A stretch of 64,000 bases of DNA, taken from NCBI GenBank assembly GCA_947455025.1, contig CANGLU010000005.1, forward strand, positions 1 through 64,000, read 5' to 3'. The position numbers were made by a program, and so were the translations under genes. Of this stretch, positions 1 through 64,000 are shown one piece after another; position 1 is the first letter of the stretch, and the number at the start of each line of letters is the position of its first letter. Below the pieces are notes generated by a model that worked only from the letters and a program-made list of their open reading frames with translations, did not search any database and was not told where the DNA came from. This DNA comes from Hyphomicrobiales bacterium (GTDB lineage Bacteria; Pseudomonadota; Alphaproteobacteria; Rhizobiales; Beijerinckiaceae).

Positions 1-18
1 GAAGGATCAGAGGCAGAC

Positions 19-984
19 ATGGTCACAGGGGCACTCTTTATCGCGGCAGCGGCGCTGCTGTTTGAAGCGCTCTTTGGTTACCCCCAAGCGCTCTATCGCG
101 CAATCGGTCATCCCGTCACCTGGATCGGCGCGCTCATTTCCCTGTTGGACAGAGGGCTCAACCGCCCCGCTTGGTCCTTTGCCACCCGCCGCGCCTCCGG
201 CGTCTTGGCGCTGATGCTGCTCTTGGGCATCACAGGCGGCCTGACGCTGATCGCCGAGCATTATCTCATCCAAAGCCAAGAAGGCGTCGTGCTGGCCATC
301 CTCTTGGCCGCAACGCTGCCCGCGCAGCGCAGCCTGAATGATCACGTGGTGGCGGTTGCCAACGCGCTCGAGAATGGCGGCGTGGAAGCGGGCCGGAAAT
401 CGGTCAGCATGATTGTCGGCCGCAACACAGCGGTGCTCGATGAAGCAGGCGTCAGCCGCGCGGCGATTGAAAGCCTCGCCGAGAATTTTTCCGATGGCGT
501 GGTCGCCCCCATTTTCTGGACAGCCATGTTCAGCCTCACCGGCGGCGTTCTCTACAAAGCCGCCAATACGGCGGACAGCATGATCGGCCACAAAAACGAA
601 AAGCACCACGCCTTCGGCTGGGCGGCCGCCCGCTTCGACGATCTCATCAACCTGCCCGCCTCGCGCCTCAGCGCGGTATTGATAATTCTCGCCGCAGCGC
701 TGCTCCCCGGTTGCTCGGCATGGCAGGCAATCAAAGCCGTCCACCGCGATGCGCAAAACCACCGCTCCCCCAACGCCGGCTGGCCCGAAGCCGCGATGGC
801 CGGAGCCTTGTGCCTAAAAATCGCCGGACCAAGACTCTATGGCAGCGAGATGGTGGAAGATTCCTATATGGGCAATGGCAAACGCGACGCGACGGCTGAG
901 GATATTAGGCGCGCGTTGTGGGTGTATCGCGTGGCGGCGGTGATGGAAGGGGCTGTGGTGGTGGCGTTGGCGATGATGGTGTGA
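19..984 (+). CDS. cobD: Adenosylcobinamide-phosphate synthase CobD/CbiB
   Basis: This inner-membrane enzyme joins adenosylcobyric acid to an aminopropanol phosphate side chain, giving adenosylcobinamide phosphate late in cobalamin synthesis. The 321-residue product has the usual family length. It shows the family blocks PVTWIGALISLLDR near residue 32, GRNTAVLDEAGVSRAAIESL near 133, and NTADSMIGHKNEKHHAFGW near 183, the last a highly conserved CbiB signature. Several hydrophobic stretches (about 3-20, 55-75, 85-100, 220-235, 300-320) fit a multi-pass protein. The ATG at 19 follows a GAAGGA/AGAGG purine stretch, so the gene is complete although it touches the window edge. Its last 19 bp are duplicated about 0.9 kb downstream together with a repeat element. 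It lies apart from the other cob genes but reads toward them. Confidence 0.95.
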   Translation: MVTGALFIAAAALLFEALFGYPQALYRAIGHPVTWIGALISLLDRGLNRPAWSFATRRASGVLALMLLLGITGGLTLIAEHYLIQSQEGVVLAILLAATLPAQRSLNDHVVAVANALENGGVEAGRKSVSMIVGRNTAVLDEAGVSRAAIESLAENFSDGVVAPIFWTAMFSLTGGVLYKAANTADSMIGHKNEKHHAFGWAAARFDDLINLPASRLSAVLIILAAALLPGCSAWQAIKAVHRDAQNHRSPNAGWPEAAMAGALCLKIAGPRLYGSEMVEDSYMGNGKRDATAEDIRRALWVYRVAAVMEGAVVVALAMMV

Positions 985-1160
985 AGAAACATCAACCGTC
1001 ATTGCGAACGAACGTGAAGCAACCCAGATGATGTTGGCGGCTAAATCACGATACGGCGGTTCACCTCTTGCATGAAGTAAAAATAAAAGCGAATAAATTT
1101 CACCCAAAAAATGTCTATCAACTGGGTTGCTTCGCTCATCGCTCGCAATGACGGATGAAT
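968..1160. repeat. Inverted-repeat element, copy 1 (MITE/REP-like), overlapping the cobD 3' end
   Basis: The arm CGTCATTGCGAACGAACG, continuing into GTGAAGCAACCCAG (998-1027), is mirrored by CTGGGTTGCTTCGCTC, continuing into ATCGCTCGCAATGACGG (1122-1154), giving a long imperfect hairpin with an AT-richer centre. The same sequence, starting with the last 19 bp of cobD (TGGCGATGATGGTGTGAAG), recurs at 1885-2075 with only scattered mismatches. Sequences of the CGTCATTGCGAGCGAAGCGAAG type are, from general knowledge, common dispersed non-coding repeats in Alphaproteobacteria. No ORF is carried. Both copies face the same way, so the 1161-1884 segment between them is bounded by direct repeats. Confidence 0.85.
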
Positions 1161-1168
1161 GATCACAC

Positions 1169-1381
1169 TCACTCCATACCTTCCACTAACCCTTCCGCTT
1201 CGCGCAATGCATCCTCCAACATCGCGAGCAATAGATGCGCCGCAGGTAGCGGATCAGGCATACCATCGCCCTCTCCATAAGCCGCATAATCACGCAATCG
1301 AACCATCGCGACATTTAACGCCGCAGCAACCCTTTCCACCGCGCTCGATAGCGGCATCGGTTTCGTCAAATCAATATCCAT
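1169..1381 (-). CDS. Small hypothetical protein (70 aa) behind a phage-like leader
   Basis: I do not recognise the family. The ATG at 1381 is preceded by GGAGAG at good spacing and opens MDIDLTKPMPLSSAVERVAA; the rest is acidic and predicted helical, ending LREAEGLVEGME. The frame stays open upstream to 1519, but that part overlaps a hairpin-rich leader and is probably not translated as one protein. An alternative reading is a fused 116-residue product whose upstream residues include STGGFLSTPAPARFGAGAV, similar to hypothetical proteins I recall from prophage-like loci (not checked). The stop lies only 9 bp from repeat copy 1. The gene sits between two direct repeats, which suggests it arrived as part of a mobile or prophage remnant. 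Confidence 0.45.
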   Translation of the reverse strand: MDIDLTKPMPLSSAVERVAAALNVAMVRLRDYAAYGEGDGMPDPLPAAHLLLAMLEDALREAEGLVEGME

Positions 1382-1400
1382 TGCTCTCTCCAAAGCGTTT

Positions 1401-1439
1401 AAAAAGCAAACGGCACCGGCGCCGAATCGCGCTGGTGCC
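1401..1439 (-). terminator. Hairpin in the leader of the small ORF (possible attenuator)
   Basis: On the minus strand GGCACCAGCG (1439-1430) can pair with CGCCGGTGCC (1421-1412) with one G-U pair, followed by GTTTGCTTTTT reaching 1401. It sits about 20 nt ahead of the ATG of the small ORF. The U run is not directly next to the stem, so termination efficiency is uncertain. Its position suggests control of the ORF by premature termination, which is inference. Confidence 0.45.
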
Positions 1440-1610
1440 GGGGTGCTCAAAAAACCACCAGTAGATGGTCGCAACGCTTTTAGTCTCGCGACTTGGACAT
1501 GACGCCGCCACCCCGGCATATGGCCGAGTTGGCTCGTTGGATGTCGACAGGAGCCCTGCCGCTACTGGCTAGGGGTTTTTGAGTCCCCAAGATCAACCGT
1601 AACTGACCTT
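1412..1610 (-). ncRNA. Hairpin-rich leader, possibly a phage P4/Ash-type regulatory RNA
   Basis: About 200 nt ahead of the 70-residue ORF hold several potential stems on the minus strand: CGGCCATATGCCGG near 1525-1512, GTCGC...GCGAC near 1492-1468, and the terminator-like hairpin at 1439-1412. Prophage and integrative-element genes of the Ash/Icd-like group are often preceded by structured leaders of this kind, and the residues STGGFLSTPAPARFGAGAV readable in this stretch recall that group. The resemblance is from memory and unverified. A structured untranslated leader is the safer reading. No promoter was identified. Confidence 0.3.
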
Positions 1611-1884
1611 AGGGAAACTATAAGTCCCGTACCGCTAAAAGGCAAACCCGCCGACCTTCATAGATACGAAGAGCCGCACTGAGTTTGCACACGCTATACG
1701 TGTATCCGATTAAAGGAATAGATTGGATTTGAGGGAAAAATTAGAATAAAATATTAAAATTCGGGTGACGCCTCACCCTTCACCAACATCCGTCAAATCC
1801 AAAAAATTATTAATTCGCCCATCGCCTCGATATGGTTACGAAGTGTTGAAATATAAATATCCGTTCGCTTTTCAAGCTTGGCAA
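1611..1884. other. AT-rich intergenic stretch with no recognisable gene
   Basis: About 270 bp between the leader and the second repeat copy. The middle (about 1715-1770) is strongly AT-rich (AAAAATTAGAATAAAATATT), unlike the flanking genes. I see no ORF with a credible start, no tRNA, and no clear promoter. The composition change fits foreign DNA between the two direct repeats. Confidence 0.5.
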
Positions 1885-2075
1885 TGGCGATGATGGTGTG
1901 AAGGAACATCAACCGTCATTGCGAACGAACGTGAAGCAACCCAGATGATGTTGGCCGTTAAATCACAATATGGCGGTTCACGTCTTGCTTGAAGTAAACG
2001 TAAAAGCGAATAAATTTCACACTAAAAGCGTCCATCAACTGGGTTGCTTCGCTCATCGCTCGCAATGACGGATGA
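1885..2075. repeat. Inverted-repeat element, copy 2, with duplicated cobD tail
   Basis: It begins TGGCGATGATGGTGTGAAG, identical to the last 19 bp of the cobD region at 968-986, and continues through the same hairpin arms (left arm 1914-1943, right arm 2038-2073). Substitutions against copy 1 are scattered, for example GCGGCT against GCCGTT, and TCACCTCTTGCA against TCACGTCTTGCT. Because the copy contains part of the cobD coding end, it arose by duplication from the cobD locus, not by independent insertion of a free element. Confidence 0.85.
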
Positions 2076-2115
2076 TGCAAACCATCAGCAAACGGCTTCC
2101 ACTAACCACTCCCCT

Positions 2116-2211
2116 TGTCATGGCCGCCCTTGCGGCGGCCATCCACGACTTCGCATGACCGATAACGCGTCGCTTCAAGCCGTGGATGACTGGGATAAAC
2201 CCGGTCATGAC
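2116..2211. repeat. Second type of dispersed inverted repeat (GTCATGG...CCATGAC class)
   Basis: GTCATGGCCGCCCTT followed by CCATCCACGAC (2117-2150) is roughly mirrored by CGTGGATGACTGGG followed by CCGGTCATGAC (2181-2211). Palindromic units of this type are common intergenic repeats in Alphaproteobacteria, from general knowledge. It directly abuts the fragment of an antitoxin gene on the minus strand and appears to have replaced or interrupted its 3' part. Confidence 0.7.
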
Positions 2212-2243
2212 AAACGAGAGTTTGATGAATCGTATTAAACATC

Positions 2244-2308
2244 ACAGCGGAACGAGCCCGTGATTCAGGAGACATGTTGCCGCGCAATTCAGAAAATTTT
2301 TTGGCCAT
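2244..2308 (-). pseudogene. Remnant of an XRE-type antitoxin gene (N-terminal 21 codons only)
   Basis: The start at 2308 is preceded by GAAGGA and encodes MAKKFSELRGNMSPESRARS, which resembles the opening of HigA/XRE-family antitoxins (consensus like MSKKFSELRAKMSPE, from memory). After about 21 residues the similarity ends, and about 30 bp further on the frame runs into the dispersed repeat at 2116-2211, giving no helix-turn-helix. The gene is therefore a truncated remnant. The 70 bp upstream (2309-2381) leave no room for a complete partner toxin before vapC, so the partner is lost or absent. Confidence 0.55.
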
Positions 2309-2381
2309 AAAAATAGTCCTTCACGCCGTGACATATTTACGAACGAAACGCACGGCAAGATAACTTACCACAAAAACAATC

Positions 2382-2756
2382 TCACCCCTTCTTAATATAC
2401 CTAACGCCATCCAACCCCTGAAAATGGGCATCGCACGTCACAAGCTCGGCACCTCTTTCTTGTGCGGTGGCATAGATAATGGCATCCGCCGTCGAAAGCT
2501 TGTGAGCCCTGCAGTACTCGGCTGCTACTAACGCAAGACGCGTATCCAATGGCACGATGATACAAAGTTGCGTAAAGGCAATAACCTCGTCGGCCTTGCC
2601 CTCATCTCTTTCGCGCACCAGCCACTTCGTCAGCTCCAGCTGAATAAGGGTTGGAACAACCCAATCCGATTGCTGAGGCAAATAGTCTGCGACGCTTTTC
2701 CCCGCCTTGGATCCGATCAGCCATTCGATCCAAGCCGACGAGTCAATAAGCCGCAT
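2382..2756 (-). CDS. vapC: VapC-type PIN-domain toxin ribonuclease
   Basis: This is a 124-residue PIN-domain protein, the toxin half of a type II toxin-antitoxin pair, expected to be a Mg2+-dependent ribonuclease that cuts specific RNAs when free of its antitoxin. The PIN acidic residues are visible: D5 (MRLIDSS), E41 (LIQLELTKW), D91 (LSTADAIIYA) and D109 (LVTCDAHF). I start at the ATG at 2756, which shares one base with the antitoxin stop (TGATG), the translational coupling typical of these operons; a TTG one codon upstream is less likely. The gene follows the antitoxin on the minus strand in the accessory patch beside cobD. The exact RNA target cannot be seen. Confidence 0.9.
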   Translation of the reverse strand: MRLIDSSAWIEWLIGSKAGKSVADYLPQQSDWVVPTLIQLELTKWLVRERDEGKADEVIAFTQLCIIVPLDTRLALVAAEYCRAHKLSTADAIIYATAQERGAELVTCDAHFQGLDGVRYIKKG

Positions 2757-2968
2757 CAAAAGCGATCATTCCGATCCCGAAAATCATTCGGGTTTGCCCC
2801 TTTGGCCATGCCAAACAGATCTTCGACTTTCGGCACGGGCACCAAGAGAACACCCTTGCCCTTTGGAATAAAAGCGAATTGCTGACCCGCTGCCCATGCC
2901 TGCTCCGTACGGACGGCTTTGGGGATCGAAATCTGAAATTTGGACGAAAGCGTTGCGGTATTGGCCAT
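2756..2968 (-). CDS. vapB: AbrB/SpoVT-type antitoxin paired with VapC
   Basis: A 70-residue protein opening MANTATLSSKFQISIPKAVR, a swapped-hairpin AbrB/SpoVT DNA-binding fold as found in VapB and MazE antitoxins. The N-terminal part should bind its own promoter, and the C-terminal tail (about 47-70, FGMAKGANPNDFRDRNDRF) is the probable toxin-wrapping segment. The ATG at 2968 has an AAAAGGG ribosome site; the frame stays open further upstream to 3040, but those residues lack family similarity. It overlaps vapC by one base. Autoregulation from a promoter in about 2970-3060 is likely by family. Confidence 0.85.
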   Translation of the reverse strand: MANTATLSSKFQISIPKAVRTEQAWAAGQQFAFIPKGKGVLLVPVPKVEDLFGMAKGANPNDFRDRNDRF

Positions 2969-3082
2969 CGGCGTACCCTTTTCTGATCGATACGCAAAGT
3001 GTAAGAAAAATTCGGCTTTAAAGCAAGAATTTTGTTCCAAACACTATTTATCGAAACTCTACCTCAACCCCGCTTTTATGTA

Positions 3083-4543
3083 TCATTTAGCGAGTCCTAT
3101 TATTCCATCTATATCGATATTCACCTCAAGATGCTCTGCGAGTGCTTCAAGTGTCTCCTCGACTATCTGATCATAGGCCAAATCGGAGCCTTTCGCGCCG
3201 ATCCAGTCGAGCCAGGCGGCGCGCTGGCGGTCGTCGGCGAACAGCCCATGCACATAGACCCCGCGCACCCTATTATCCGCCGAGCGAGCCCCATCAAGCT
3301 GGCCGGTATCAAACCGCAGCACCGGGCGGGCGGTATCGGGCCCCGAGGTTACGCCAATATGCATTTCATAGCCCGAAAACGGGGCATTTCCGTCGATTTT
3401 GGTGCCAGAAACCGCCAAAAGCGTCTTTTTGGGCGCCATAATGGTCGAAACATCGAGCAGGCCAAGCCCCGCAATGCCGCCGGCCACGCCCTCAATGCCT
3501 TGCGGGTCCTCGATGGTTGAGCCCAACATCTGGTAGCCGCCACAAACACCCAGCACCCTCCCCCCGCGTCTCAGATGCGCTTTAAGGTCAATGTCCCACC
3601 CTTCGGCACGCACCGCTTCAAGGTCGGCAATGGTGGCTTTCGAGCCGGGGATGATCACCAGATTAGCATCAGCAGGTATCACCTCGCCTCTTCTAACCAT
3701 AAGCAATTTAACGTCTTTTTCCGCTGCTAGCGGATCAAAATCATCAAAATTGGAAATCCTTGGAAGCTGCAAAACGGCAATCGTCACCGGCGCATCCTGC
3801 GCCACCCGCCGCCGATCCAAAGCCACCGCATCCTCTGCCGGCAGCCGGAAAGCAGCTTTGAAATGCGGGATTAACCCAAAGCTTTTCCAGCCGGATTTCT
3901 CCGCGATAATCCGCATTCCGTCTTCAAACAAAGTCGGATCGCCCCGAAACCGATTGACCATAAACCCTTGAATAAGCTCAGCATCTTCCGGCGTTATCAC
4001 CGCCTTAGTCCCAACAATCTGGGCAATCACCCCGCCCCGATCAATATCGCCCAGGAGGATCACCGGCACATTGGCCGCCCGCGCAAAGCCCATATTGGCA
4101 ATGTCATTGGCCCTAAGATTGACCTCGGCGGCGCTGCCCGCCCCCTCAATGATCACCAGATCCGCCTCGGCTTTAAGGCGGTTGAAACTGTCGAGAACGG
4201 AGGCCAATAGTCGCGGCTTAAGCAGCTGATAATCCTTGGCTTTTGCCGTTCCTTCGACACGCCCCTGCACGATAATTTGCGATCCGATTTCGCTCTGCGG
4301 TTTGAGCAAGACCGGGTTCATATGCACCGTCGGCGCCACGCCCGCAGCCCTGGCTTGCAACGCCTGAGCCCGGCCAATTTCCCCGCCATCGGCGGTAACC
4401 GCGGCATTGTTTGACATGTTCTGCGGCTTGAACGGCAGCACCTTCAAACCCCGGTTGCGCGCCACCCGACAAAGCCCCGCGACAATGAGGGATTTACCCA
4501 CATCGGAGCCTGTGCCTTGGATCATAAGGGCCTTGGCTACCAT
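3083..4543 (-). CDS. cobQ: Cobyric acid synthase CobQ/CbiP
   Basis: This glutamine-dependent amidotransferase adds four amide groups (b, d, e, g) to adenosylcobyrinic a,c-diamide, giving adenosylcobyric acid. The 486-residue protein has an N-terminal ATP-binding domain with GTGSDVGKS (10-18) and KPQNMSNNA (39-47), followed by a class I glutaminase-like domain with nucleophile C334 in [10 protein letters not shown] and H432 in VYVHGLF. The length is normal for CobQ. The ATG at 4543 overlaps the end of cobO, so the two genes form a leftward pair. This enzyme acts directly before CobD, also in the window. Confidence 0.95.
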
Positions 4544-5163
4544 CAGAATTCGATTCCTTGCTGGGCTTTTACCCCTGCCGAAAAATGGTGTTTGATGAGC
4601 CCCATTTCGGTCACAAGGTCGGCCGCCTCAATCAGCTCCGGCTTGGCATTTCGGCCCGTCACAACAATATGCAAATCGGGCCTTCGAGCTTTGAGCGTGT
4701 CCACCACCTCCAAAAGCGGTAAATAATCATAGCGCAGCGCAATATTGAGCTCATCCAGCACCAAAAGTCGAATTCTCGGATCCGCCATCAATTCCTTGAC
4801 CTTCGCCCAAGCCGCTTCGGCGGCGGCAATGTCGCGCGCTTTGTCCTGCGTCTCCCAGGTAAAGCCCTCGCCCATTGAGTACCAGCGAACCAAATCTGGA
4901 AATCTTTCCAAGGCCTTACGCTCGCCCGTCTCCCACGCGCCTTTGATGAACTGAACGATTCCCACCGGCCATTCATAGCCCAAAGCGCGCATAATCAGCC
5001 CAAAAGCCGCGGTCGATTTGCCCTTCCCCGGACCGGTATTGACGATCAAAAGTCCCTTTTCCGTGATGGTTTTCGAGGCCACTTCGGCGTCTTGCACGGC
5101 CTTTCGCTTGGCCATTTTTTCTTTATGGCGGCGGGCAATTTCATCGTCACTCAACTCGGCCAT
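4543..5163 (-). CDS. cobO: Cob(I)yrinic acid a,c-diamide adenosyltransferase CobO (BtuR family)
   Basis: It transfers the adenosyl group of ATP to the reduced corrinoid, forming the Co-C bond. The 206-residue product carries the P-loop-like GPGKGKST (44-51), a VQFIKGAW block near 78, and the [15 protein letters not shown] block near 116, all characteristic of CobA/CobO/BtuR. The charged N-terminal extension (residues 1-35) is typical of CobO. It is the first gene of the leftward cobO-cobQ pair and is divergent from the riboswitch-controlled operon across about 120 bp. No second riboswitch is seen on its own side. Confidence 0.95.
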
Positions 5164-5283
5164 GATGCGGTCTCTCTAGCAGGAATAGGGGTGCTCATAC
5201 GAAGTTTCGATGGCAAATACCATAACAACCATCATCTCTTAAATTGACATCGGGTGCACCTTCCCCCAGAGTCGCGTTAAGAG

Positions 5284-5470
5284 AAGGCCCCCTTTCACGA
5301 GGGGTTAAAAGGGAACATGGTGAAGCCGCATCAAGCGGTTATTCCATGGCTGCCCCCGCAACTGTAAGCGGTTAGCTGCGTGCCAACCAAGCCACTGGAA
5401 AGTCTTATGAAAAGGCGATCCGGGAAGGCGGCACAAAGCGTTGATCCGCGAGCCAGGAGACCTGCCCTCT
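5284..5470 (+). promoter_or_regulatory. Cobalamin (adenosylcobalamin) riboswitch
   Basis: The + strand shows the conserved cobalamin aptamer blocks in order: GGGAACATGGTGAAGCC (5311-5327), the B12-box-like CCCCCGCAACTGTAAGCGGT (5353-5372), GCCACTGGAAAG (5391-5402), GGGAAGGCGGC (5422-5432), and GCGAGCCAGGAGACCTGCC (5448-5466). It sits about 130 nt ahead of the DUF1636 gene and so should control the rightward operon through cobJ, repressing it when adenosylcobalamin is abundant. The downstream 130 nt contain potential stems (for example TGCATCATGCA) but no obvious terminator with a U run, so control at translation or Rho-dependent termination is plausible. Confidence 0.95.
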
Positions 5471-5600
5471 CTTAAAGAACGCATGATCCGGGCGGGGTGC
5501 CTCGGAACGGTTTTCGGCCAGGTTTGGCCATTGACGCGGCATTCCAGCCGCTGCGCGCGCCCGAAGCAGTGCATCATGCACGGCACGAGATGGTGAGCGA

Positions 5601-5984
5601 ATGGCCGAAACAACGATTTATGTATGCACGACTTGCCGCCTGCCGGACGATACATCCGAGCCGCGTGCGGGCGCTAAGCTATTGGCTGCACTTGAGAATT
5701 CTCTAAAAGATTCAAACGAGTCCATTCGCCTTGAAGGGGTTGAATGCTTAAGCGTTTGCAAGCGTCCTTGTACGGTGGCTTTTTCAGCGCCTGGCAAATG
5801 GACGTATGTCTATGGTGATTTTTCGAGTGAAACGGCTCCTGAGACCATTTTGGCCGGGGCTGCGCTCTATTCTGCGGCAGAAGATGGCCTGATTCCCTGG
5901 AAAATGCGGCCTGATGCCTTGAAAAAGGGCGTTGTGGCGCGGCTTCCCCCTTCCCTTACTTCCTCTTCTCGATCGGAGAAATGA
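5601..5984 (+). CDS. DUF1636 metal-binding, ferredoxin-like protein
   Basis: A 127-residue protein of the DUF1636 family, recurrent in riboswitch-controlled cobalamin or cobalt operons. It has cysteines C9 and C12 (VCTTCRLP) and C49, C53 and C57 (VECLSVCKRPC), a spacing resembling thioredoxin-like [2Fe-2S] ferredoxins, so an Fe-S or metal-handling role is likely. The exact function is unknown. It is the first gene after the cobalamin riboswitch, and its TGA overlaps the cobW ATG (ATGA), implying translational coupling. A role in delivering cobalt or electrons to the CobW/CobN step is inference only. Confidence 0.8.
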   Translation: MAETTIYVCTTCRLPDDTSEPRAGAKLLAALENSLKDSNESIRLEGVECLSVCKRPCTVAFSAPGKWTYVYGDFSSETAPETILAGAALYSAAEDGLIPWKMRPDALKKGVVARLPPSLTSSSRSEK

Positions 5985-7036
5985 CCATGAGCTCGATTGC
6001 GCCTTTATCCAAGGTTCCCGTTACCATCATCACGGGCTTTCTGGGGGCCGGAAAAACCACGTTGATCCGCCATGTCCTTGAAAATGCTAAAGGAAAACGC
6101 TTGGCGCTGATCGTTAACGAATTTGGCGATATTGGCGTTGATGGCGAGATTTTGCGCTCTTGCGGCATCGAGAATTGCCCCGATGAAAATATAGTCGAGC
6201 TCGCAAACGGCTGCATATGCTGTACAGTGGCAGATGATTTCATCCCAGCCATAGAAAAACTCCTCAGCCTACCCAATCCTCCCGAGCATATTATTGTTGA
6301 AACATCGGGCCTTGCACTGCCTAAACCTTTGGTGAAGGCGTTTGATTGGCCACCAATACGCGCGAAACTAACGGTTGATGGCGTGGTTACTGTTGTTGAC
6401 GGTGCAGCCGTTGCTGCAGGCCGCTTTGCCGATGATCCGGAAGCTATTTTGGCCCAAAGAGCGGAAGATGGCGCCATTGATCACGATAATCCGCTCGAAG
6501 AAGTGTATGAAGATCAGCTACTCTGCGCAGACCTTGTGATACTCAACAAGGCAGATCTGATAGATAAAGCCAGTGCTTCCGATATATCGAAACATATAAG
6601 TTCGACGGTTCCGCGCGCCGTTCGGATCATTGAAGCCAGCGAAGGCAAAGTTGCCCCTGAAATCTTGCTCGGCCTATCGGCGGCAGCCGAAGACGATCTC
6701 ATCAACCGCCCCTCGCACCACGATGCCGAGGAAGGTCACGACCACGACGATTTCGACAGCTTCGCTTTGCCGGTGCCTACCATCAGCGACATTCCGGCCT
6801 TCCTTTCCCGCCTCGAAGCGATGGCCGCCGAGCATGATGTGCTCCGCATCAAAGGTTTTCTCGATGTTGCCGATAAGCCCATGCGGCTTTTGGTGCAGGG
6901 CGTGGGTACCCGCTTCCGCCACCATTTCGATACCATATGGCCCAAAGATTCGGCGCGTCACGGCCATCTCGTCTTTATTGGCGAGAAAGGCCTCAACCGC
7001 GCGGCGTTGGAAGCCGACCTCGCACGTCCCCATTGA
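5981..7036 (+). CDS. cobW: CobW, GTP-dependent cobalt chaperone of the COG0523 family
   Basis: A G3E GTPase thought to hand Co(II) to the CobNST chelatase. The 351-residue protein has the Walker A motif GFLGAGKTT (19-27), the metal-binding CxCC motif GCICC (C78, C80, C81), the nucleotide specificity NKAD motif (near 189), and a histidine-rich segment HHDAEEGHDHDD around 247-258 typical of metal carriers. The ATG at 5981 overlaps the DUF1636 stop; a second ATG at 5987 has better spacing to GGAGAA and could be the true start. The cobN gene follows after 20 nt, consistent with the proposed partner. Confidence 0.93.
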   Translation: MTMSSIAPLSKVPVTIITGFLGAGKTTLIRHVLENAKGKRLALIVNEFGDIGVDGEILRSCGIENCPDENIVELANGCICCTVADDFIPAIEKLLSLPNPPEHIIVETSGLALPKPLVKAFDWPPIRAKLTVDGVVTVVDGAAVAAGRFADDPEAILAQRAEDGAIDHDNPLEEVYEDQLLCADLVILNKADLIDKASASDISKHISSTVPRAVRIIEASEGKVAPEILLGLSAAAEDDLINRPSHHDAEEGHDHDDFDSFALPVPTISDIPAFLSRLEAMAAEHDVLRIKGFLDVADKPMRLLVQGVGTRFRHHFDTIWPKDSARHGHLVFIGEKGLNRAALEADLARPH

Positions 7037-7056
7037 TGAGGCCTCAATAATCCGCC

Positions 7057-10000
7057 ATGCACCTCCTTCGCGCCGAGACCGTTGCGCTCGATCAGTCGGC
7101 TGAGGCCGTCGATCTCGGCCTGTCGCCCGCGGATGTTCTGTTTCTCTCCTTCACCGATAGCGACCTCGCCGGATTGGTAACGGCGTGGCGCGCCGGCAAG
7201 GACCATTATCCGAGTTTGCGCGCGGCAAATCTCAATCAGTTGAAGCACCCTTATTCGGTTGATTTGATCGTTGAAAAGCTACTACCGAATGTGAAATTCG
7301 TTTTCGTTCGGCTTTTGGGAGGCAAGGATTATTGGGCCTATGGGGTTGAAGAATTAAGCCGCGCTTCAAAAATCTTGGGCTTCCACCTTGCGATCGTTCC
7401 CGGCGATTATCAGGCTGATCCGCGTCTTGATACAGCATCCACGCTTTCGCCCGATCAATTGAAAATCTTATGGCAATTTTTTCATGAAGGCGGCCGTGAT
7501 AACCTCACCCATTGCCTGGACTGGGTCGCCGCTCATTTAGGCTATGACCGGCCCGTATCTGAACCGGCACCAATCAAAGCTGTGATGGCCTATCAAGCCG
7601 CAACGCGAATGGCATCTGAGCATTCGCCCCGCGCGCTCATCGTTGCCTATCGCTCGGTGATGATTGCCGAGGACACGGAACCGCTCATTGCACTCGCCGA
7701 CGCTTTGGCTGCGCGCGGTTTTGCAGTTGATTGCCTCTGCGTCTCAAGCCTCAAAGATCCGCAAGCGGTCACTGAAATGGCAGAGTTTATCGATCAGTTC
7801 AAACCGTCGATCATTCTCAATTCGACGGCCTTTTCGGCCAAGCTCGATGATGGCACAACGGTGCTAGACCGAGCCGATGTTCCTGTCTTGCAAGCCATTC
7901 TTGCTACGACCCAACAGGAACCTTGGGCGGCGTCAACGCGGGGATTATCAGCCACCGATATTGCGATGAATGTTGTCCTCCCCGAACTTGACGGACGAAT
8001 AGTAACCCGCGCGATTTCATTTAAAGCGGAAACAGAACGCAGCGATGATATTCAATTTACGCGCGTCGTTCATAAGCCCCTTGCGGATCGTATCCGCTTC
8101 GTTGCCGATCTTGCCGATCATTGGGTTAGCCTTCAGAGAAAGTTTCCTGCCGAGCGAAAGCTTGCCTGTGTCCTTGCCGATTACCCGCATAAAGGGGGCC
8201 GCGCCGGATATGCGGTTGGGCTTGATACGCCGGAAAGCGTTATAGCCCTCGCGACCGATCTTCGATCGGCAGGCTATACGGTTACAGAACTTCCTGATGC
8301 ATCCACGCTGATGTCCGACTTAACGGTTGGGACTTTGACCGCTAGCCTATCCGTTCACGACTATAAGACCCTTTTTAATGCCCTGCCCAAAGCCTTTCGC
8401 GACAGCGTTGTGGCGAGCTGGGGTGATATCGGCGATGATCCTAGTGTGAACAACGGAGCCTTTAGGTTTCGCGCCATTGAGGCCGGCAATCTTATCTTAG
8501 CCTTGCAGCCATCACGCGGAAGCAGCGCGGATATTAAAGCTGAATATCACGATGCAACGCGTCCGCCATCACACGCCTATATCGCGTTTTATCTCTGGCT
8601 AACGCGGAATAAAAAACCCGATGCCATGATCCATTTCGGGACACACGGAACGCTCGAATGGTTACCCGGAAAATCAGTTGCTTTGGCGCAAGATTGCGCG
8701 CCTGAAGTGCTCATCGGCGCACTGCCAGTTATCTATCCCTTTATCGTCAATAATCCGGGTGAAGCAGCCCAAGCCAAACGTCGCCTAGCGGCCGTCACCA
8801 TTGGCCATTTAACGCCGCCTTTAACAGAAGCCGGCTCGCATGGTGCCGCTGTCGAAATTGAAGGGCTTCTGGACGAATATTCAAGCGCACAAACGCTTGA
8901 CCCACGACGTGCGTCAATGCTCGCCGAGCTTATCGTAAGCCGCGCCCGTGAAACAGGTTTGATGACGGATGCAGGTTTAAAAGATGGTCTGGATACGTCC
9001 TCTTTTCTGAGCGAACTAGATGCTTGGTTGTGTGATCTGAAAGAAATGCGCATTGCCGATGGCCTGCATGTGTTTGGTCGCGCGGGTTCTATCGAGGCGA
9101 CAGAAAGGACCATCCGAGCCATGGACGAAATTTCTGATCCGTTGGATGCAACGGCACGCCTTCGCGCCAGCCCGAATGCCGAGCGGGACGGATTACTATC
9201 GGCGCTTGATGGACGGTTCATCGCGGCAGGACCTGCGGGTGCACCATCGCGCGGACGCATAGATGTTTTGCCGACAGGGCGCAATCTTTACACCATCGAT
9301 CCCCGCGGCGTTCCCACCCGCACGGCGTGGGAAATTGGCAAGCGAACGGCAGAGGAAGTTGTAGCCCGTTACGCGCAAGACCATGGTGAGTGGCCGCAAT
9401 CAATTGTGATTGATCTATGGGGTTCGGCCACCATGCGAACCGGCGGCGATGATCTCGCCCAAGCGCTGGCGTTGTTGGGCGTGAGACCCGTTTGGGAAGC
9501 GTCGAGCTCGCGTGTCACCGGATTCGAAATTCTACCTCCCGCAAGTTTTGGTAGGCCCCGCATCGATGTCACCTTACGCATCTCCGGATTGTTCAGAGAT
9601 GTGTTTCCGTCACAAATCGCTTTGTTCGATGAAGCCGTTCAATCGATCGCACAGCTCGACGAGACGGATGACGAAAATCCTCTCGCCGCGAAACGCCGTC
9701 AGACAAGCGCCGACCCGCTGCGCATTTTTGGCTCTGCACCCGGCACCTATGGCTTGGGCCTCGGCGAACAGCTTGCACGGGGCCAGTGGCAAGATCAGTC
9801 TGAATTAGGCGAAGCCTATTTGACATCTTCGTCCTATGCCTATCGCTCGGCCAATGAAGGGGTAGCGGCACCGGCCGAATTTCGCGCGCAAATCGCCTCG
9901 GCTGATGCGTTTGTTCATGTGCAGGATATGGTGGAACAGGATATTCTCGATTCCGATGCGTTTGCGGAACATGAAGGCGGTTTCGCCGCTGCGGCCAAAA

Positions 10001-10422
10001 GCTTGGGAGCAACACCAAGCCTTTATCACGTCGATGCGACAAAGGGCGGGAAGCCTGCCAAAGTTCGTACCGTAAAAGAAGAGATTGCGCGGGTGTTGAA
10101 TGGCCGTGCCACCAATCCGCGCTGGATCAAGGGACAGATGCGACACGGGTGGCGGGGCGCTACCGAAATCGCGGAGACGGTCCAAAATCTCTATGCCTAT
10201 GCTGCGCTAACGGACGCCGTTGAAAGCCGCCATTTTGACAGAATGTTCGATGCAACGCTTGGCAATGACGAAGTGAATGCCTTTTTAAAAGAAGCCAATC
10301 CTTTGGTAGCGCAATCGATTGCTAACACATTTCTTGAAGCCGAGAAGCGTGGCTTTTGGACGTCCCGGCGAAATTCGACGCGAAGTGCGCTTGAGGCCTT
10401 TATCAATGAGGCCGCCATATGA
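7057..10422 (+). CDS. cobN: Cobaltochelatase subunit CobN
   Basis: The large subunit of the ATP-dependent CobNST complex, which inserts Co2+ into hydrogenobyrinic a,c-diamide in the aerobic pathway. The family core is visible at HFGTHGTLEWLPGKSVAL (about 527-544) with IYPFIVNNPGEAAQAKRR shortly after, and the C-terminal part includes the conserved GSAPGTYGLGL block near 892. At 1121 residues it is shorter than the CobN I remember from Pseudomonas denitrificans (about 1270), though no internal break is seen. CobS and CobT are not in the window and must be elsewhere. It overlaps cobG by ATGA. Confidence 0.95.
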   Translation: MHLLRAETVALDQSAEAVDLGLSPADVLFLSFTDSDLAGLVTAWRAGKDHYPSLRAANLNQLKHPYSVDLIVEKLLPNVKFVFVRLLGGKDYWAYGVEELSRASKILGFHLAIVPGDYQADPRLDTASTLSPDQLKILWQFFHEGGRDNLTHCLDWVAAHLGYDRPVSEPAPIKAVMAYQAATRMASEHSPRALIVAYRSVMIAEDTEPLIALADALAARGFAVDCLCVSSLKDPQAVTEMAEFIDQFKPSIILNSTAFSAKLDDGTTVLDRADVPVLQAILATTQQEPWAASTRGLSATDIAMNVVLPELDGRIVTRAISFKAETERSDDIQFTRVVHKPLADRIRFVADLADHWVSLQRKFPAERKLACVLADYPHKGGRAGYAVGLDTPESVIALATDLRSAGYTVTELPDASTLMSDLTVGTLTASLSVHDYKTLFNALPKAFRDSVVASWGDIGDDPSVNNGAFRFRAIEAGNLILALQPSRGSSADIKAEYHDATRPPSHAYIAFYLWLTRNKKPDAMIHFGTHGTLEWLPGKSVALAQDCAPEVLIGALPVIYPFIVNNPGEAAQAKRRLAAVTIGHLTPPLTEAGSHGAAVEIEGLLDEYSSAQTLDPRRASMLAELIVSRARETGLMTDAGLKDGLDTSSFLSELDAWLCDLKEMRIADGLHVFGRAGSIEATERTIRAMDEISDPLDATARLRASPNAERDGLLSALDGRFIAAGPAGAPSRGRIDVLPTGRNLYTIDPRGVPTRTAWEIGKRTAEEVVARYAQDHGEWPQSIVIDLWGSATMRTGGDDLAQALALLGVRPVWEASSSRVTGFEILPPASFGRPRIDVTLRISGLFRDVFPSQIALFDEAVQSIAQLDETDDENPLAAKRRQTSADPLRIFGSAPGTYGLGLGEQLARGQWQDQSELGEAYLTSSSYAYRSANEGVAAPAEFRAQIASADAFVHVQDMVEQDILDSDAFAEHEGGFAAAAKSLGATPSLYHVDATKGGKPAKVRTVKEEIARVLNGRATNPRWIKGQMRHGWRGATEIAETVQNLYAYAALTDAVESRHFDRMFDATLGNDEVNAFLKEANPLVAQSIANTFLEAEKRGFWTSRRNSTRSALEAFINEAAI

Positions 10423-11696
10423 CCGTTGAAACATTGGTGAAAGGATGGTGCCCTGGTGCCTTACGCCCGATGGAAAGCGGCGACGGGCTATTGGTGCGTA
10501 TTCGTATCACGGGCGGCATTTTAAAAGCGGAGCATGCGCAAGTGATTGCCGCATCGGCGATGCGGTATGGCATTGGGTTGATCGATTTATCCGGCCGCGC
10601 CAATATCCAAATCCGTGGTGTAAGCGGCAGCCAATGGCCACATTTGATTGCTGATCTTTCTCGCCATGGCCTATTGGATGATGATGCGGAAGCCGAAGCT
10701 GTTCGCAATGTCATAGCCTCTCCTCTAGCCGGACTTGACCCATCCGCATGGCTCGATATTCGCGCATTGGTGAAAACGTTGGAACACCGCCTCGTTTCTG
10801 ACCGGACGCTTCATGCATTGCCTGGCAAATTCGGCTTTTTGGTTGATGATGGCGGGCAATTTTCATTGGGTGATCAGAACGCCGATATCGCCTTCGAAGC
10901 CATTCAGGAAATGGGCGCAACCCATTTCCTCGTGCGCGTCGGCCAAGATGATATCGCGGGTGTGATTGGCGTCGATCGCGTATGTGATACCGCCGCTGCA
11001 CTGGCGCATGCCTTCATCGATGCCTCTCGCGCATCCGCTAAGCCTTATAAGCGAATGGTGAATTGGGTGGCGGAATGGGGCGCGGATCGGATTTTAAATT
11101 CCGTCGACATAGAGACAATAGCCGTCAAGCCTCGACGGTCCACTGGCCTTTTACCGTTCGGCTATCATTGCCTTGGCGAGAGTGGCTTTCTCGGTCTCGG
11201 CGCACCGTTCGGGCGGTGGAGTGCCAATGGATTAGCTGCCTTGGCCGATATCGCCGTAACAATGGGATCCGGTGAATTAAGACTCACACCATGGCGCGCG
11301 ATCCTCATTCCGGGACTTCGTCAAGCGGATGCCGATGCCGTGATCGCCAAAGTCGGCGATGCTTTTATTGCCCTATCGGATGATCCTAGGCTTCAGATCA
11401 TCGCCTGCGCCGGAAAGCCTTCTTGCCGCAATGCGACGGTGAACACGCATCAGGACGCTTTGGGGTTTGCAACGCTTAAAAACCTCGCGAAAAAGTCCGG
11501 AACACGGCTGCATGTGTCGGGTTGCGAGAAGGGATGCGCACGCCCTACAGCTACAGAGGCCGTTCTGGTGGGCAGAAATGGGGTTTACGACCTCGTTCTG
11601 AACGGCAAAGCCTCAGATCGTCCGATAATGACCGGTCTTGATGAAGCGATGGTCCGTCGGACCCTTGAGGACATGTGGGCAGGAGAAGCCAAGTGA
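10419..11696 (+). CDS. cobG: Precorrin-3B synthase CobG
   Basis: An oxygen-using monooxygenase that converts precorrin-3A to precorrin-3B, setting up ring contraction. It belongs to the nitrite/sulfite reductase fold. The four cysteines expected for the [4Fe-4S] centre are at C330 and C336 (CAGKPSC) and C369 and C373 (SGCEKGC). The two ferredoxin-like half-domains occupy about 20-80 and 240-300. Its presence defines the aerobic route; an alternative enzyme, CobZ, is not seen. It starts within the cobN stop (ATGA) and its own stop overlaps the GTG of cobH. Confidence 0.93.
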   Translation: MTVETLVKGWCPGALRPMESGDGLLVRIRITGGILKAEHAQVIAASAMRYGIGLIDLSGRANIQIRGVSGSQWPHLIADLSRHGLLDDDAEAEAVRNVIASPLAGLDPSAWLDIRALVKTLEHRLVSDRTLHALPGKFGFLVDDGGQFSLGDQNADIAFEAIQEMGATHFLVRVGQDDIAGVIGVDRVCDTAAALAHAFIDASRASAKPYKRMVNWVAEWGADRILNSVDIETIAVKPRRSTGLLPFGYHCLGESGFLGLGAPFGRWSANGLAALADIAVTMGSGELRLTPWRAILIPGLRQADADAVIAKVGDAFIALSDDPRLQIIACAGKPSCRNATVNTHQDALGFATLKNLAKKSGTRLHVSGCEKGCARPTATEAVLVGRNGVYDLVLNGKASDRPIMTGLDEAMVRRTLEDMWAGEAK

Positions 11697-12325
11697 GTTC
11701 GCGCTACGACTATATCCGCGATGGCGCGGCCATTTACGACAAAAGCTTCGCGATGATCCGCGCGGAGAGCGATCTCGCGCGGTTTACGCCGGAAGAAGAA
11801 AAAGTGGCTGTGCGGGTGATTCATTCCTGCGGGATTGTTGAGGCCGCTGCCGATATTCTATTCGCGCCCGGCGCTGCCAAACGCGGGCGCGAAGCCCTAT
11901 TGGCTGGTGCACCAATTCTCTGCGACGCTAAAATGGTGGCGAATGGCATCACCAAAGCGCGCCTGCCCGCCAACAATGAGATTATCTGCACGCTGGATGA
12001 TCCGCGCGTGCCGGAGCTCGCTAAAGCGCTTGGAACGACCCGCACCGCGGCCGCGATGGAACTTTGGCGTCCCTATCTCGCGGGCTCCGTGATTGCCATT
12101 GGCAATGCGCCGACCGCGCTTTATCGGTTGTTGGAAATGCTGGATGAGGGCGCGCCCCTGCCCGCCTGCGTCGTTGGAATGCCGGTCGGCTTTGTTGGCG
12201 CGGCGGAATCAAAGGATGCGCTAATGGAAGACAACCGCGTGCCTTGGATTATCGTTAAAGGCCGAAAAGGCGGCAGCGCCATGACGGTGGGTGCCGTGAA
12301 TGCGCTTGCGAGTGACAAGGAATGA
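11693..12325 (+). CDS. cobH: Precorrin-8X methylmutase CobH
   Basis: It moves the C11 methyl group of precorrin-8X to C12, giving hydrogenobyrinic acid. I start at the GTG at 11693, which overlaps the cobG stop as GTGA and has AGGAGAAG just upstream; the ATG at 11675 would add six residues without family similarity. The resulting 210-residue protein opens with SSRYDYIRDGAAIYDKSF and has the catalytic histidine at H44 in RVIHSCGIVEAAADI, matching the position of His43 known in this family. The MPVGFVGAAESK block near 160 is also conserved. The stop overlaps cobI (ATGA). Confidence 0.95.
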   Translation: MSSRYDYIRDGAAIYDKSFAMIRAESDLARFTPEEEKVAVRVIHSCGIVEAAADILFAPGAAKRGREALLAGAPILCDAKMVANGITKARLPANNEIICTLDDPRVPELAKALGTTRTAAAMELWRPYLAGSVIAIGNAPTALYRLLEMLDEGAPLPACVVGMPVGFVGAAESKDALMEDNRVPWIIVKGRKGGSAMTVGAVNALASDKE

Positions 12326-13065
12326 GTATGTCGCAAACCAAAGGCAGGCTTTACGGGGTTGGGCTTGGCCCCGGCGACCCGGACCTTGTGACGCTCAAAT
12401 CGGTTAAAGCCTTGCAAGCGTCATCGGTTGTGGCGTGGTTCGCCAAGCGCGGGAAAAAGGGCCATGCCCGTACGATTGCCGAAGGATTGATCCCCAGCGG
12501 GGCGGTTGAATTGCCCTTGGTCTATCCGGTCACCACGGAAATTCCGCATACCGATCCGGATTATAACCGCCAGCTTGCGGCCTTTTATGAGGAAGCGTCG
12601 CAGCACTTGGCCGAGCACCTTGAAGCCGGACGAAATGTCGCTTTGCTGTGCGAGGGCGACCCGCTGTTCTATGGCTCCTTCATGCATCCCTATATGCGCC
12701 TGAAAGACCGGTATGATGTCACGATCTGCCCCGGTGTGACGGGCATGTCCGGTTGCTGGACGGCAAACGGCGTGCCTATGACATGGGGGGATGATGTGCT
12801 TATGGTCCTACCCGGTACCTTGCCGCGCGACGACTTGGCCAAACGCCTCGAAATGGCCGATGCCGTGGTTATTATGAAGCTCGGAAAGAACTTTCAAAAA
12901 GTATATGACGTCATTGAATCAAAACAACTATTAAGCCGAGCATTCTATGTGGAGCGCGGCACGATGCAAGGCGAAATTGTCATGCCGCTCGCCGAGAAAA
13001 CCGACGGCCAAGCGCCCTACTTCTCGATGATCATCATCCCCGGCGAAGGACGGCGGCCAGAATGA
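12322..13065 (+). CDS. cobI: Precorrin-2 C20-methyltransferase CobI
   Basis: A SAM-dependent tetrapyrrole methylase that converts precorrin-2 to precorrin-3A. The 247-residue protein has the N-terminal GVGLGPGDPDLVTLK motif (12-26), the CEGDPLFYGSF block (about 111-121) and the PGVTGMSGCW segment near 137, all typical of CobI/CbiL. The spacing to neighbours is tight: ATGA overlaps on both sides with cobH and cobJ, so it is part of one polycistron downstream of the riboswitch. Confidence 0.95.
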   Translation: MSMSQTKGRLYGVGLGPGDPDLVTLKSVKALQASSVVAWFAKRGKKGHARTIAEGLIPSGAVELPLVYPVTTEIPHTDPDYNRQLAAFYEEASQHLAEHLEAGRNVALLCEGDPLFYGSFMHPYMRLKDRYDVTICPGVTGMSGCWTANGVPMTWGDDVLMVLPGTLPRDDLAKRLEMADAVVIMKLGKNFQKVYDVIESKQLLSRAFYVERGTMQGEIVMPLAEKTDGQAPYFSMIIIPGEGRRPE

Positions 13066-13826
13066 ACGCAGGCAAAATCCTCATTGTTGGCCTTGGTCCC
13101 GGTCCGGACAAATGGCTGACGCCCGAAGCCTCGGCGGCGCTCGCGGTTGCAACCGATGTGATCGGCTATATCCCCTATGTCGATCGCCTACCCGCCCGCG
13201 CAGGTCAGACGAAACACGCAACGGATAACCGGGTCGAGATTGATCGCGCCCGTCACGCGCTGGACCTCGCGCAGCAGGGTCGTGTGGTGGCGGTCGTATC
13301 GGGTGGAGATCCGGGTGTTTTTGCGATGGCGGCGGCGGTCTTTGAAGCGGTGGATGCGGGTAGCGATGCCGATAAAGCGACCGATATTCAGGTGCTGCCC
13401 GGTATCAGCGCGATGCAGGCAGCAGCCGCCCTGCTCGGCGCACCTTTGGGCCATGATTTTTGTGCGATCTCGCTTTCCGACAATCTCAAGCCTTGGGATG
13501 TGATTATTCGTAGGCTCACCGCCGCCGCCGAAGGTGATTTTGTGATCGCGCTCTACAACCCCGCTTCAAAGGCGAGACCGCAGCCGATTCATGATGCTTT
13601 CACACTGCTGCGTTCGCTGAAAAAGCCGTCAACGCCGGTCGCCTTCGCCCGCGCGGTTGGGCGGCCTGATGAGCGTGTTCTTCTAACCAATTTAGGCGAG
13701 GCTAATCCGGCAGTGGCCGATATGTCGACGCTTGTAATGATCGGCTCAAGCGAAACGCGCTTTATCGAGCGCGAGGGCAAAGAGCCTTGGCTGTACACGC
13801 CTCGTCATTATGGGGCTCAGCCATGA
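13062..13826 (+). CDS. cobJ: Precorrin-3B C17-methyltransferase CobJ
   Basis: It methylates C17 of precorrin-3B and drives ring contraction to precorrin-4. The 254-residue methylase has IVGLGPGPDKWLTPEA (8-23), IGYIPYVDRLP (about 36-46), the VVSGGDPGVFAMAAAVFE block near 78, and the LPGISAMQAAAALLGAPLGHDF region near 112. It is the last gene of the riboswitch-driven run; its final 10 bp overlap the 3' end of cobK on the other strand, so transcripts of the two converge. Confidence 0.95.
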   Translation: MNAGKILIVGLGPGPDKWLTPEASAALAVATDVIGYIPYVDRLPARAGQTKHATDNRVEIDRARHALDLAQQGRVVAVVSGGDPGVFAMAAAVFEAVDAGSDADKATDIQVLPGISAMQAAAALLGAPLGHDFCAISLSDNLKPWDVIIRRLTAAAEGDFVIALYNPASKARPQPIHDAFTLLRSLKKPSTPVAFARAVGRPDERVLLTNLGEANPAVADMSTLVMIGSSETRFIEREGKEPWLYTPRHYGAQP

Positions 13827-14563
13827 GATTCGATGAACGCCATGGCATCGTCGAGCGTGAAAACGAGGCGGCTTTGGGGCATGGTTGGCCGGTCAATCAT
13901 AATCACCGGCAAGCCAAGATCGCGCGCGGCAGCGAGTTTGGCATCGGTCGCGCTGCCACCGCTGTTTTTGGTGACAATGACGTCGACGCGGTGCGCCGTC
14001 ATCAAATCGCGCTCGGCGACTTGATCGAACGGACCTCGGGCCAAAATCAGGTCCATCCTCGGTGGTCGATCGGCCAAATCGGGCGCGTCGATGCTCCGCA
14101 TCAGATAATGGTGCTGCGGGGCGCGTCGGAAGGCTGGCAAAGACAAGCGTCCGACCGTCAAAAACACGGTGCGCGGCGCTTCACCCAAAGCATCCACCGC
14201 CGCCTCCGTGTCAGCAACGCTGGTCCAATGATCACCTTCACAAGGTTGCCAGGCGGGACGGGTGAGGACCAAACGCGGCACACTAAGGGCTTCGCAGGCC
14301 TGAGCCGCGTTACGCGTCATTTGTGCCGCGAAGGGATGGGTGGCATCGATGAGGGCTACAACCGCATTATCCTTGAGATAGGCAACCAAGCCTTCAACCC
14401 CGCCAAAGCCACCGATCCGGTGAGCGATGGGCGGCAAGACGGGATGACCCGTGCGACCCGCCAAGGACAGTATTGCATCGATATCCGGACGCACCGACAG
14501 CGCGCGGGCCAAAGCCATCGCCTCGCTGGTACCGCCCAAAATCAAAATGCGCTTGCTCGTCAT
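13817..14563 (-). CDS. cobK: Precorrin-6A reductase CobK
   Basis: An NAD(P)H-dependent reductase converting precorrin-6A to precorrin-6B. The 248-residue protein starts MTSKRILILGGTSEAMALAR, a Rossmann-like opening, and has IDATHPFAAQMTRNAAQAC near 88 and a C-terminal IVTKNSGGSATDAKLAAA block that marks CobK/CbiJ. It lies on the opposite strand within the cob cluster, overlapping the end of cobJ by 10 bp and starting 29 bp from the cobL ATG. Its promoter must therefore lie inside cobL. Confidence 0.95.
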   Translation of the reverse strand: MTSKRILILGGTSEAMALARALSVRPDIDAILSLAGRTGHPVLPPIAHRIGGFGGVEGLVAYLKDNAVVALIDATHPFAAQMTRNAAQACEALSVPRLVLTRPAWQPCEGDHWTSVADTEAAVDALGEAPRTVFLTVGRLSLPAFRRAPQHHYLMRSIDAPDLADRPPRMDLILARGPFDQVAERDLMTAHRVDVIVTKNSGGSATDAKLAAARDLGLPVIMIDRPTMPQSRLVFTLDDAMAFIESHG

Positions 14564-14592
14564 TGCTCAACACCTCGGCGGGAGATCGCTCG

Positions 14593-15822
14593 ATGAGCAC
14601 GCCCTGGCTCACCCTTATCGGCATTGGTGAAAATGGTCGAGACGGTTTATCCGCTCAAGCCAACCGGTTGATCGATCAAGCCAGCTTCATCATTGGCGGC
14701 CAACGCCATCTTGCAATGATCGGCAAAACCGACTCAGAAACAATGGTTTGGCCAAATCCTTTCGAGCAAGGCATTGAGGCTATCTTAGCCCGACGCGGTC
14801 GCGAGACACTGGTGCTGGCTTCCGGCGATCCGTTTTTTTATGGCGTCGGCGCAACGCTTGCCAAATTGATCCCGGCGGAAGAAATCGAAACTCTGCCCGC
14901 ACCCTCAGCATTCAGTCTCACGGCTGCCAAACTTGGTTGGGCGATACAGGACTGCACCTTGATCTCGCTGCATGGCAGACCCTTTGAGCGCATCGCACCG
15001 CATCTCCAACCCCGTGCGAAGCTGATCGCTTTGACATGGGATGGCACAACGGCTTCGAAACTCGCGAGCCATCTCGTCTCGAATGGCATGGGACAAAGCC
15101 TGATTACCGTCTGGGAAGCATTGGGTGGGAAGCGCGAGCGATTAATTAAGAAAACAGCGCAAGCGATTCACGAGACTCACGAATCCTTCGACCCTCTCAA
15201 TACGCTCGGCATCGAAATCATTGCATCGCGCGGCGCAAAGCTTATTCCGCTTGCGTCCGGTCTCGCGGATGATCTGTTCGACCACGACAATCAAATCACC
15301 AAGCGTGAAATCCGCGCGATAACCCTCTCTTCGCTTGAACCGCTGCAAGGGCAATTGCTATGGGATATCGGCGCAGGCTCAGGCTCGATTTCGATTGAAT
15401 GGATGCTGCGCCACCCTTCCAACCGCGCCATCGCGATTGAGCCCCGTTCGGATCGCGCTCAGCGGATAAGCCGCAATGCGCTTGCGCTTGGCGTCCCTGA
15501 ACTGCGGCTCATTGAGGGATCTGCACCGGAGGCGCTGAAAAACCTTCCGCCACCGGATGCGATTTTCATTGGTGGTGGCGGCACCGATCCTGAAGTTATC
15601 GATGCAGCATGGCGCGCGCTTCCCGAAGGCGGGCGGCTTGTCGCCAATGCGGTTACGATTGAAACGCAAGCCGACCTGATGCGTCGCCATGTTGCGATGG
15701 GTGGTACTTTATCCAAAATCGAAATATCGCGCGCCGATCCCGTCGGGCCCTTTCATGGCTGGCGCGCTTCGATGCCTGTGATGCAATGGGTAATCGTCAA
15801 AGGCGCGGAGAAACATCCATGA
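14593..15822 (+). CDS. cobL: Precorrin-6Y C5,15-methyltransferase (decarboxylating) CobL
   Basis: A bifunctional enzyme: the N-terminal CbiE-like half methylates C5 and the C-terminal CbiT-like half methylates C15 with decarboxylation. I start at the ATG at 14593 (MSTPWLTLIGIGENGRDG), preceded by GGAGA; the open frame reaches 120 bp further upstream but overlaps cobK. The 409-residue length fits the fused form. The N-terminal domain shows VLASGDPFFYGVG near 76-88, and the C-terminal domain has the SAM site WDIGAGSGSISIEWM at about 257. It overlaps cobE by ATGA. Confidence 0.95.
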   Translation: MSTPWLTLIGIGENGRDGLSAQANRLIDQASFIIGGQRHLAMIGKTDSETMVWPNPFEQGIEAILARRGRETLVLASGDPFFYGVGATLAKLIPAEEIETLPAPSAFSLTAAKLGWAIQDCTLISLHGRPFERIAPHLQPRAKLIALTWDGTTASKLASHLVSNGMGQSLITVWEALGGKRERLIKKTAQAIHETHESFDPLNTLGIEIIASRGAKLIPLASGLADDLFDHDNQITKREIRAITLSSLEPLQGQLLWDIGAGSGSISIEWMLRHPSNRAIAIEPRSDRAQRISRNALALGVPELRLIEGSAPEALKNLPPPDAIFIGGGGTDPEVIDAAWRALPEGGRLVANAVTIETQADLMRRHVAMGGTLSKIEISRADPVGPFHGWRASMPVMQWVIVKGAEKHP

Positions 15823-16202
15823 TTGCGATTGGCATCGGATGTAAATCTGGCGTGACCTCCGACGACGTCATCGCGCTTGTCGAAGATGGCCTATCGCGCG
15901 TCGAAGGCGAGACGATTGCAGGTCTTTTTACGGTTGCGTCAAAATCGCATGAATCAGGACTTGCAGAAGCAGCCGCAAGCCTCTCTCTTCCTTTGCTTTT
16001 TTTGCCAGAAATCGCTTTGAAAAATGTGGCTTGTCGCACCGAAACGCGCTCCGAACGCGTTGTCGCTCTGTTTGGTGTCCCCTCCATCGCCGAAACGGCA
16101 GCCCTTGTAGGAGCCGGTGAAGGATCGACGCTGATTGTGCCACGGATCAGTCGGGGCGGTGTGACCTGCGCGATTGCGAAAAGTGCCGGAGGGCAGCCAT
16201 GA
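15819..16202 (+). CDS. cobE: CobE / CbiG C-terminal domain protein
   Basis: A 127-residue protein matching the C-terminal domain of CbiG, called CobE in aerobic gene sets. The family start [20 protein letters not shown] (2-21), the [17 protein letters not shown] block near 41, and the C-terminal GRGG-like [13 protein letters not shown] near 110 are visible. CobE has been proposed to help around the ring-contraction or precorrin handling steps, but its role in the aerobic route is not settled. It overlaps cobL upstream and cobM downstream, both as ATGA. Confidence 0.9.
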
Positions 16203-16972
16203 CCGTTCATTTTATCGGCGCTGGTCCTGGCGCACCCGATCTCATCACCTTGCGCGGGCGCGATCTGATCGCGGCCTCCCCCGTGTGCCTTTATGCTGGC
16301 TCGCTCGTGCCAAAAGAAATCTTGGCGCATTGCCCGAAAGACGCGCGGATCATCAATACCGCGGCGATGTCGTTGGAAGACTTAAGTGCCGAGTTCTCAC
16401 GCGCCCACGCGGCTGGTGAGGATGTAGCGCGTCTACATTCCGGCGATCTTTCTGTTTGGAGCGCGATGGGCGAACAAATCCGTTTGGTCAAATCGCTCGG
16501 CATTCCTTTCACCGTGACACCCGGCGTGCCAAGCTTTGCAGCGGCGGCAGCAGCTTTGGGGGCGGAACTTACGCTGCCGGAAGTCACCCAATCAGTTGTG
16601 CTAACGCGAACCTCTGGTCGCGCCTCTTCGATGCCGGAAAGCGAAAGCCTCGCAAATTTTGCGAAGACCGGCGCGGTTCTCGCCATTCATCTGTCGATCC
16701 ACACGCTCGATGAAGTCGTTTCAGAACTCTTGCCGCATTATGGCAGCGATTGTCCGGTTGCGATTGTCTATCGCGCGAGTTGGCCTGATCAACAGATTCT
16801 ACGCGGCACGCTTGCGACCATTGCCGAACAATTCTCCGAAAGCCCTGTTGAACGCACGGCGCTTATTCTGGTTGGCAAAACACTAGGCGCCGAAGGCTTC
16901 CGCAACAGCGCTCTCTATGATGCCGACTATCAACGCCGTTTCCGCACACCGGGCTGGCGAGGCACCGAATGA
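16199..16972 (+). CDS. cobM: Precorrin-4 C11-methyltransferase CobM
   Basis: A SAM-dependent tetrapyrrole methylase acting on C11 of precorrin-4 to give precorrin-5. The 257-residue product has [20 protein letters not shown] (5-24), [15 protein letters not shown] (about 37-51), the [18 protein letters not shown] block near 77 and [20 protein letters not shown] near 109, diagnostic for CobM/CbiF. It ends 5 bp before the 3' end of cbiD on the other strand. Confidence 0.95.
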
Positions 16973-16977
16973 TCGCG

Positions 16978-18138
16978 CTAGCCTACCTTGCGCGGAGGCG
17001 TTCGAGCGATCACCTGTCCTGCGCGGTCGACAATCACGATATCGAGCAGCGATCCCGATCCGGCGAGCGCTTTAGCGGCCGTTGCCCAAGCCTCATCCGC
17101 CACGCGTTGGCCGATATCGAGCCCGCGCACACGGCAATTTTCCATGACTTCATTGGCGGTATTGGCGCTCAAAACGGACTGAACAAATTCAGGATCCGCG
17201 CCGGTTTCGCTCACGCGCTCGGACAACCAGTGCAAATCGACCTCACCGCTGCGGGAATGAAGATCAAGCAGCCCTTGGCCCAGCTTGGTCATTTTGGCGA
17301 AACCGCCGCCGACAGTGACAATTGGAACGGGGTGCTTTTTCAAATATTTGAGCATGCCGCCTGCGAAATCACCCATATCGATCAAGGCGACATCGGGCAA
17401 AGCGTGAAAGCCCTGAATGGCCTTTTCAGACGTATGCCCCGTCGCGCCCGCTACATGGTTAATACCCGTGGCGCGCGCGACATCAATGCCGCGATGGATC
17501 GAGGAGATCCAAGCCGCACAGGAAAAGGGAATAACCACACCCGTGGTTCCCAAGATCGACAAGCCTCCGACAATGCCGAGCCGTCCATTCAGCGTACCGA
17601 GCGCCAATTGCTCGCCGCCGGGAATGGCAATTTCAATGATCACATCGCGCGGCCCGCTTGTCTCTGCGGCGGCCTCCTCAATCGCAATGCGCATCATGTC
17701 GCGCGGTACTGGATTGATCGCAGGCTCACCGGGCGGCAAGACAAGGCCAGGACGGGTCACCGTGCCAACACCCTCGCCTGCTTTGAACTGAATACCGGAG
17801 CCCACGGCACCGAAGCGGACAGTCGAAACAATACGCGCGCCATGCGTTACATCAGGATCATCTCCCGCATCCTTGATCACGGAAGCTCGCGCAAAGCCCT
17901 CACCCAGCTCGGTCGTTGCAATGGCAAAAGCTGGACGCGACCCGTTGGGCAACAAAACCTCGACCGGATCGAGGAACTCTCCGGTTACCAAAGCGGTGTA
18001 AGCAGCGCGCGTCGCAGCGGTCGCGCAAGTGCCCGTTGTCCAGCCGCGTTTCAAATGCGGCGTAGCCTCCAGATTGTCGATCTCGGTGGATTCGGGCTCA
18101 CTCATGGGTTCAGTGCATACTGCGTCGAAGGCAATCAA
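16978..18138 (-). CDS. cbiD: Cobalt-precorrin-5B C1-methyltransferase CbiD
   Basis: CbiD methylates C1 of the corrin precursor in the anaerobic pathway; here it sits among aerobic-pathway genes, and no cobF is visible in the window. The 386-residue protein has the signature HLKRGWTTGTCATAATRAAY at about 28-47 and NHVAGATGHTSEKAIQGF near 239. The start could be the ATG at 18138 or the one at 18105 (MSEPESTEID), since the conserved part begins only at residue 28. It is divergent from cobB across only 20 bp and convergent with cobM across 5 bp. In the aerobic route it probably takes the place of the CobF step, which is inference. Confidence 0.93.
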   Translation of the reverse strand: MIAFDAVCTEPMSEPESTEIDNLEATPHLKRGWTTGTCATAATRAAYTALVTGEFLDPVEVLLPNGSRPAFAIATTELGEGFARASVIKDAGDDPDVTHGARIVSTVRFGAVGSGIQFKAGEGVGTVTRPGLVLPPGEPAINPVPRDMMRIAIEEAAAETSGPRDVIIEIAIPGGEQLALGTLNGRLGIVGGLSILGTTGVVIPFSCAAWISSIHRGIDVARATGINHVAGATGHTSEKAIQGFHALPDVALIDMGDFAGGMLKYLKKHPVPIVTVGGGFAKMTKLGQGLLDLHSRSGEVDLHWLSERVSETGADPEFVQSVLSANTANEVMENCRVRGLDIGQRVADEAWATAAKALAGSGSLLDIVIVDRAGQVIARTPPRKVG

Positions 18139-18158
18139 CGCAACCAGAAGGCTTCAGC

Positions 18159-19505
18159 ATGACCCCTATTGCGCCCGGCCTTGTGATTGCAGCACCCCGA
18201 TCCTCCTCGGGCAAGACGACGCTAACGCTAGGCCTGTTGCGGGCTTTCAAGCGCCGCGGCATTGCTGTGCGCGGTCTTAAATGCGGTCCGGACTATATTG
18301 ATCCGGCCTTTCATCAGGCGGCCTCGGGACTGCCGAGCCTCAATCTCGACGCTTGGGCGATGGACCCTTCGCTCGTCGCACGACTTGCGGCGGATACCGC
18401 AAGCGGAGCGGATTTGACGCTTTGCGAAGGGCTAATGGGTCTGTTTGATGGTGTGCCGGCGCCAGAAGGTCGCTCAGGTTCATCGGCTGATATTGCAGCG
18501 GCCGCCGGTTGGCCGGTTTTATTGGTGATTGATGTCAGCGGGCAATCGCAATCCGCAGGTGCGATTGTGAAGGGTTGCGCGACTTTTGATCCGCGGATCA
18601 CGATCGCGGGTGTTATTCTGAACAAAGTTGGCAGTGAACGCCATCGCCGCCTTGTGACCGAAGCCATTGGACGAACCGGCATTCCGGTTTTGGGTAGCGT
18701 CCCAAGAGACGCCGAGGCGAGTTTGCCTGAGCGCCATTTGGGGCTTGTTCAAGCGGAAGAAACAGCAGGTCTCGAAGCCATTCTTGATAAGATGGCAGAT
18801 CTTGTAGAGGCCCATGTCGATTTGGATGCCATCAGACAGGCCGCGCGCGTTCCAAAACTCTTGGGCGATCATGCAGGACTTGCGCTTAAGGCTCCGGGAC
18901 AAAGGATTGCTTTAGCGAGAGATGCGGCGTTTTCCTTCATGTATCCGCATCATCTCGCAGGTTGGCAAAAAGCCGGGGCGGAAATCATTCCCTTCTCACC
19001 GTTGGCCGATGAAGCGCCACCTGCTGATTGCGATGTGTGCTGGCTACCTGGTGGTTATCCTGAATTGCACGCCGAGCATCTATCCAATGCGCATTCCTTT
19101 TTGGACGGCCTCCGGCATTTTGCTGAAACGAAACCCGTTCACGGCGAGTGCGGCGGCTATATGACGCTTGGTGAAACACTCGTGGATGCAGCGGGCGTTG
19201 AATGGCCGATGGCTGGATTACTGGGCGTTAAAACGAGCTTCGCCAAACGCAAAATGATGCTCGGCTATCGCGATGTAACGCTCGAAGCCGATGGCCCTTT
19301 GGGGGCAAAAGGAACACGCCTTAGGGGGCATGAATTCCATTATGCCACCATTGTCGATCAGGGCGCTGATGAGCCTCTGGTGATGGCGCGCGATGCCTAT
19401 GGCGCTGCGCCCTCGCCCTCGGGCAGCCGACGCGGTAATGTGACCGGATCGTTTTTTCACGTCATCGCCGAACATACCAATGGAGACGACGGCCTTGGTG
19501 ATTAA
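18159..19505 (+). CDS. cobB: Hydrogenobyrinic/cobyrinic acid a,c-diamide synthase CobB/CbiA
   Basis: A glutamine- and ATP-dependent enzyme that amidates the a and c carboxyls of hydrogenobyrinic acid before cobalt insertion. The 448-residue protein has the N-terminal IAAPRSSSGKTTLTLGLL P-loop (about 6-23), LKCGPDYIDPAFH near 40, ECLMGLFDG-type text ECEGLMGLFDG-like (CEGLMGLFDG) near 88, and the glutaminase nucleophile C331 in VHGECGGYMTLG. The ATG at 18159 is preceded by AGAAGG. It overlaps the start of the LysR gene by up to 26 bp. Confidence 0.95.
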   Translation: MTPIAPGLVIAAPRSSSGKTTLTLGLLRAFKRRGIAVRGLKCGPDYIDPAFHQAASGLPSLNLDAWAMDPSLVARLAADTASGADLTLCEGLMGLFDGVPAPEGRSGSSADIAAAAGWPVLLVIDVSGQSQSAGAIVKGCATFDPRITIAGVILNKVGSERHRRLVTEAIGRTGIPVLGSVPRDAEASLPERHLGLVQAEETAGLEAILDKMADLVEAHVDLDAIRQAARVPKLLGDHAGLALKAPGQRIALARDAAFSFMYPHHLAGWQKAGAEIIPFSPLADEAPPADCDVCWLPGGYPELHAEHLSNAHSFLDGLRHFAETKPVHGECGGYMTLGETLVDAAGVEWPMAGLLGVKTSFAKRKMMLGYRDVTLEADGPLGAKGTRLRGHEFHYATIVDQGADEPLVMARDAYGAAPSPSGSRRGNVTGSFFHVIAEHTNGDDGLGD

Positions 19506-20385
19506 GCAATTGGCTTATCTTGTAGCGCTCGCCCGCGAAAAACATTTCGGTCGGGCGGCGACCGCGTGCAACGTCTCGCAGCCGACTTTATCAGGCGCCA
19601 TCCGCCAGCTGGAAGACGAGCTCGGCGTGCCATTGGTAGAACGAGGCCACCGTTACACCGGCCTTACAGCTGAAGGCGAAATGATTGTCACCCATGCCAA
19701 ACGGATATTGGGTGAAATCGATACGATGCAGCATACAATCAGCGATGTGCGACAAGGACTTTCGGGACGCTTGCGCATCGGTGCCATTCCAACGGCGCTA
19801 CCGCTTGTCGCGCAAATCACGGGGCCTTTTTCAGAGCGTTTTCCTTCGGTAACGCTGACGGTGCTTTCGATGACGTCCACCTCGATTCAGGAAGCCATCG
19901 ATAATTTTGATCTCGATGTCGGATTAACCTATCTCGACAATGAACCGCTTGAGCACGTGATTGCCAAACCGCTTTATGCCGAGACCTATGTTTTGCTGAC
20001 CCGCGCCGATAGCGCTTTGGCCAAACGCGACGAGATCAGTTGGGATGAGGCCGCCTCGCTTAATCTGTGCCTGCTCACGCCCGATATGCAGAACCGACGT
20101 ATTATCGATGGTATTTTCCGTTCGGTGGGCAAGGCACCGCAGCCCGTTATGGAAACCAATTCAATCTTTAACCTATGCAGCCATGCCGCCATTTCGGGTT
20201 GGGTCAGCATTGTGCCTTCGCAATTATCCGGATTTTTTGGCATGCCGAATGGGCTAAAGGCCCTCCGATTGGTTAATCCGTCGGCGTCACGCTCGGTAGG
20301 CCTGATCACGGCCGATCGGCAGCCGCAGCAGCCTTTGGCACGCCGGTTGTTTGCACTCACCGAGCCAATGCGGACGGACGCGTAA
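19480..20385 (+). CDS. LysR-family transcriptional regulator, probable regulator of the fds operon
   Basis: A 301-residue LysR-type regulator with an N-terminal winged helix-turn-helix (FGRAATACNVSQPTLSGAIR, about 24-43, and QLEDELGVPLVER just after) and a substrate-binding domain from about residue 95. The domain pattern recalls the OxyR/CynR side of the family. It could start at the ATG at 19480 or at the GTG at 19498. It overlaps cobB and lies 77 bp upstream of fdsG on the same strand, so by position it is the likely regulator of formate dehydrogenase; I have no sequence proof. No paired redox cysteines like those of OxyR are evident. Confidence 0.9.
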   Translation: METTALVIKQLAYLVALAREKHFGRAATACNVSQPTLSGAIRQLEDELGVPLVERGHRYTGLTAEGEMIVTHAKRILGEIDTMQHTISDVRQGLSGRLRIGAIPTALPLVAQITGPFSERFPSVTLTVLSMTSTSIQEAIDNFDLDVGLTYLDNEPLEHVIAKPLYAETYVLLTRADSALAKRDEISWDEAASLNLCLLTPDMQNRRIIDGIFRSVGKAPQPVMETNSIFNLCSHAAISGWVSIVPSQLSGFFGMPNGLKALRLVNPSASRSVGLITADRQPQQPLARRLFALTEPMRTDA

Positions 20386-20408
20386 TCGGCACTTTAACCT
20401 TCATCGGA

Positions 20409-20438
20409 AAATTCGATCAATTCTTTGATAAATTCGAT
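20409..20438 (+). promoter_or_regulatory. Direct repeat AAATTCGAT x2 upstream of fdsG (candidate operator)
   Basis: AAATTCGAT at 20409-20417 is repeated exactly at 20430-20438, 21 bp apart start to start, that is two helical turns on the same DNA face. The pair lies in the short gap between the LysR gene and fdsG and includes T-N11-A-like positions. A LysR-type operator for the fds operon is a plausible reading but is inferred from position and spacing only. Confidence 0.35.
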
Positions 20439-20519
20439 TTGATCGCCGATTGATATTAGCGCATGACAGTTCCCAATGGTCAAAACAATGCCGAGTGGCA
20501 TAAAAAAGGGGTGGGACTG

Positions 20520-20996
20520 ATGAGCTGGGACGATGCGGTAGCCTCATCTATTGTCAATGAATACAAGCACTTGGCGGGCGCAACGCTCCCAATTCTGCAT
20601 GCGTTGCAGGAAAATTTCGGCTATGTCGACAAGCGCGCCGTGCCCCTCATTGCGGATGCACTCAATATGTCGAAGGCCGAAATCTTTGGCGCGATTACCT
20701 TTTATCACGACTTCAGACACGAACCTGCTGGCCAAACGGTCGTCAAACTGTGCCGGGCGGAAGCCTGCCAGTCGATGGGCTGCGAAAGCCTCGTCACGCA
20801 TTTGAAGGATGCCCATGGCGTCGAGATTAATGCGACGACGCCAGACGGCCGCCTAACCGTTGAAACCGTCTATTGCCTCGGCAATTGCGCGCTTGGTCCT
20901 GCCGCCCTCATCAATGGCGCGCTCGTCGGCCGCGTCGATGAAGAGGTGTTGGATGCGGTCTGCAAAGGCCAATCGCATGACCGCATGGCCGGTTGA
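20520..20996 (+). CDS. fdsG: Formate dehydrogenase gamma subunit FdsG
   Basis: The small NuoE-like subunit of the soluble NAD+-dependent molybdenum formate dehydrogenase, carrying one [2Fe-2S] cluster for electron flow to NAD+. I prefer the ATG at 20520 (MSWDDAVASSIVNEYKHL), preceded by AGGGGTGGGA; an in-frame ATG at 20463 would add 19 residues. From that start the cluster ligands are C78, C83 (CRAEAC), C119 and C123 (CLGNC). The 158-residue length is normal for the family. fdsB follows after 12 bp behind a GAGGAG site. Confidence 0.93.
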   Translation: MSWDDAVASSIVNEYKHLAGATLPILHALQENFGYVDKRAVPLIADALNMSKAEIFGAITFYHDFRHEPAGQTVVKLCRAEACQSMGCESLVTHLKDAHGVEINATTPDGRLTVETVYCLGNCALGPAALINGALVGRVDEEVLDAVCKGQSHDRMAG

Positions 20997-21008
20997 GGAG
21001 AAAAAATC

Positions 21009-22580
21009 ATGAGCCCCTCAATCAAAATTTACGTTCCGCGCGATGCTGCCGCCCTCTCGGTAGGTGCCAACCGCGTCGCCACTGCGCTTGCTAATGAAGC
21101 CAAAAAGCGTGGCCAAGCGGTCGAGATTATCCGCAATGGCTCGCGTGGCATGCTCTGGCTTGAGCCGCTGGTGGAAGTTGAAACCGCCAAAGGCCGCGTG
21201 GCCTTCGGGCCTGTGGCGCCGAAAGATGTCGCCTCTTTGTTTGAGGCAAACTTCCTCACCGGTAGCGCGCATCCGCTGAATCTGGGACTTACCGAAGAAA
21301 TTCCGTTCTTTAAAAATCAAGAGCGGCTTACCTTTGCTCGCGTTGGCGTGATCGATCCGCTTTCGGTTGATGATTACATCGCGCATGGCGGTTTTGTAGG
21401 CCTGAAAAAGGCCGTGACCATGACGGGTGCTGCCATCGTGCAGGAAGTGGCCGATTCAGGCCTTCGCGGCCGTGGTGGCGCGGGCTTCCCGACGGGCATC
21501 AAATGGAAAACTGTTTTAGGCGCTGAAGCCGACCAGAAATACATTGTCTGCAATGCGGACGAAGGCGATAGCGGCACGTTTGCCGACCGGATGCTGATGG
21601 AAGGCGACCCCTACACTCTCATTGAGGGCATGGCGATTGCCGGTGTGGCCGTTGGTGCGACCAAGGGCTTCATCTATCTCCGTTCAGAATATCCGCATGC
21701 CTACCAGACGCTGCTCGAAGCCATTCGCACCGCACGCGCGGCCCGTTGGTTGGGGCCTGCGATTGGCGGTTCCTCCTATGCCTTCGATCTTGAAGTGCGT
21801 TTAGGTGCGGGTGCCTATATCTGTGGCGAAGAAACCTCCCTTCTGGAGAGCCTAGAAGGCAAGCGCGCGATCGTTCGTGCTAAGCCGCCTTTGCCTGCTC
21901 TCAAAGGTCTGTTTGGCAAGCCAACCATCGTCAACAATGTGATGTCACTGGCGACCATTCCTTGGATCATGGCCAATGGCGCGAAAGCCTATGCCGATTT
22001 CGGTATGGGTCGCTCGCGCGGCACGCTGCCGATCCAATTGGCGGGCAATATCAAGCAAGGTGGTTTGATCGAAAAGGCGTTTGGTGTGAGACTGCGCGAG
22101 ATCATCCAGACCTATGGCGGCGGTACGCATTCGGGCCGCTCCTTCCGGGCAGTGCAGGTGGGTGGGCCTTTGGGCGCATACTTCCCTGAAAGCCTGCTCG
22201 ATACGCCGATGGATTATGAGGCAATGGCCGCTAAAAAGGGCCTGCTCGGCCATGGCGGTATGGTGGTGTTCGATGACACCGTGGACCTTGCCCAGCAAGC
22301 GCGCTTTGCCTTTGAGTTCTGCGCGAAAGAATCATGCGGCAAATGCACGCCTTGCCGCATTGGCGCGACACGCGGTGTTGAAACCATGGACAAGGTGATT
22401 GCGGGCGATACCTCGAAGCTCGCGCTGATCGATGACCTTTGCCATTTGATGACCGATGCCTCGCTCTGCGCGATGGGCGGATTAACGCCTGTGCCCGTAA
22501 TGAGCGCGATGACCCATTTCCCTGATGATTTCAACCGTGCGCCGAAGCGCATGACCCCTGAAAATCTGGCCGCTGAATAA
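21009..22580 (+). CDS. fdsB: Formate dehydrogenase beta subunit FdsB (NADH/FMN/4Fe-4S)
   Basis: The flavin subunit, related to NuoF of respiratory complex I, which binds FMN and NAD+. The 523-residue protein has an N-terminal thioredoxin-like domain (about 1-110), the FMN-site motif GLRGRGGAGFPTGIKW (about 151-166), the NADEGDSGTFADR block near 181, and the [4Fe-4S] ligands C443, C446 and C449 (CGKCTPCR) with C487 in SLCAMGG. These positions match the fused NuoE-like/NuoF form found in Fds enzymes. A tight operon follows: fdsA starts 12 bp downstream. Confidence 0.95.
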   Translation: MSPSIKIYVPRDAAALSVGANRVATALANEAKKRGQAVEIIRNGSRGMLWLEPLVEVETAKGRVAFGPVAPKDVASLFEANFLTGSAHPLNLGLTEEIPFFKNQERLTFARVGVIDPLSVDDYIAHGGFVGLKKAVTMTGAAIVQEVADSGLRGRGGAGFPTGIKWKTVLGAEADQKYIVCNADEGDSGTFADRMLMEGDPYTLIEGMAIAGVAVGATKGFIYLRSEYPHAYQTLLEAIRTARAARWLGPAIGGSSYAFDLEVRLGAGAYICGEETSLLESLEGKRAIVRAKPPLPALKGLFGKPTIVNNVMSLATIPWIMANGAKAYADFGMGRSRGTLPIQLAGNIKQGGLIEKAFGVRLREIIQTYGGGTHSGRSFRAVQVGGPLGAYFPESLLDTPMDYEAMAAKKGLLGHGGMVVFDDTVDLAQQARFAFEFCAKESCGKCTPCRIGATRGVETMDKVIAGDTSKLALIDDLCHLMTDASLCAMGGLTPVPVMSAMTHFPDDFNRAPKRMTPENLAAE

Positions 22581-22592
22581 CGGAGAGCACCC

Positions 22593-25454
22593 ATGACCTT
22601 GATCAAAGAGCTCGATTACGGCACCCCGATCCGCGTCTCCGAACAGATGGTGACGCTCACCATTGACGGTGCGTCGATCACCGTTCCTCAAGGCACCTCC
22701 GTCATGGCAGCTGCCATGAAGGCTGGAACGGCCATTCCGAAGCTTTGCGCCACCGACAGTCTTGAGCCATTCGGCTCCTGCCGCATGTGCCTTGTCGAGA
22801 TCGAGGGAAGGCGCGGAACGCCAGCGTCCTGCACGACCTTGGTCGAGCCGGGCATGGTGGTTAAAACCCAGTCGGATAATCTCCACAAGCTCCGAAAGGG
22901 CGTGATGGAACTCTATATCTCCGACCATCCTCTAGATTGCCTCACCTGCTCGGCCAATGGCGATTGCGAATTGCAGGATATGGCGGGCGTCGTAGGCCTT
23001 CGCGATGTGCGCTACGGCAAGGATGTTGCCAATCATTTCGAGACCACCTCGCCGCTCTCGCTTTTGAAAGACGAGACCAACCCCTATTTCACCTATGATC
23101 CCGCAAAATGCATCGTCTGCAACCGCTGCGTCCGCGCGTGTGAAGAAGTGCAAGGCACCTTTGCATTGACCATTGAAGGCCGTGGCTTTGATAGCCGCGT
23201 CTCAGCCGGTGGTGTGAGCTTCCTTGAATCGGATTGCGTTTCATGCGGCGCCTGCGTGCAGGCCTGCCCGACCGCGACACTGATGGAAAACACCGTTATT
23301 GCGAAGGGCCAGCCCGAGCATTCGTCGGTTACGACCTGCGCCTATTGCGGCGTTGGCTGCTCGTTCAAAGCTGAAATGCAGGGCGATGAAGTTGTGCGTA
23401 TGGTGCCTTATAAAGACGGCAAGGCCAATGAAGGCCATTCCTGCGTTAAGGGCCGCTTCGCGTGGGGTTATGCCACGCATACGGATCGCATCACCAAGCC
23501 AATGATCCGCGCCAAGATTACCGATGAGTGGCGCGAAGTATCGTGGGAAGAAGCAATTGGGCACGCGGCCAGTGAATTCAAGCGGATCCAGAAAACCTAT
23601 GGCAAGGATGCGGTAGGCGCGATCACCTCGTCGCGCTGCACGAATGAGGAAGTGTTCCTCGTTCAAAAGCTGGTGCGTGCGGCTTTTGGCAACAACAATG
23701 TCGATACCTGCGCCCGTGTCTGCCATTCGCCCACGGGCTATGGCTTGTCGAAAACCTTCGGAACGTCCGCAGGTACGCAAGACTTCAAATCGGTTGCCAA
23801 AGCCGATGTCGTTCTCGTGATCGGTGCGAACCCGACCGATGGCCACCCCGTGTTTGCCTCGCGCTTGAAAAAGCGTTTGCGTGCGGGTGCAAAGCTGATT
23901 GTGGCTGATCCACGCCGGATTGATCTGGTGAAATCACCGCACATCAAGGCCGAGCATCATTTGGCCCTTCTGCCCGGCACCAATGTGGCATTGCTTGATA
24001 GTCTCGCCCATGTCGTCGTCACCGAAGGCCTCGTGAACGAAGCCTTTGTGCGCGAGCGGTGCGATTTGCAGGACTTTGAAGTCTGGGCGCGTTTTGTAGC
24101 CGAAGAGCGCAACTCGCCGGAAGCCATGGAAGCCTTTACGGGCGTGCCAGCGGATGAAGTGCGCAAAGCCGCGCGGCTGTTCGCCAAGGGCGGCAATGCC
24201 GCGATCTATTACGGCTTGGGCGTGACCGAGCATAGCCAAGGCTCCACCACCGTGATGGCGATGGCGAACCTTGCAATGGCCACCGGCAATATCGGCCGCG
24301 ACGGCGTGGGTGTTAATCCGCTCCGTGGTCAGAACAATGTGCAGGGCTCCTGCGATATGGGTTCCTTCCCGCATGAGTTCTCGGGCTATCGGCATGTGAG
24401 CGATGACTCGACGCGCGAAATGTTCCAGTCAATGTGGGGCGTTGAGCTTTCCAACGAGCAAGGCTTCCGCATTCCGAACATGCTCGATGAGGCCGTCGAG
24501 GGTGGCTTCAAGGGCATCTATATTCAGGGCGAAGACATCGCGCAGTCGGACCCGAACACGGTCCACGTCACCTCGGGTCTCGAGGCGATGGAATGCGTGG
24601 TCATTCAGGACATCTTCCTTTGCGAGACGGCGAAATACGCGCATGTCTTCTTGCCGGGTTCGTCCTTCTTGGAAAAAGACGGCACCTTTACCAATGCCGA
24701 GCGCCGCATCAACCGCGTTCGTAAGATGATGGAGCCAAAATCCGGCAAGGCCGAATGGCAGATCACGATCGATCTCGCCAAAGCGCTGGGATACGATATG
24801 AACTACACCCATCCATCCGAAATCATGGATGAAATTGCGGCCCTCACACCGGGCTTCAAAAATGTCAGCTATGCCAAGCTCGACGAAAAAGGCTCTATCC
24901 AATGGCCGTGCAATGATGCCGCACCTGAAGGCACGCCGATCATGCATGTCGACCGTTTTGTACGCGGCAAGGGCAAGTTCATGATCACCGATTATGTGCC
25001 GACCGAAGAACGTACGGGACCACGGTTCCCATTGCTTCTCACGACGGGACGTATTCTCTCGCAATACAATGTCGGTGCGCAAACGCGGCGGACGGAAAAC
25101 AATGTCTGGCACAATGAAGACGTGCTGGAGATCCATCCGTTCGATGCCGAGCAACGTGGTATCAAATCGGGCGATCTCGTGTCGCTCGCGAGCCGTGCGG
25201 GTGACATTTCACTTCGGGCCGAAGTCTCCGAGCGGATGCAGCCGGGCGTCGTTTACACGACCTTCCACCACGCCAAAACGGGTGCGAATGTGATCACCAC
25301 GGATAATTCCGATTGGGCGACAAACTGCCCTGAATACAAGGTGACGGCGGTCGAAGTGCGCCGCACCAACCACTATTCGGATTGGCAGGAAAAGAACAAC
25401 CGCGAAGAGATCGATCTCAAAAAGATCGCTCCGCATGTTCTAGCCGCGGAATAA
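22593..25454 (+). CDS. fdsA: Formate dehydrogenase alpha subunit FdsA (molybdenum catalytic subunit)
   Basis: The catalytic subunit oxidises formate to CO2 at a bis-molybdopterin centre and passes electrons along Fe-S clusters to FdsB. The 953-residue protein shows the [2Fe-2S] ligands C52, C63, C66 and C80; the H112/C116/C119/C125 cluster; two 4Fe-4S sets at C173-C176-C179-C183 and C215-C218-C221-C225; and the Mo-domain cluster at C249, C252, C256 and C282. The catalytic cysteine is C375 in RVCHSPTG, so this is a cysteine, not selenocysteine, enzyme. A C-terminal molybdopterin dinucleotide-binding domain occupies about 810-935. Confidence 0.97.
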   Translation: MTLIKELDYGTPIRVSEQMVTLTIDGASITVPQGTSVMAAAMKAGTAIPKLCATDSLEPFGSCRMCLVEIEGRRGTPASCTTLVEPGMVVKTQSDNLHKLRKGVMELYISDHPLDCLTCSANGDCELQDMAGVVGLRDVRYGKDVANHFETTSPLSLLKDETNPYFTYDPAKCIVCNRCVRACEEVQGTFALTIEGRGFDSRVSAGGVSFLESDCVSCGACVQACPTATLMENTVIAKGQPEHSSVTTCAYCGVGCSFKAEMQGDEVVRMVPYKDGKANEGHSCVKGRFAWGYATHTDRITKPMIRAKITDEWREVSWEEAIGHAASEFKRIQKTYGKDAVGAITSSRCTNEEVFLVQKLVRAAFGNNNVDTCARVCHSPTGYGLSKTFGTSAGTQDFKSVAKADVVLVIGANPTDGHPVFASRLKKRLRAGAKLIVADPRRIDLVKSPHIKAEHHLALLPGTNVALLDSLAHVVVTEGLVNEAFVRERCDLQDFEVWARFVAEERNSPEAMEAFTGVPADEVRKAARLFAKGGNAAIYYGLGVTEHSQGSTTVMAMANLAMATGNIGRDGVGVNPLRGQNNVQGSCDMGSFPHEFSGYRHVSDDSTREMFQSMWGVELSNEQGFRIPNMLDEAVEGGFKGIYIQGEDIAQSDPNTVHVTSGLEAMECVVIQDIFLCETAKYAHVFLPGSSFLEKDGTFTNAERRINRVRKMMEPKSGKAEWQITIDLAKALGYDMNYTHPSEIMDEIAALTPGFKNVSYAKLDEKGSIQWPCNDAAPEGTPIMHVDRFVRGKGKFMITDYVPTEERTGPRFPLLLTTGRILSQYNVGAQTRRTENNVWHNEDVLEIHPFDAEQRGIKSGDLVSLASRAGDISLRAEVSERMQPGVVYTTFHHAKTGANVITTDNSDWATNCPEYKVTAVEVRRTNHYSDWQEKNNREEIDLKKIAPHVLAAE

Positions 25455-25464
25455 GCGAGGCACT

Positions 25465-26283
25465 GTGACGACGGGATCGCGCGAGGTACGAGCCGACAGC
25501 ATCTCCTTTGCGACAGCGAAGGTGATGCAAGGCTCGCGCGCGGTTCCGATCGAGACGCCGGTTGAGATCGTCTATGGCACGATCCCCTATGCCGTGATGA
25601 TGGTGACGCCGGACGATATCGAAGATTTTGTCTTCGGCTTCAGCTTCACCGAAGGCGTTATTTCATCGCGTAGCGACATTCGAAGCGTGAAAATTGAAGC
25701 GCATCCGAAAGGCCTGCGCGCGCTGGTTGATCTCGTCCCCGAGCGGCTATCATCGCACCTCTCGCGCCAACGCGCGATGACGGGGCGAACCGGATGCGGC
25801 GTTTGCGGCATTGACGATATCAACGCCCTACCCTCGGCGTCCGAGCGCGTGGCACAAGGACCCTATATCGAAATAAAAGCCATTCACCGCGCTGTGAGTG
25901 AATTAGGTGCGCACCAGCCGCTTAATGACGTTACGCGTGCCGTCCACGCCGCCGCATGGTGCGACCCATCGGGCAGCGTACTCATGGCCCGCGAGGATGT
26001 TGGCCGCCACAATGCGCTGGATAAGCTGATCGGTAGCGCTCTGCGCCAGAGCATTGATCCGCAATTGGGTTTTATTCTGATTACCAGCCGATGCTCGTAT
26101 GAAATGGTTGAAAAGGCAGCGTCGTTTGGCGTCGCCACGCTTATTGCCGTTTCAGCCCCCACAAGCCTTGCCATTGAGCGCGCAGAAGCGCTTGGCATTA
26201 CGCTTTACGCCATAGCCCGCGCCGATGGCGCAACCCATTTTACGGGCCATATGCCCGACCTCATTCTGGAGAAATGCGCATGA
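25465..26283 (+). CDS. fdhD: Formate dehydrogenase accessory sulfurtransferase FdhD (FdsC)
   Basis: FdhD/FdsC delivers the sulfido ligand to, and protects, the molybdenum cofactor before it enters the formate dehydrogenase. The 272-residue product begins at a GTG at 25465 that follows a GAGGCACT site. It carries the family cysteine loop GRTGCGVCGIDD (C111, C114), and the REDVGRHNALDKLIG and ITSRCSYEMVEKAA blocks (near 172 and 198). It is co-transcribed between fdsA and fdsD and overlaps fdsD as ATGA. Confidence 0.95.
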   Translation: MTTGSREVRADSISFATAKVMQGSRAVPIETPVEIVYGTIPYAVMMVTPDDIEDFVFGFSFTEGVISSRSDIRSVKIEAHPKGLRALVDLVPERLSSHLSRQRAMTGRTGCGVCGIDDINALPSASERVAQGPYIEIKAIHRAVSELGAHQPLNDVTRAVHAAAWCDPSGSVLMAREDVGRHNALDKLIGSALRQSIDPQLGFILITSRCSYEMVEKAASFGVATLIAVSAPTSLAIERAEALGITLYAIARADGATHFTGHMPDLILEKCA

Positions 26284-26516
26284 GCACTGCAACGCACGAA
26301 ACCGTGATCGGCCCCGTTAAGCTTGTCAAAATGGCAAACCAAATGGGCGATTTCTTCAAGAGCTATCCGGAAGCGGAAGGCGTGGAAGGCATTCGCGAGC
26401 ATATCGCGAAATTCTGGAACCGGAAAATGCGCGAGGAGCTCTTCGCCTATATTGATGCCACTCCAGACTCTGGCATGACCCCTTTGGTTGCAAAAGCCGT
26501 TGCTAAGCTGCGCTAA
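26280..26516 (+). CDS. fdsD: Formate dehydrogenase delta subunit FdsD
   Basis: A 78-residue small protein found at the end of fds operons and needed for, or associated with, the active soluble formate dehydrogenase. The family features KLVKMANQMGDFF (near 17) and REHIAKFWNRKMREEL (near 41) are present. The ATG at 26280 overlaps the fdhD stop; another in-frame ATG lies two codons upstream. It ends the operon, 14 bp before the end of the oppositely oriented HPP gene. No clear terminator hairpin is seen between them. Confidence 0.92.
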   Translation: MSTATHETVIGPVKLVKMANQMGDFFKSYPEAEGVEGIREHIAKFWNRKMREELFAYIDATPDSGMTPLVAKAVAKLR

Positions 26517-26530
26517 AACCAGCTTGGCCC

Positions 26531-27064
26531 TTAATCGGCTTTAACCAAACGCCCTTTGAGCGAATGAAATCCAATCGCTGCCAATACAAGTGTTAGCGAC
26601 GAGAGGAAAACGGGATTAAACGCAAAGGCAAACCCTAAATCTTTAATCGGCGCACCTGATAACACGGCCGTCAGTGCGACAGCGCCGCCAGGCGGATGCA
26701 AAGAACGCGACAGCGCCATCCCCGAGATAGCCGCAAACACCGCCAATGCGGCTGCGATTTCAATTTGCGGTATAAAGCGAGCACAAATCACGCCAACAAG
26801 CGCGCTCGCCACATTGCCAATGACGACATTCCAAGGCCGTGCCAAAGGACTCTGAGGCAAACAAAATACGATGACAGCCGACGCCCCCATTGGCGCAACA
26901 AGCGGCAAGGAGGCCAAAAGGCTACCGGTCATAACCAGATTCAAACCCGCAATCAGGCCAATAGCAGCCAAAGCACCGAACGCTGCCAAAACATGCTCCC
27001 GATGATTCGGAGAAGCCGGATGGGGTCCAATCACATTCCATATTTTTCGCATCAGCCGACCCAC
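26531..27064 (-). CDS. HPP family integral membrane protein
   Basis: A 177-residue membrane protein of the HPP family, named for the conserved His-Pro-Pro, here in SLHPPGGAVALTAV near 120. Four to five membrane segments are visible (about 25-48, 50-70, 78-95, 97-115, 140-165). Some relatives are implicated in nitrite transport, but the substrate here is unknown. It is transcribed toward fdsD and divergently from flagellin. Start is either the ATG at 27064 or an internal one four codons later. Confidence 0.85.
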   Translation of the reverse strand: MGRLMRKIWNVIGPHPASPNHREHVLAAFGALAAIGLIAGLNLVMTGSLLASLPLVAPMGASAVIVFCLPQSPLARPWNVVIGNVASALVGVICARFIPQIEIAAALAVFAAISGMALSRSLHPPGGAVALTAVLSGAPIKDLGFAFAFNPVFLSSLTLVLAAIGFHSLKGRLVKAD

Positions 27065-27331
27065 GATTGCGTTAACAGACTTTCTAACTCACATACTGTT
27101 CTTATCAAAATACCAAGCGATACGCCAAGGCAAACCCATCGCAAATTTTTTAAAATTCTAACGTCTCACTTATAGGCCCGTTAACCCTAGAACGACCAAT
27201 CGGGCAAAGTCATGTTACCCTTTAAAATTGTACACTTTTTCCGAAGTAAATTTTTATAGCCACAATTTAGACGGGAAATAGATCACTCAGAAGAGTTGAT
27301 CCACGTTCCTATTAACCAGAAGGTAATTTCC

Positions 27332-28531
27332 ATGTCTATTTCACTTTCCGCCGGTATGCGCGGCGCTCTCTCGACGCTCCAAAGCAATCAGCAACTCGTC
27401 CAGCAAGCTCAGCTGCGCCTTGCAACGGGCAAGCGGGTTAGCTCGGCTCTCGATAATCCAAGCAGCTATTTCCGGGCGCAAAACCTAACAAGCCGCGCCA
27501 GCGATCTGCAAAACCTCATGGATGACATGACTCAGGCGTCATCCGTTATGCAGGCAACCAGCAAGGGCTTGGATTCGGTTAAGTCATTGATTGATGCTGC
27601 GAAAGGTCTGGTTGGTAAAGCCAGTCAGTCCGGCCAGAACAACACCTTAACCGGAACGTTGACGACAGCCCTTAAAGCAACTGATTTAGTAGCGGGTACG
27701 GCTGGTGCCGGAATTGTCGGCATGACCATTGGTAAGAAACTCAGCCTGACGGTTGACGGCGGTACGGCGGTTGACGCGATTACTCTTTCGGCAACTTCTA
27801 CCGTTCAGGACGTGATCGACGGCATTAACACCAATACAACTTTAAATCCTAAGGGTAACGGAACGGCGATTAAGGCTTCTCTTGTAGGTGGAAATCTCCA
27901 GATTACGTCCACATCAGGTAAAACAGTCAGCCTTTCTTCGGATGACAGCGATACTAATCTCCAACTTCTCTTGGGAACCAAAACGAACGAAGGCAATGCG
28001 GTTGCTGCAGCGGGAACAGATTTCGTCGACACAACACGCAAATCAATTTCATCTCAATTCGACGACATTTTGAAACAGATTGATCAAACCATTCAAGATT
28101 CAAGCTATGGTGGCATTAATTTGCTGCAGGGCCAAGATTTGAAGGTGACCTTTAACGAAACGGGAACCAGCTCGATTTCGGTCAAGAGCGTCAACTATAC
28201 GGCAAATGGTGAGTTGGGCGTCGCGAACTCAACGCATAGCTTCATCAGCAATGATGACGTTGACGTGGCTTCCGCCAATTTAAAACGTGCCTCCGACAAA
28301 ATCGCCGCACAATCGGCGGTGTTTGCTGCAAACCAGACCGTTATTCAGAACCGTTCGTCCTTCACCAAAAATCTTGTCGATACGTTGAATGCTGGTTCGG
28401 ACAGCTTAACGGCCGCAGATCAGAACCAAGAGTCGGCGAACTTGCTGGCGCTTAATACCCAACAGCAATTGGCGCAATCAACCTTGTCGCTCGCCTCGCA
28501 GGCTAACGCCGCAATCACGCGTTTGTTCTAA
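27332..28531 (+). CDS. Flagellin
   Basis: The filament protein of the flagellum, exported through the flagellar secretion system. From the ATG at 27332 (after AGAAGG) the product has 399 residues with the conserved D0/D1 helices at both ends: MSISLSAGMRGALSTLQSNQ at the start and TQQQLAQSTLSLASQANAAI at the end. The middle (about 110-255) is Thr/Gly/Ser-rich and forms the variable outer domain. flbT and flaF, flagellin-specific factors, lie directly downstream. A hairpin terminator follows at 28609-28642. Confidence 0.93.
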   Translation: MSISLSAGMRGALSTLQSNQQLVQQAQLRLATGKRVSSALDNPSSYFRAQNLTSRASDLQNLMDDMTQASSVMQATSKGLDSVKSLIDAAKGLVGKASQSGQNNTLTGTLTTALKATDLVAGTAGAGIVGMTIGKKLSLTVDGGTAVDAITLSATSTVQDVIDGINTNTTLNPKGNGTAIKASLVGGNLQITSTSGKTVSLSSDDSDTNLQLLLGTKTNEGNAVAAAGTDFVDTTRKSISSQFDDILKQIDQTIQDSSYGGINLLQGQDLKVTFNETGTSSISVKSVNYTANGELGVANSTHSFISNDDVDVASANLKRASDKIAAQSAVFAANQTVIQNRSSFTKNLVDTLNAGSDSLTAADQNQESANLLALNTQQQLAQSTLSLASQANAAITRLF

Positions 28532-28608
28532 GCGTTATTGGTACATTTTATCTTTTATATCTTACGTTAGGGAATATTCATCATTCCTTAAATCGTTTCT
28601 TAGAAAAT

Positions 28609-28642
28609 GGAGAGGTCCAGAGCAATCGGGGCCTCTCTTTTT
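28609..28642 (+). terminator. Rho-independent terminator after flagellin
   Basis: GGAGAGGTCC (28609-28618) pairs with GGGGCCTCTC (28628-28637) and is followed by a run of six T. It lies between flagellin and flbT, so flagellin is likely made as a separate abundant mRNA with partial read-through, or a separate promoter, for flbT-flaF. Confidence 0.8.
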
Positions 28643-28664
28643 TAATACGGAAAAGGATTACGCC

Positions 28665-29105
28665 GTGGCGCTTAAAGTAGAACTCAAGCCCCATGAGAAA
28701 ATCGTTGTCGGATCCGTCATTATTCAAAATGGCGATACCCGAGCTCGGCTACTGATCGAAGGTGAAGCGGCCATTTTGCGCGAACGCGATATTATCGGCG
28801 CATCAGAGGCAGAAAGCCCAGCAAAGCGGATCTATTTTGTCCTGCAGCTGATGTATCTCGATCAAGATGTCGTCGCCCATAAAAATGCCTTTATTGAACT
28901 CATCGATGCGTTCATGCAGGCAGCCCCGAGCGCGTGGCCCATCATTTCAAAAATCACCGATCATGTGATCTCCGGCGACATCTATCGCGCCATCAAAGCG
29001 ACACGTGCTTTGATCGACTATGAAGAGGAAATTACCCATCATGAACTACGCGTTGAACGTTTACCAAAAGACAGCTCAAACGGGAACGAGCCAAAGGCAG
29101 CTTGA
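28665..29105 (+). CDS. flbT: Flagellin-mRNA repressor FlbT
   Basis: A 146-residue FlbT protein. In Caulobacter, FlbT represses flagellin translation by acting on the 5' untranslated region of its mRNA until hook assembly is complete. The family opening ALKVELKPHEKIVVGS and the ESPAKRIYFVLQLMYLD block (near 50) are visible. The gene starts with a GTG at 28665 behind AAAAGGA, 27 nt after the flagellin terminator. Its last 65 bp overlap flaF in another frame. Confidence 0.92.
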   Translation: MALKVELKPHEKIVVGSVIIQNGDTRARLLIEGEAAILRERDIIGASEAESPAKRIYFVLQLMYLDQDVVAHKNAFIELIDAFMQAAPSAWPIISKITDHVISGDIYRAIKATRALIDYEEEITHHELRVERLPKDSSNGNEPKAA

Positions 29106-29418
29106 AGCCACGTTGCTCATGAAATCCGCTACAAGGCTCAAAGCGATTCGCGATCACTGGGATAGTGCTCAAAGCGATCTTGAGCCGGCACTTGCTTATA
29201 ACCGGACCTTATGGACCATCCTATCGACGGCAGCCACTGAGCATGATTCCCAGTTGCCTGCAGATTTGAAGCGAAACATTGCTCTGATTGCCATCTTCAT
29301 TTTTAATCGTTCATTAGATCTACAAATTGATCCAAAAGCATCCGATCTTGACGCATTGATCGATATTAATCGCTCGATTGCGCAGGGCCTATCGGTTGAA
29401 CCGGCGGAGGCTGCCTAA
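29041..29418 (+). CDS. flaF: Flagellin synthesis regulator FlaF
   Basis: FlaF works with FlbT in Alphaproteobacteria to control flagellin production or secretion. The 125-residue protein opens MNYALNVYQKTAQTGTSQRQ, a close fit to the family, and carries RTLWTILSTAATE near 57. The ATG at 29041 lies inside flbT, an overlap of 65 bp, which implies translational coupling. Its stop lies 19 bp from the 3' end of flgL on the opposite strand. Confidence 0.9.
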   Translation: MNYALNVYQKTAQTGTSQRQLEATLLMKSATRLKAIRDHWDSAQSDLEPALAYNRTLWTILSTAATEHDSQLPADLKRNIALIAIFIFNRSLDLQIDPKASDLDALIDINRSIAQGLSVEPAEAA

Positions 29419-29437
29419 TCGGCAACGGAACAACCTG

Positions 29438-30969
29438 TTAAAGATAATCAACCAACGACATTTTCATCAAGCGCGATGTCACTTGATAGGCCACCTGCAA
29501 CTGCGTTTGCAGGGCGGTTAGTTCTGTTGCGGCCTGTTCCGGCGTGATGCTGGTCTTTGAATCAAAGGCCTGCTGCAACAAGGCCTTATAGGAGGTCTGA
29601 TTGCTGCTTTCTGATTTGACAGCTCTTTGGGCAGAAGTTAGCGAGGCTGTAATGGCTTGCAGGTCCGCGTGACCGGTAGTGACTTGCGCGCTCGACCGCG
29701 ATACTAAATCCGAAAATTGTGCATTGGCTAATGTCTCATCGGTCGTTGATGTGGAAGAAACCGCCGCTGCTGCCAAGGCTGCGAGTGTTTCAGCAATACC
29801 TTTTTCGTTTCCTCTTACGCCAATACCAACACTGACGCCTTCGCCAATAAGGCTAGAGACATCTTGCCTTGGATCTCCGCCTGCATTGGCATCCGTGCCG
29901 CTATACCATGCGACAGTCCTCGTACCATTGGCTTGCGCGTCCGTGGAAAATGCGGTTGCCGATGTCAAACTCCCGTCTGGGCCGGGAAGAATTCTCTGGG
30001 GTGGATTGACGGTAGAACTTGAGAAAAAATCCGTCGCCTGCTTAACCGCAGACCCATTAAACAGTTGGACATTGGCCACTTGCTTAAGGGCCGTCGTCAA
30101 TGCCGTTTGAAAATTTGCGGCTGTATCGGCGCCGGTAGCCCCTATGGCAAAGGTTCCATTTGTATTGCTCGTTCCCGCCGTCATCACCAAGGGCGTTGAT
30201 GTACCATCAGGGAGATTTAAAATGATGGTAACGGTCTCACCCGAATGAGGGACGCCCGCTGAAAAATCGGCGGTCATGGTCGGAGGCAACGCACTTCCAA
30301 GCGCCGCCGATCCTTGTGAAAAGGTTGAGGAGACGCTTTTAATCGACATCCCAAAGGGTAGACCAGAAGCCGGCGATGAAAGCGAAACCTGTGCCCTACT
30401 GCCCGTAATTGTCATTCGTCCCAAACCATCAGTGCCTAGGTCCGCCGATTGCCGTTCGGAAACCAATTTCGACAAGCCATCTTTTCCCGCCGAAACATCG
30501 CCGTTTAAGAGTGTATCAACATCTTCCGCAGGGGGGGGGAGGTATTCGCTCCGCCAAAAATATAGCCATTGACCCCACGTGTGTTCACATAGCCCAAAAG
30601 CGAGGTTAGGAGCGACTTCAATTGCGCTTGTCGGGAGGAACGCCCCGCGGCATCGCTCGAATTAATGGCTGCCAAAGGACCCGTTTTCGTGGCATTCGCA
30701 GCGTCTGACAACGCAGACACAGCATTGATCGAGGTTGTCAAATCGATGCCGACTGAAACAATCGATTCAGAAAACATGTCACACGCGCTTAGTCGCGATT
30801 GGAGATCGAGGGTTTGATATACATTGCCGCCAAGTCCTGAATTGGTAGTAGCAATTTTACCTGTTGCGAGCTGAACCGACTTGGCATTCAAATCATCGTG
30901 AATTTTAGCCAATGTCTGGGGAACCCAACCCGACCATGAACCGCCTAACCCCGTACCTGAAATGCTCAT
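29438..30969 (-). pseudogene. flgL: Hook-filament junction protein FlgL, split by a frameshift at a C9 tract
   Basis: FlgL (HAP3) links the hook to the filament. The N-terminal 146 codons from 30969 match the flagellin-like FlgL family (MSISGTGLGGSWSGWVPQTL; GVNGYIFGGANT near 140), and the C-terminal part ends SRLMKMSLVDYL at 29438. The reading frame breaks at a run of nine C on the coding strand (plus-strand 30531-30539): as written the N-terminal frame stops at 30505. Ten (or seven) C would restore one continuous protein of about 510 residues. This may be a true frameshift, an on/off phase-variable tract, or a sequencing error. flgK lies 12 bp upstream on the same strand. Confidence 0.85.
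30531..30539 (-). repeat. Homopolymer run of nine G (nine C on the coding strand) inside flgL
   Basis: A mononucleotide run of nine, the length range in which slipped-strand errors are frequent, lies exactly where the flgL frame is lost. No other run this long was noticed in the window. Confidence 0.9.
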
Positions 30970-30981
30970 GATCGGCCTCCG

Positions 30982-32793
30982 TTACATTTGCATCAATACC
31001 GTGAACATTTCACGGACGGTTGTCATGACCTTGGCATTCGCTGCGTAAACATTTTGTAGCGCCGTCAAATTGGTTAATTCCTGATCCATATTCACGCCGG
31101 AGGCTTGACTGAAACGGCTTTGGATCGAGGAAAGAACCACCGATTGACTGCTATCCAAGGAGGTAATCCGATTGATCATATTGGCTTGCGATTGATAAAC
31201 TTGCTTCACCAAAGTCGCGACCTGTGAAGTGTTACCGACCGACAACCCCGATTCCGGATGCACCTCAATAGCTTGCGTGTTGAATTGTAAAACGAGAGCA
31301 TTCACCCGCGTTGAATCACCCGATGAAGCAATCCCCGTTGCATCGGCCAAGGCAGACGGCTTAGCGGTTAGAGCTGGATTAATCTGTAACCGTGCAGCAA
31401 TTCCGATCCGTTGATCCTTGCCGTCCAATGAACCTGTATAAGGTAAACCCGTTGCTGAATCGGTATATACGGGAAGGGCATTGCCCTGCCCTTGAATTTG
31501 CATATTGGTAACTGAAGCGGAAAGCGACATTACGGATGCAGGCGATGACGCCGTAAATGACACAGTATTCGAAGTCGATGAAACATTTATACCCGCACCC
31601 ATCGCATTCAGACCGGCTTGGATATCGGATACGGCCGTTGCCATTCCGCCAGAGAACCTAACCCCGATGACTTTGTCGTCAGGGTCGGCGGTGGCGCTAT
31701 CGGCAAGCGGCAATTTGGATGCATCATCAACGCGAACAAGGTTAACTTTGTGAACAGCCCCCGAATGATCCGTAAATGTAAGCGCCATCCGATTACCGGA
31801 TTGAATACCCGTGGTATCAAGCGACAGGCCACCCGTCACCGCTGACGATGAGACCGAACGGTTTGATAGGGCAAGCGACAGCCCGGCCCCGATATCGTCT
31901 AATTGTGATTGGGCGCTCGGTAATATTTTATCCCTCAAATCGACAAGCCCGCCAATCTGTCCGCCCAAAGACGCATCACCGGAAAGAAGATCAATCGTTG
32001 CACCGTTTCCGGAAAGCGTAATGGAACCAACGCCGCTTTGGCCAGACACGGCGGAATAGAGGTTGGTTGGCGAAAGCGGCGCATGAGAATTGAAGGCTAA
32101 GCTAGACGCCTGTGAACCTGTTACCAATGAGGTACCATTACGGGTCGCTATGTCGACACTGCCGTCGGGCTGCTCATTTACCGTTATGGCCAACATATTC
32201 AACAATTGTGAAAGGGTGGCGTCACGATTGTCGAGCAGATCCAAATTTTTCTGTGGTCCTGCCGCCTTAATCCTCGAATTAAGCGTGGCCAATTGATTGA
32301 GAAGCGTATTGGCCTGCGTAACGGACTGTGAAATGGCCTCTTCGGTGTTGCTTCGTAAATTTTGTAGACCATTAGACATAGAGCCAAGCTTTTGGGCTAC
32401 ATCTGAGGCGGCCGATAAAACGCTTGATTGCTCAACGTTGCCCGACGGATTATTTTGCAAGGTATTTAGTGCATTTTTAAAATTGTCCATGCTTGAGGAA
32501 AGCTGCGACGTACTGCTTGGATCACCATAGATTCCGTCAAGCTGCTTTGTGTAAGCGGCTTGAATGCTTGTATATCCTGATGCACTTGTTTCGGACCATA
32601 ATTGCTTCTGAACGTAGGAATCAAGGACACGTTGAACATTGGATGTTAATCCGTTTCCATTTTGCCCCACATATTCACGACGTACATAACCCGGCTGATT
32701 GGCTCCCGCGACATTTTGCGAAACCACGGATAGGGCATCTTGTGTATGGTTTAACCCATTAAAGGCATTCGATAGTGCTCCAAATAAATCCAT
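30982..32793 (-). CDS. flgK: Flagellar hook-associated protein FlgK
   Basis: FlgK (HAP1) forms the first ring of the hook-filament junction. The 603-residue protein has the N-terminal rod/hook signature MDLFGALSNAFNGLNHTQDA with VSQNVAGANQPGYVRREYV (about 24-42), and the C-terminal helix SGVNMDQELTNLTALQNVYA (about 563-582) typical of axial proteins. The length is in the usual range. It lies between flgE and flgL on the minus strand, the expected order for assembly genes. Confidence 0.93.
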   Translation of the reverse strand: MDLFGALSNAFNGLNHTQDALSVVSQNVAGANQPGYVRREYVGQNGNGLTSNVQRVLDSYVQKQLWSETSASGYTSIQAAYTKQLDGIYGDPSSTSQLSSSMDNFKNALNTLQNNPSGNVEQSSVLSAASDVAQKLGSMSNGLQNLRSNTEEAISQSVTQANTLLNQLATLNSRIKAAGPQKNLDLLDNRDATLSQLLNMLAITVNEQPDGSVDIATRNGTSLVTGSQASSLAFNSHAPLSPTNLYSAVSGQSGVGSITLSGNGATIDLLSGDASLGGQIGGLVDLRDKILPSAQSQLDDIGAGLSLALSNRSVSSSAVTGGLSLDTTGIQSGNRMALTFTDHSGAVHKVNLVRVDDASKLPLADSATADPDDKVIGVRFSGGMATAVSDIQAGLNAMGAGINVSSTSNTVSFTASSPASVMSLSASVTNMQIQGQGNALPVYTDSATGLPYTGSLDGKDQRIGIAARLQINPALTAKPSALADATGIASSGDSTRVNALVLQFNTQAIEVHPESGLSVGNTSQVATLVKQVYQSQANMINRITSLDSSQSVVLSSIQSRFSQASGVNMDQELTNLTALQNVYAANAKVMTTVREMFTVLMQM

Positions 32794-32821
32794 GGCGTCC
32801 TGCTCTTATTTTAAAAACCTA

Positions 32822-34165
32822 TCAGCGGATGACATTCACCGCTTCCGTCATCATTTGCTGAGCCGCTGTGATAACTTTCGCGTTGGCGGAATAGGCTTGC
32901 TGAGTTGCAATCATCAGGCTGAATTCTTGCGAAATATCGGCATTTGAGGCTTCAAGGCCACCAACCAGAATATTGGAATCGCCCGCGCCATAAATTGGAT
33001 CGCCCGATTGATCAGATTGCTGATAAACGCCACCATCCAAACGCTTTAATGCTTGGCCGCCATTGAATTTCGCAACCGCAATGTCGGCAACGGGCTGTTG
33101 CAAGCCGTTCGAATATTGCGCATAGACGCGCCCTTTGTCGCCAAAATAAACACCCGTCAGTGAAGCTGATGAATAGCCATCTTGCGCAATATTTGTTGTT
33201 CTGAATTGACCCGACGTATCGCCATATTGTGACATGCCAGTAAAATCGACAGCAATCGATCCCAGCGATGTACCGTCAATTGATAACCCGGAAATGGTTA
33301 CTTTCGGCGTTGCCGGAACCGTCATATTTCCGCTGTTGTCGAATTGAAAATTTTGTAAAAATGTCCATTTGGGGCTTGTTCCATTAGCCTTGCTATCATT
33401 CTCATAATAGAGATCATATGTATTGGACGCGTTCTTTACCCATCGCGTTTGTAGCGTAGCAGGCGTACCCTTAGCATCGTATACGGTGACCGAACCGCCA
33501 GCAATTGAGGCATTCAGCAAGGTGCTCTCATTATTGGCCGAATAGGTCGTAGCAACCACGGGCGGAGTGGCGGTTAAGTTTGTGGCTACACCGGCTGGTA
33601 AAGCGTTTGCCGTGTTCGCTGGATTAGAAGGTGTTGAGGGTAAATTGCCCTGATAGGTGATCGTGGAAGTTGCCTTGGGTGCCATATCGCCTGTTGGCAA
33701 TTGGATTGTCGTTGGCACACCTGAATTGGCCATACCCGATGTAGGATCCACGGTATAACCCATGAGGTAATACCCTGCCCCATTAACAAGGTTTTTATTT
33801 TTATCGAGAGCAAAATCACCCCGCCGGGTAAAATAGGGAGATGACCCAAACGAAGAAGCGCCCGATGTGGTTGTTGTCCTTTGACTGGTCGCAAAATAGC
33901 CATCACCAGATAGAGCAATGTTGGAGTTAATTCCCGTCGATTTAAAAGCTCCTGCGACCGAGTTTGTCGCGAGTGAACTCGCATTTACGCCGCCCGTAAT
34001 TCGAGCGCTCAAACTCAAATCTGGAATCATATCCTCAAAACTTGTATCGATCCGCTTATAGCCAATCGTCTGCGAGTTCGCGATGTTGCCAGAAATATTT
34101 TCAAGCGCGAAGGCCTGCGCCGACATACCCGAAACAGCCGTTTGCATTGCTCCAAAAATACCCAT
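32822..34165 (-). CDS. flgE: Flagellar hook protein FlgE
   Basis: The hook subunit. From the ATG at 34165 (MGIFGAMQTAVSGMSAQAFA), behind GTGGAG, the protein has 447 residues; the frame opens four codons earlier, but MGIFGA is the usual family start. The SGNIANSQTIGYKRIDTSFE block (25-44) is the axial-protein signature, and the C-terminal ISQEFSLMIATQQAYSANAK marks FlgE/F/G proteins. It is the first gene of the leftward flgE-flgK-flgL run. Confidence 0.92.
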   Translation of the reverse strand: MGIFGAMQTAVSGMSAQAFALENISGNIANSQTIGYKRIDTSFEDMIPDLSLSARITGGVNASSLATNSVAGAFKSTGINSNIALSGDGYFATSQRTTTTSGASSFGSSPYFTRRGDFALDKNKNLVNGAGYYLMGYTVDPTSGMANSGVPTTIQLPTGDMAPKATSTITYQGNLPSTPSNPANTANALPAGVATNLTATPPVVATTYSANNESTLLNASIAGGSVTVYDAKGTPATLQTRWVKNASNTYDLYYENDSKANGTSPKWTFLQNFQFDNSGNMTVPATPKVTISGLSIDGTSLGSIAVDFTGMSQYGDTSGQFRTTNIAQDGYSSASLTGVYFGDKGRVYAQYSNGLQQPVADIAVAKFNGGQALKRLDGGVYQQSDQSGDPIYGAGDSNILVGGLEASNADISQEFSLMIATQQAYSANAKVITAAQQMMTEAVNVIR

Positions 34166-34307
34166 TTTATGCTCCACTGCCTATGCCAATGATGCTGTTG
34201 CAGCTTAAAGCGCCACAACAGGTTCAAAGGAGCCAACGCAAGCGACATGCCACCATAAAGATGTTGTATTTACGTGATAAAATTTGCTCGTAATTTAGTG
34301 ACCCGGC

Positions 34308-34332
34308 AAAATTGCACCCCTTAGGGGGCAAA
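34308..34332 (-). terminator. Hairpin terminator after the SixA-like gene
   Basis: On the minus strand TTGCCCCC-TAA-GGGGTGCAA (34332-34312) forms a stem and is followed by TTTT (34311-34308). It closes the leftward sixA transcript before the flgE promoter region. Confidence 0.6.
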
Positions 34333-34344
34333 AAATGCCTAGCT

Positions 34345-34860
34345 CTATTCGCCTTGGTCGCGCTCCGGCGTACGGAAGCGTTCGAGCCGCGCCGAACGCA
34401 CGGCGAGGTCAGACCAATGATCGATGTCGCAGTCCAAAACGACAATGCCCGCCGTTGGCATATGCTCCCGCAAACGTGCCAATTCGTAGCGGTCGCCATA
34501 CCCTATCAGCTCCTGCGCGAGATCGTGGAGTGAGGGATTATGCCCAACGAGAATGAGCGTCGCGACCCGATCGGGGATGGATTGCACCAAGCGTAAGACA
34601 AGATCCGATGAGGCGAGATACAAGGCCTTATCATAACGGACGTCCACATCGCCCAACGCCGGCTTGGCCTCGTCCCATGTCATTTTGGTACGCAAGGCAG
34701 GCGAGACAAGCGCCATATCGGGAAGAATATGTTCTGAAGCGAGATAGGCGCCCACGCCTGCGCTATCGCGCATGCCACGCGCGGTCAGGCCTCGATCAAA
34801 ATCAGGCGCCGCATCATGGGGTACCGCTTTTCCGTGGCGAAATAAAATTAATCGACGCAT
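34345..34860 (-). CDS. SixA-like histidine phosphatase
   Basis: A 171-residue histidine phosphatase superfamily protein. It has the RHG catalytic motif with H9 (LILFRHGKAVPHD) and a second histidine in LILVGHNPSLHDLAQEL (about 112-128). The E. coli relative SixA acts on phosphohistidines of signalling proteins; the target here is not known. The gene stands alone with a terminator after it, divergent from a small membrane protein. Confidence 0.88.
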   Translation of the reverse strand: MRRLILFRHGKAVPHDAAPDFDRGLTARGMRDSAGVGAYLASEHILPDMALVSPALRTKMTWDEAKPALGDVDVRYDKALYLASSDLVLRLVQSIPDRVATLILVGHNPSLHDLAQELIGYGDRYELARLREHMPTAGIVVLDCDIDHWSDLAVRSARLERFRTPERDQGE

Positions 34861-34994
34861 GAACCCAAGCTAGGCCAGCCGCGAATAAGCCACAAGTAGC
34901 GTTGTATTCGTTCCACACCCCGTTGAAATAGCTCTTATGAAGGGCCATGTTCCGTCAAGCGCGTTTTCGTCCCTTTTCAGGAATGGCCCGAACC

Positions 34995-35273
34995 ATGGCA
35001 GACCCTTTTTCCCACCGGACTTTTAACACGTTCCGGGTAACGCCTTTCCCCGGATGGGTCATGATTCTTGTGGCTATCGTGGCAGGGGCCTTGGGTATTG
35101 GCATGTTTTTGCTGAGCGCGAGCATCCTATTGGTTCTCACGCCCTTCATCGTGGCGGGCGCCCTTTTCCTACAATGGCGGATACGGCGGGCGTTGCGACA
35201 AGCGGCGCGCGACGCCGATATAACGTCCATTGACGTCGAATACCGCGTGATCGATCGCGAAAAAGACCGTTAA
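34995..35273 (+). CDS. Small membrane protein of unknown function
   Basis: A 92-residue product from the ATG at 34995 (MADPFSHRTFNTFRVTP); ATGs at 34947 and 34983 are alternatives. Two adjacent hydrophobic segments (about 22-45 and 46-62) indicate a membrane hairpin, followed by a basic tail RIRRALRQAARDAD. I do not recognise a named family. It is convergent with the universal stress protein gene, overlapping its end by 4 bp. Confidence 0.7.
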   Translation: MADPFSHRTFNTFRVTPFPGWVMILVAIVAGALGIGMFLLSASILLVLTPFIVAGALFLQWRIRRALRQAARDADITSIDVEYRVIDREKDR

Positions 35274-35713
35274 TTCTTCTTTTCCTGCATCCGAACCACC
35301 ATCACCGAACAAGGTGCATGGCGAACAATGGTCGTGGCATTGGAACCGAGCAAATAAGTCGACATCGCGGGGCGATGCGAACCGATGACGATCAGGTCCG
35401 CCTTGGCATTTTCGGCCTCGGCCAGCACCTCATTATAGACAGATCCCATACGAACGGCTGTTGTGACCTTCGATTTGTCGACCAAAGGAAGTTTGGCCAC
35501 CAATTCCTTCATCCGCTTTTCGCAATCCTCCTGCTGCTCCTCATCAAATGAGGGAGGCACATATTCCATGAAGGTAACGGGCAGGATCGATCGCACATAA
35601 ACAAGATGGATCGACGCATTGGTCATGGCCGCGAGCGCGACAGCCCGATCAAGCGCGGGTTGGGCGACATCGATTTCTGAAAGATCGACCGGAACAACAA
35701 TTGAAGAAAACAT
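35270..35713 (-). CDS. Universal stress protein (UspA family)
   Basis: A 147-residue single UspA domain, opening MFSSIVVPVDLSEID and ending with the ATP-binding-type signature GSHRPAMSTYLLGSNATTIV (about 114-133) followed by HAPCSVMVVR. Family members bind nucleotides and accumulate under stress. No operon partner is evident; the downstream small membrane protein gene converges on it. Confidence 0.9.
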   Translation of the reverse strand: MFSSIVVPVDLSEIDVAQPALDRAVALAAMTNASIHLVYVRSILPVTFMEYVPPSFDEEQQEDCEKRMKELVAKLPLVDKSKVTTAVRMGSVYNEVLAEAENAKADLIVIGSHRPAMSTYLLGSNATTIVRHAPCSVMVVRMQEKKN

Positions 35714-35819
35714 ACCTCATCCCTCCATTAGCCATGATGCCACTGTAAAAGCGACAGCCTGACTATGGATGGATTACCCCCCACCCGCCTTGATCTGAAT
35801 CATAAAGGCTGAAGCCGGA

Positions 35820-37212
<1,393 letters not shown>

Positions 37213-37479
37213 TGAACCCTCGTCATAAAACGGATCGCTTTTCACCCCGTATCGGAGATTTAATACTGGAGTGAGGGCATTTTGACGAGAGGTAAACTAA
37301 AAAACGCCTCATTCTTTGACGAAAATGTCGCAGGGTCCGCTATTTTACAATAGGGTAACTTTCCCGTTAACGTTGTTTTCATTCTCCTGAACCGGCGGGT
37401 ATTCTTTTAGGTTCACGGTTGATAAAATGGCCGATGATCGGTTCCTATCCGGGGCAAACCGGAAACACTGAGGCATAAG

Positions 37480-40400
37480 ATGGCTACGCAGAAAAAAGTT
37501 TCGGATTCGGCAGAAGCGGCCCTCTCGGCAATCGAAGAGGCGCTTAATCTCTCCATTAATGGCTCGACTGCCGATGCCATGGAGGACACGCTGACCGATG
37601 GCTCGGCATCCTCAAAAACGCGTATGCCGAGGACCGAAGCCGGTTCCAGTGAAGCCACACCGTCGTCTCGGACCTCGGATACCCCCGCGCGTCGAGAGCG
37701 CCCGCCGGTCGACCGCTCCCGCTCGGACGACGGTCCGCGTTCCGTTCCAGGCCAACCGGCCAATGATGACCGCCGCGCCGTTGGTGAAATTCTGCAAGCT
37801 TTGCAAGCCCAGTCCTCCCGCCGCGCCTATCTTATTGCGGCTATTGCATCCGTCGTTTGGCTTGCTTTCGCCGGATATGCGTTCTGGGCAACGGTCGATT
37901 TGGTATCGGAAGCCGGAACAGGACTTTTCAGCCAAGGCATCAAGACTGTTCTCCCCTATTTGGCTTTTGCCAGCGCACTTCCAATCATTGTGTTCTTTGC
38001 ACTCGCTTTCGCCTCGGTTCGCGCGCGTGAAATGCAGGTCGTAGCGCAATCCATGGCGCAAGTTGCTATGCGCCTTGCCGAACCTGAAGGTTCAAGCGCT
38101 GAAGCCGTCGTTAGCCTATCCCAAGTCGTGCGCCGTGAAGTGGCTGCCATGGGCGACGGCATGGAGCGCGCCGTTGCGCGTGCCAGCGAACTCGAAACCA
38201 TGGTGCACAATGAAATCGCGACGCTTGAGCGCGCCTATGGACAGAATGAAATCCGTATACGTGCGTTGATCGACGAGTTAGCGCTGCAGCGCGACGCCAT
38301 TTCGACCAATGCCGATCAAATTCGCTCATCCATTCTAACAACCCATGAACATTTGGGCCGTGAAATCGATACGGCCATGAACCGTATCACCTCGCTTGTT
38401 GAAGATGCAGGCCAGAAGGTTGCGTTTGCGATTGATTCAAAAACCGGCAGCATTGCAACAACACTCGGTCGCACCGGTGAGTCATTGATCAGCATCTTGA
38501 CCGACAAGGGTGATGATCTGCTGCGGAATTTGGGCAATGCGAATGACTCGATCACGGGTCGCCTGACCCATGTCGGCGAAAGCATCGTTACCACGCTTTC
38601 GAACAAAGCCGATGCGGTTGCCGAAAAACTGACATCAACCGGCACGCATTTGACGACCGAGCTCGTGTCGCGCGCCGAAGACATGGTTCAAGCCATTGAA
38701 TTTTCAGCCGAAAAAGCCGGATCAAAAATCGCTGATGGTTCATCAACATTTGCCGCCAATATTCTGAGTTCGGGCGAAGAAATTCGAAGCGCATTGGCCC
38801 GCCAATCCGAAGCGATTGAGCGCACCTTTGATGATACGGCAACCCGCCTCTCCATTATTATGGATGAAAAACTATCCGAGTCCCGCGCCGTATTCGCGGA
38901 AGGCTTGGGCGATATTTCGAGCACGGTGACCTCGCATGCAGAGCGGATGAGAGATGATTTCAGCCGCGAAGCTGAAACAATTCGTTCGCGCATGACGGAA
39001 GCCGCTGGTGGCCTGATTGACGAATTATCGTCCGAGACAAATCGTCTGGGCAGCGTGCTTGCCGAGCGTTCTTCGGCGATCCAATCCACGGTTGAAGGCG
39101 CAGCGCAAAAGCTTGATTCAAGCCTATCCGTACACCTCACGCGCATCGACGGCAGCCTTATCGACGGCGGCACCTCGATTGACAACAAGCTCAATGGTCA
39201 CATCAACCGGATTGAGACAAACCTTCAAACGCTGAGCGAACGGCTCGACACCAAACTCGGCGTTCATGCCGACCGGATCGAGACCAATCTCGGACGGGCT
39301 ACGACCGATATCGATGCGCGCCTTGGCGGACACCTTAGCCGTATCGAAAATGGCCTTACCGAAACCGGAAAGACCATTGATGCAACGTTGCATAACCGCG
39401 TTGAAGCCCTATCGAAAACACTCGAAATGGGCGCTCTGGCGGTTGACGAAACCATGGGTCGCCGGTCTGACGCGATTGAGCGCACTTTGTCCGACCACGT
39501 CACGACACTTGAGTCCAAGATTACGAGTGCAAGCGAGTCCTTCACCGGCATGATCGGTGAACGCGTCGCTGCCGTTTCAGCCTCGTTTATGACGGGTGCC
39601 AATTTGCTTGAAACGAGCCTGTCGCGGAACGTTGAACATATTGAATCCAATCTTGCAGGCTATGCGACGCGTATCGACCAATCGATCGGAAGCCGCGTCG
39701 CATCGCTCGAAGCAACCATCCGCGATGGCGCCACAACGCTCGACCGGAACCTTTCGAGCTATCTGGGCGAAATCACTGCGACGCTTGATCAAGGCGGCGC
39801 GCGGATCAATTCAACACTTTCAGGCCAAATTGAAGCCTTTGAGAAGACCGTCATCGTTAAGGGTGGCGCGCTCAGCGAAACGCTTTATCGCCGCTTGTCT
39901 GACTTCCAGACGAATGTTCTGGACCGCAGCAGCGATATCAATGTCGCCATTACCGATAACCTTACAAAACTTGAACAGGTTCTCGAAACCAATGGCAGCG
40001 TATTGGCCGAACGGATTGAGAAAAACACAACACAATTCACCTCAACGATCGAAGCTCGTCTGGGTGAAGTCGCCCATCTGTTCTCGACCGAAGGTAAAGC
40101 GCTGTCTGATCGACTGTCGGAACAGGCTAAGAATGCCGCTGGCATTATTGAGCATCAGCTTACCGCCATTGAGGAAAATTCACGCTTGAAGAGCATTGCA
40201 GTTGCCGAAGGCATCGACGCGATGTTCGCCCGCGTTGATCAAGGCATTGCGCAACGGACGACCGCCCTCGTTGATGCGATGGCCGATAGAGCCGCCGATA
40301 TTGAAAACACGCTTTCAATCAGCAATTCAGCCATTGGCGCAACCATTGAAGCCAAGACCGAAGATCTCGGTCGTGTCATGACGGAGCGCGCCGAGCGCGT

Positions 40401-42393
40401 CACGCAGACGCTGGCGGTGCGTGCGACGGAAATCAACGAAATCCTTGGCGAACGCGCGCTGGAAATTGCAGGCACACTTGACGGACAGGTTCGTCATTTT
40501 GAAGACAATATCGTTGCCCGTCTTGAAACGATTGGCACGGTCATTGGCACCCAAAGCGAACATTTTGGCGAAACGCTCAAAGGTCAAACGGAAGCGATTT
40601 CAAGCACGCTCGATAGCGTCATCGGCCAGCTTTCGACAGCGCTCGATACGCATGGCACAGGCTTGATCGAGAATTTGCGTTCGCACGCGTCGAATGTAGC
40701 CCACACCATCACCGAAGTTGGCCAAACGGCCGCCCGCTCGCTCACCGATGCCACGTCGCAAATTCAATCGGAAACGATTGTTACCTTGCAGAAATTGGCA
40801 GATGCGAGCCAGATTGTTCAAACGGTCGTTGGTTCCGCCAATGAAGCGATCGTTAAATTGGAAGGCACACTGGCCGACCGTATCGTCGGCCTCTCCCATG
40901 CCGGCTCCATCATTCGCGACGATGCGATGGAATCGACCAAGCTCCTCATGGAGCAGATCGAAGCCATGCGTTACGTTACAGGTGCCGGCGTCGGCGAAAC
41001 CCGCGCTCTCATCGACATGTTGGACGAACGGACGCGCGCTGTATCGTCCGTCACGCGCGAGCACGTCGATATGCTTGAATCGGCAACCGGTATGCTCACC
41101 GAGGTCGAGCAACGCCTCGGCATCGATTTGGCAACCCGTCGTGAAAACATCGAAGCCCTCACCGCGGGTCTCAATTCACGGATCAGTGACGTCCAAAATG
41201 TTGCTGATAGCTTCGCGTCCAAAATGGCCGAAGCCCTCGAAGTTGTCGAGAATAGAACGACGGCGATCAATTCGTTGATGAACGAGACATCGGCCAAGGC
41301 AGGCCAAGCGTTACGCGATCAGTTCGCAGCCGTGCGTGTTGAAGCTGACAACGAAAAAGATCGTACGCTTGATACCGTACGCGATGTGACCGCAGCGACC
41401 GTTGCAGAAATGAGCGACGTCCTTTCGAAGCTGATCCAGAAATTTGATGAGACGGCGAAAGACGTTAAAGCGACGACCGTTCAAATCGCACGCGAAATTG
41501 AAAATACGCGCGATGAAATTGCCAGCAGCCTCGTAAACCTGCCGCGTGAAGCACAAGAGCAAGGCGCTAGCTTGCGTCGTGCGATTGGTGATCAATCCCG
41601 CGCACTGAGCGAGCTATCGAGCATTCTTGTCTCGGCTGGAAGAACGACGGATGTCGCAAAGCCGCTCGCTGTTGCCCCTACGCCTGCTCCGGCTCCGGCG
41701 GTACCAGCACCTGCTCCTGCGCCCGTTCAGGCTCGGCCAGAGCCTGCCTATGTTGCTCCCGTGCAGCCGACAGCCCCAGCACCTGTTGTGCCCGTCGTGA
41801 CGGAAGTAAAAGCGCCTTCCCTGCCCGTTCGTGATATCCCGCAGGCGACACCGTCGGCGCCGGAAATCAGTATCCGCCAAGATGCGAAGCCCGCTGCAAC
41901 CGTTGATAAGAACCAACGTGCAGGATGGTTGTCTGATCTGTTGGATCGGGCATCACGCGATGAAGGAAAAGCCAGCGAAGAAGCAGAAACGGCAAAGTCC
42001 TTTGTCACACCAAAAGCACAAGCCGTGACCGAGGAACCAAAGGTTGAAGCGACGAAGGAACCTATTTCTGCGCTCTTGAGTGATATTTCAAAGCTCGTCG
42101 ATGAAACCTCCGTTGCCCGCCTGTGGAACAGCTATCTTAAAGGCGAGCCAACGGCGTTCTCACGGTCGATTTATACGCTTGAGGGCCAACGGCGCTTTGA
42201 AGAGTTGACCAATCTTCACGCTAAAGATGACCGCTTCCGGGCGAGCCTTGAGGCCTATGCCAATAAGTTCGAAACCGTTTTGCGGGACCTGACAACCTCT
42301 GACCAAGATGGTGCGATTACGCGGTCCATCTTGGCCTCTCCGGAAGGTCGTGTTTATACGGTCTTGGCCCATATCAGCCGCCGGCTCGGCTAA
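37480..42393 (+). CDS. Giant coiled-coil inner-membrane protein, probable Growth Pole Ring (GPR/RgsE) homologue
   Basis: A 1637-residue protein resembling the apolipoprotein-like Growth Pole Ring protein of Agrobacterium and RgsE of Sinorhizobium, which organise polar cell-wall growth. Order: a charged, disordered N-terminus (1-100); two membrane helices (about 116-138 and 157-179), placing both ends on the same, probably cytoplasmic, side; a helical part from about 190; an unbroken series of 22-residue repeats from about 285 to 1120, continuing less clearly to about 1300; a Pro/Ala-rich linker (about 1390-1440); and a compact C-terminal domain (about 1525-1637) with VARLWNSYLKGEPTAFSRSI. The Agrobacterium protein is longer (about 2100 residues), so this one has fewer repeats. 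It is a single gene ending at a UUCG-loop terminator. The assignment rests on architecture and general resemblance. Confidence 0.75.
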   Translation: MATQKKVSDSAEAALSAIEEALNLSINGSTADAMEDTLTDGSASSKTRMPRTEAGSSEATPSSRTSDTPARRERPPVDRSRSDDGPRSVPGQPANDDRRAVGEILQALQAQSSRRAYLIAAIASVVWLAFAGYAFWATVDLVSEAGTGLFSQGIKTVLPYLAFASALPIIVFFALAFASVRAREMQVVAQSMAQVAMRLAEPEGSSAEAVVSLSQVVRREVAAMGDGMERAVARASELETMVHNEIATLERAYGQNEIRIRALIDELALQRDAISTNADQIRSSILTTHEHLGREIDTAMNRITSLVEDAGQKVAFAIDSKTGSIATTLGRTGESLISILTDKGDDLLRNLGNANDSITGRLTHVGESIVTTLSNKADAVAEKLTSTGTHLTTELVSRAEDMVQAIEFSAEKAGSKIADGSSTFAANILSSGEEIRSALARQSEAIERTFDDTATRLSIIMDEKLSESRAVFAEGLGDISSTVTSHAERMRDDFSREAETIRSRMTEAAGGLIDELSSETNRLGSVLAERSSAIQSTVEGAAQKLDSSLSVHLTRIDGSLIDGGTSIDNKLNGHINRIETNLQTLSERLDTKLGVHADRIETNLGRATTDIDARLGGHLSRIENGLTETGKTIDATLHNRVEALSKTLEMGALAVDETMGRRSDAIERTLSDHVTTLESKITSASESFTGMIGERVAAVSASFMTGANLLETSLSRNVEHIESNLAGYATRIDQSIGSRVASLEATIRDGATTLDRNLSSYLGEITATLDQGGARINSTLSGQIEAFEKTVIVKGGALSETLYRRLSDFQTNVLDRSSDINVAITDNLTKLEQVLETNGSVLAERIEKNTTQFTSTIEARLGEVAHLFSTEGKALSDRLSEQAKNAAGIIEHQLTAIEENSRLKSIAVAEGIDAMFARVDQGIAQRTTALVDAMADRAADIENTLSISNSAIGATIEAKTEDLGRVMTERAERVTQTLAVRATEINEILGERALEIAGTLDGQVRHFEDNIVARLETIGTVIGTQSEHFGETLKGQTEAISSTLDSVIGQLSTALDTHGTGLIENLRSHASNVAHTITEVGQTAARSLTDATSQIQSETIVTLQKLADASQIVQTVVGSANEAIVKLEGTLADRIVGLSHAGSIIRDDAMESTKLLMEQIEAMRYVTGAGVGETRALIDMLDERTRAVSSVTREHVDMLESATGMLTEVEQRLGIDLATRRENIEALTAGLNSRISDVQNVADSFASKMAEALEVVENRTTAINSLMNETSAKAGQALRDQFAAVRVEADNEKDRTLDTVRDVTAATVAEMSDVLSKLIQKFDETAKDVKATTVQIAREIENTRDEIASSLVNLPREAQEQGASLRRAIGDQSRALSELSSILVSAGRTTDVAKPLAVAPTPAPAPAVPAPAPAPVQARPEPAYVAPVQPTAPAPVVPVVTEVKAPSLPVRDIPQATPSAPEISIRQDAKPAATVDKNQRAGWLSDLLDRASRDEGKASEEAETAKSFVTPKAQAVTEEPKVEATKEPISALLSDISKLVDETSVARLWNSYLKGEPTAFSRSIYTLEGQRRFEELTNLHAKDDRFRASLEAYANKFETVLRDLTTSDQDGAITRSILASPEGRVYTVLAHISRRLG
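39124..40179 (+). repeat. Core of the 22-residue (66 bp) tandem protein repeats
   Basis: Residues 549-900 divide into sixteen consecutive 22-residue units without a single insertion or deletion. Examples are LSVHLTRIDGSL..., LNGHINRIETNL..., LGVHADRIETNL... and LGGHLSRIENGL..., each with small hydrophobics at fixed positions. The same register extends backward to about residue 285 and forward to about 1120. DNA identity between units is low, so this is an old protein repeat, not a recent DNA duplication. Confidence 0.85.
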
Positions 42394-42412
42394 GCGGCAT
42401 TGATGACGAAAG

Positions 42413-42440
42413 AAACCTCAGACCTTCGGGTCTGGGTTTT
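42413..42440. terminator. UUCG-loop terminator between the giant gene and the SDR gene
   Basis: AAACCTCAGACC-TTCG-GGTCTGGGTTTT forms a strong hairpin with a UUCG loop; A and T runs on both sides make it usable from either strand. It overlaps the last codons of the SDR gene and closes both convergent transcripts. Confidence 0.85.
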
Positions 42441-43191
42441 CTGTGTGGCCGTCGACGGCGATGGCTTGTCCTGAAACATAACGGCCGCCTTCGCTCGCAA
42501 GAAACCTAGCCATAGCAGCCACATCCTTGGCTTCGACAAAGGTCCGCATGGACGTGCCAGAGGCGTATCCTTCATAAATCGCATCCCGCGTTGTGCCTTT
42601 TAACGCGGCTTCCTTCTCAAGCACACGCTCCATGCGCGGCCCCTCCACCGAGCCCGGGCAAATCGCGTTGGCGCGAATGCCAAAGGGGCCAAGCTCCATC
42701 GCGACCGTCTTCATGAGCCCGATAATCCCCCATTTGGCCGCCGAATAGGGCGATCGATTAGGGTAGCCGTAAAGGCCTGCGGTCGAGGATGTAAAAATCA
42801 TACAGCCTCTCCCTTGCGCCTTCATAAGCGGAGCCGCACTTTTAGCGGCCAGAAACGCACCCTCAAGATTAACAGCGACGCATTGGCGCCATCCATCGAG
42901 CGGCATGTCCTCAATCAAGGCGGTAGGCCCGGCAATGCCGGCATTGGCGCACACAACATCAAGCCCGCCCCATTCGGCTTTAATGTCTTTAAACAGAGCG
43001 ATCATTTCCGGTTCGGACGACGCATCGATTTGGCTTGAACGCCACGATGGATCAACGGTTTTGAGCGCGTTCGGGTCAATATCGGTCACCCAAATATCAG
43101 CCCCCTCATCGGCAAAGGCTTTGGCCATTGCAAGCCCGATACCTGATGCTCCAGCCGTTATAAGAACACGCTTTTTAACGTCACCGACCAT
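42418..43191 (-). CDS. Short-chain dehydrogenase/reductase (SDR)
   Basis: A 257-residue classical SDR from the ATG at 43191, behind GGGAGG. It has the nucleotide site ITAGASGIG (11-19), NAG at 83-85, and the catalytic Y149 and K153 (SPYSAAKWG). The end (GQAIAVDGHTENPDPKV) is typical of SDRs. The substrate cannot be told. The frame stays open for another 34 codons upstream, but these are rejected because of the clear ribosome site. It converges on the giant coiled-coil gene. Confidence 0.88.
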   Translation of the reverse strand: MVGDVKKRVLITAGASGIGLAMAKAFADEGADIWVTDIDPNALKTVDPSWRSSQIDASSEPEMIALFKDIKAEWGGLDVVCANAGIAGPTALIEDMPLDGWRQCVAVNLEGAFLAAKSAAPLMKAQGRGCMIFTSSTAGLYGYPNRSPYSAAKWGIIGLMKTVAMELGPFGIRANAICPGSVEGPRMERVLEKEAALKGTTRDAIYEGYASGTSMRTFVEAKDVAAMARFLASEGGRYVSGQAIAVDGHTENPDPKV

Positions 43192-43330
43192 TATAATCCT
43201 CCCCTTTTGGTTCACGATCTCATGAACCATTCTATTTGCCCACCCATATAAATTAACCTTTTCGAAAGGATTCGCTTGTTCTGGAAGCGGCAAATGTTTA
43301 ACCCTTTATTAAGAATTAAAGGGAACCATT

Positions 43331-43966
43331 TTGCATTTACTCGCAAAGCTTGTTCTATGCAGTGCTTTAATCACCGGGCCGGCTCTAGCGAGCTCCCAGG
43401 TGAAAATGACGCATGTATCCCTTCCGCAGCCCACAACCATGGCGCTAGCGATATCGGATGCGAAGGCGCCTTGGGGCTGGACGGATTTTTGTACGCGCCA
43501 TGCGGATGAATGCAATTTACCTGATTCCCCGATCGTCTCGATTTCACTAACGACGGAACGGTGGAAGCTCATTCAAGACATTAATATGGGCGTAAACGCC
43601 TCAATCCATGAAGCCTCGGATCAAGAGGTCTATGGCGTTCCGGAACGTTGGGAATATCCAACGTCAGGCGCGGGAGATTGTGAAGATTTTGCGCTCGAAA
43701 AGCGCAAACAACTCATTCAAGCCGGACTTCCACGGCAAGCTTTATTAATGACCGTGGTGACAGACGAAAACGGCTTTGGTCACGCGATTTTGACGGTTCG
43801 AACGAGCAATGGCGATTTTGAACTCGATAACCGGACCGACCGTGTTCTGGCATGGGAAGCCACCGGCTATGGCTTCGTTAAACAGCAGGCCCAAGACAAT
43901 CCTAATCATTGGGTAAGGCTTGGCGGACCAACCGCACCGCTTATGACGGCAACGGCTCAAAAATAA
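43331..43966 (+). CDS. Periplasmic transglutaminase-like cysteine protease (BTLCP, peptidase family C93)
   Basis: A 211-residue exported protein with a signal peptide (MHLLAKLVLCSALITGPALA, 1-20) and the catalytic triad of the bacterial transglutaminase-like cysteine protease family: C117 (GAGDCEDFALEKRK), H151 (GFGHAILTV) and D166 (ELDNRTD). Some members (LapG relatives) cleave periplasmic adhesins, but the target here is unknown. The start appears to be a TTG at 43331; no nearby ATG would retain the signal peptide. It is followed by a convergent carbonic anhydrase-like gene. Confidence 0.85.
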   Translation: MHLLAKLVLCSALITGPALASSQVKMTHVSLPQPTTMALAISDAKAPWGWTDFCTRHADECNLPDSPIVSISLTTERWKLIQDINMGVNASIHEASDQEVYGVPERWEYPTSGAGDCEDFALEKRKQLIQAGLPRQALLMTVVTDENGFGHAILTVRTSNGDFELDNRTDRVLAWEATGYGFVKQQAQDNPNHWVRLGGPTAPLMTATAQK

Positions 43967-43986
43967 ACCGAGCGTAAGTCAGTCAC

Positions 43987-44517
43987 TTATCCAATTTTCT
44001 GAAGGCCTTGAGCAAAACGGCGCCAATTGGCGACGTAATTGTGCGCCGACTCTCTTAGACGCGCTGCGGATGTTTCATCCAATGTGCGAATGGCCTTTGC
44101 TGGCGATCCGACAATCAGCGAATAATCCGGAAAATCCTTGCCTTCGGTCACCAATGCATTGGCACCGACGAGGCAATGGCGTCCAATTTTGGCGCCGTTT
44201 AAAACCGTGGCACCCATTCCAATGAGCGACCCGTCACCGATGGTGCAACCGTGCAAAATCGCATGGTGACCGATGGTACAATCGGCTCCGACCGATAGGG
44301 GAAATCCAATATCGGTGTGAAGCATAGCGCCTTCTTGAACATTGCTCCGGTCGCCGATGGCGATGGTTTCATTATCGCCGCGCAAAACCGCGCCGAACCA
44401 GATACCAACCTCGTCACCGAGTTTGCACTGGCCGATAATATGCGCATCGGGCGCGATAAAACAGCGGTCCGGCGCCGGTAATTCGGGGCTTATGCCATCT
44501 AACCGATAGATCGCCAT
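43987..44517 (-). CDS. Gamma-carbonic-anhydrase family protein (left-handed beta-helix)
   Basis: A 176-residue hexapeptide-repeat protein of the YrdA/PaaY/gamma-CA type. The likely zinc ligands are H67, H84 and H89 (MLHTDI; IGHHAILHG), and the AHIIGQCKLGDEVGIWFGAV segment (25-44) is conserved. Activity as a carbonic anhydrase is possible but many members show none. It is followed on the other side by DUF3126 and cysE on the same strand, probably separately expressed. Confidence 0.88.
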   Translation of the reverse strand: MAIYRLDGISPELPAPDRCFIAPDAHIIGQCKLGDEVGIWFGAVLRGDNETIAIGDRSNVQEGAMLHTDIGFPLSVGADCTIGHHAILHGCTIGDGSLIGMGATVLNGAKIGRHCLVGANALVTEGKDFPDYSLIVGSPAKAIRTLDETSAARLRESAHNYVANWRRFAQGLQKIG

Positions 44518-44541
44518 TCGCGTTAAGCCCCGAGCCGGATA

Positions 44542-44760
44542 TTAATCGATATCTTCAAGATCAATATCGAGGATAGACATTGTGAAAGCAAAGGAGCGGT
44601 CACCATCTTCGATATCGAGCGAAATAATGCCGATGAATTCATCGCCGATCATCACCTCGGCCGAATCCGTCTTCTTAGGACGGGCAACGACCTTGATATT
44701 GGCATTGCCAAAAAGGCGGCGAAAATAGGTTTGTAGTTTTAGGAGTTCGGCCTTGTCCAT
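44542..44760 (-). CDS. DUF3126 family protein
   Basis: A 72-residue acidic protein of the DUF3126 family, common in Alphaproteobacteria and of unknown function. It opens MDKAELLKLQTYFRRLFGNA and ends in an aspartate-rich MSILDIDLEDID. It sits between the gamma-CA and cysE genes on the minus strand. No motif suggests an enzymatic role. Confidence 0.85.
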   Translation of the reverse strand: MDKAELLKLQTYFRRLFGNANIKVVARPKKTDSAEVMIGDEFIGIISLDIEDGDRSFAFTMSILDIDLEDID

Positions 44761-44851
44761 CGAGATCCTGCCATGGTTGTTCTGCCCCGATCATAGGGTG
44801 GCAACCCGATGCCATGCCATGGGCGCGACTGCAACCTTTTTGAGATGCAAT

Positions 44852-45688
44852 TTACAGATTGGCCTTGTCGGCGAGAATTTGGTCCATCGTCCGCGCGGGC
44901 TCCGCACAGCCCGATTCACCAACAATCTTGGCGGGCACGCCGGCAACGGTCACGTTTCGCGGAACATCTTTCAGAACGACAGATCCCGCTGCGATGCGGG
45001 CGCATTGACCGATTTCGATGTTTCCTAAAATCTTTGCTCCAGCACCAATCAAGACGCCTTGGCGAATCTTGGGGTGACGATCGCCAGTGGCCTTCCCCGT
45101 TCCGCCCAAGGTAACGCCTTGCAAGATAGAAACATTGTCCTCGACAACCGCCGTCTGCCCGACGACCAGTCCCGTCGCATGGTCAAGAAACACGCCCAAA
45201 CCAATCTGCGCTTCCGGATTAATGTCCGTCTGGAAAATTTCAGAAGAACGGCTTTGAAGATAGAGCGCGATATCGCGACGGTCCATCCGATTGAGCGCAA
45301 AGGCCATGCGATGCGTTTGAAGCGCGTGAAAACCCTTAAAATACAACAATGGCTCAATCATCCGCGTGCAGGCTGGATCCCGGTCCGCCACCGCAATCAA
45401 ATCGGCGCGGAAACCCTGACCAATGGCTGGGTCTGAGGCGGCAAGCGATGAAAAGATTTCATAAATCCGGTCGCGCGGCAGGTCCGCGTGATCAAGACGC
45501 GCAGCAAGGCGGGCGATGACGGCGGCATCAAACGACGGCTGATCGATCACATTCTGCCGAACAAAAGAACCAAGATCGCCATCGGATGCCAAAATATCGG
45601 CCGCCTCGCTGCGAACTTGAATCCAGAGCGGATCAATCGATGCTTCAATTTCCACGCCTGCCAGAGGCAATTTCGCGGTCATGCCCAT
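44852..45688 (-). CDS. cysE: Serine O-acetyltransferase CysE
   Basis: It acetylates L-serine with acetyl-CoA, the first step of cysteine synthesis. The 278-residue protein has the N-terminal helical domain (about 20-145) and the C-terminal hexapeptide beta-helix with FLDHATGLVVGQTAVVEDN (about 166-184) and the VTLGGTGKATGDRHPKI block just after, which hold the catalytic His/Asp pair and the CoA loop. The C-terminal tail is the usual CysK-binding or feedback region. Not in an evident operon. Confidence 0.93.
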   Translation of the reverse strand: MGMTAKLPLAGVEIEASIDPLWIQVRSEAADILASDGDLGSFVRQNVIDQPSFDAAVIARLAARLDHADLPRDRIYEIFSSLAASDPAIGQGFRADLIAVADRDPACTRMIEPLLYFKGFHALQTHRMAFALNRMDRRDIALYLQSRSSEIFQTDINPEAQIGLGVFLDHATGLVVGQTAVVEDNVSILQGVTLGGTGKATGDRHPKIRQGVLIGAGAKILGNIEIGQCARIAAGSVVLKDVPRNVTVAGVPAKIVGESGCAEPARTMDQILADKANL

Positions 45689-45813
45689 TTAACGTCCCCC
45701 GAGCTGAAAACGACCAGCCCTCTCCCGATTGATAGCTAGGAAGCCATCCGCAGTTTGGCAAGCTCACAATCGGAATTTTTCGGATCTTCTTTGCAATTAT
45801 GCAAAATTAAAGC

Positions 45814-46584
45814 CTAGGCTCGCTGGTTCAAAAACGTCATAACGGCGTCCTTGTGGGTTCTATCGCCAACGGCGAGATTATGATCCCGCCCCTCGATATC
45901 GAACGCAATCGCGCCTGGAATAAGCGCTGCCAGTGCGTGCGGATCACCGGCAATGTCATCTTTCGTGCCGACGGCAATGTGAACGGGAACTTTGATCCCT
46001 TGTACTTCTGCACGCGTGACGCCTTGGCGAGATCCCCGCATGCAAGCAGCCAGCGCCCGCCGATCGCTGCCCGTTCGATCCGCAAAGGCGCGAAACATAC
46101 GCGGGACCGGACCTTCAACATCGTCCAAAGAAGGTGCCTCAAGCGCCTCAGCAATGCCGGGCGGAAGTCCATTGCCTTCCACCAGATGGATGCCAAGTCC
46201 ACCTAAAAGCGCCGACCGCACGCGCTCCGGATAGTGGCAGGCCAAAACGGCCGTGATCCGCGCACCCATGGAATAGCCCATAATATCGGCCTGCCGGATG
46301 TTTAAATGATCCATCAGAGCGATGACGTCTTTTGCCATGATGAGGGGCGTATAGGCCTCGGGCTCGTAGAGCTTCTCGCTCTTGCCATGACCGCGATTAT
46401 CGAGCGCAATAATGCGGAAACCTGCCTCAACCAGCCGTTTTGTCCATGACGTATCAACCCAGTTGATGCGATGCGAGGACGCAAACCCATGGACAAGCAC
46501 AATCGTGCCCACAGCCATTTGCTCCGGCATGAGATCAATAAAGGCCAATTCAACGCCATCGGAATGAAAAAACTGCATCAACAC
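45814..46584 (-). CDS. Alpha/beta hydrolase
   Basis: A 256-residue alpha/beta hydrolase with the oxyanion motif VHGFASSH (31-38), LDNRGHGKSE (61-70), the nucleophile elbow GYSMGARI with S105, and a late histidine in GRDHNLAVGDR near 236. The acid is probably the aspartate in GTKDDIAGD. Substrate unknown. The ATG at 46584 gives MLMQFFHSDGVELAF; the alternative two codons later changes little. Confidence 0.88.
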   Translation of the reverse strand: MLMQFFHSDGVELAFIDLMPEQMAVGTIVLVHGFASSHRINWVDTSWTKRLVEAGFRIIALDNRGHGKSEKLYEPEAYTPLIMAKDVIALMDHLNIRQADIMGYSMGARITAVLACHYPERVRSALLGGLGIHLVEGNGLPPGIAEALEAPSLDDVEGPVPRMFRAFADRTGSDRRALAACMRGSRQGVTRAEVQGIKVPVHIAVGTKDDIAGDPHALAALIPGAIAFDIEGRDHNLAVGDRTHKDAVMTFLNQRA

Positions 46585-46731
46585 GCTTTCGAAATATTTC
46601 GGCTAGGCGGAGCTTAGAAGCCAGCCCTATCCCCTGCAAGTCGGCCCGCTAAACTTGGTTACGCTCTGGCATAGCGCGCTGCAAAAGAGTATGCTAACCC
46701 CCATGTAATCTGAAGGATTGAGAGCGATTCA

Positions 46732-46977
46732 ATGGCCGACCACGCAATTCCCTATTTCAAGAATGATTCTGGCGTTTCTTCCATTCGGATCGGCGCCCAC
46801 AAATTCATGTGCGTTGGTGCGAGCCCTCCCTTCGATCATCCGCATATTTTTCTGGATATGGGCTCCGATTCGGAAGTCGTCTGCCCCTATTGCTCAACGC
46901 TGTATAAATTAGACACGTCGCTGCACGGCGCATCGGATCCTGCTGATTGCGTTTTCGAGGCGCATAAAGCGGCCTGA
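46732..46977 (+). CDS. CHCC-type zinc-finger protein (NDUFS6-like)
   Basis: An 81-residue protein of the zf-CHCC family related to the NDUFS6 accessory subunit of complex I. The probable zinc ligands are C27, a histidine at 36 or 38, and C51 and C54 (VVCPYC). The ATG at 46732 gives MADHAIPYFKNDSGVSS. In Alphaproteobacteria it is often unlinked to nuo genes, as here. A monooxygenase gene follows after 13 bp on the same strand and may be co-transcribed. Confidence 0.9.
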   Translation: MADHAIPYFKNDSGVSSIRIGAHKFMCVGASPPFDHPHIFLDMGSDSEVVCPYCSTLYKLDTSLHGASDPADCVFEAHKAA

Positions 46978-46990
46978 TCGGAGGCGCTAA

Positions 46991-48169
46991 ATGCCCGACA
47001 ATCCTATTTTGATTGCGGGTGGCGGGATAGGCGGGCTCACGACGGCGCTTGCGCTTGCCCACATCGGGCAACCCTCCATTCTCATCGAACAGAGAACGCG
47101 TATCGACGAAGTGGGTGCGGGTATCCAGCTCTCACCCAATGCCTCGCGCATCCTCATGGAGCTTGGCCTTGGTCCTGCCTTGGCAAAGGTGGTTGCCGAA
47201 CCGCAAAGGCTGAAAATTCGTTCTGGAAAGTCTGGCAAACGTCTTGGCAGCATGCCGCTTGGCGAAGCGATGCAAAGCCGTTATGGCGCGCCCTACTGGA
47301 CGATCCATCGCGCGGATGTTCAAACAATTTTATTGGATGCGGTGCGCGGCAGCGACCATATCCGCTTGGCTTTCGGCCGGACGGTGGCGGCAATTGAAGA
47401 TAATTCGACCTCATCCGTTACGATCCGTTGCGATTCCCAATCAGCCAGCGAACGGGTCACAGGCAAAGCCTTAATCGGCGCCGATGGCATTTGGTCCAAT
47501 GTCGCCCGCCTCATGGGCGACCCATCAAAGCCGGAATTTCACCGCCACATTGCCTGGCGTGGCCTTGTGGCCAAGAAAGATTGGCCCGCAGATTTGGCCG
47601 CCGATGAAACAGGCCTCTGGCTTGGACCTGGTGCCCATCTTGTGCATTATCCCATTCGTCGTGGCGAATTTATCAATCTTGTCGCCGTCACATCCGACCC
47701 TGATAATCAGCCCGGCTGGTCACGCGCCGGCGAGCCTTCCGTCCTTCAAAAGCGCTTCGCTTCTTGGCATCCCGATGCCGTCCGCGCGATCAAGTCCGCG
47801 CAGGATTGGACCATCTGGTCCCTTTACGATCGTCCGCCCCGGACCACATGGACGGACAACCGTGTGGTGCTGTTAGGCGATGCGGCCCATCCCGTTCTAC
47901 CCTTCCTCGCACAAGGTGGCGCACTGGCCATTGAAGACGCGCATGTGTTGAGTAACACGCTTTCGCAAGACGCAGACAACCCAATGGATGCCTTTGCAGC
48001 CTATGCCGAAATCAGGAAGCAACGCAGCGCAAAAATTCAGGCTGCCGCACGGCGAAACGGCGATATCTATCACCTGCGATGGCCGTTCTCGATCGGGCGC
48101 GACCTGGCCATGTCGCGCATGGAATTAACGGACCATTATTCGTGGATCTATGAGTGGCGCGCTTCATGA
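46991..48169 (+). CDS. FAD-dependent aromatic monooxygenase (UbiH / salicylate hydroxylase type)
   Basis: A 392-residue class A flavoprotein monooxygenase with the FAD motif LIAGGGIGGLTTALAL (6-21), the DG motif in LIGADGIWSNVARL near 162, and the GDAAHPVLPFLAQGGALAIE block near 296. It hydroxylates an aromatic ring using NAD(P)H and oxygen; relatives act on salicylate, 3-hydroxybenzoate and quinones. The substrate is not determinable here. It follows the zinc-finger gene closely. Confidence 0.88.
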   Translation: MPDNPILIAGGGIGGLTTALALAHIGQPSILIEQRTRIDEVGAGIQLSPNASRILMELGLGPALAKVVAEPQRLKIRSGKSGKRLGSMPLGEAMQSRYGAPYWTIHRADVQTILLDAVRGSDHIRLAFGRTVAAIEDNSTSSVTIRCDSQSASERVTGKALIGADGIWSNVARLMGDPSKPEFHRHIAWRGLVAKKDWPADLAADETGLWLGPGAHLVHYPIRRGEFINLVAVTSDPDNQPGWSRAGEPSVLQKRFASWHPDAVRAIKSAQDWTIWSLYDRPPRTTWTDNRVVLLGDAAHPVLPFLAQGGALAIEDAHVLSNTLSQDADNPMDAFAAYAEIRKQRSAKIQAAARRNGDIYHLRWPFSIGRDLAMSRMELTDHYSWIYEWRAS

Positions 48170-48209
48170 AACGCGGCAACGACATCAAGCAGTTTAGAGG
48201 CTCAACACT

Positions 48210-49031
48210 ATGACGCTCGACCATGACAAGTCACACGCTTACCGGATAAAGCCGAATTCAAAAATCGATCTGGATTTAATTGACCCCAAAGAAACGGGTG
48301 CATTCGGTGATACCCAAGCAGCCCACGCCTATCTTGCAACAACAATCGAAGAGATCAACGTGTTGCAAGACCGGCTCTATGCGGAAGGCAAGCGTAGCCT
48401 GCTCGTAATCTTGCAAGGCATGGACACCAGCGGAAAGGACGGAACGGTTCGCGGTGTTTTCAATGCCACAGGGCCGATGGGCGTTACGGTGCAACCGTTT
48501 CGCAAGCCGTGCGGCGACGAGCTTATGCATGATTATCTTTGGCGTGCTCATCTCGCTGCCCCGCGCAAAGGCACGATCGGAATTTTTAACAGGTCTCATT
48601 ACGAAGACGTGTTGATTGCCAAAGTACGCAAACTTGCACCGAATAATGAAATCGAAAACCGGTACGAGCAAATCAACGCGTTTGAAAAAATGCTCGTGGA
48701 AAACGGAACTGTCATTCTAAAGTTCATGCTGCATATTTCAAAGGGTGAACAGGGCAAACGGTTGCAGGAACGTCTCGATCACCCGGACAAAAGATGGAAA
48801 TTTCAGGCCGCCGATCTCGATGATCGTCGAGACTGGAAAGACTATATCCACGCTTACGAAATCATGCTTGAGCGATGCTCACCCTCTTATGCACCGTGGC
48901 ATGTTATTCCTTCCGACCATAAATGGGCGCGCAACGCGGCCATTGCCGGCATCGTGTGCGAAGCGCTTCGTCAAATCGATCCGCAATATCCGCAGCCTGA
49001 TTGGAAGCCGGGTGATTTTGTGATCGATTGA
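48210..49031 (+). CDS. ppk2: Polyphosphate kinase 2 (PPK2)
   Basis: A 273-residue one-domain PPK2 that transfers phosphate between polyphosphate and nucleoside diphosphates. The Walker A-like LQGMDTSGKDGTVRGVF (69-85; D72, K76), the lid region GTIGIFNRSHYEDVLIAKVR (about 125-144), and the HAYEIMLERCSPSYAPWHVI block near 212 are characteristic. The length fits the short PPK2 subfamily. It is preceded by the monooxygenase and followed by a glutamate-synthase-like gene. Confidence 0.92.
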   Translation: MTLDHDKSHAYRIKPNSKIDLDLIDPKETGAFGDTQAAHAYLATTIEEINVLQDRLYAEGKRSLLVILQGMDTSGKDGTVRGVFNATGPMGVTVQPFRKPCGDELMHDYLWRAHLAAPRKGTIGIFNRSHYEDVLIAKVRKLAPNNEIENRYEQINAFEKMLVENGTVILKFMLHISKGEQGKRLQERLDHPDKRWKFQAADLDDRRDWKDYIHAYEIMLERCSPSYAPWHVIPSDHKWARNAAIAGIVCEALRQIDPQYPQPDWKPGDFVID

Positions 49032-49130
49032 CATCACTAAGTAACAATATTCATCGATTATCCGATATTAAGCTTGCACTTTGCGGCAAAACGGAAACGA
49101 TGGACGAAATTAATAAACGGGGGTGTGGGT

Positions 49131-50720
49131 ATGGTACGGTATACGACTTTTGCGTTGGTAACACTTGTAGCCATCGCCTGTTTATTCACCTACACGTTTC
49201 ACCCTCTGTTTGCGATTGGGTTTTGGATTTTCGCAACCCTATCGGCGGTTGGCGTTTATAATGTCATACAGACGAAGCACAGCATTTTAAGAAACTACCC
49301 TGTAATCGGACTTGTTCGTTTTTTCCTTGAAAGCACGCGCAAAGAAATGCGCCAATATTTCATTGAAAGCGACACGGATGGGACGCCGTTTAGCCGCAAT
49401 AAACGCTCGATCGTTTATCAACGCGCCAAAGTTCAACTCGATAAACGTCCCTTTGGTACGATCCTCGATGTCTATCAACCCGGCTTTGAATGGCTCGCCC
49501 ATTCTCTTTCGCCTAAACATCCCGATCCTGAATCGTTCCGCGTTACCATTGGTGGACCGGCTTGCAAGCAGCCATATGCCGCATCGGTTTTCAATATCTC
49601 GGCTATGAGCTTTGGTGCCTTGAGTGCTAACGCGATTAAGGCGTTAAATAAAGGCGCAAAGCTAGGCGGCTTTGCCCATGATACGGGTGAAGGAAGCATC
49701 TCCGTTCATCACCGTGAATTTGGTGGTGATTTGATCTGGGAACTCGGCTCTGGCTATTTTGGATGCCGTAATTCGGATGGCAGTTTTTCATCGGAAAAAT
49801 TTGCGGCGCAAGCCAAAGATCCACAGATCAAAATGATCGAAATCAAGTTAAGCCAAGGTGCAAAGCCTGGCCATGGTGGCGTGTTGCCGGGCGCAAAGGT
49901 AACCGCCGAAATTGCGGAAGCACGCGGCGTGCAAATTGGTGAAGATTGTGTTTCCCCTGCCTCGCATCCAGCATTTTCGAACCCGATCGGATTGATGAAT
50001 TTTATCACCCAATTACGGGAACTTTCTCACGGCAAACCAGTGGGCTTCAAGCTCTGCATCGGCGACAAAAATGAATTTCTTGCCATCACCAAAGCGATGA
50101 TTGAAACGGGTGTAACGCCTGATTTTATCGTGGTGGATGGTGCCGAAGGTGGAACAGGCGCGGCTCCGCTCGAATTTACCGATCACATCGGCATGCCGCT
50201 GCGCGATGGCTTGAGTTTTGTTCATTCAACGCTGACCGGGTTAGGGTTACGCGAAAACATTAAAATTGGTGCGGCCGGCAAAATTACATCCGCCTTTGAT
50301 ATGGTGCGTGTCATGGCGCTTGGTGCTGATTGGTGCAATGCAGCGCGTGGCTTTATGTTTGCGATTGGATGCATTCAATCGCAAAGCTGTCATACGGATC
50401 AATGCCCTGTCGGTGTAGCGACCCAAGACAAGCTCAGACAACGTGCTTTGATCGTGCCTGATAAAGCGGAACGGGTTGCCAATTTCCACAAAAACACGTT
50501 GCACGCGCTTGCCGAAGTAATCGGCGCTTCGGGGCTAATGCACCCTTCCGACATTCGCGCTTCGCAATTGCATCGCCGGATTAGCCCAACGCAAACGATG
50601 AATTTTGCCGAGCTTTACCCCGTCATGGGCAAAGGCGAGTTATTGTCCGGAAGTGGCGATCACGAATTGCACAAGCAATGGAAATTGGCGTCTGCAGAAC
50701 AGTTCAATTCGGTGGCTTAA
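49131..50720 (+). CDS. Membrane-anchored FMN-binding glutamate-synthase-domain protein
   Basis: A 529-residue protein with two N-terminal membrane helices (about 5-21 and 25-44) and a glutamate-synthase-like FMN domain: ISAMSFGALSANAIKALNKG near 163, HDTGEGSISVHHREFGGDLI (about 185-204), DGAEGGTGAAPLEFTDHIG near 342, and cysteines C414, C420 and C425 (CIQSQSCHTDQCPVG) that fit a [3Fe-4S] cluster. It lacks the glutaminase domain of GltB, so it is a stand-alone family member with unknown donor. I use the ATG at 49131 behind GGGGGTG. Confidence 0.88.
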   Translation: MVRYTTFALVTLVAIACLFTYTFHPLFAIGFWIFATLSAVGVYNVIQTKHSILRNYPVIGLVRFFLESTRKEMRQYFIESDTDGTPFSRNKRSIVYQRAKVQLDKRPFGTILDVYQPGFEWLAHSLSPKHPDPESFRVTIGGPACKQPYAASVFNISAMSFGALSANAIKALNKGAKLGGFAHDTGEGSISVHHREFGGDLIWELGSGYFGCRNSDGSFSSEKFAAQAKDPQIKMIEIKLSQGAKPGHGGVLPGAKVTAEIAEARGVQIGEDCVSPASHPAFSNPIGLMNFITQLRELSHGKPVGFKLCIGDKNEFLAITKAMIETGVTPDFIVVDGAEGGTGAAPLEFTDHIGMPLRDGLSFVHSTLTGLGLRENIKIGAAGKITSAFDMVRVMALGADWCNAARGFMFAIGCIQSQSCHTDQCPVGVATQDKLRQRALIVPDKAERVANFHKNTLHALAEVIGASGLMHPSDIRASQLHRRISPTQTMNFAELYPVMGKGELLSGSGDHELHKQWKLASAEQFNSVA

Positions 50721-51841
50721 GCTTTTTTACGCCACACCAAAATGCTGCTTGTGACGTAATTAAAGACCGCGCCTGTCAGCGCTCCCGCAAGGCCTGCGAC
50801 CCACCACTCCTGCCCCTCTGAGAAGATCAAGCGGGCCAAGCCAACATTGGCGACAACGCCAATGCTGCAACTTGCGGCAAACAACAAAAAGCCCGGCACC
50901 AAGGACCAACCCGTAATCCGGCGGTCGCGATAAGTCAGGCCATTGTTCAAAAGAAAATTGCTCATCATCGCAATGAAGGTCGCCGTTGTTTGCGAAATAT
51001 CAAATCCGTAGCTCGGAAAATTCGCCAACATTAATTTCAGCGAAAGAAGATGCACAACCACACCCGAGGCACCAACGAGGCCGAACAAGAAAAAGCGCAC
51101 AGGCACCAAACGACCCGTAAGATGATGCAGCAGAAAACCCAAATAGTCGAAAGCAACCCGCGCATCGAGCTTGCTTTCACCGTGTTGACGTTCACGGAAA
51201 ACGTAAGGCGTTTCACGGATGCTGAGCGGCTTATCGGCCGTCGCCAATAGATCGGCCAAAATTTTAAACCCTTCCGTCGCAAGCTTAGGAGCGGCCTGCT
51301 CGACAATTTCGCGGCGGACCATAAAGAAACCACTCATCGGATCTTTGACATCGGCTTTAATTACAAGGCGCGATAGGAAACGGCCAAAATCGCTGACCAA
51401 ACTCCGTTGTCCGCTCAAGCCTGTGATGGATGCCCCTTCACGCTCACGCGTAGCAATCACAAGATCGACACCTTGCGCCCGAATAAGCGCTAACATGCGC
51501 ACCAGAACGCGCTCATCATGTTGCAAGTCACCATCCATCACGGCGACATAGCGCGCACTCGATGAAAGCATTCCCTCGATGGAGGCACCCGATAGGCCAC
51601 GGCGGCCAACGCGCCTTATGCAGCGCACGCGCGGATCTTTCGCAGCAATGGCCTTTACCTGTTCAGCTGTTCCGTCAGGCGAATTATCGTCAACGAAAAT
51701 CAGCTCCCAGGAATCATCCTCAAACGCGGCTTCAACCAATTGAACAAGGGGAACAATATTCGCCGCTTCCTTAAACACGGGAACAACGATGGAAAGCTCG
51801 GGCGCTTTCGCTTTATTCTCTAAACTCTGTTGCACAGCCAT
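50717..51841 (-). CDS. Glycosyltransferase family 2 (dolichol-phosphate-mannose-synthase type) fused to a GtrA domain
   Basis: A 374-residue two-part protein: an N-terminal GT2 catalytic domain (SIVVPVFKEAANIVPLVQLV at about 17-36; FVDDNSPDGTAEQV near 49; the VAVMDGDLQHDE metal motif near 98), and a C-terminal GtrA-like four-helix membrane domain (about 240-374). It should move a sugar onto polyprenyl phosphate at the inner membrane and help flip it. The sugar and final glycan are unknown. It is 15 bp downstream of the KamA-family gene on the same strand. Confidence 0.9.
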   Translation of the reverse strand: MAVQQSLENKAKAPELSIVVPVFKEAANIVPLVQLVEAAFEDDSWELIFVDDNSPDGTAEQVKAIAAKDPRVRCIRRVGRRGLSGASIEGMLSSSARYVAVMDGDLQHDERVLVRMLALIRAQGVDLVIATREREGASITGLSGQRSLVSDFGRFLSRLVIKADVKDPMSGFFMVRREIVEQAAPKLATEGFKILADLLATADKPLSIRETPYVFRERQHGESKLDARVAFDYLGFLLHHLTGRLVPVRFFLFGLVGASGVVVHLLSLKLMLANFPSYGFDISQTTATFIAMMSNFLLNNGLTYRDRRITGWSLVPGFLLFAASCSIGVVANVGLARLIFSEGQEWWVAGLAGALTGAVFNYVTSSILVWRKKA

Positions 51842-51856
51842 CGCTTCGCTACCCCG

Positions 51857-52909
51857 TCAAACCTTGTCCGTACCCGGTGGGTAATGATGCGTATAGCCTT
51901 GCCAGTCGGTGATGCGCCAGCCCTCCCCCTCGATTTCACACGAAAGCGGCGCAACGGGGACTTTGCCATGCCCGCCCGGCAAATCGATCACATAAGTGGG
52001 TTGAGCAAGACCTGACAGCCGCCCGCGCAGCTGATCAATGAGGGATTTGCCCTCCGCTAAGGACGTCCGCCAATGGGCAGTACCGGGCGCTAAATCGCCA
52101 TGGTGCAGATAATACGGCTTCACGCCCGCCTCGACGAAACTGCGCATCAGCTCGACAAGCGTTGCCGCATCATTATTGACACCGTTCAGCAATACCGTCT
52201 GGCTGATCAGGTGAATTCCTGCACGTGAGAGCCGCTCAATGGCCTGGTGGGCCTCCGGCGTCAGCTCACGAACATGATTGGCGTGGATCGCCAACCAAAC
52301 CGACTTGCCCGCAGGCTTAAGCGCCGATGCCAATTCATCCGTCACGGTTTCCGGCATGACGACGGGTACCCGCGTATGCCAGCGAATAATCTTAATATGG
52401 GGAATGGCGGATAACCGCTCGCCGATGGCTTTCAACCGCCGGGCCGAGAGAATAAGCGGATCGCCACCCGTGATCACCACTTCCCAAATTTCCGGATGGG
52501 TCGACAAATAGGAAAAGGCACGGTCAAGCGCTGCCTCGGACAGCATCTCGCCTTTATCGGGCCCAACGCTCTCCCGCCGAAAGCAAAAGCGGCAATAGAC
52601 GGGGCAAATATGAACGAGCTTCAACAGCGCCCGGTCCGGATAGCGATGCACAATGCCCTCAACGGGGCTGTGCACCTCGTCCCCGATCGGATCGGATAGC
52701 TCGTTTGGCAAAACATCCAATTCACGCGCATCGGGTAAAAATTGTTTTGCAATCGGGTCATGTGGGTCGTGCGGATCGATCAACCGCGCCATCGCGTCGG
52801 TCAGACCGATGGCATAGTGCTCGGCAACCGGCGCAAGCTTCTCCCGATCGGTTTCTGGCACGAGCCCGTATCCGATTAAATCATCAAGAGAACGCAGGAT
52901 TTTCGACAA
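51857..52909 (-). CDS. KamA/EpmB-family radical SAM aminomutase (lysine 2,3-aminomutase-like)
   Basis: A 350-residue radical SAM, PLP-dependent enzyme. The 4Fe-4S ligands are C102, C106 and C109 (CPVYCRFC), the SAM-binding VVITGGDPL lies near 145, and the PLP lysine is probably K316 in PGGHGKVPV. Related enzymes make beta-lysine, including for modification of elongation factor P (EpmB). No efp or epmA gene is in the window, so the role is open. The start is a TTG at 52909. It lies next to the GtrB-GtrA glycosyltransferase. Confidence 0.88.
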   Translation of the reverse strand: MSKILRSLDDLIGYGLVPETDREKLAPVAEHYAIGLTDAMARLIDPHDPHDPIAKQFLPDARELDVLPNELSDPIGDEVHSPVEGIVHRYPDRALLKLVHICPVYCRFCFRRESVGPDKGEMLSEAALDRAFSYLSTHPEIWEVVITGGDPLILSARRLKAIGERLSAIPHIKIIRWHTRVPVVMPETVTDELASALKPAGKSVWLAIHANHVRELTPEAHQAIERLSRAGIHLISQTVLLNGVNNDAATLVELMRSFVEAGVKPYYLHHGDLAPGTAHWRTSLAEGKSLIDQLRGRLSGLAQPTYVIDLPGGHGKVPVAPLSCEIEGEGWRITDWQGYTHHYPPGTDKV

Positions 52910-52936
52910 AATTAGGACAAGACCTCATTCAAGAGA

Positions 52937-53023
52937 TGGTGCGGACAGCGGGAGTCGAACCCGCACAGTATCACTACCGAGGGATTTTAAGTCCCTTGCG
53001 TCTACCAGTTTCGCCATGTCCGC
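52937..53023 (-). tRNA. tRNA-Leu (anticodon TAA), 87 nt with encoded CCA
   Basis: On the minus strand the acceptor GCGGACA pairs with TGTCCGC, the anticodon stem AGGGA/TCCCT encloses CTTAAAA with anticodon TAA, there is a long variable arm (CGGTAGTGATACTG, typical of Leu), and a GTTCGACTC T-loop region, ending ACCA. It stands alone between the KamA-family gene and gpt. Confidence 0.97.
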
Positions 53024-53119
53024 CGATCATGGTCAGGCCGTCGATTCAGACAGCGACAGAGGGTTACAGAAGCACTGGCAGCCGTGCAAGCCCCCTAGCC
53101 CCATGCTTTTCGCTTAACC

Positions 53120-53623
53120 TTACCCTTTATGTCCATCCGCAATCGGCGCCTGATAGGCAAGACCCATGTCCCACGGGAAATAAATCCACGTATCCTGCGA
53201 TACCTCGGTAATGAAGGTGTCCACCAAAGGTCTGCCGAGCGGTTTGGCATAAACGGTCGCAAAATGCGCGTCGGGCAAGATATCCCGCACAATCCGTGCC
53301 GTCTTGCCGGTATCGACCAGATCGTCAATGACCAAAATTCCCTTGCCGCCCTTCTCGCCCTTGGCGATGACGTCATCGGCAATCCGCTTCAGGACCATTA
53401 ACTCGCCTTGATTGGTGTAGTCGTGATAGCTCGCGATGCAGATCGTCTCGATGACGCGAACGCCCAATTCGCGGGAGACGACGGCGGCGGGTACTAGTCC
53501 GCCACGCGTGATGCAAATAATCGATGAGAAGGGTCCAGACGATGCCAGGCGCCAAGCGAGCGCCCGCGCATCACGGTGAAATTGGTCCCACGAAACCGGA
53601 AAAGCTTTCTGTGCCTGGCTCAT
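53120..53623 (-). CDS. gpt: Xanthine (guanine) phosphoribosyltransferase Gpt
   Basis: A 167-residue purine salvage phosphoribosyltransferase of the Gpt type. It carries the PRPP-binding motif [15 protein letters not shown] (98-112) and the substrate loop region [17 protein letters not shown] (39-55). It forms xanthosine or guanosine monophosphate from the free base and PRPP. It is 7 bp downstream of the CinA-like gene on the same strand, suggesting co-transcription. Confidence 0.92.
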
Positions 53624-53630
53624 CGTTCAC

Positions 53631-54386
53631 TCACATTGCGTTGGATTTAAGTTGAGAAATGAGGTCAGAAACCGCCTTTTTGGCGTTTTCCAATAGGGTC
53701 TCGTCCCGCGAGCGCAGGACGATTTGATTGATAAAGCGCTGGCCATCAAAATGCGGATAGGAACCGATAATCACCCCCGCATGCGCCTTTTGCACCTCGC
53801 CTAAGCCGGTTGCATAGGCGCCTTCCGGCAAGCCGCCGGAGTCAATCGATACGGACACCATAGTCTTGCCCACTTTGAGCTTGGGCATAACCCCTTCGAG
53901 CATGGCTTGCATAATGGCTGGCACGCCCGCCATCACGATGACATTTCCCGCCATAAAGCCCGGCGCTTTCGAAATCGGGTTTTCGATCAGTTCAGCGCCA
54001 TGCGGGATGCGCGCCATGCGGAGCCGCGCCTCGTTTAAATCATCCGGATTGGCGTAGCGCTCTTTGAGCATCGCCACCGCCCGTGGATCATGGGAAATAT
54101 CCACCCCAAGCGCCTTGGCGACACAATCGGCCGTAATATCGTCATGGGTTGGGCCAATGCCGCCGGTTGTAAACAGATAGGTGTTGCGATGGCGGAGCGC
54201 ATTCACCGCCTCGATGATCGCTGACTCATCGTCGGAAACCACCCGAACTTCTCGCAAATCGATGCCGACAGCGGTCAAATATTCGGCGATATAGCCAATA
54301 TTCTTGTCTTTTGTTCGGCCTGAGAGGATCTCGTCACCGATTACCAGCAACGCAGCCGTTACCCTGTCTGGACTAGTCGACGCCAT
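53631..54386 (-). CDS. CinA-like / MoaB-MogA-fold molybdopterin-binding protein
   Basis: A 251-residue competence/damage-inducible protein A-like domain: LLVIGDEILSGRTKDKNIGY (13-32), TTGGIGPTHDDITADCVAKA (about 72-91) and the MAGVPAIMQAMLEG block near 154. The fold resembles molybdopterin-binding MoaB/MogA, but members are usually involved in nucleotide pyrophosphate or nicotinamide handling, so the activity is uncertain. I use the ATG at 54386 (MASTSPDRV) behind GAGGG. gpt follows. Confidence 0.85.
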   Translation of the reverse strand: MASTSPDRVTAALLVIGDEILSGRTKDKNIGYIAEYLTAVGIDLREVRVVSDDESAIIEAVNALRHRNTYLFTTGGIGPTHDDITADCVAKALGVDISHDPRAVAMLKERYANPDDLNEARLRMARIPHGAELIENPISKAPGFMAGNVIVMAGVPAIMQAMLEGVMPKLKVGKTMVSVSIDSGGLPEGAYATGLGEVQKAHAGVIIGSYPHFDGQRFINQIVLRSRDETLLENAKKAVSDLISQLKSNAM

Positions 54387-54581
54387 CGGTGATCCCTCAT
54401 CTACCCTGTAGCGTTTTCTATAGCCCACAAAGGCAAAGGCTCAAGCAAAACCGGCGGGCCATGCACCGAGAAATAAGGGCAACCTATAATTTATTGTCCC
54501 AAGATTGGACGAAAAGCTTGCAATGGCAGCTTGTTTAAATCATTTCTGGATCGTCACCCCATCGTCACAGAAACGGATCCG

Positions 54582-55421
54582 ATGACTTTCGTTGAAGCCA
54601 CCCATGCAACCCGCCGTCGCCCCGGCGAAATCAAGCTTTTTGGGGCTGACGCGTTTGCCGCCATGCGAAAAGCTGGAAAATTGACCGCCGAGGCGCTCGA
54701 TTTGATGGTGGATCTGGTGAAGCCCGGCGTTACTACCGATTATCTGGACAAAATCGCGTTTGAATTCGCGATGGACCACAACGCCTATCCGGCACCGCTA
54801 AACTATCGCGGCTTTACGCGCGGCATCTGCACTTCCATCAACCATGTCGTGTGTCACGGCATCCCCAATGATAAGCCTTTGCGCGACGGCGACATCGTCA
54901 ATATCGATATTACGCTTGTCGTCGATGGCTGGCACGGCGATTCAAGCCGGATGTATGGTGTGGGCGAAGTGCCACGGCGCGCCGAGCGGCTTGTTGATAT
55001 TACCTATGAATGTTTGATGCGCGGCATCGCAGCGGTGAAGCCCGGTGGAACGACAGGCGATATCGGCTATGCGATCCAATCTTACGCGGAATCGGAGCGT
55101 TGCTCGGTCGTGCGCGATTTTTGCGGGCATGGCTTGGGACAACTCTTCCATGACGAGCCGAATATTCTGCACTATGGCCGCAGAGGCGATGGCGTTCAGC
55201 TCAAACCCGGCATGTTGTTTACGATCGAACCCATGATCAATTTAGGCCGCCCGGAAGTCAAAGTATTGGGTGATGGGTGGACAGCTGTCACAAGAGACAG
55301 ATCGCTTTCGGCCCAATTTGAACATACGATCGGCGTCACGGAGACGGGGTGTGAGATTTTCACGCTCTCGCCGAAGGGTCTCGATAAGCCGCCATTGGGT
55401 CAGGGCCCTACAGAGGAATAA
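54582..55421 (+). CDS. map: Type I methionine aminopeptidase Map
   Basis: It removes the N-terminal methionine from nascent proteins with a two-metal site. The 279-residue product (from the ATG at 54582, MTFVEATHATRR) has the metal ligand region VNIDITLVVDGWHGDSSRMY (about 107-126, two Asp), HGLGQLFHDEPNI near 186, FTIEPMINLG near 217 and AQFEHTIGVT near 249. A TTG 17 codons upstream (54531) is an alternative start. The length is slightly above the usual 260. It is followed by radC after 3 bp. Confidence 0.93.
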   Translation: MTFVEATHATRRRPGEIKLFGADAFAAMRKAGKLTAEALDLMVDLVKPGVTTDYLDKIAFEFAMDHNAYPAPLNYRGFTRGICTSINHVVCHGIPNDKPLRDGDIVNIDITLVVDGWHGDSSRMYGVGEVPRRAERLVDITYECLMRGIAAVKPGGTTGDIGYAIQSYAESERCSVVRDFCGHGLGQLFHDEPNILHYGRRGDGVQLKPGMLFTIEPMINLGRPEVKVLGDGWTAVTRDRSLSAQFEHTIGVTETGCEIFTLSPKGLDKPPLGQGPTEE

Positions 55422-55424
55422 CAC

Positions 55425-56138
55425 ATGGCTGCATCCAATCCCCCTGACGGTGATAAAACAGTCAGGGAGGATCATGCAGCCGGACACCGCCATAGGTTGC
55501 GAGAGCGCTTTTCTCGCGCGGGTGTATCGGCCCTTCAAAACTATGAATTACTGGAACTTCTTCTGTTTCGCACCATACCAAGGCGCGACGTTAAGCCCCT
55601 AGCCAAACAGCTCATCGCCGAATTTGGCTCTGTCGCCGAAGTGCTGGGCGCACCTTATGCCAGGCTTTACGGGTTTGATGGAATTGGGGAAGCCACCGCC
55701 ATCGATTTCAAAATCATTGAAGCCGCAGGCCGCGAGCTGGCCCGTGGCGAAATCAAAAAACGAACCATTCTTGGATCATGGTCCTCCGTTATTGATTATT
55801 GCCGCGCCTCCATGGCATTTGAATCGCGTGAAATTTTTCGCATTTTATTTTTGGATAAACGCAACGGCCTAATTGCCGATGAAGTCCAACAAACGGGGAC
55901 CGTTGATCACACTCCTGTATATCCCCGCGAAGTCGTCAAACGCGCGCTCGAATTATCGGCAACAGCGGTTATTCTGGTTCACAATCACCCGTCGGGCGAT
56001 CCGACACCGTCTCATGCCGATATCGCGATGACACGCCAGATTGTCGATGCTGGAAAGCCCCTCGGCGTCTTGGTACACGACCACATCATCATTGGTCGCA
56101 ACGGCCATTCGAGCCTCAAGGGGCAAGGCTTGATTTGA
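55425..56138 (+). CDS. radC: RadC/JAMM-domain protein
   Basis: A 237-residue RadC-like protein with the C-terminal JAMM metalloprotease-type motif [14 protein letters not shown] (H186, H188, D199) and an N-terminal helix-hairpin-helix (about 45-100). RadC was once linked to recombination repair, but its real function is unsettled. It starts 3 bp after map, with TACAGAGGAATAACACATGG giving a good ribosome site. A short operon map-radC is likely. Confidence 0.92.
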
Positions 56139-56146
56139 AGGTATCG

Positions 56147-56749
56147 TCAGAAAATATGCGACGCGCCAGTTAATACGGCGACGATAAAGCCATAGGAAAA
56201 GGCGACGCCCATCAAGCCGATGGCGAACCCGATCAACGTCAAATAGCCATCCCGTTCAACAAGGCCGAGACCCATCAAGCAAAGCGCGATGCCGATAGGA
56301 ATTTGCCCAATGACAGGCAGCGCGAATACAAGTCCGAGCGATAAAATCAATAACCCTAAGCCGAGCACCCGCCAGCTTGCGGCATGATCAAACAACGACA
56401 AACGAGGTCGCGCTAACTTTTCGATCCAACGCACCCATGGCATTGCCGTATCAACGGCCTTTGCGACATCCTGTCGGGCAATTGAATTCTTAAGGACCGT
56501 AGACGGCAACCACGGCGCCGCGCGTCCAAAGATCAATTGCAATGAAATGGCGATCATTAAAAACCCGCTCACCAAGGCAATAGGAGGCGGCATGGGAAGG
56601 CTATTGGGCAGGCCTAGGATCACAATTAAGAGGGAAAACCCACGCGCACCCAACGCGTCTACAATTTGGCGAACAGTAATCCGATCGCCCTCGCCGTCTT
56701 TGGCGATTTTGGCGAGCAAGGAAGAAATGCGGGGCGGATGAGCGGACAT
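56147..56749 (-). CDS. ExoD-like exopolysaccharide-associated membrane protein
   Basis: A 200-residue ExoD-family protein from the ATG at 56749 (MSAHPPRISSLLAKIAKDGE). The soluble N-terminal part includes ITVRQIVDALGARGFSLLIV and is followed by membrane segments (about 35-70, 115-160 and 175-195). ExoD is linked to exopolysaccharide production and alkali tolerance in Rhizobium; its biochemistry is unclear. It lies downstream of the photolyase gene on the same strand with a 70 bp gap. Confidence 0.85.
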   Translation of the reverse strand: MSAHPPRISSLLAKIAKDGEGDRITVRQIVDALGARGFSLLIVILGLPNSLPMPPPIALVSGFLMIAISLQLIFGRAAPWLPSTVLKNSIARQDVAKAVDTAMPWVRWIEKLARPRLSLFDHAASWRVLGLGLLILSLGLVFALPVIGQIPIGIALCLMGLGLVERDGYLTLIGFAIGLMGVAFSYGFIVAVLTGASHIF

Positions 56750-56819
56750 GACCAATGGATTTCCTATCGCGGCGAGCCTTAGCAAATGAGTCCGTAAAGC
56801 GATAGATGGCAAAATCACT

Positions 56820-58352
56820 TTATAGTCCGTCGAGAAATGCCTTTGCCTCACTCGCAATCTGTTCTCTTTTCTCAAACGACATTACGGCTAAACTACGGTA
56901 AGGCATCGCTAAACGCTGGTTATTGCTCAAGACAGGGCGGTTTCGTGCCAAAAAATCCCAATAGAGATAGTTGAACGGACAGGCCTTGGCCCCTAGCTTT
57001 TCCTTTGGCGAATAGGCGCAATCCGAACAATAATCACTCATCCGGTCGATATAGCTGCCGGACGCCGCATAGGGCTTAGACGCCATAACCCCACCATCGG
57101 CAAAAAGCGCCATGCCGTGAACATTCGGCAACTCAACCCATTCAAACGCATCCGCATAGACGGCCAAGAACCACTCCTCGACTTCCCGTGGATCAATACC
57201 AGCCAGCAGCGCGAAATTGCCCAGCACCATTAAGCGTTGAATATGATGGGCATAGGCGTTGCGCATCGTGTCTCCAACACATTGCTTCAAGCAATTCATG
57301 GAGGTTTCACCCGTCCAATAAAAAGCAGGTAACGGCCTGTTGGCAGTCAGCGCATTGCCTTCGGCGTAATTGGGCATTTTCAACCAATAGAGACCGCGAA
57401 CATATTCGCGCCATCCGAGAATTTGTCGAATAAATCCTTCCACCGCGTTCAGTGGCGCATGGCCCGAATGGTAGGCTGCTTCCGCCTTTCGACATGCTTC
57501 GTCAGGCAACAGGAGACCTATATTGAGCATGGGTGAAATCAACGCGTGAAAGAGAAAGCTTTCTCCTTGCTTCATCGCGTCTTGCACATCACCGAAAGAG
57601 GGTAAACAGGCATCAATAAAATGATCTAGCGCCGATAGCGCATCGATCCGCGTCACAGGCCAACCAAAATTTGAAAGCCCACCCGGATGATTTCCAAACC
57701 GCTCACCCACCATTTGAATGACATCCAACGTAATCGCATCAGGCTCAAAGCGACGGCGTGCTGGAACGCTTAATCCCTTTGGGAGAGCCTTGCGATTGTC
57801 GTGGTCAAAATTCCATTGTTCGCCAATAGGCTCACTGCCTTGCATCAGCAAGCCGGTCTTGCGGCGCATTTCGCGATAAAAAAATTCCATGCGAAGTTGT
57901 TTTTTGCCGTCAGCCCATTTTGCAAACTCATTGGGTGTCGAGAAAAACCGTGTGTCTTCTAGAATATGAACCGGCAATCCAAAGGCATCTTGCCAGTCGT
58001 CCATAAACTGACGCACCCGATATTCGCTTGGCTCTGTAACGATGATGCGTCCGGGCTTATATTTCTTGATCGCACGCTCTACTTCACCGGAAAAGGAACC
58101 GGTGTTTTCTGCGGCATCAAGCTTTACATATTCTACGCGAATACCGCGCTCTAATAATTCTTCAGCGAAGTGACGCATCGCCGAAAGGATCAACACAATT
58201 TTTTGCTTGTGATGCGGGACGTAAGTCGTCTCGGTTGCGACTTCGACCATCACAACAATATCACGTTTAAGATCAATGGTGTTCAGCGAAGAAATCGTAT
58301 GGCTTAATTGATCACCAAGAATAAGCCTTAAACTACCAACGTGATCCGTCAT
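56820..58352 (-). CDS. phrB: Iron-sulfur (6-4) photolyase / bacterial cryptochrome (PhrB type, FeS-BCP)
   Basis: A 510-residue DASH-unlike, deoxyribodipyrimidine photolyase-related protein. FAD and lumazine bind in this family, and it uses blue light to repair (6-4) photoproducts. The 4Fe-4S ligands are C354, C442, C445 and C458; these sit exactly four residues after those I remember for Agrobacterium PhrB (350, 438, 441, 454), which supports a close match. The start MTDHVGSLRLILGDQLSH is family-typical. An SDR gene lies directly upstream on the same strand with an ATGA overlap, and a DUF2256 gene is divergent nearby. Confidence 0.93.
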   Translation of the reverse strand: MTDHVGSLRLILGDQLSHTISSLNTIDLKRDIVVMVEVATETTYVPHHKQKIVLILSAMRHFAEELLERGIRVEYVKLDAAENTGSFSGEVERAIKKYKPGRIIVTEPSEYRVRQFMDDWQDAFGLPVHILEDTRFFSTPNEFAKWADGKKQLRMEFFYREMRRKTGLLMQGSEPIGEQWNFDHDNRKALPKGLSVPARRRFEPDAITLDVIQMVGERFGNHPGGLSNFGWPVTRIDALSALDHFIDACLPSFGDVQDAMKQGESFLFHALISPMLNIGLLLPDEACRKAEAAYHSGHAPLNAVEGFIRQILGWREYVRGLYWLKMPNYAEGNALTANRPLPAFYWTGETSMNCLKQCVGDTMRNAYAHHIQRLMVLGNFALLAGIDPREVEEWFLAVYADAFEWVELPNVHGMALFADGGVMASKPYAASGSYIDRMSDYCSDCAYSPKEKLGAKACPFNYLYWDFLARNRPVLSNNQRLAMPYRSLAVMSFEKREQIASEAKAFLDGL

Positions 58353-59080
58353 CCTTTCGTCCGCAACATCGCGCGGCCGCCGTCAACGCCAATCGATTGG
58401 CCTGTTATCCAATTTGCTTCATCGGAAAGCAGCAAGGCGGCCAAGGGCGCAATGTCATCGGGTTCTCCAAGGCGTTGCATCGCATGCATTGATGCGATAG
58501 CGGTCGCCATTGTCTCGTTACTGAGCAAAGAGGCTGCCATGGGTGTTCGCGTCAGCGAAGGCGCAATGCAATTCACACGGATCTTCGGAGCAAGCTCGGC
58601 GGCGAGTGAAAGCGTCAAACCTTCTACCGCCCCTTTTGCCATGGCAACCGATGCATGCGCCGTAAAGCCCTGATGAACGGCAACGGTTGAAAACAATAAA
58701 ATAGACGCTGTTCCCGAATAGGCTTTCAATGCAGGCAAGGCGGCTTTGACGGCAAAGAATGCACCTTGCGCATTTATGCGAAAATCACGCGAAACATCTT
58801 CGCTTGTAAGGCGGGTAACGGGCTTGAGATTGATCGTGCCCACCGCATAGCAGAGCCCCGCAAGCTCGCTGCCCGCTTCCGCAATCGCTTTTATAACGGA
58901 TGCCTCATCTTCAACATCGGCTATTGAAAAGGATGAACCGCCAAGCGTCGCCGACATTTCCGACAAACGCGCCGCATCGCGGCCAACAAGGTGAACGCCA
59001 TAGCCACGTGCCATAACCGCTCGGGCTATCGCCGACCCCATCCCGCCCGCGCCGCCCAAAATAACAATCGTGCCTGACAT
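58349..59080 (-). CDS. Short-chain dehydrogenase/reductase (SDR) coupled to the photolyase
   Basis: A 243-residue SDR with the nucleotide site VILGGAGGMGSAIARAVMAR (5-24) and HASVAMAKGAVEGLT near 141-155, where the usual catalytic Tyr of YxxxK appears replaced (SVAMAKG reads no Tyr before Lys). It therefore may be an atypical SDR or a non-catalytic one. The stop overlaps the start of phrB (ATGA), implying coupling with light repair. The product ends in GQSIGVDGGRAMLRTKG. Confidence 0.85.
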   Translation of the reverse strand: MSGTIVILGGAGGMGSAIARAVMARGYGVHLVGRDAARLSEMSATLGGSSFSIADVEDEASVIKAIAEAGSELAGLCYAVGTINLKPVTRLTSEDVSRDFRINAQGAFFAVKAALPALKAYSGTASILLFSTVAVHQGFTAHASVAMAKGAVEGLTLSLAAELAPKIRVNCIAPSLTRTPMAASLLSNETMATAIASMHAMQRLGEPDDIAPLAALLLSDEANWITGQSIGVDGGRAMLRTKG

Positions 59081-59171
59081 GCAAACATCCTTCTTACGTC
59101 AAAGACGTGACCCGAAACCTTCTGGCTTTCGTACGTAGTCAGCACATCATCAGATTATCGAAAGCCCAAAC

Positions 59172-59321
59172 ATGCCACCTATGCGTCGCAAAGCTGATCT
59201 GCCGCAAAAGATGTGTATCGTTTGCGCACGGCCCTTTGCCTGGCGCAAAAAATGGGAAAAAGTTTGGGACGAGGTGAAATATTGTTCGGACAAATGCCGC
59301 ACACAAGCCAAAAAGAAATGA
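59172..59321 (+). CDS. DUF2256 mini-protein (49 aa) with four cysteines
   Basis: A short ORF read directly from the sequence: MPPMRRKADLPQKMCIVCAR, then PFAWRKKWEKVWDEVKYCSD and KCRTQAKKK. It matches the DUF2256 family pattern of a small zinc-ribbon-like protein with C15, C18, C38 and C42. From memory the family often sits beside cryptochrome/photolyase-related genes, as it does here. Function is unknown; a nucleic-acid or metal-binding role is inferred from the four cysteines and many Lys/Arg. It converges with the MocA-like gene, overlapping none of it. Confidence 0.8.
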   Translation: MPPMRRKADLPQKMCIVCARPFAWRKKWEKVWDEVKYCSDKCRTQAKKK

Positions 59322-59915
59322 TTACGCGCCCTTAAATCGCGCTTTCGCCAATGCTTCCGGTGTATCGAGATCAATCAGGACCGCGTCGCTCGCAACGGGC
59401 ACTTCCAGCACATCCCCTGCCAGCCCCTGCAGCAGTTTGCGTGCACCGGCATCGCCTTGGAGCTTGGCGACTTCATCAAACAGAGCACGCGACAGGAGCA
59501 CAGGATTGCCCCATTCACCACCGAGCACGGGCACCGCAGCCCTTTTTTCAGGCGCTGCTTGGAACGCCGTAATCACCTGATCGATCGCAGCGGAGGGGAT
59601 GAGGGGCATATCGCCAAGCAAAACGACAACAGCCGTTACTTCGGCAGGTAATGTCGCAATCCCTGTTTTCAGCGAGGTTGAAAGCCCATCGGCAAAATCG
59701 GGATTATGGATGAAAGCGAGCGGAAGCCCCTCAAGCGCGGCGGAAAGCCTTTCAGGTTGATGGCCTGTCACGACGAGGATGGGGCGCGCTTTTGAGGCAA
59801 GCGCGGCCTCAGCCACATGACGCACCAACGGCTTACCGTTTAAGTCCTCCAACAGCTTGTTAGATCCCATACGGGTGGAGCGGCCTGCAGCGAGGATGAT
59901 GGCACCAATCATCAT
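59322..59915 (-). CDS. MocA/MobA-like molybdenum cofactor nucleotidyltransferase
   Basis: A 197-residue NTP-transferase with the start motif MIGAIILAAGRSTRMGSNKL (2-21) and the VLLGDMPLIP metal site near 97. It should attach CMP or GMP to molybdopterin for a molybdenum hydroxylase. The start ATG overlaps the stop of the MoeA-like gene upstream. In many Rhizobiales these two domains are one fused protein; here they are separate ORFs. Confidence 0.88.
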   Translation of the reverse strand: MMIGAIILAAGRSTRMGSNKLLEDLNGKPLVRHVAEAALASKARPILVVTGHQPERLSAALEGLPLAFIHNPDFADGLSTSLKTGIATLPAEVTAVVVLLGDMPLIPSAAIDQVITAFQAAPEKRAAVPVLGGEWGNPVLLSRALFDEVAKLQGDAGARKLLQGLAGDVLEVPVASDAVLIDLDTPEALAKARFKGA

Positions 59916-60934
59916 CCGTCCTGTGAGCCGGAATGGGGATCACGCGGATGCCCTCGCTGGACAATCTCCATCAACAAGCCACCAACGCCTAGCCCTGTGA
60001 TATCGGCGCGCTTCACCGGAATGCCGGCCATGACGCGTTGTAACACCCAATCAAAGCCGTTTTCCTTGGGGCTGCGCGCGCAGCCCGGTGCACCCAATAT
60101 GGTGCGGCCTTCGACCTCGCCGACCAGCATCAAATTGCCTGGATCAACCGGCATTCCAAAATGCTCGATGCGACCGCCCGCTTGCTCAATCGCTGCCGGG
60201 ATCACATCGCGCCGATCGGTAATGGCGGAAGCACCATAGACGACGACAAGGTCAGCACCATCGGCGATCGCAGCTTTGATCGCATCGGCAACGTCATCCG
60301 CATTATGCGCCACACGCAGATCAAAATCGACGGTTGACTCCGCTGGCGCCAAACGCCCTTCCAATACGGCCAATGTCTTGTTGATAACGCTCGGCTTAAG
60401 ACCGGGAAGCAAGGTTGAAACGGCTGCCACCTTGAGCGTGCGAAAGGGCTTCACCTCGATCAGCGGCATAGGTCCGGCTTCTTGGATGGCTTTATCGATC
60501 ACGCGTCCCGAAACGGCGAAAGGAATAATTTTTACGGTGGCAATCATCTCGCCCCGTTCGACCGCGCGATAATCGGGCAGTGTAGCAAAGGTAACGGCCT
60601 CATCGATCGAATTAAGCCGATTGATCGCCTCTGCATTGACCCGTAACACGCCCGCTTGTTCGGCATAGAGATTGTTGCGACCCGTCGTCGGTTGATCACG
60701 ACGGATATGCGGCCCCGATAACGCAAGCGCGAGCTTCTCAGCTGCTTCATCCTCGCCGATATCGCCTTCATCGCTTAAGGCAACAATAACCTCATGACGC
60801 CCATCGGCTTTGATCGCCGCAAGGTCATCGGCTGAAAGGCGCGCACCTTTTTTGATGACGCGCTCACTCAACCGCAGCGAATGGGCGGAAACCGCATCAA
60901 GTGCCTGATCGAGTGGAACAGGACCAAACCGCAT
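59912..60934 (-). CDS. MoeA-like / MoCF-biosynthesis-domain molybdopterin-binding protein
   Basis: A 340-residue protein with a molybdopterin-binding fold: VVVYGASAITDRRDVIPAAI (about 231-250) and the HFGMPVDPGNLMLVGEVEGR block near 257. Expected to act in molybdenum insertion or cofactor handling. It starts MRFGPVPLDQALDAVSAHSL. The next gene (MocA-like) overlaps its stop, and the XdhC-type gene ends 1 bp upstream, so the cluster is one operon for a Mo-hydroxylase. Confidence 0.85.
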   Translation of the reverse strand: MRFGPVPLDQALDAVSAHSLRLSERVIKKGARLSADDLAAIKADGRHEVIVALSDEGDIGEDEAAEKLALALSGPHIRRDQPTTGRNNLYAEQAGVLRVNAEAINRLNSIDEAVTFATLPDYRAVERGEMIATVKIIPFAVSGRVIDKAIQEAGPMPLIEVKPFRTLKVAAVSTLLPGLKPSVINKTLAVLEGRLAPAESTVDFDLRVAHNADDVADAIKAAIADGADLVVVYGASAITDRRDVIPAAIEQAGGRIEHFGMPVDPGNLMLVGEVEGRTILGAPGCARSPKENGFDWVLQRVMAGIPVKRADITGLGVGGLLMEIVQRGHPRDPHSGSQDG

Positions 60935-60935
60935 G

Positions 60936-61631
60936 TTAAGCCCGCGTTCCGTCTGGCTTCAGGCGCAGTTTGGCGGTGATTTGCGCGAGGATCGAAAGCG
61001 CTACTTCCGCGGGGCTAATACCGCCAATGTTCAAGCCTATCGGTGCGTGGATGCGGGCAATATCCTCATCGCTAAAGCCCGCTTCTTTCAACCGTTCCAC
61101 GCGCGTAGCGTGGGTTTTTCGGGAGCCTAGCGCACCGATATAAAAAGACGACGATTTTAGTGCGATGTGTAAAGCCGGATCATCGATTTTAGGATCGTGC
61201 GTTAGCATGACAAAGGCCGTGTAACGGTCGACGCCGAGGTTGGGCAAAGCGACATCGGGCCACTCGGCATGCAGTTCGACCTTCGGGAAACGCTCTGGCG
61301 ACGCAAACGCGGTTCGCGGATCGACAATGACGATATCAAAGCCCAATTGCTGCGCCATCGGCACCAGCGCTTGGCTGATATGAACCGCCCCAATGGCAAT
61401 GATGCGGACAATCGGCGCCTGAACGGTAAGAAAAAGTTTGCCCTCAGGCGTTTCGACCACGCCGCTTTTGCCCATGCGGAGCGCATCGGAGAGCATGACG
61501 GCTAGCGGATCAGCGGCGATATCCGCTTCAAGCACCAGCCTTTGCTTGCCGCTCGCTATGTCGGTGACCAGCACGGCGGCGCGGCGCGCGGCGCGCTCCT
61601 CATTTAGCTTGGAGAGTAGGGAAAGATCCAT
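60936..61631 (-). CDS. XdhC family protein, C-terminal (Rossmann) type
   Basis: A 231-residue XdhC/CoxI-family protein from the ATG at 61631 (MDLSLLSKLNEERAARRAAV), with an XdhC Rossmann C-terminal half: FDIVIVDPRTAFASPERFP near 126, AFVMLTHDPKIDDPAL near 160 and the IGALGSRKTHATRVERLKE block near 186. XdhC binds molybdenum cofactor and adds the sulfido ligand for xanthine dehydrogenase or CO dehydrogenase type enzymes. A second, short XdhC domain gene lies beyond a LysE gene. Confidence 0.87.
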   Translation of the reverse strand: MDLSLLSKLNEERAARRAAVLVTDIASGKQRLVLEADIAADPLAVMLSDALRMGKSGVVETPEGKLFLTVQAPIVRIIAIGAVHISQALVPMAQQLGFDIVIVDPRTAFASPERFPKVELHAEWPDVALPNLGVDRYTAFVMLTHDPKIDDPALHIALKSSSFYIGALGSRKTHATRVERLKEAGFSDEDIARIHAPIGLNIGGISPAEVALSILAQITAKLRLKPDGTRA

Positions 61632-61644
61632 CGCAACGCCCCAA

Positions 61645-62271
61645 TTAAATCTGCTCGAAAGCGAGACGGGCGCCAAGCCCGACAAGAACCGTTCCGCCTG
61701 CCACCCGCAACGCATGGGCCAATCGCCCGCCTTGCTTCAAGCGGTTAGCAATCGCGGCGGTAAAGTAAATCACCACCAAATCGGCTGAGGAGAAAGCGAG
61801 ATTGACGATCACGCCCAAAATCAAAAACTGCGCCCACACCGGATAGGCGGCTGAGGGGTCAACAAATTGCGGCACGAAGGCCACATAAAACAATGCCGTT
61901 TTCGGGTTTAACAGTTCCACCGTAATGCTTTGCATCATCGCCCGCCGTGCACTTTTAGGCGCGATGGTTTCCACTCTGCCCAAGCTGCTTTTGCGGATCA
62001 TGTCGATGCCGAGCCAGACGAGATAAAAGGCCCCGGCAATTTTAACGGCAAGAAACAATTCCGGCACATATTGGAACAAAGCGGACAGACCAAAAGCCGC
62101 CGCCAAAACATGCGCATAGCCGCCGATATGAATGCCAAGCGCCGCCATAAAACCCCCGCGACGCCCAAGCGCCATGGTTTGCGCCATGGCATACATAATG
62201 GCAGGACCGGGTACATAGGCGAAAATCGCGGTTGCGACGGTGAAGCTGAGCAACAGTTGATACGAACCCAT
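61645..62271 (-). CDS. LysE/RhtB-family amino-acid exporter
   Basis: A 208-residue multi-pass protein from the ATG at 62271 (MGSYQLLLSFTVATAIFAYV) with the LysE signature YVPGPAIMYAMAQTMALGRR (19-38) and GGFMAALGIHIG just after, and ELLNPKTALFYVAFVPQFV near 126. It should export an amino acid or related small molecule. Its start overlaps the stop of the small XdhC gene by one base (TGATG), so it lies inside the Mo-hydroxylase maturation operon, an unexpected place for an exporter. Confidence 0.9.
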   Translation of the reverse strand: MGSYQLLLSFTVATAIFAYVPGPAIMYAMAQTMALGRRGGFMAALGIHIGGYAHVLAAAFGLSALFQYVPELFLAVKIAGAFYLVWLGIDMIRKSSLGRVETIAPKSARRAMMQSITVELLNPKTALFYVAFVPQFVDPSAAYPVWAQFLILGVIVNLAFSSADLVVIYFTAAIANRLKQGGRLAHALRVAGGTVLVGLGARLAFEQI

Positions 62272-62594
62272 CAAGCGACCTTCTCGACATAGACGCTGAT
62301 GCGCCCGCCGCAGGACAAGCCCACCTGCCAAGCCGTTTCATTGGCCACGCCGAATTCCAAAAGCTTTGGCGCACCGCTCTCAATCACGTCGATGGCCTCG
62401 GTGACAACCGCGCCTTCGACGCATCCGCCCGAAACGGAGCCCATGAAATTGCCCTCGGCGTCGATAATGAGATGGCTGCCCACCGGCCTTGGTGCCGAAC
62501 CCCATGTTTCAACAACCGTCGCAATGGCTACATCACGCCCGGCGCGCCGCCAATCTTCCGCCTGCTTCAAGAGATCGTCATCAGATGCGAGCAT
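62271..62594 (-). CDS. XdhC/CoxI N-terminal domain protein
   Basis: A 107-residue stand-alone XdhC_CoxI domain from the ATG at 62594 (MLASDDDLLKQAEDWRRAGR). It carries the family blocks VETWGSAPRPVGSHLIIDAE (29-48) and MGSVSGGCVEGAVVTEA just after, with a conserved Cys, and ends in VGLSCGGRISVYVE. With the larger XdhC-type gene it would make up a full-length XdhC split over two genes. It precedes LysE and starts behind GGAG (CGGGAGTGCAGACCC). Confidence 0.88.
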   Translation of the reverse strand: MLASDDDLLKQAEDWRRAGRDVAIATVVETWGSAPRPVGSHLIIDAEGNFMGSVSGGCVEGAVVTEAIDVIESGAPKLLEFGVANETAWQVGLSCGGRISVYVEKVA

Positions 62595-62686
62595 GGGTCT
62601 GCACTCCCGTGTGAGATGTTTACTAAGGAGCATAGCGCATTTAAGTGGGATTTGGAAAATGAAGTCTTTGACGGCCAAAAAGAAGT

Positions 62687-63022
62687 CTAATGAGTCAAAA
62701 ACGCCTTAATATGGTCCTGTAACGCAATGAAAGTGCAGGTTGCTCCAACAATTGCGATAGCGATCGTAAAAATAAAACCCTTGCTTGGAAGGTGATTCAC
62801 GCGCTCGGTAAGCGTGGCTTGGCCTACTTTCAAGTCTTCAATGTCACGCCTCATCTCCGAAACATCGGCTTTAAATTCGCCAATATCCCGCCTAATATAT
62901 CCTACATGGGTTTCTAGGGCTGCCACGCGTGCTTCCATACCGTCAAATGTGCCCCCTCCACCGCCACTTTGCAAGGGGCGATCGGGCGGATTAATTGGGG
63001 CCAATTCTGGTCTGCGGCTCAA
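62687..63022 (-). CDS. Small hypothetical protein with coiled coil and C-terminal membrane anchor
   Basis: A 111-residue product with a Pro/Gly-rich start (PLQSGGGGGTFDGMEARVAA), a heptad-like coiled coil (about 29-77, ending LTERVNHL), and a C-terminal membrane helix (about 84-101). The start is a TTG at 63022 behind AAGGT, or the ATG at 62938. Similar proteins occur in many Rhizobiales (memory), often in prophage-like contexts, but no function is known. It lies between the XdhC genes and the CoxE-like gene. Confidence 0.65.
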   Translation of the reverse strand: MSRRPELAPINPPDRPLQSGGGGGTFDGMEARVAALETHVGYIRRDIGEFKADVSEMRRDIEDLKVGQATLTERVNHLPSKGFIFTIAIAIVGATCTFIALQDHIKAFLTH

Positions 63023-63064
63023 GACTGCGTTACCTTATCGATCAAGATAACGTTAGGTAATCTA

Positions 63065-64000
63065 CTAAGCCACCCGCCGCAACCAGAGTTTGGGATCAGC
63101 CTCAGCCGAACCCTTGACCGAAAGCGCCTCAACCAGCGCTTCCATGCTCTTCAAATTATGGATCGGGCGGAACTCATCAACATGCGGCAGGATCGCCCGA
63201 ATGCCTGAGGCCTTTGCTTCAAATCTGTCAAAGCGCAAGAGCGGGTTGAGCCATACGAGCTTGCGGCAGGAGCGGTGGAGGCGGTCGATTTCCTTCTGCA
63301 GCTCCTCGGTGCCGTCGCGCTCCAATCCATCGGTGAAGAGCAGCACAATAGCGCCCTGCCCCAATACTCGGCGGGACCATTGGCGGTTGAATCGGTGCAG
63401 GCTGGTGCCGATCCGCGTGCCGCCCGACCAATCGGCCACCTGCTCGGTGCATTTTTCTAACGCCTCATCCGGATCACGGCTTTTGAGCGAGCGCGTGACA
63501 TTGGTCAGGCGTGTGCCGAACAAAAACGTATTCACACGTTTGCGCTTGTCGGTAAGGGTATGGAGAAAATGCAGAAACAGCCGCGTATAATCGGCCATGG
63601 ATCCCGAAATATCGCAGATCGCCACAATCGGCGGGCTTTTTTGAGCACGATCCCGGTATTCGAGTTTGATCATGCCGCCGCCGGAGCGCAACGTGTTGCG
63701 GAACGTTTTTCGTGGGTCAATCCGCGAGCCAGATCTTGCCGCCACGAAGCGCCGCGTGGGGCGTCGGTCATCGGGCAATTCGAGACGGTCGATGAGAAGA
63801 TGTGCGCGGGTGATCTCGCTCGCCGTCATTTGCGCAAAATCTTTGGTTTGCAGAATTTCGCGCTCGGATACGGTGAACCGCGCATCAAGCTCGATCTTTT
63901 CTTCCTTCTCGGGCGGTGCCTCGTTGCGCTTGGCTTGCAACAGGGCTTCTGCCGCGCGCAGCGCACCTGCTTCCGGCTTTTTCGGCTTGTCGTCCTTGGC
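63065..64000 (-). CDS. VWA-domain CoxE-like protein (5' end beyond the window)
   Basis: A von Willebrand A-type protein of the CoxE family, which works with a MoxR-type ATPase (CoxD) in maturing molybdenum hydroxylases. The MIDAS motif is AICDISGSMADYTRLF, and LFTDGLERDGTEE and VWLNPLLRFDRFE are also conserved. The reading frame is open to the last base, so the start lies outside; about 311 residues of a usual 390 are visible. The Mo-maturation genes follow on the same strand. Confidence 0.9.
   Translation of the reverse strand, partial: AKDDKPKKPEAGALRAAEALLQAKRNEAPPEKEEKIELDARFTVSEREILQTKDFAQMTASEITRAHLLIDRLELPDDRRPTRRFVAARSGSRIDPRKTFRNTLRSGGGMIKLEYRDRAQKSPPIVAICDISGSMADYTRLFLHFLHTLTDKRKRVNTFLFGTRLTNVTRSLKSRDPDEALEKCTEQVADWSGGTRIGTSLHRFNRQWSRRVLGQGAIVLLFTDGLERDGTEELQKEIDRLHRSCRKLVWLNPLLRFDRFEAKASGIRAILPHVDEFRPIHNLKSMEALVEALSVKGSAEADPKLWLRRVA

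Follow-up and report, generated by a model that had tools for sequence, protein, structure and literature searches.

An orthologue of the growth-pole protein GPR/RgsE with an unbroken 838-residue hendecad register in an uncultured member of the Hyphomicrobiales

Few organisers of polar growth are known among bacteria that lack MreB, and GPR/RgsE is one of them. The window, that is, the whole stretch of 64,000 nucleotides analysed here (contig CANGLU010000005.1, positions 1 to 64,000), encodes a giant membrane protein with a strict helical repeat, and the questions are whether this protein belongs with GPR and RgsE, what kind of helix its long arm forms, and which property of the arm is kept in evolution. 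The source organism is uncultured; its genus, which has been found through metagenome assemblies, consists of Hyphomicrobiales with small genomes, and the titles under which near relatives are recorded (Rhizobiales MAGs, among them “AlinenLipids”, “Ki2-D1” and “M_surface_10”) suggest a lake habitat. The gene is present in one copy in a genome of 2.50 Mb that is 98.5% complete. An earlier, sequence-only reading had called it as a single open reading frame, and the call is correct in coordinates, strand and length (Table 1); the start codon is backed by a conserved N-terminal peptide, MATQ-K-(S/N)D--EAALSAIEEAL. The two membrane helices which that reading placed at residues 116-179 agree with the segments predicted near 118-136 and 162-180 in proteins of the same genus, and the Pro/Ala linker followed by a compact C-terminal domain is likewise supported.

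Table 1. Map of the gpr/rgsE orthologue and its divergent neighbour in the window (residue numbers refer to the gene product)
Feature	Position	Strand	Evidence
gpr/rgsE orthologue, 1637 aa	37480..42393	+	PF01442 164.7 bits; RgsE homology; ferredoxin neighbour
N-terminal 115 aa, variable after the conserved peptide; cytoplasmic by RgsE homology	37480..37824	+	
Two transmembrane helices, residues ~116-180; short periplasmic loop by RgsE homology	37825..38019	+	
Membrane-proximal helix; among the best-conserved parts	38020..38289	+	dN/dS 0.014-0.037, residues 116-270
Hendecad rod in one unbroken register, residues 271-1108, 838 aa, without Pro, Cys and Trp	38290..40803	+	
Remaining helical region, residues 1109-1379; conserved register shifts, one Pro	40804..41616	+	
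Pro/Ala-rich linker; 25 Pro within residues 1380-1540	41617..42060	+	
C-terminal all-helical domain, residues 1528-1637	42061..42390	+	
[2Fe-2S] ferredoxin (PF00111), divergent neighbour	36892..37212	-	

The match to GPR/RgsE had been made by architecture and now rests on sequence. When RgsE of S. meliloti (CP090106.1, L076:8043-14312, 2089 residues, which is the published length) is taken as the reference, the N-terminal residues 1-285 align with 39% identity (E 1e-49), the C-terminal domain with 35% (E 2e-27) and the part following the rod with 29% (E 5e-14). In addition, the divergent upstream ferredoxin is 73% identical between the window and the rgsE locus, and this shared neighbour supports positional orthology. 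The features of GPR/RgsE membership that are present are homology outside the repeat, two predicted N-terminal membrane helices, a long arm of the PF01442 type and the conserved gene position, of which the ferredoxin is retained and the Hpt gene is not. On this evidence the gene is read as the orthologue of GPR/RgsE in a species of Hyphomicrobiales that has no MreB. The function of the window protein is therefore taken from orthology: it would act at the growth pole in the source organism and, with the PhoA fusions of RgsE as the basis, the bulk of it would by homology be cytoplasmic. The reference record annotates rgsE as “kinesin”; it is named plasmid pSymB (3.72 Mb) and carries rgsE and other genes which we expect to lie on the S. 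meliloti chromosome.

Long cytoplasmic tails are found in ZorA-like motors too, and weak NCBIfam matches to ZorA (E 1e-7) were obtained. These matches, however, cover the tail part only and reach 30 bits against a cut-off of 190, the MotA/TolQ/ExbB domain is absent (no PF01618 match at E up to 0.1), and the protein is present throughout the order, in one copy here, with a neighbour of the RgsE type, so a motor of this kind is highly improbable. A family profile search gave no match of the window protein to chemoreceptor families.

Of 168 loci, 87 have an Hpt-domain gene that is arranged head-to-head with gpr (for example L076:7057-7425 and L226:3640-3933, both on the minus strand), a count that is only indicative because the length of upstream DNA varies and some near relatives are counted twice. 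Such neighbours occur in most Hyphomicrobiales and in Sphingomonas. In S. meliloti the Hpt gene lies between the ferredoxin gene and rgsE; the genus of the source organism has lost it, as neither the window nor any of the eight genomes of this genus that were searched contains one. The phosphorylatable His is kept in 79 of the 90 aligned Hpt sequences, and the active His is replaced in Phyllobacterium and Sphingomonas. A literature search for papers on the Hpt domain that also treat TipN, polarity and Caulobacter found none.

As for the arm, the sequence-only reading had described a 22-residue register that runs over more than 800 residues to about residue 1120. The register is indeed unbroken, but its unit is 11 residues, the hendecad, and it ends at residue 1108. 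Hydrophobic autocorrelation over residues 285-1120 shows strong peaks of r=0.58 at lag 22 and 0.54 at lag 11 (shuffle sd 0.037), and r remains at 0.53-0.58 at all multiples of 11 up to 110. Since the odd multiples of 11 score the same as the even ones, a basic unit of 22 residues was rejected; residue identity is only slightly raised at lag 22 (0.172 vs 0.145, sd 0.011), and 22 is a faint super-period at most. The Fourier peak of hydrophobicity lies at 3.665 residues (11/3) with a power of 122.6. An 11-state register HMM assigns residues 271-1108, corresponding to 76.2 hendecads, to one block in which no register break occurs, whereas no block exceeded 71 residues when the helical region was shuffled 200 times. 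The contour of the rod is about 125 nm if fully helical (838 x 0.15 nm, by arithmetic). The rod gene has no tandem repeats at the DNA level, and its dN/dS of 0.025-0.041 indicates purifying selection. An AF2 model of residues 100-1290 is nearly all helix, with helices at about 114-144 and 151-199 near the membrane segments, but its confidence is low (pLDDT 51.6, pTM 0.23), and it is therefore not used as evidence of straightness.

What such a helix binds is suggested by the residues that occupy the register. Positions 5 and 9 of the hendecad are 95-97% LIVMFYW and position 2 is 67% A/G/S/T, and these core positions span only about 66 degrees, which makes a narrow stripe. The flanks are oppositely charged (K/R 50 : D/E 22 vs 14 : 67; Fisher p 5e-11), and the rod is net acidic (126 D/E, 81 K/R). 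A class A apolipoprotein helix, in contrast, presents a broad face with two basic flanks, and its 22-mers are separated by prolines. Such helices are nevertheless the published frame for the arm: Agrobacterium GPR has been proposed to be an apolipoprotein-like lipid scaffold, in which amphipathic 11/22-mer helices lie on the membrane or lipid of the growth pole (PMC8262873). The PF01442 (apolipoprotein A1/A4/E) match in Table 1, above the gathering score of 90, and a phmmer match to human apoA-IV (E 4e-8) speak for this scaffold. However, about ten of the 264 residues in the apoA-IV match are Pro and the 838-residue rod has none, so the proline-punctuated 22-mers of apolipoproteins are absent, and the narrow stripe, the opposite charges of the flanks and the acidic excess point the same way. 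Moreover, 1404 of 1406 register breaks among relatives correspond to the insertion of one to five heptads, a coiled-coil trait, and the five opposite classes total 2. Given the Pro-free rod, the flank charges and the narrow stripe, the PF01442 match is therefore best read as an 11/22 periodicity in common, and we hold the lipid scaffold to be unlikely.

Residues 271-1108 read instead as a parallel coiled coil, the strand number and orientation of which we infer. The geometry of the stripe alone fixes no strand number, and some membrane contact may be compatible with it. Deletion of the apolipoprotein-like helices is reported to disturb shape and localisation (PMC8262873), an effect that can be explained by the coiled coil or by lipid binding. 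A literature search found no paper joining the terms hendecad, apolipoprotein and bacteria. The present data favour a register-locked parallel coiled-coil rod, which suggests that the family consists of stiff protein rods and not of the lipid-binding “apolipoprotein” of the earlier naming. If this is true, deletions of whole hendecads should be tolerated and off-register ones should not. In a published interference assay, deletions of 20 residues from predicted coiled coils, two residues out of register, disturbed the shape of the cells (PMC8262873), which agrees with this expectation but does not decide the matter.

Natural variation among relatives bears on the same point. Unbroken blocks within the genus measure 695, 750, 838 or 882 residues, all 2 mod 11 (839 in one genome), and those in other families 839, 1048, 1059, 1246 or 1653 residues, all 3 mod 11; still other families have broken rods. 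Distances of 756, 811 and 899 residues between anchors outside the rod, which involve no HMM, are all 8 mod 11. When pairs of 104 relatives are aligned (pairs that are not independent), the commonest gap lengths in the rod are 11 (249 cases), 7 (141), 29 (118), 22 (105), 18 (98), 4 (98) and 36 (74), and gaps of 10 and 12 are rare (6 and 9 cases), while gaps outside the rod have no preference for 11 (10: 74, 11: 66, 12: 42). Five of the six rod indels within the genus, placed by the aligner from residue 548 onward, are multiples of 22 (44, 22+22 and 66+22), the exception being 143 = 13 x 11. Protein length, on the other hand, ranges from 1453 to 1710 aa within the genus and from 837 to 2982 aa across the order. 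Length is thus wide-ranging while the register is fixed, which argues that the register behaves as if under selection, rather than the exact length; length changes therefore come as whole hendecads or heptads.

A molecular ruler, in which the number of hendecads would fix the dimensions of the ring or pole in each species, agrees with length changes in whole units only, and the contour of the rod is by arithmetic of the same order as the 200-nm GPR ring (PMC8262873). Conservation would then be expected among species of similar size, but lengths vary threefold in the order and by more than 15% inside a single genus, and there are lineages with 92-96% identity apart from the 29-residue blocks by which they differ. 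The ruler is disfavoured by this variation and appears quite unlikely. The comparison of repeat numbers with relatives, proposed in the sequence-only reading, bore out a kept register and not a fixed length: the tethered hendecad rod of that reading is supported, and a ruler of fixed length and the idea that length sets ring geometry are not. Two further observations were made among the relatives. The rods of L098, L104, L149 and L058 (G014) are built of tandem 29-, 40-, 58- or 62-residue blocks of hendecads and heptads, suggesting a fast turnover of repeat number. Genome G010 has a second gpr copy, L040 (G010:C70), of 1565 aa, which groups with another branch of the genus and is possibly a contaminating contig.

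The C-terminal domain extends the kinship beyond the order. It has no Pfam family, and relatives were searched with the 157-aa C-terminal part as a query. Of the 41 genomes of the order, 40 carry the domain, and a profile search over a class-wide sample of 289 genomes recovered it in 114, including more than 50 families outside the order such as Sphingomonadaceae. Proteins with the domain are coiled-coil proteins with lengths of about 350-3000 aa, most of them anchored in the membrane, and the rods outside the order are also nearly proline-free. A 364-aa protein, L185 (G170, family f35), has two membrane helices, a weak match to the domain and almost no rod. The model of the domain has a pLDDT of 85; Foldseek gave no match with E < 0.001 and the domain profile found nothing under E 0.1 in the PDB. 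The best VIA-align result was 1TM9 (Z 5.6), a likeness which may be a mere common helical arrangement.

Carriers differ in whether their genomes have MreB. MreB is absent from the source genome at its 98.5% completeness, as expected with polar growth; loose-cut matches proved to be DnaK and FtsA when the open reading frames were read, plus one weak match. By a strict search, 3 of the order's 41 genomes have MreB. Of the domain-bearing genomes from the class-wide sample, 77 were tested and 74 have it. The median local rod period is 3.575 in MreB-positive (n=57) and 3.650 in MreB-negative (n=38) genomes, and the median protein length is 1072 and 1668 aa, respectively. In the tree every high-period rod falls into one clade (support 100/98) with intermediates inside, therefore one or few evolutionary changes are indicated. 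A causal link from MreB loss to rod period is not claimed, as the association is confounded with ancestry, all high-period rods lying in that clade, and the MreB-negative genomes G075 and G223, outside that clade, have a low period; the correlation is a lead, not a result.

From these observations a mechanism can be proposed. The two N-terminal membrane helices would anchor the protein in the inner membrane, as in the topology of RgsE, and the long helix would extend into the cytoplasm and pair in parallel with identical chains. The sequence pattern suggests pairing through a stripe of small, I/L and L residues spaced 3-4-4, the hendecad core, with the basic and acidic flanks holding the chains in register. 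The chains would together form a stiff rod, at least about 125 nm long, to which the conserved helical C-terminal domain is joined by the Pro/Ala linker. Several such rods may then serve as the organising scaffold of the growth pole and recruit factors of envelope synthesis, as the genetics of GPR and RgsE and the contacts of RgsE with TolQ, RgsA and RgsS suggest. This explanation as a whole (an orthologue, an anchored parallel hendecad rod, a growth-pole scaffold and a selected register) we regard as probable.

A wider proposal is tentative, and we think it rather doubtful. The alphaproteobacteria might have a class-wide polarity scaffold that consists of a membrane hairpin, a nearly Pro-free coiled coil and the shared C-terminal domain, often lies beside Hpt and possibly includes TipN; GPR/RgsE would be its branch in the Hyphomicrobiales. 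In MreB-less polar growers the rod would have been lengthened and retuned from about 3.57, for which a left-handed supercoil is expected, to 3.66, for which a nearly straight or slightly right-handed one is expected, and the straight rod would take part of the shape-organising job of MreB. If there is such a family, the growth-pole scaffolds of the Rhizobiales and proteins of MreB-containing relatives have one origin.

Among known systems, RgsE (SMc00190) of S. meliloti is like the window protein in its two N-terminal membrane helices, long Pro-poor hendecad arm, Pro-rich linker, C-terminal domain and divergent upstream ferredoxin. They differ in length (2089 vs 1637 aa) and in the rod, which in RgsE is divided by heptad-type shifts into blocks of 118, 558, 147, 58, 80, 103 and 121 aa, whereas the window protein has one block. 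RgsE is a membrane-anchored cytoplasmic protein with a topology verified by PhoA fusions, it contacts TolQ, RgsA and RgsS, its loss distorts cell shape, and its homologues occur in Rhizobiales with more distant ones in Emcibacterales and Rhodospirillales (PMC7327166). GPR (Atu1348) of A. tumefaciens, a protein of 2115 aa with PF01442 repeats and two N-terminal membrane helices, is compared with the window protein through RgsE only, to which it is 42% identical (PMC7327166) and by which it belongs to the same family. GPR is essential for polar growth and forms six foci in a 200-nm ring, an arrangement known for GPR only (PMC8262873). Sphingomonas WP_347091011.1 (75% identical to the query L169) and the class-wide relatives have the C-terminal domain of the window protein, Hpt divergent upstream and, in most family members examined, a membrane-anchored coiled coil, but those in MreB-containing genomes are shorter and their rod period is near 3.57, not 3.66. 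Finally, TipN of Caulobacter crescentus marks the new pole and is a membrane protein that has a large coiled coil in the cytoplasm; it is likened here by published description, GPR having been called similar or analogous to it (PMC8546619, PMC13170164, PMC4460556).
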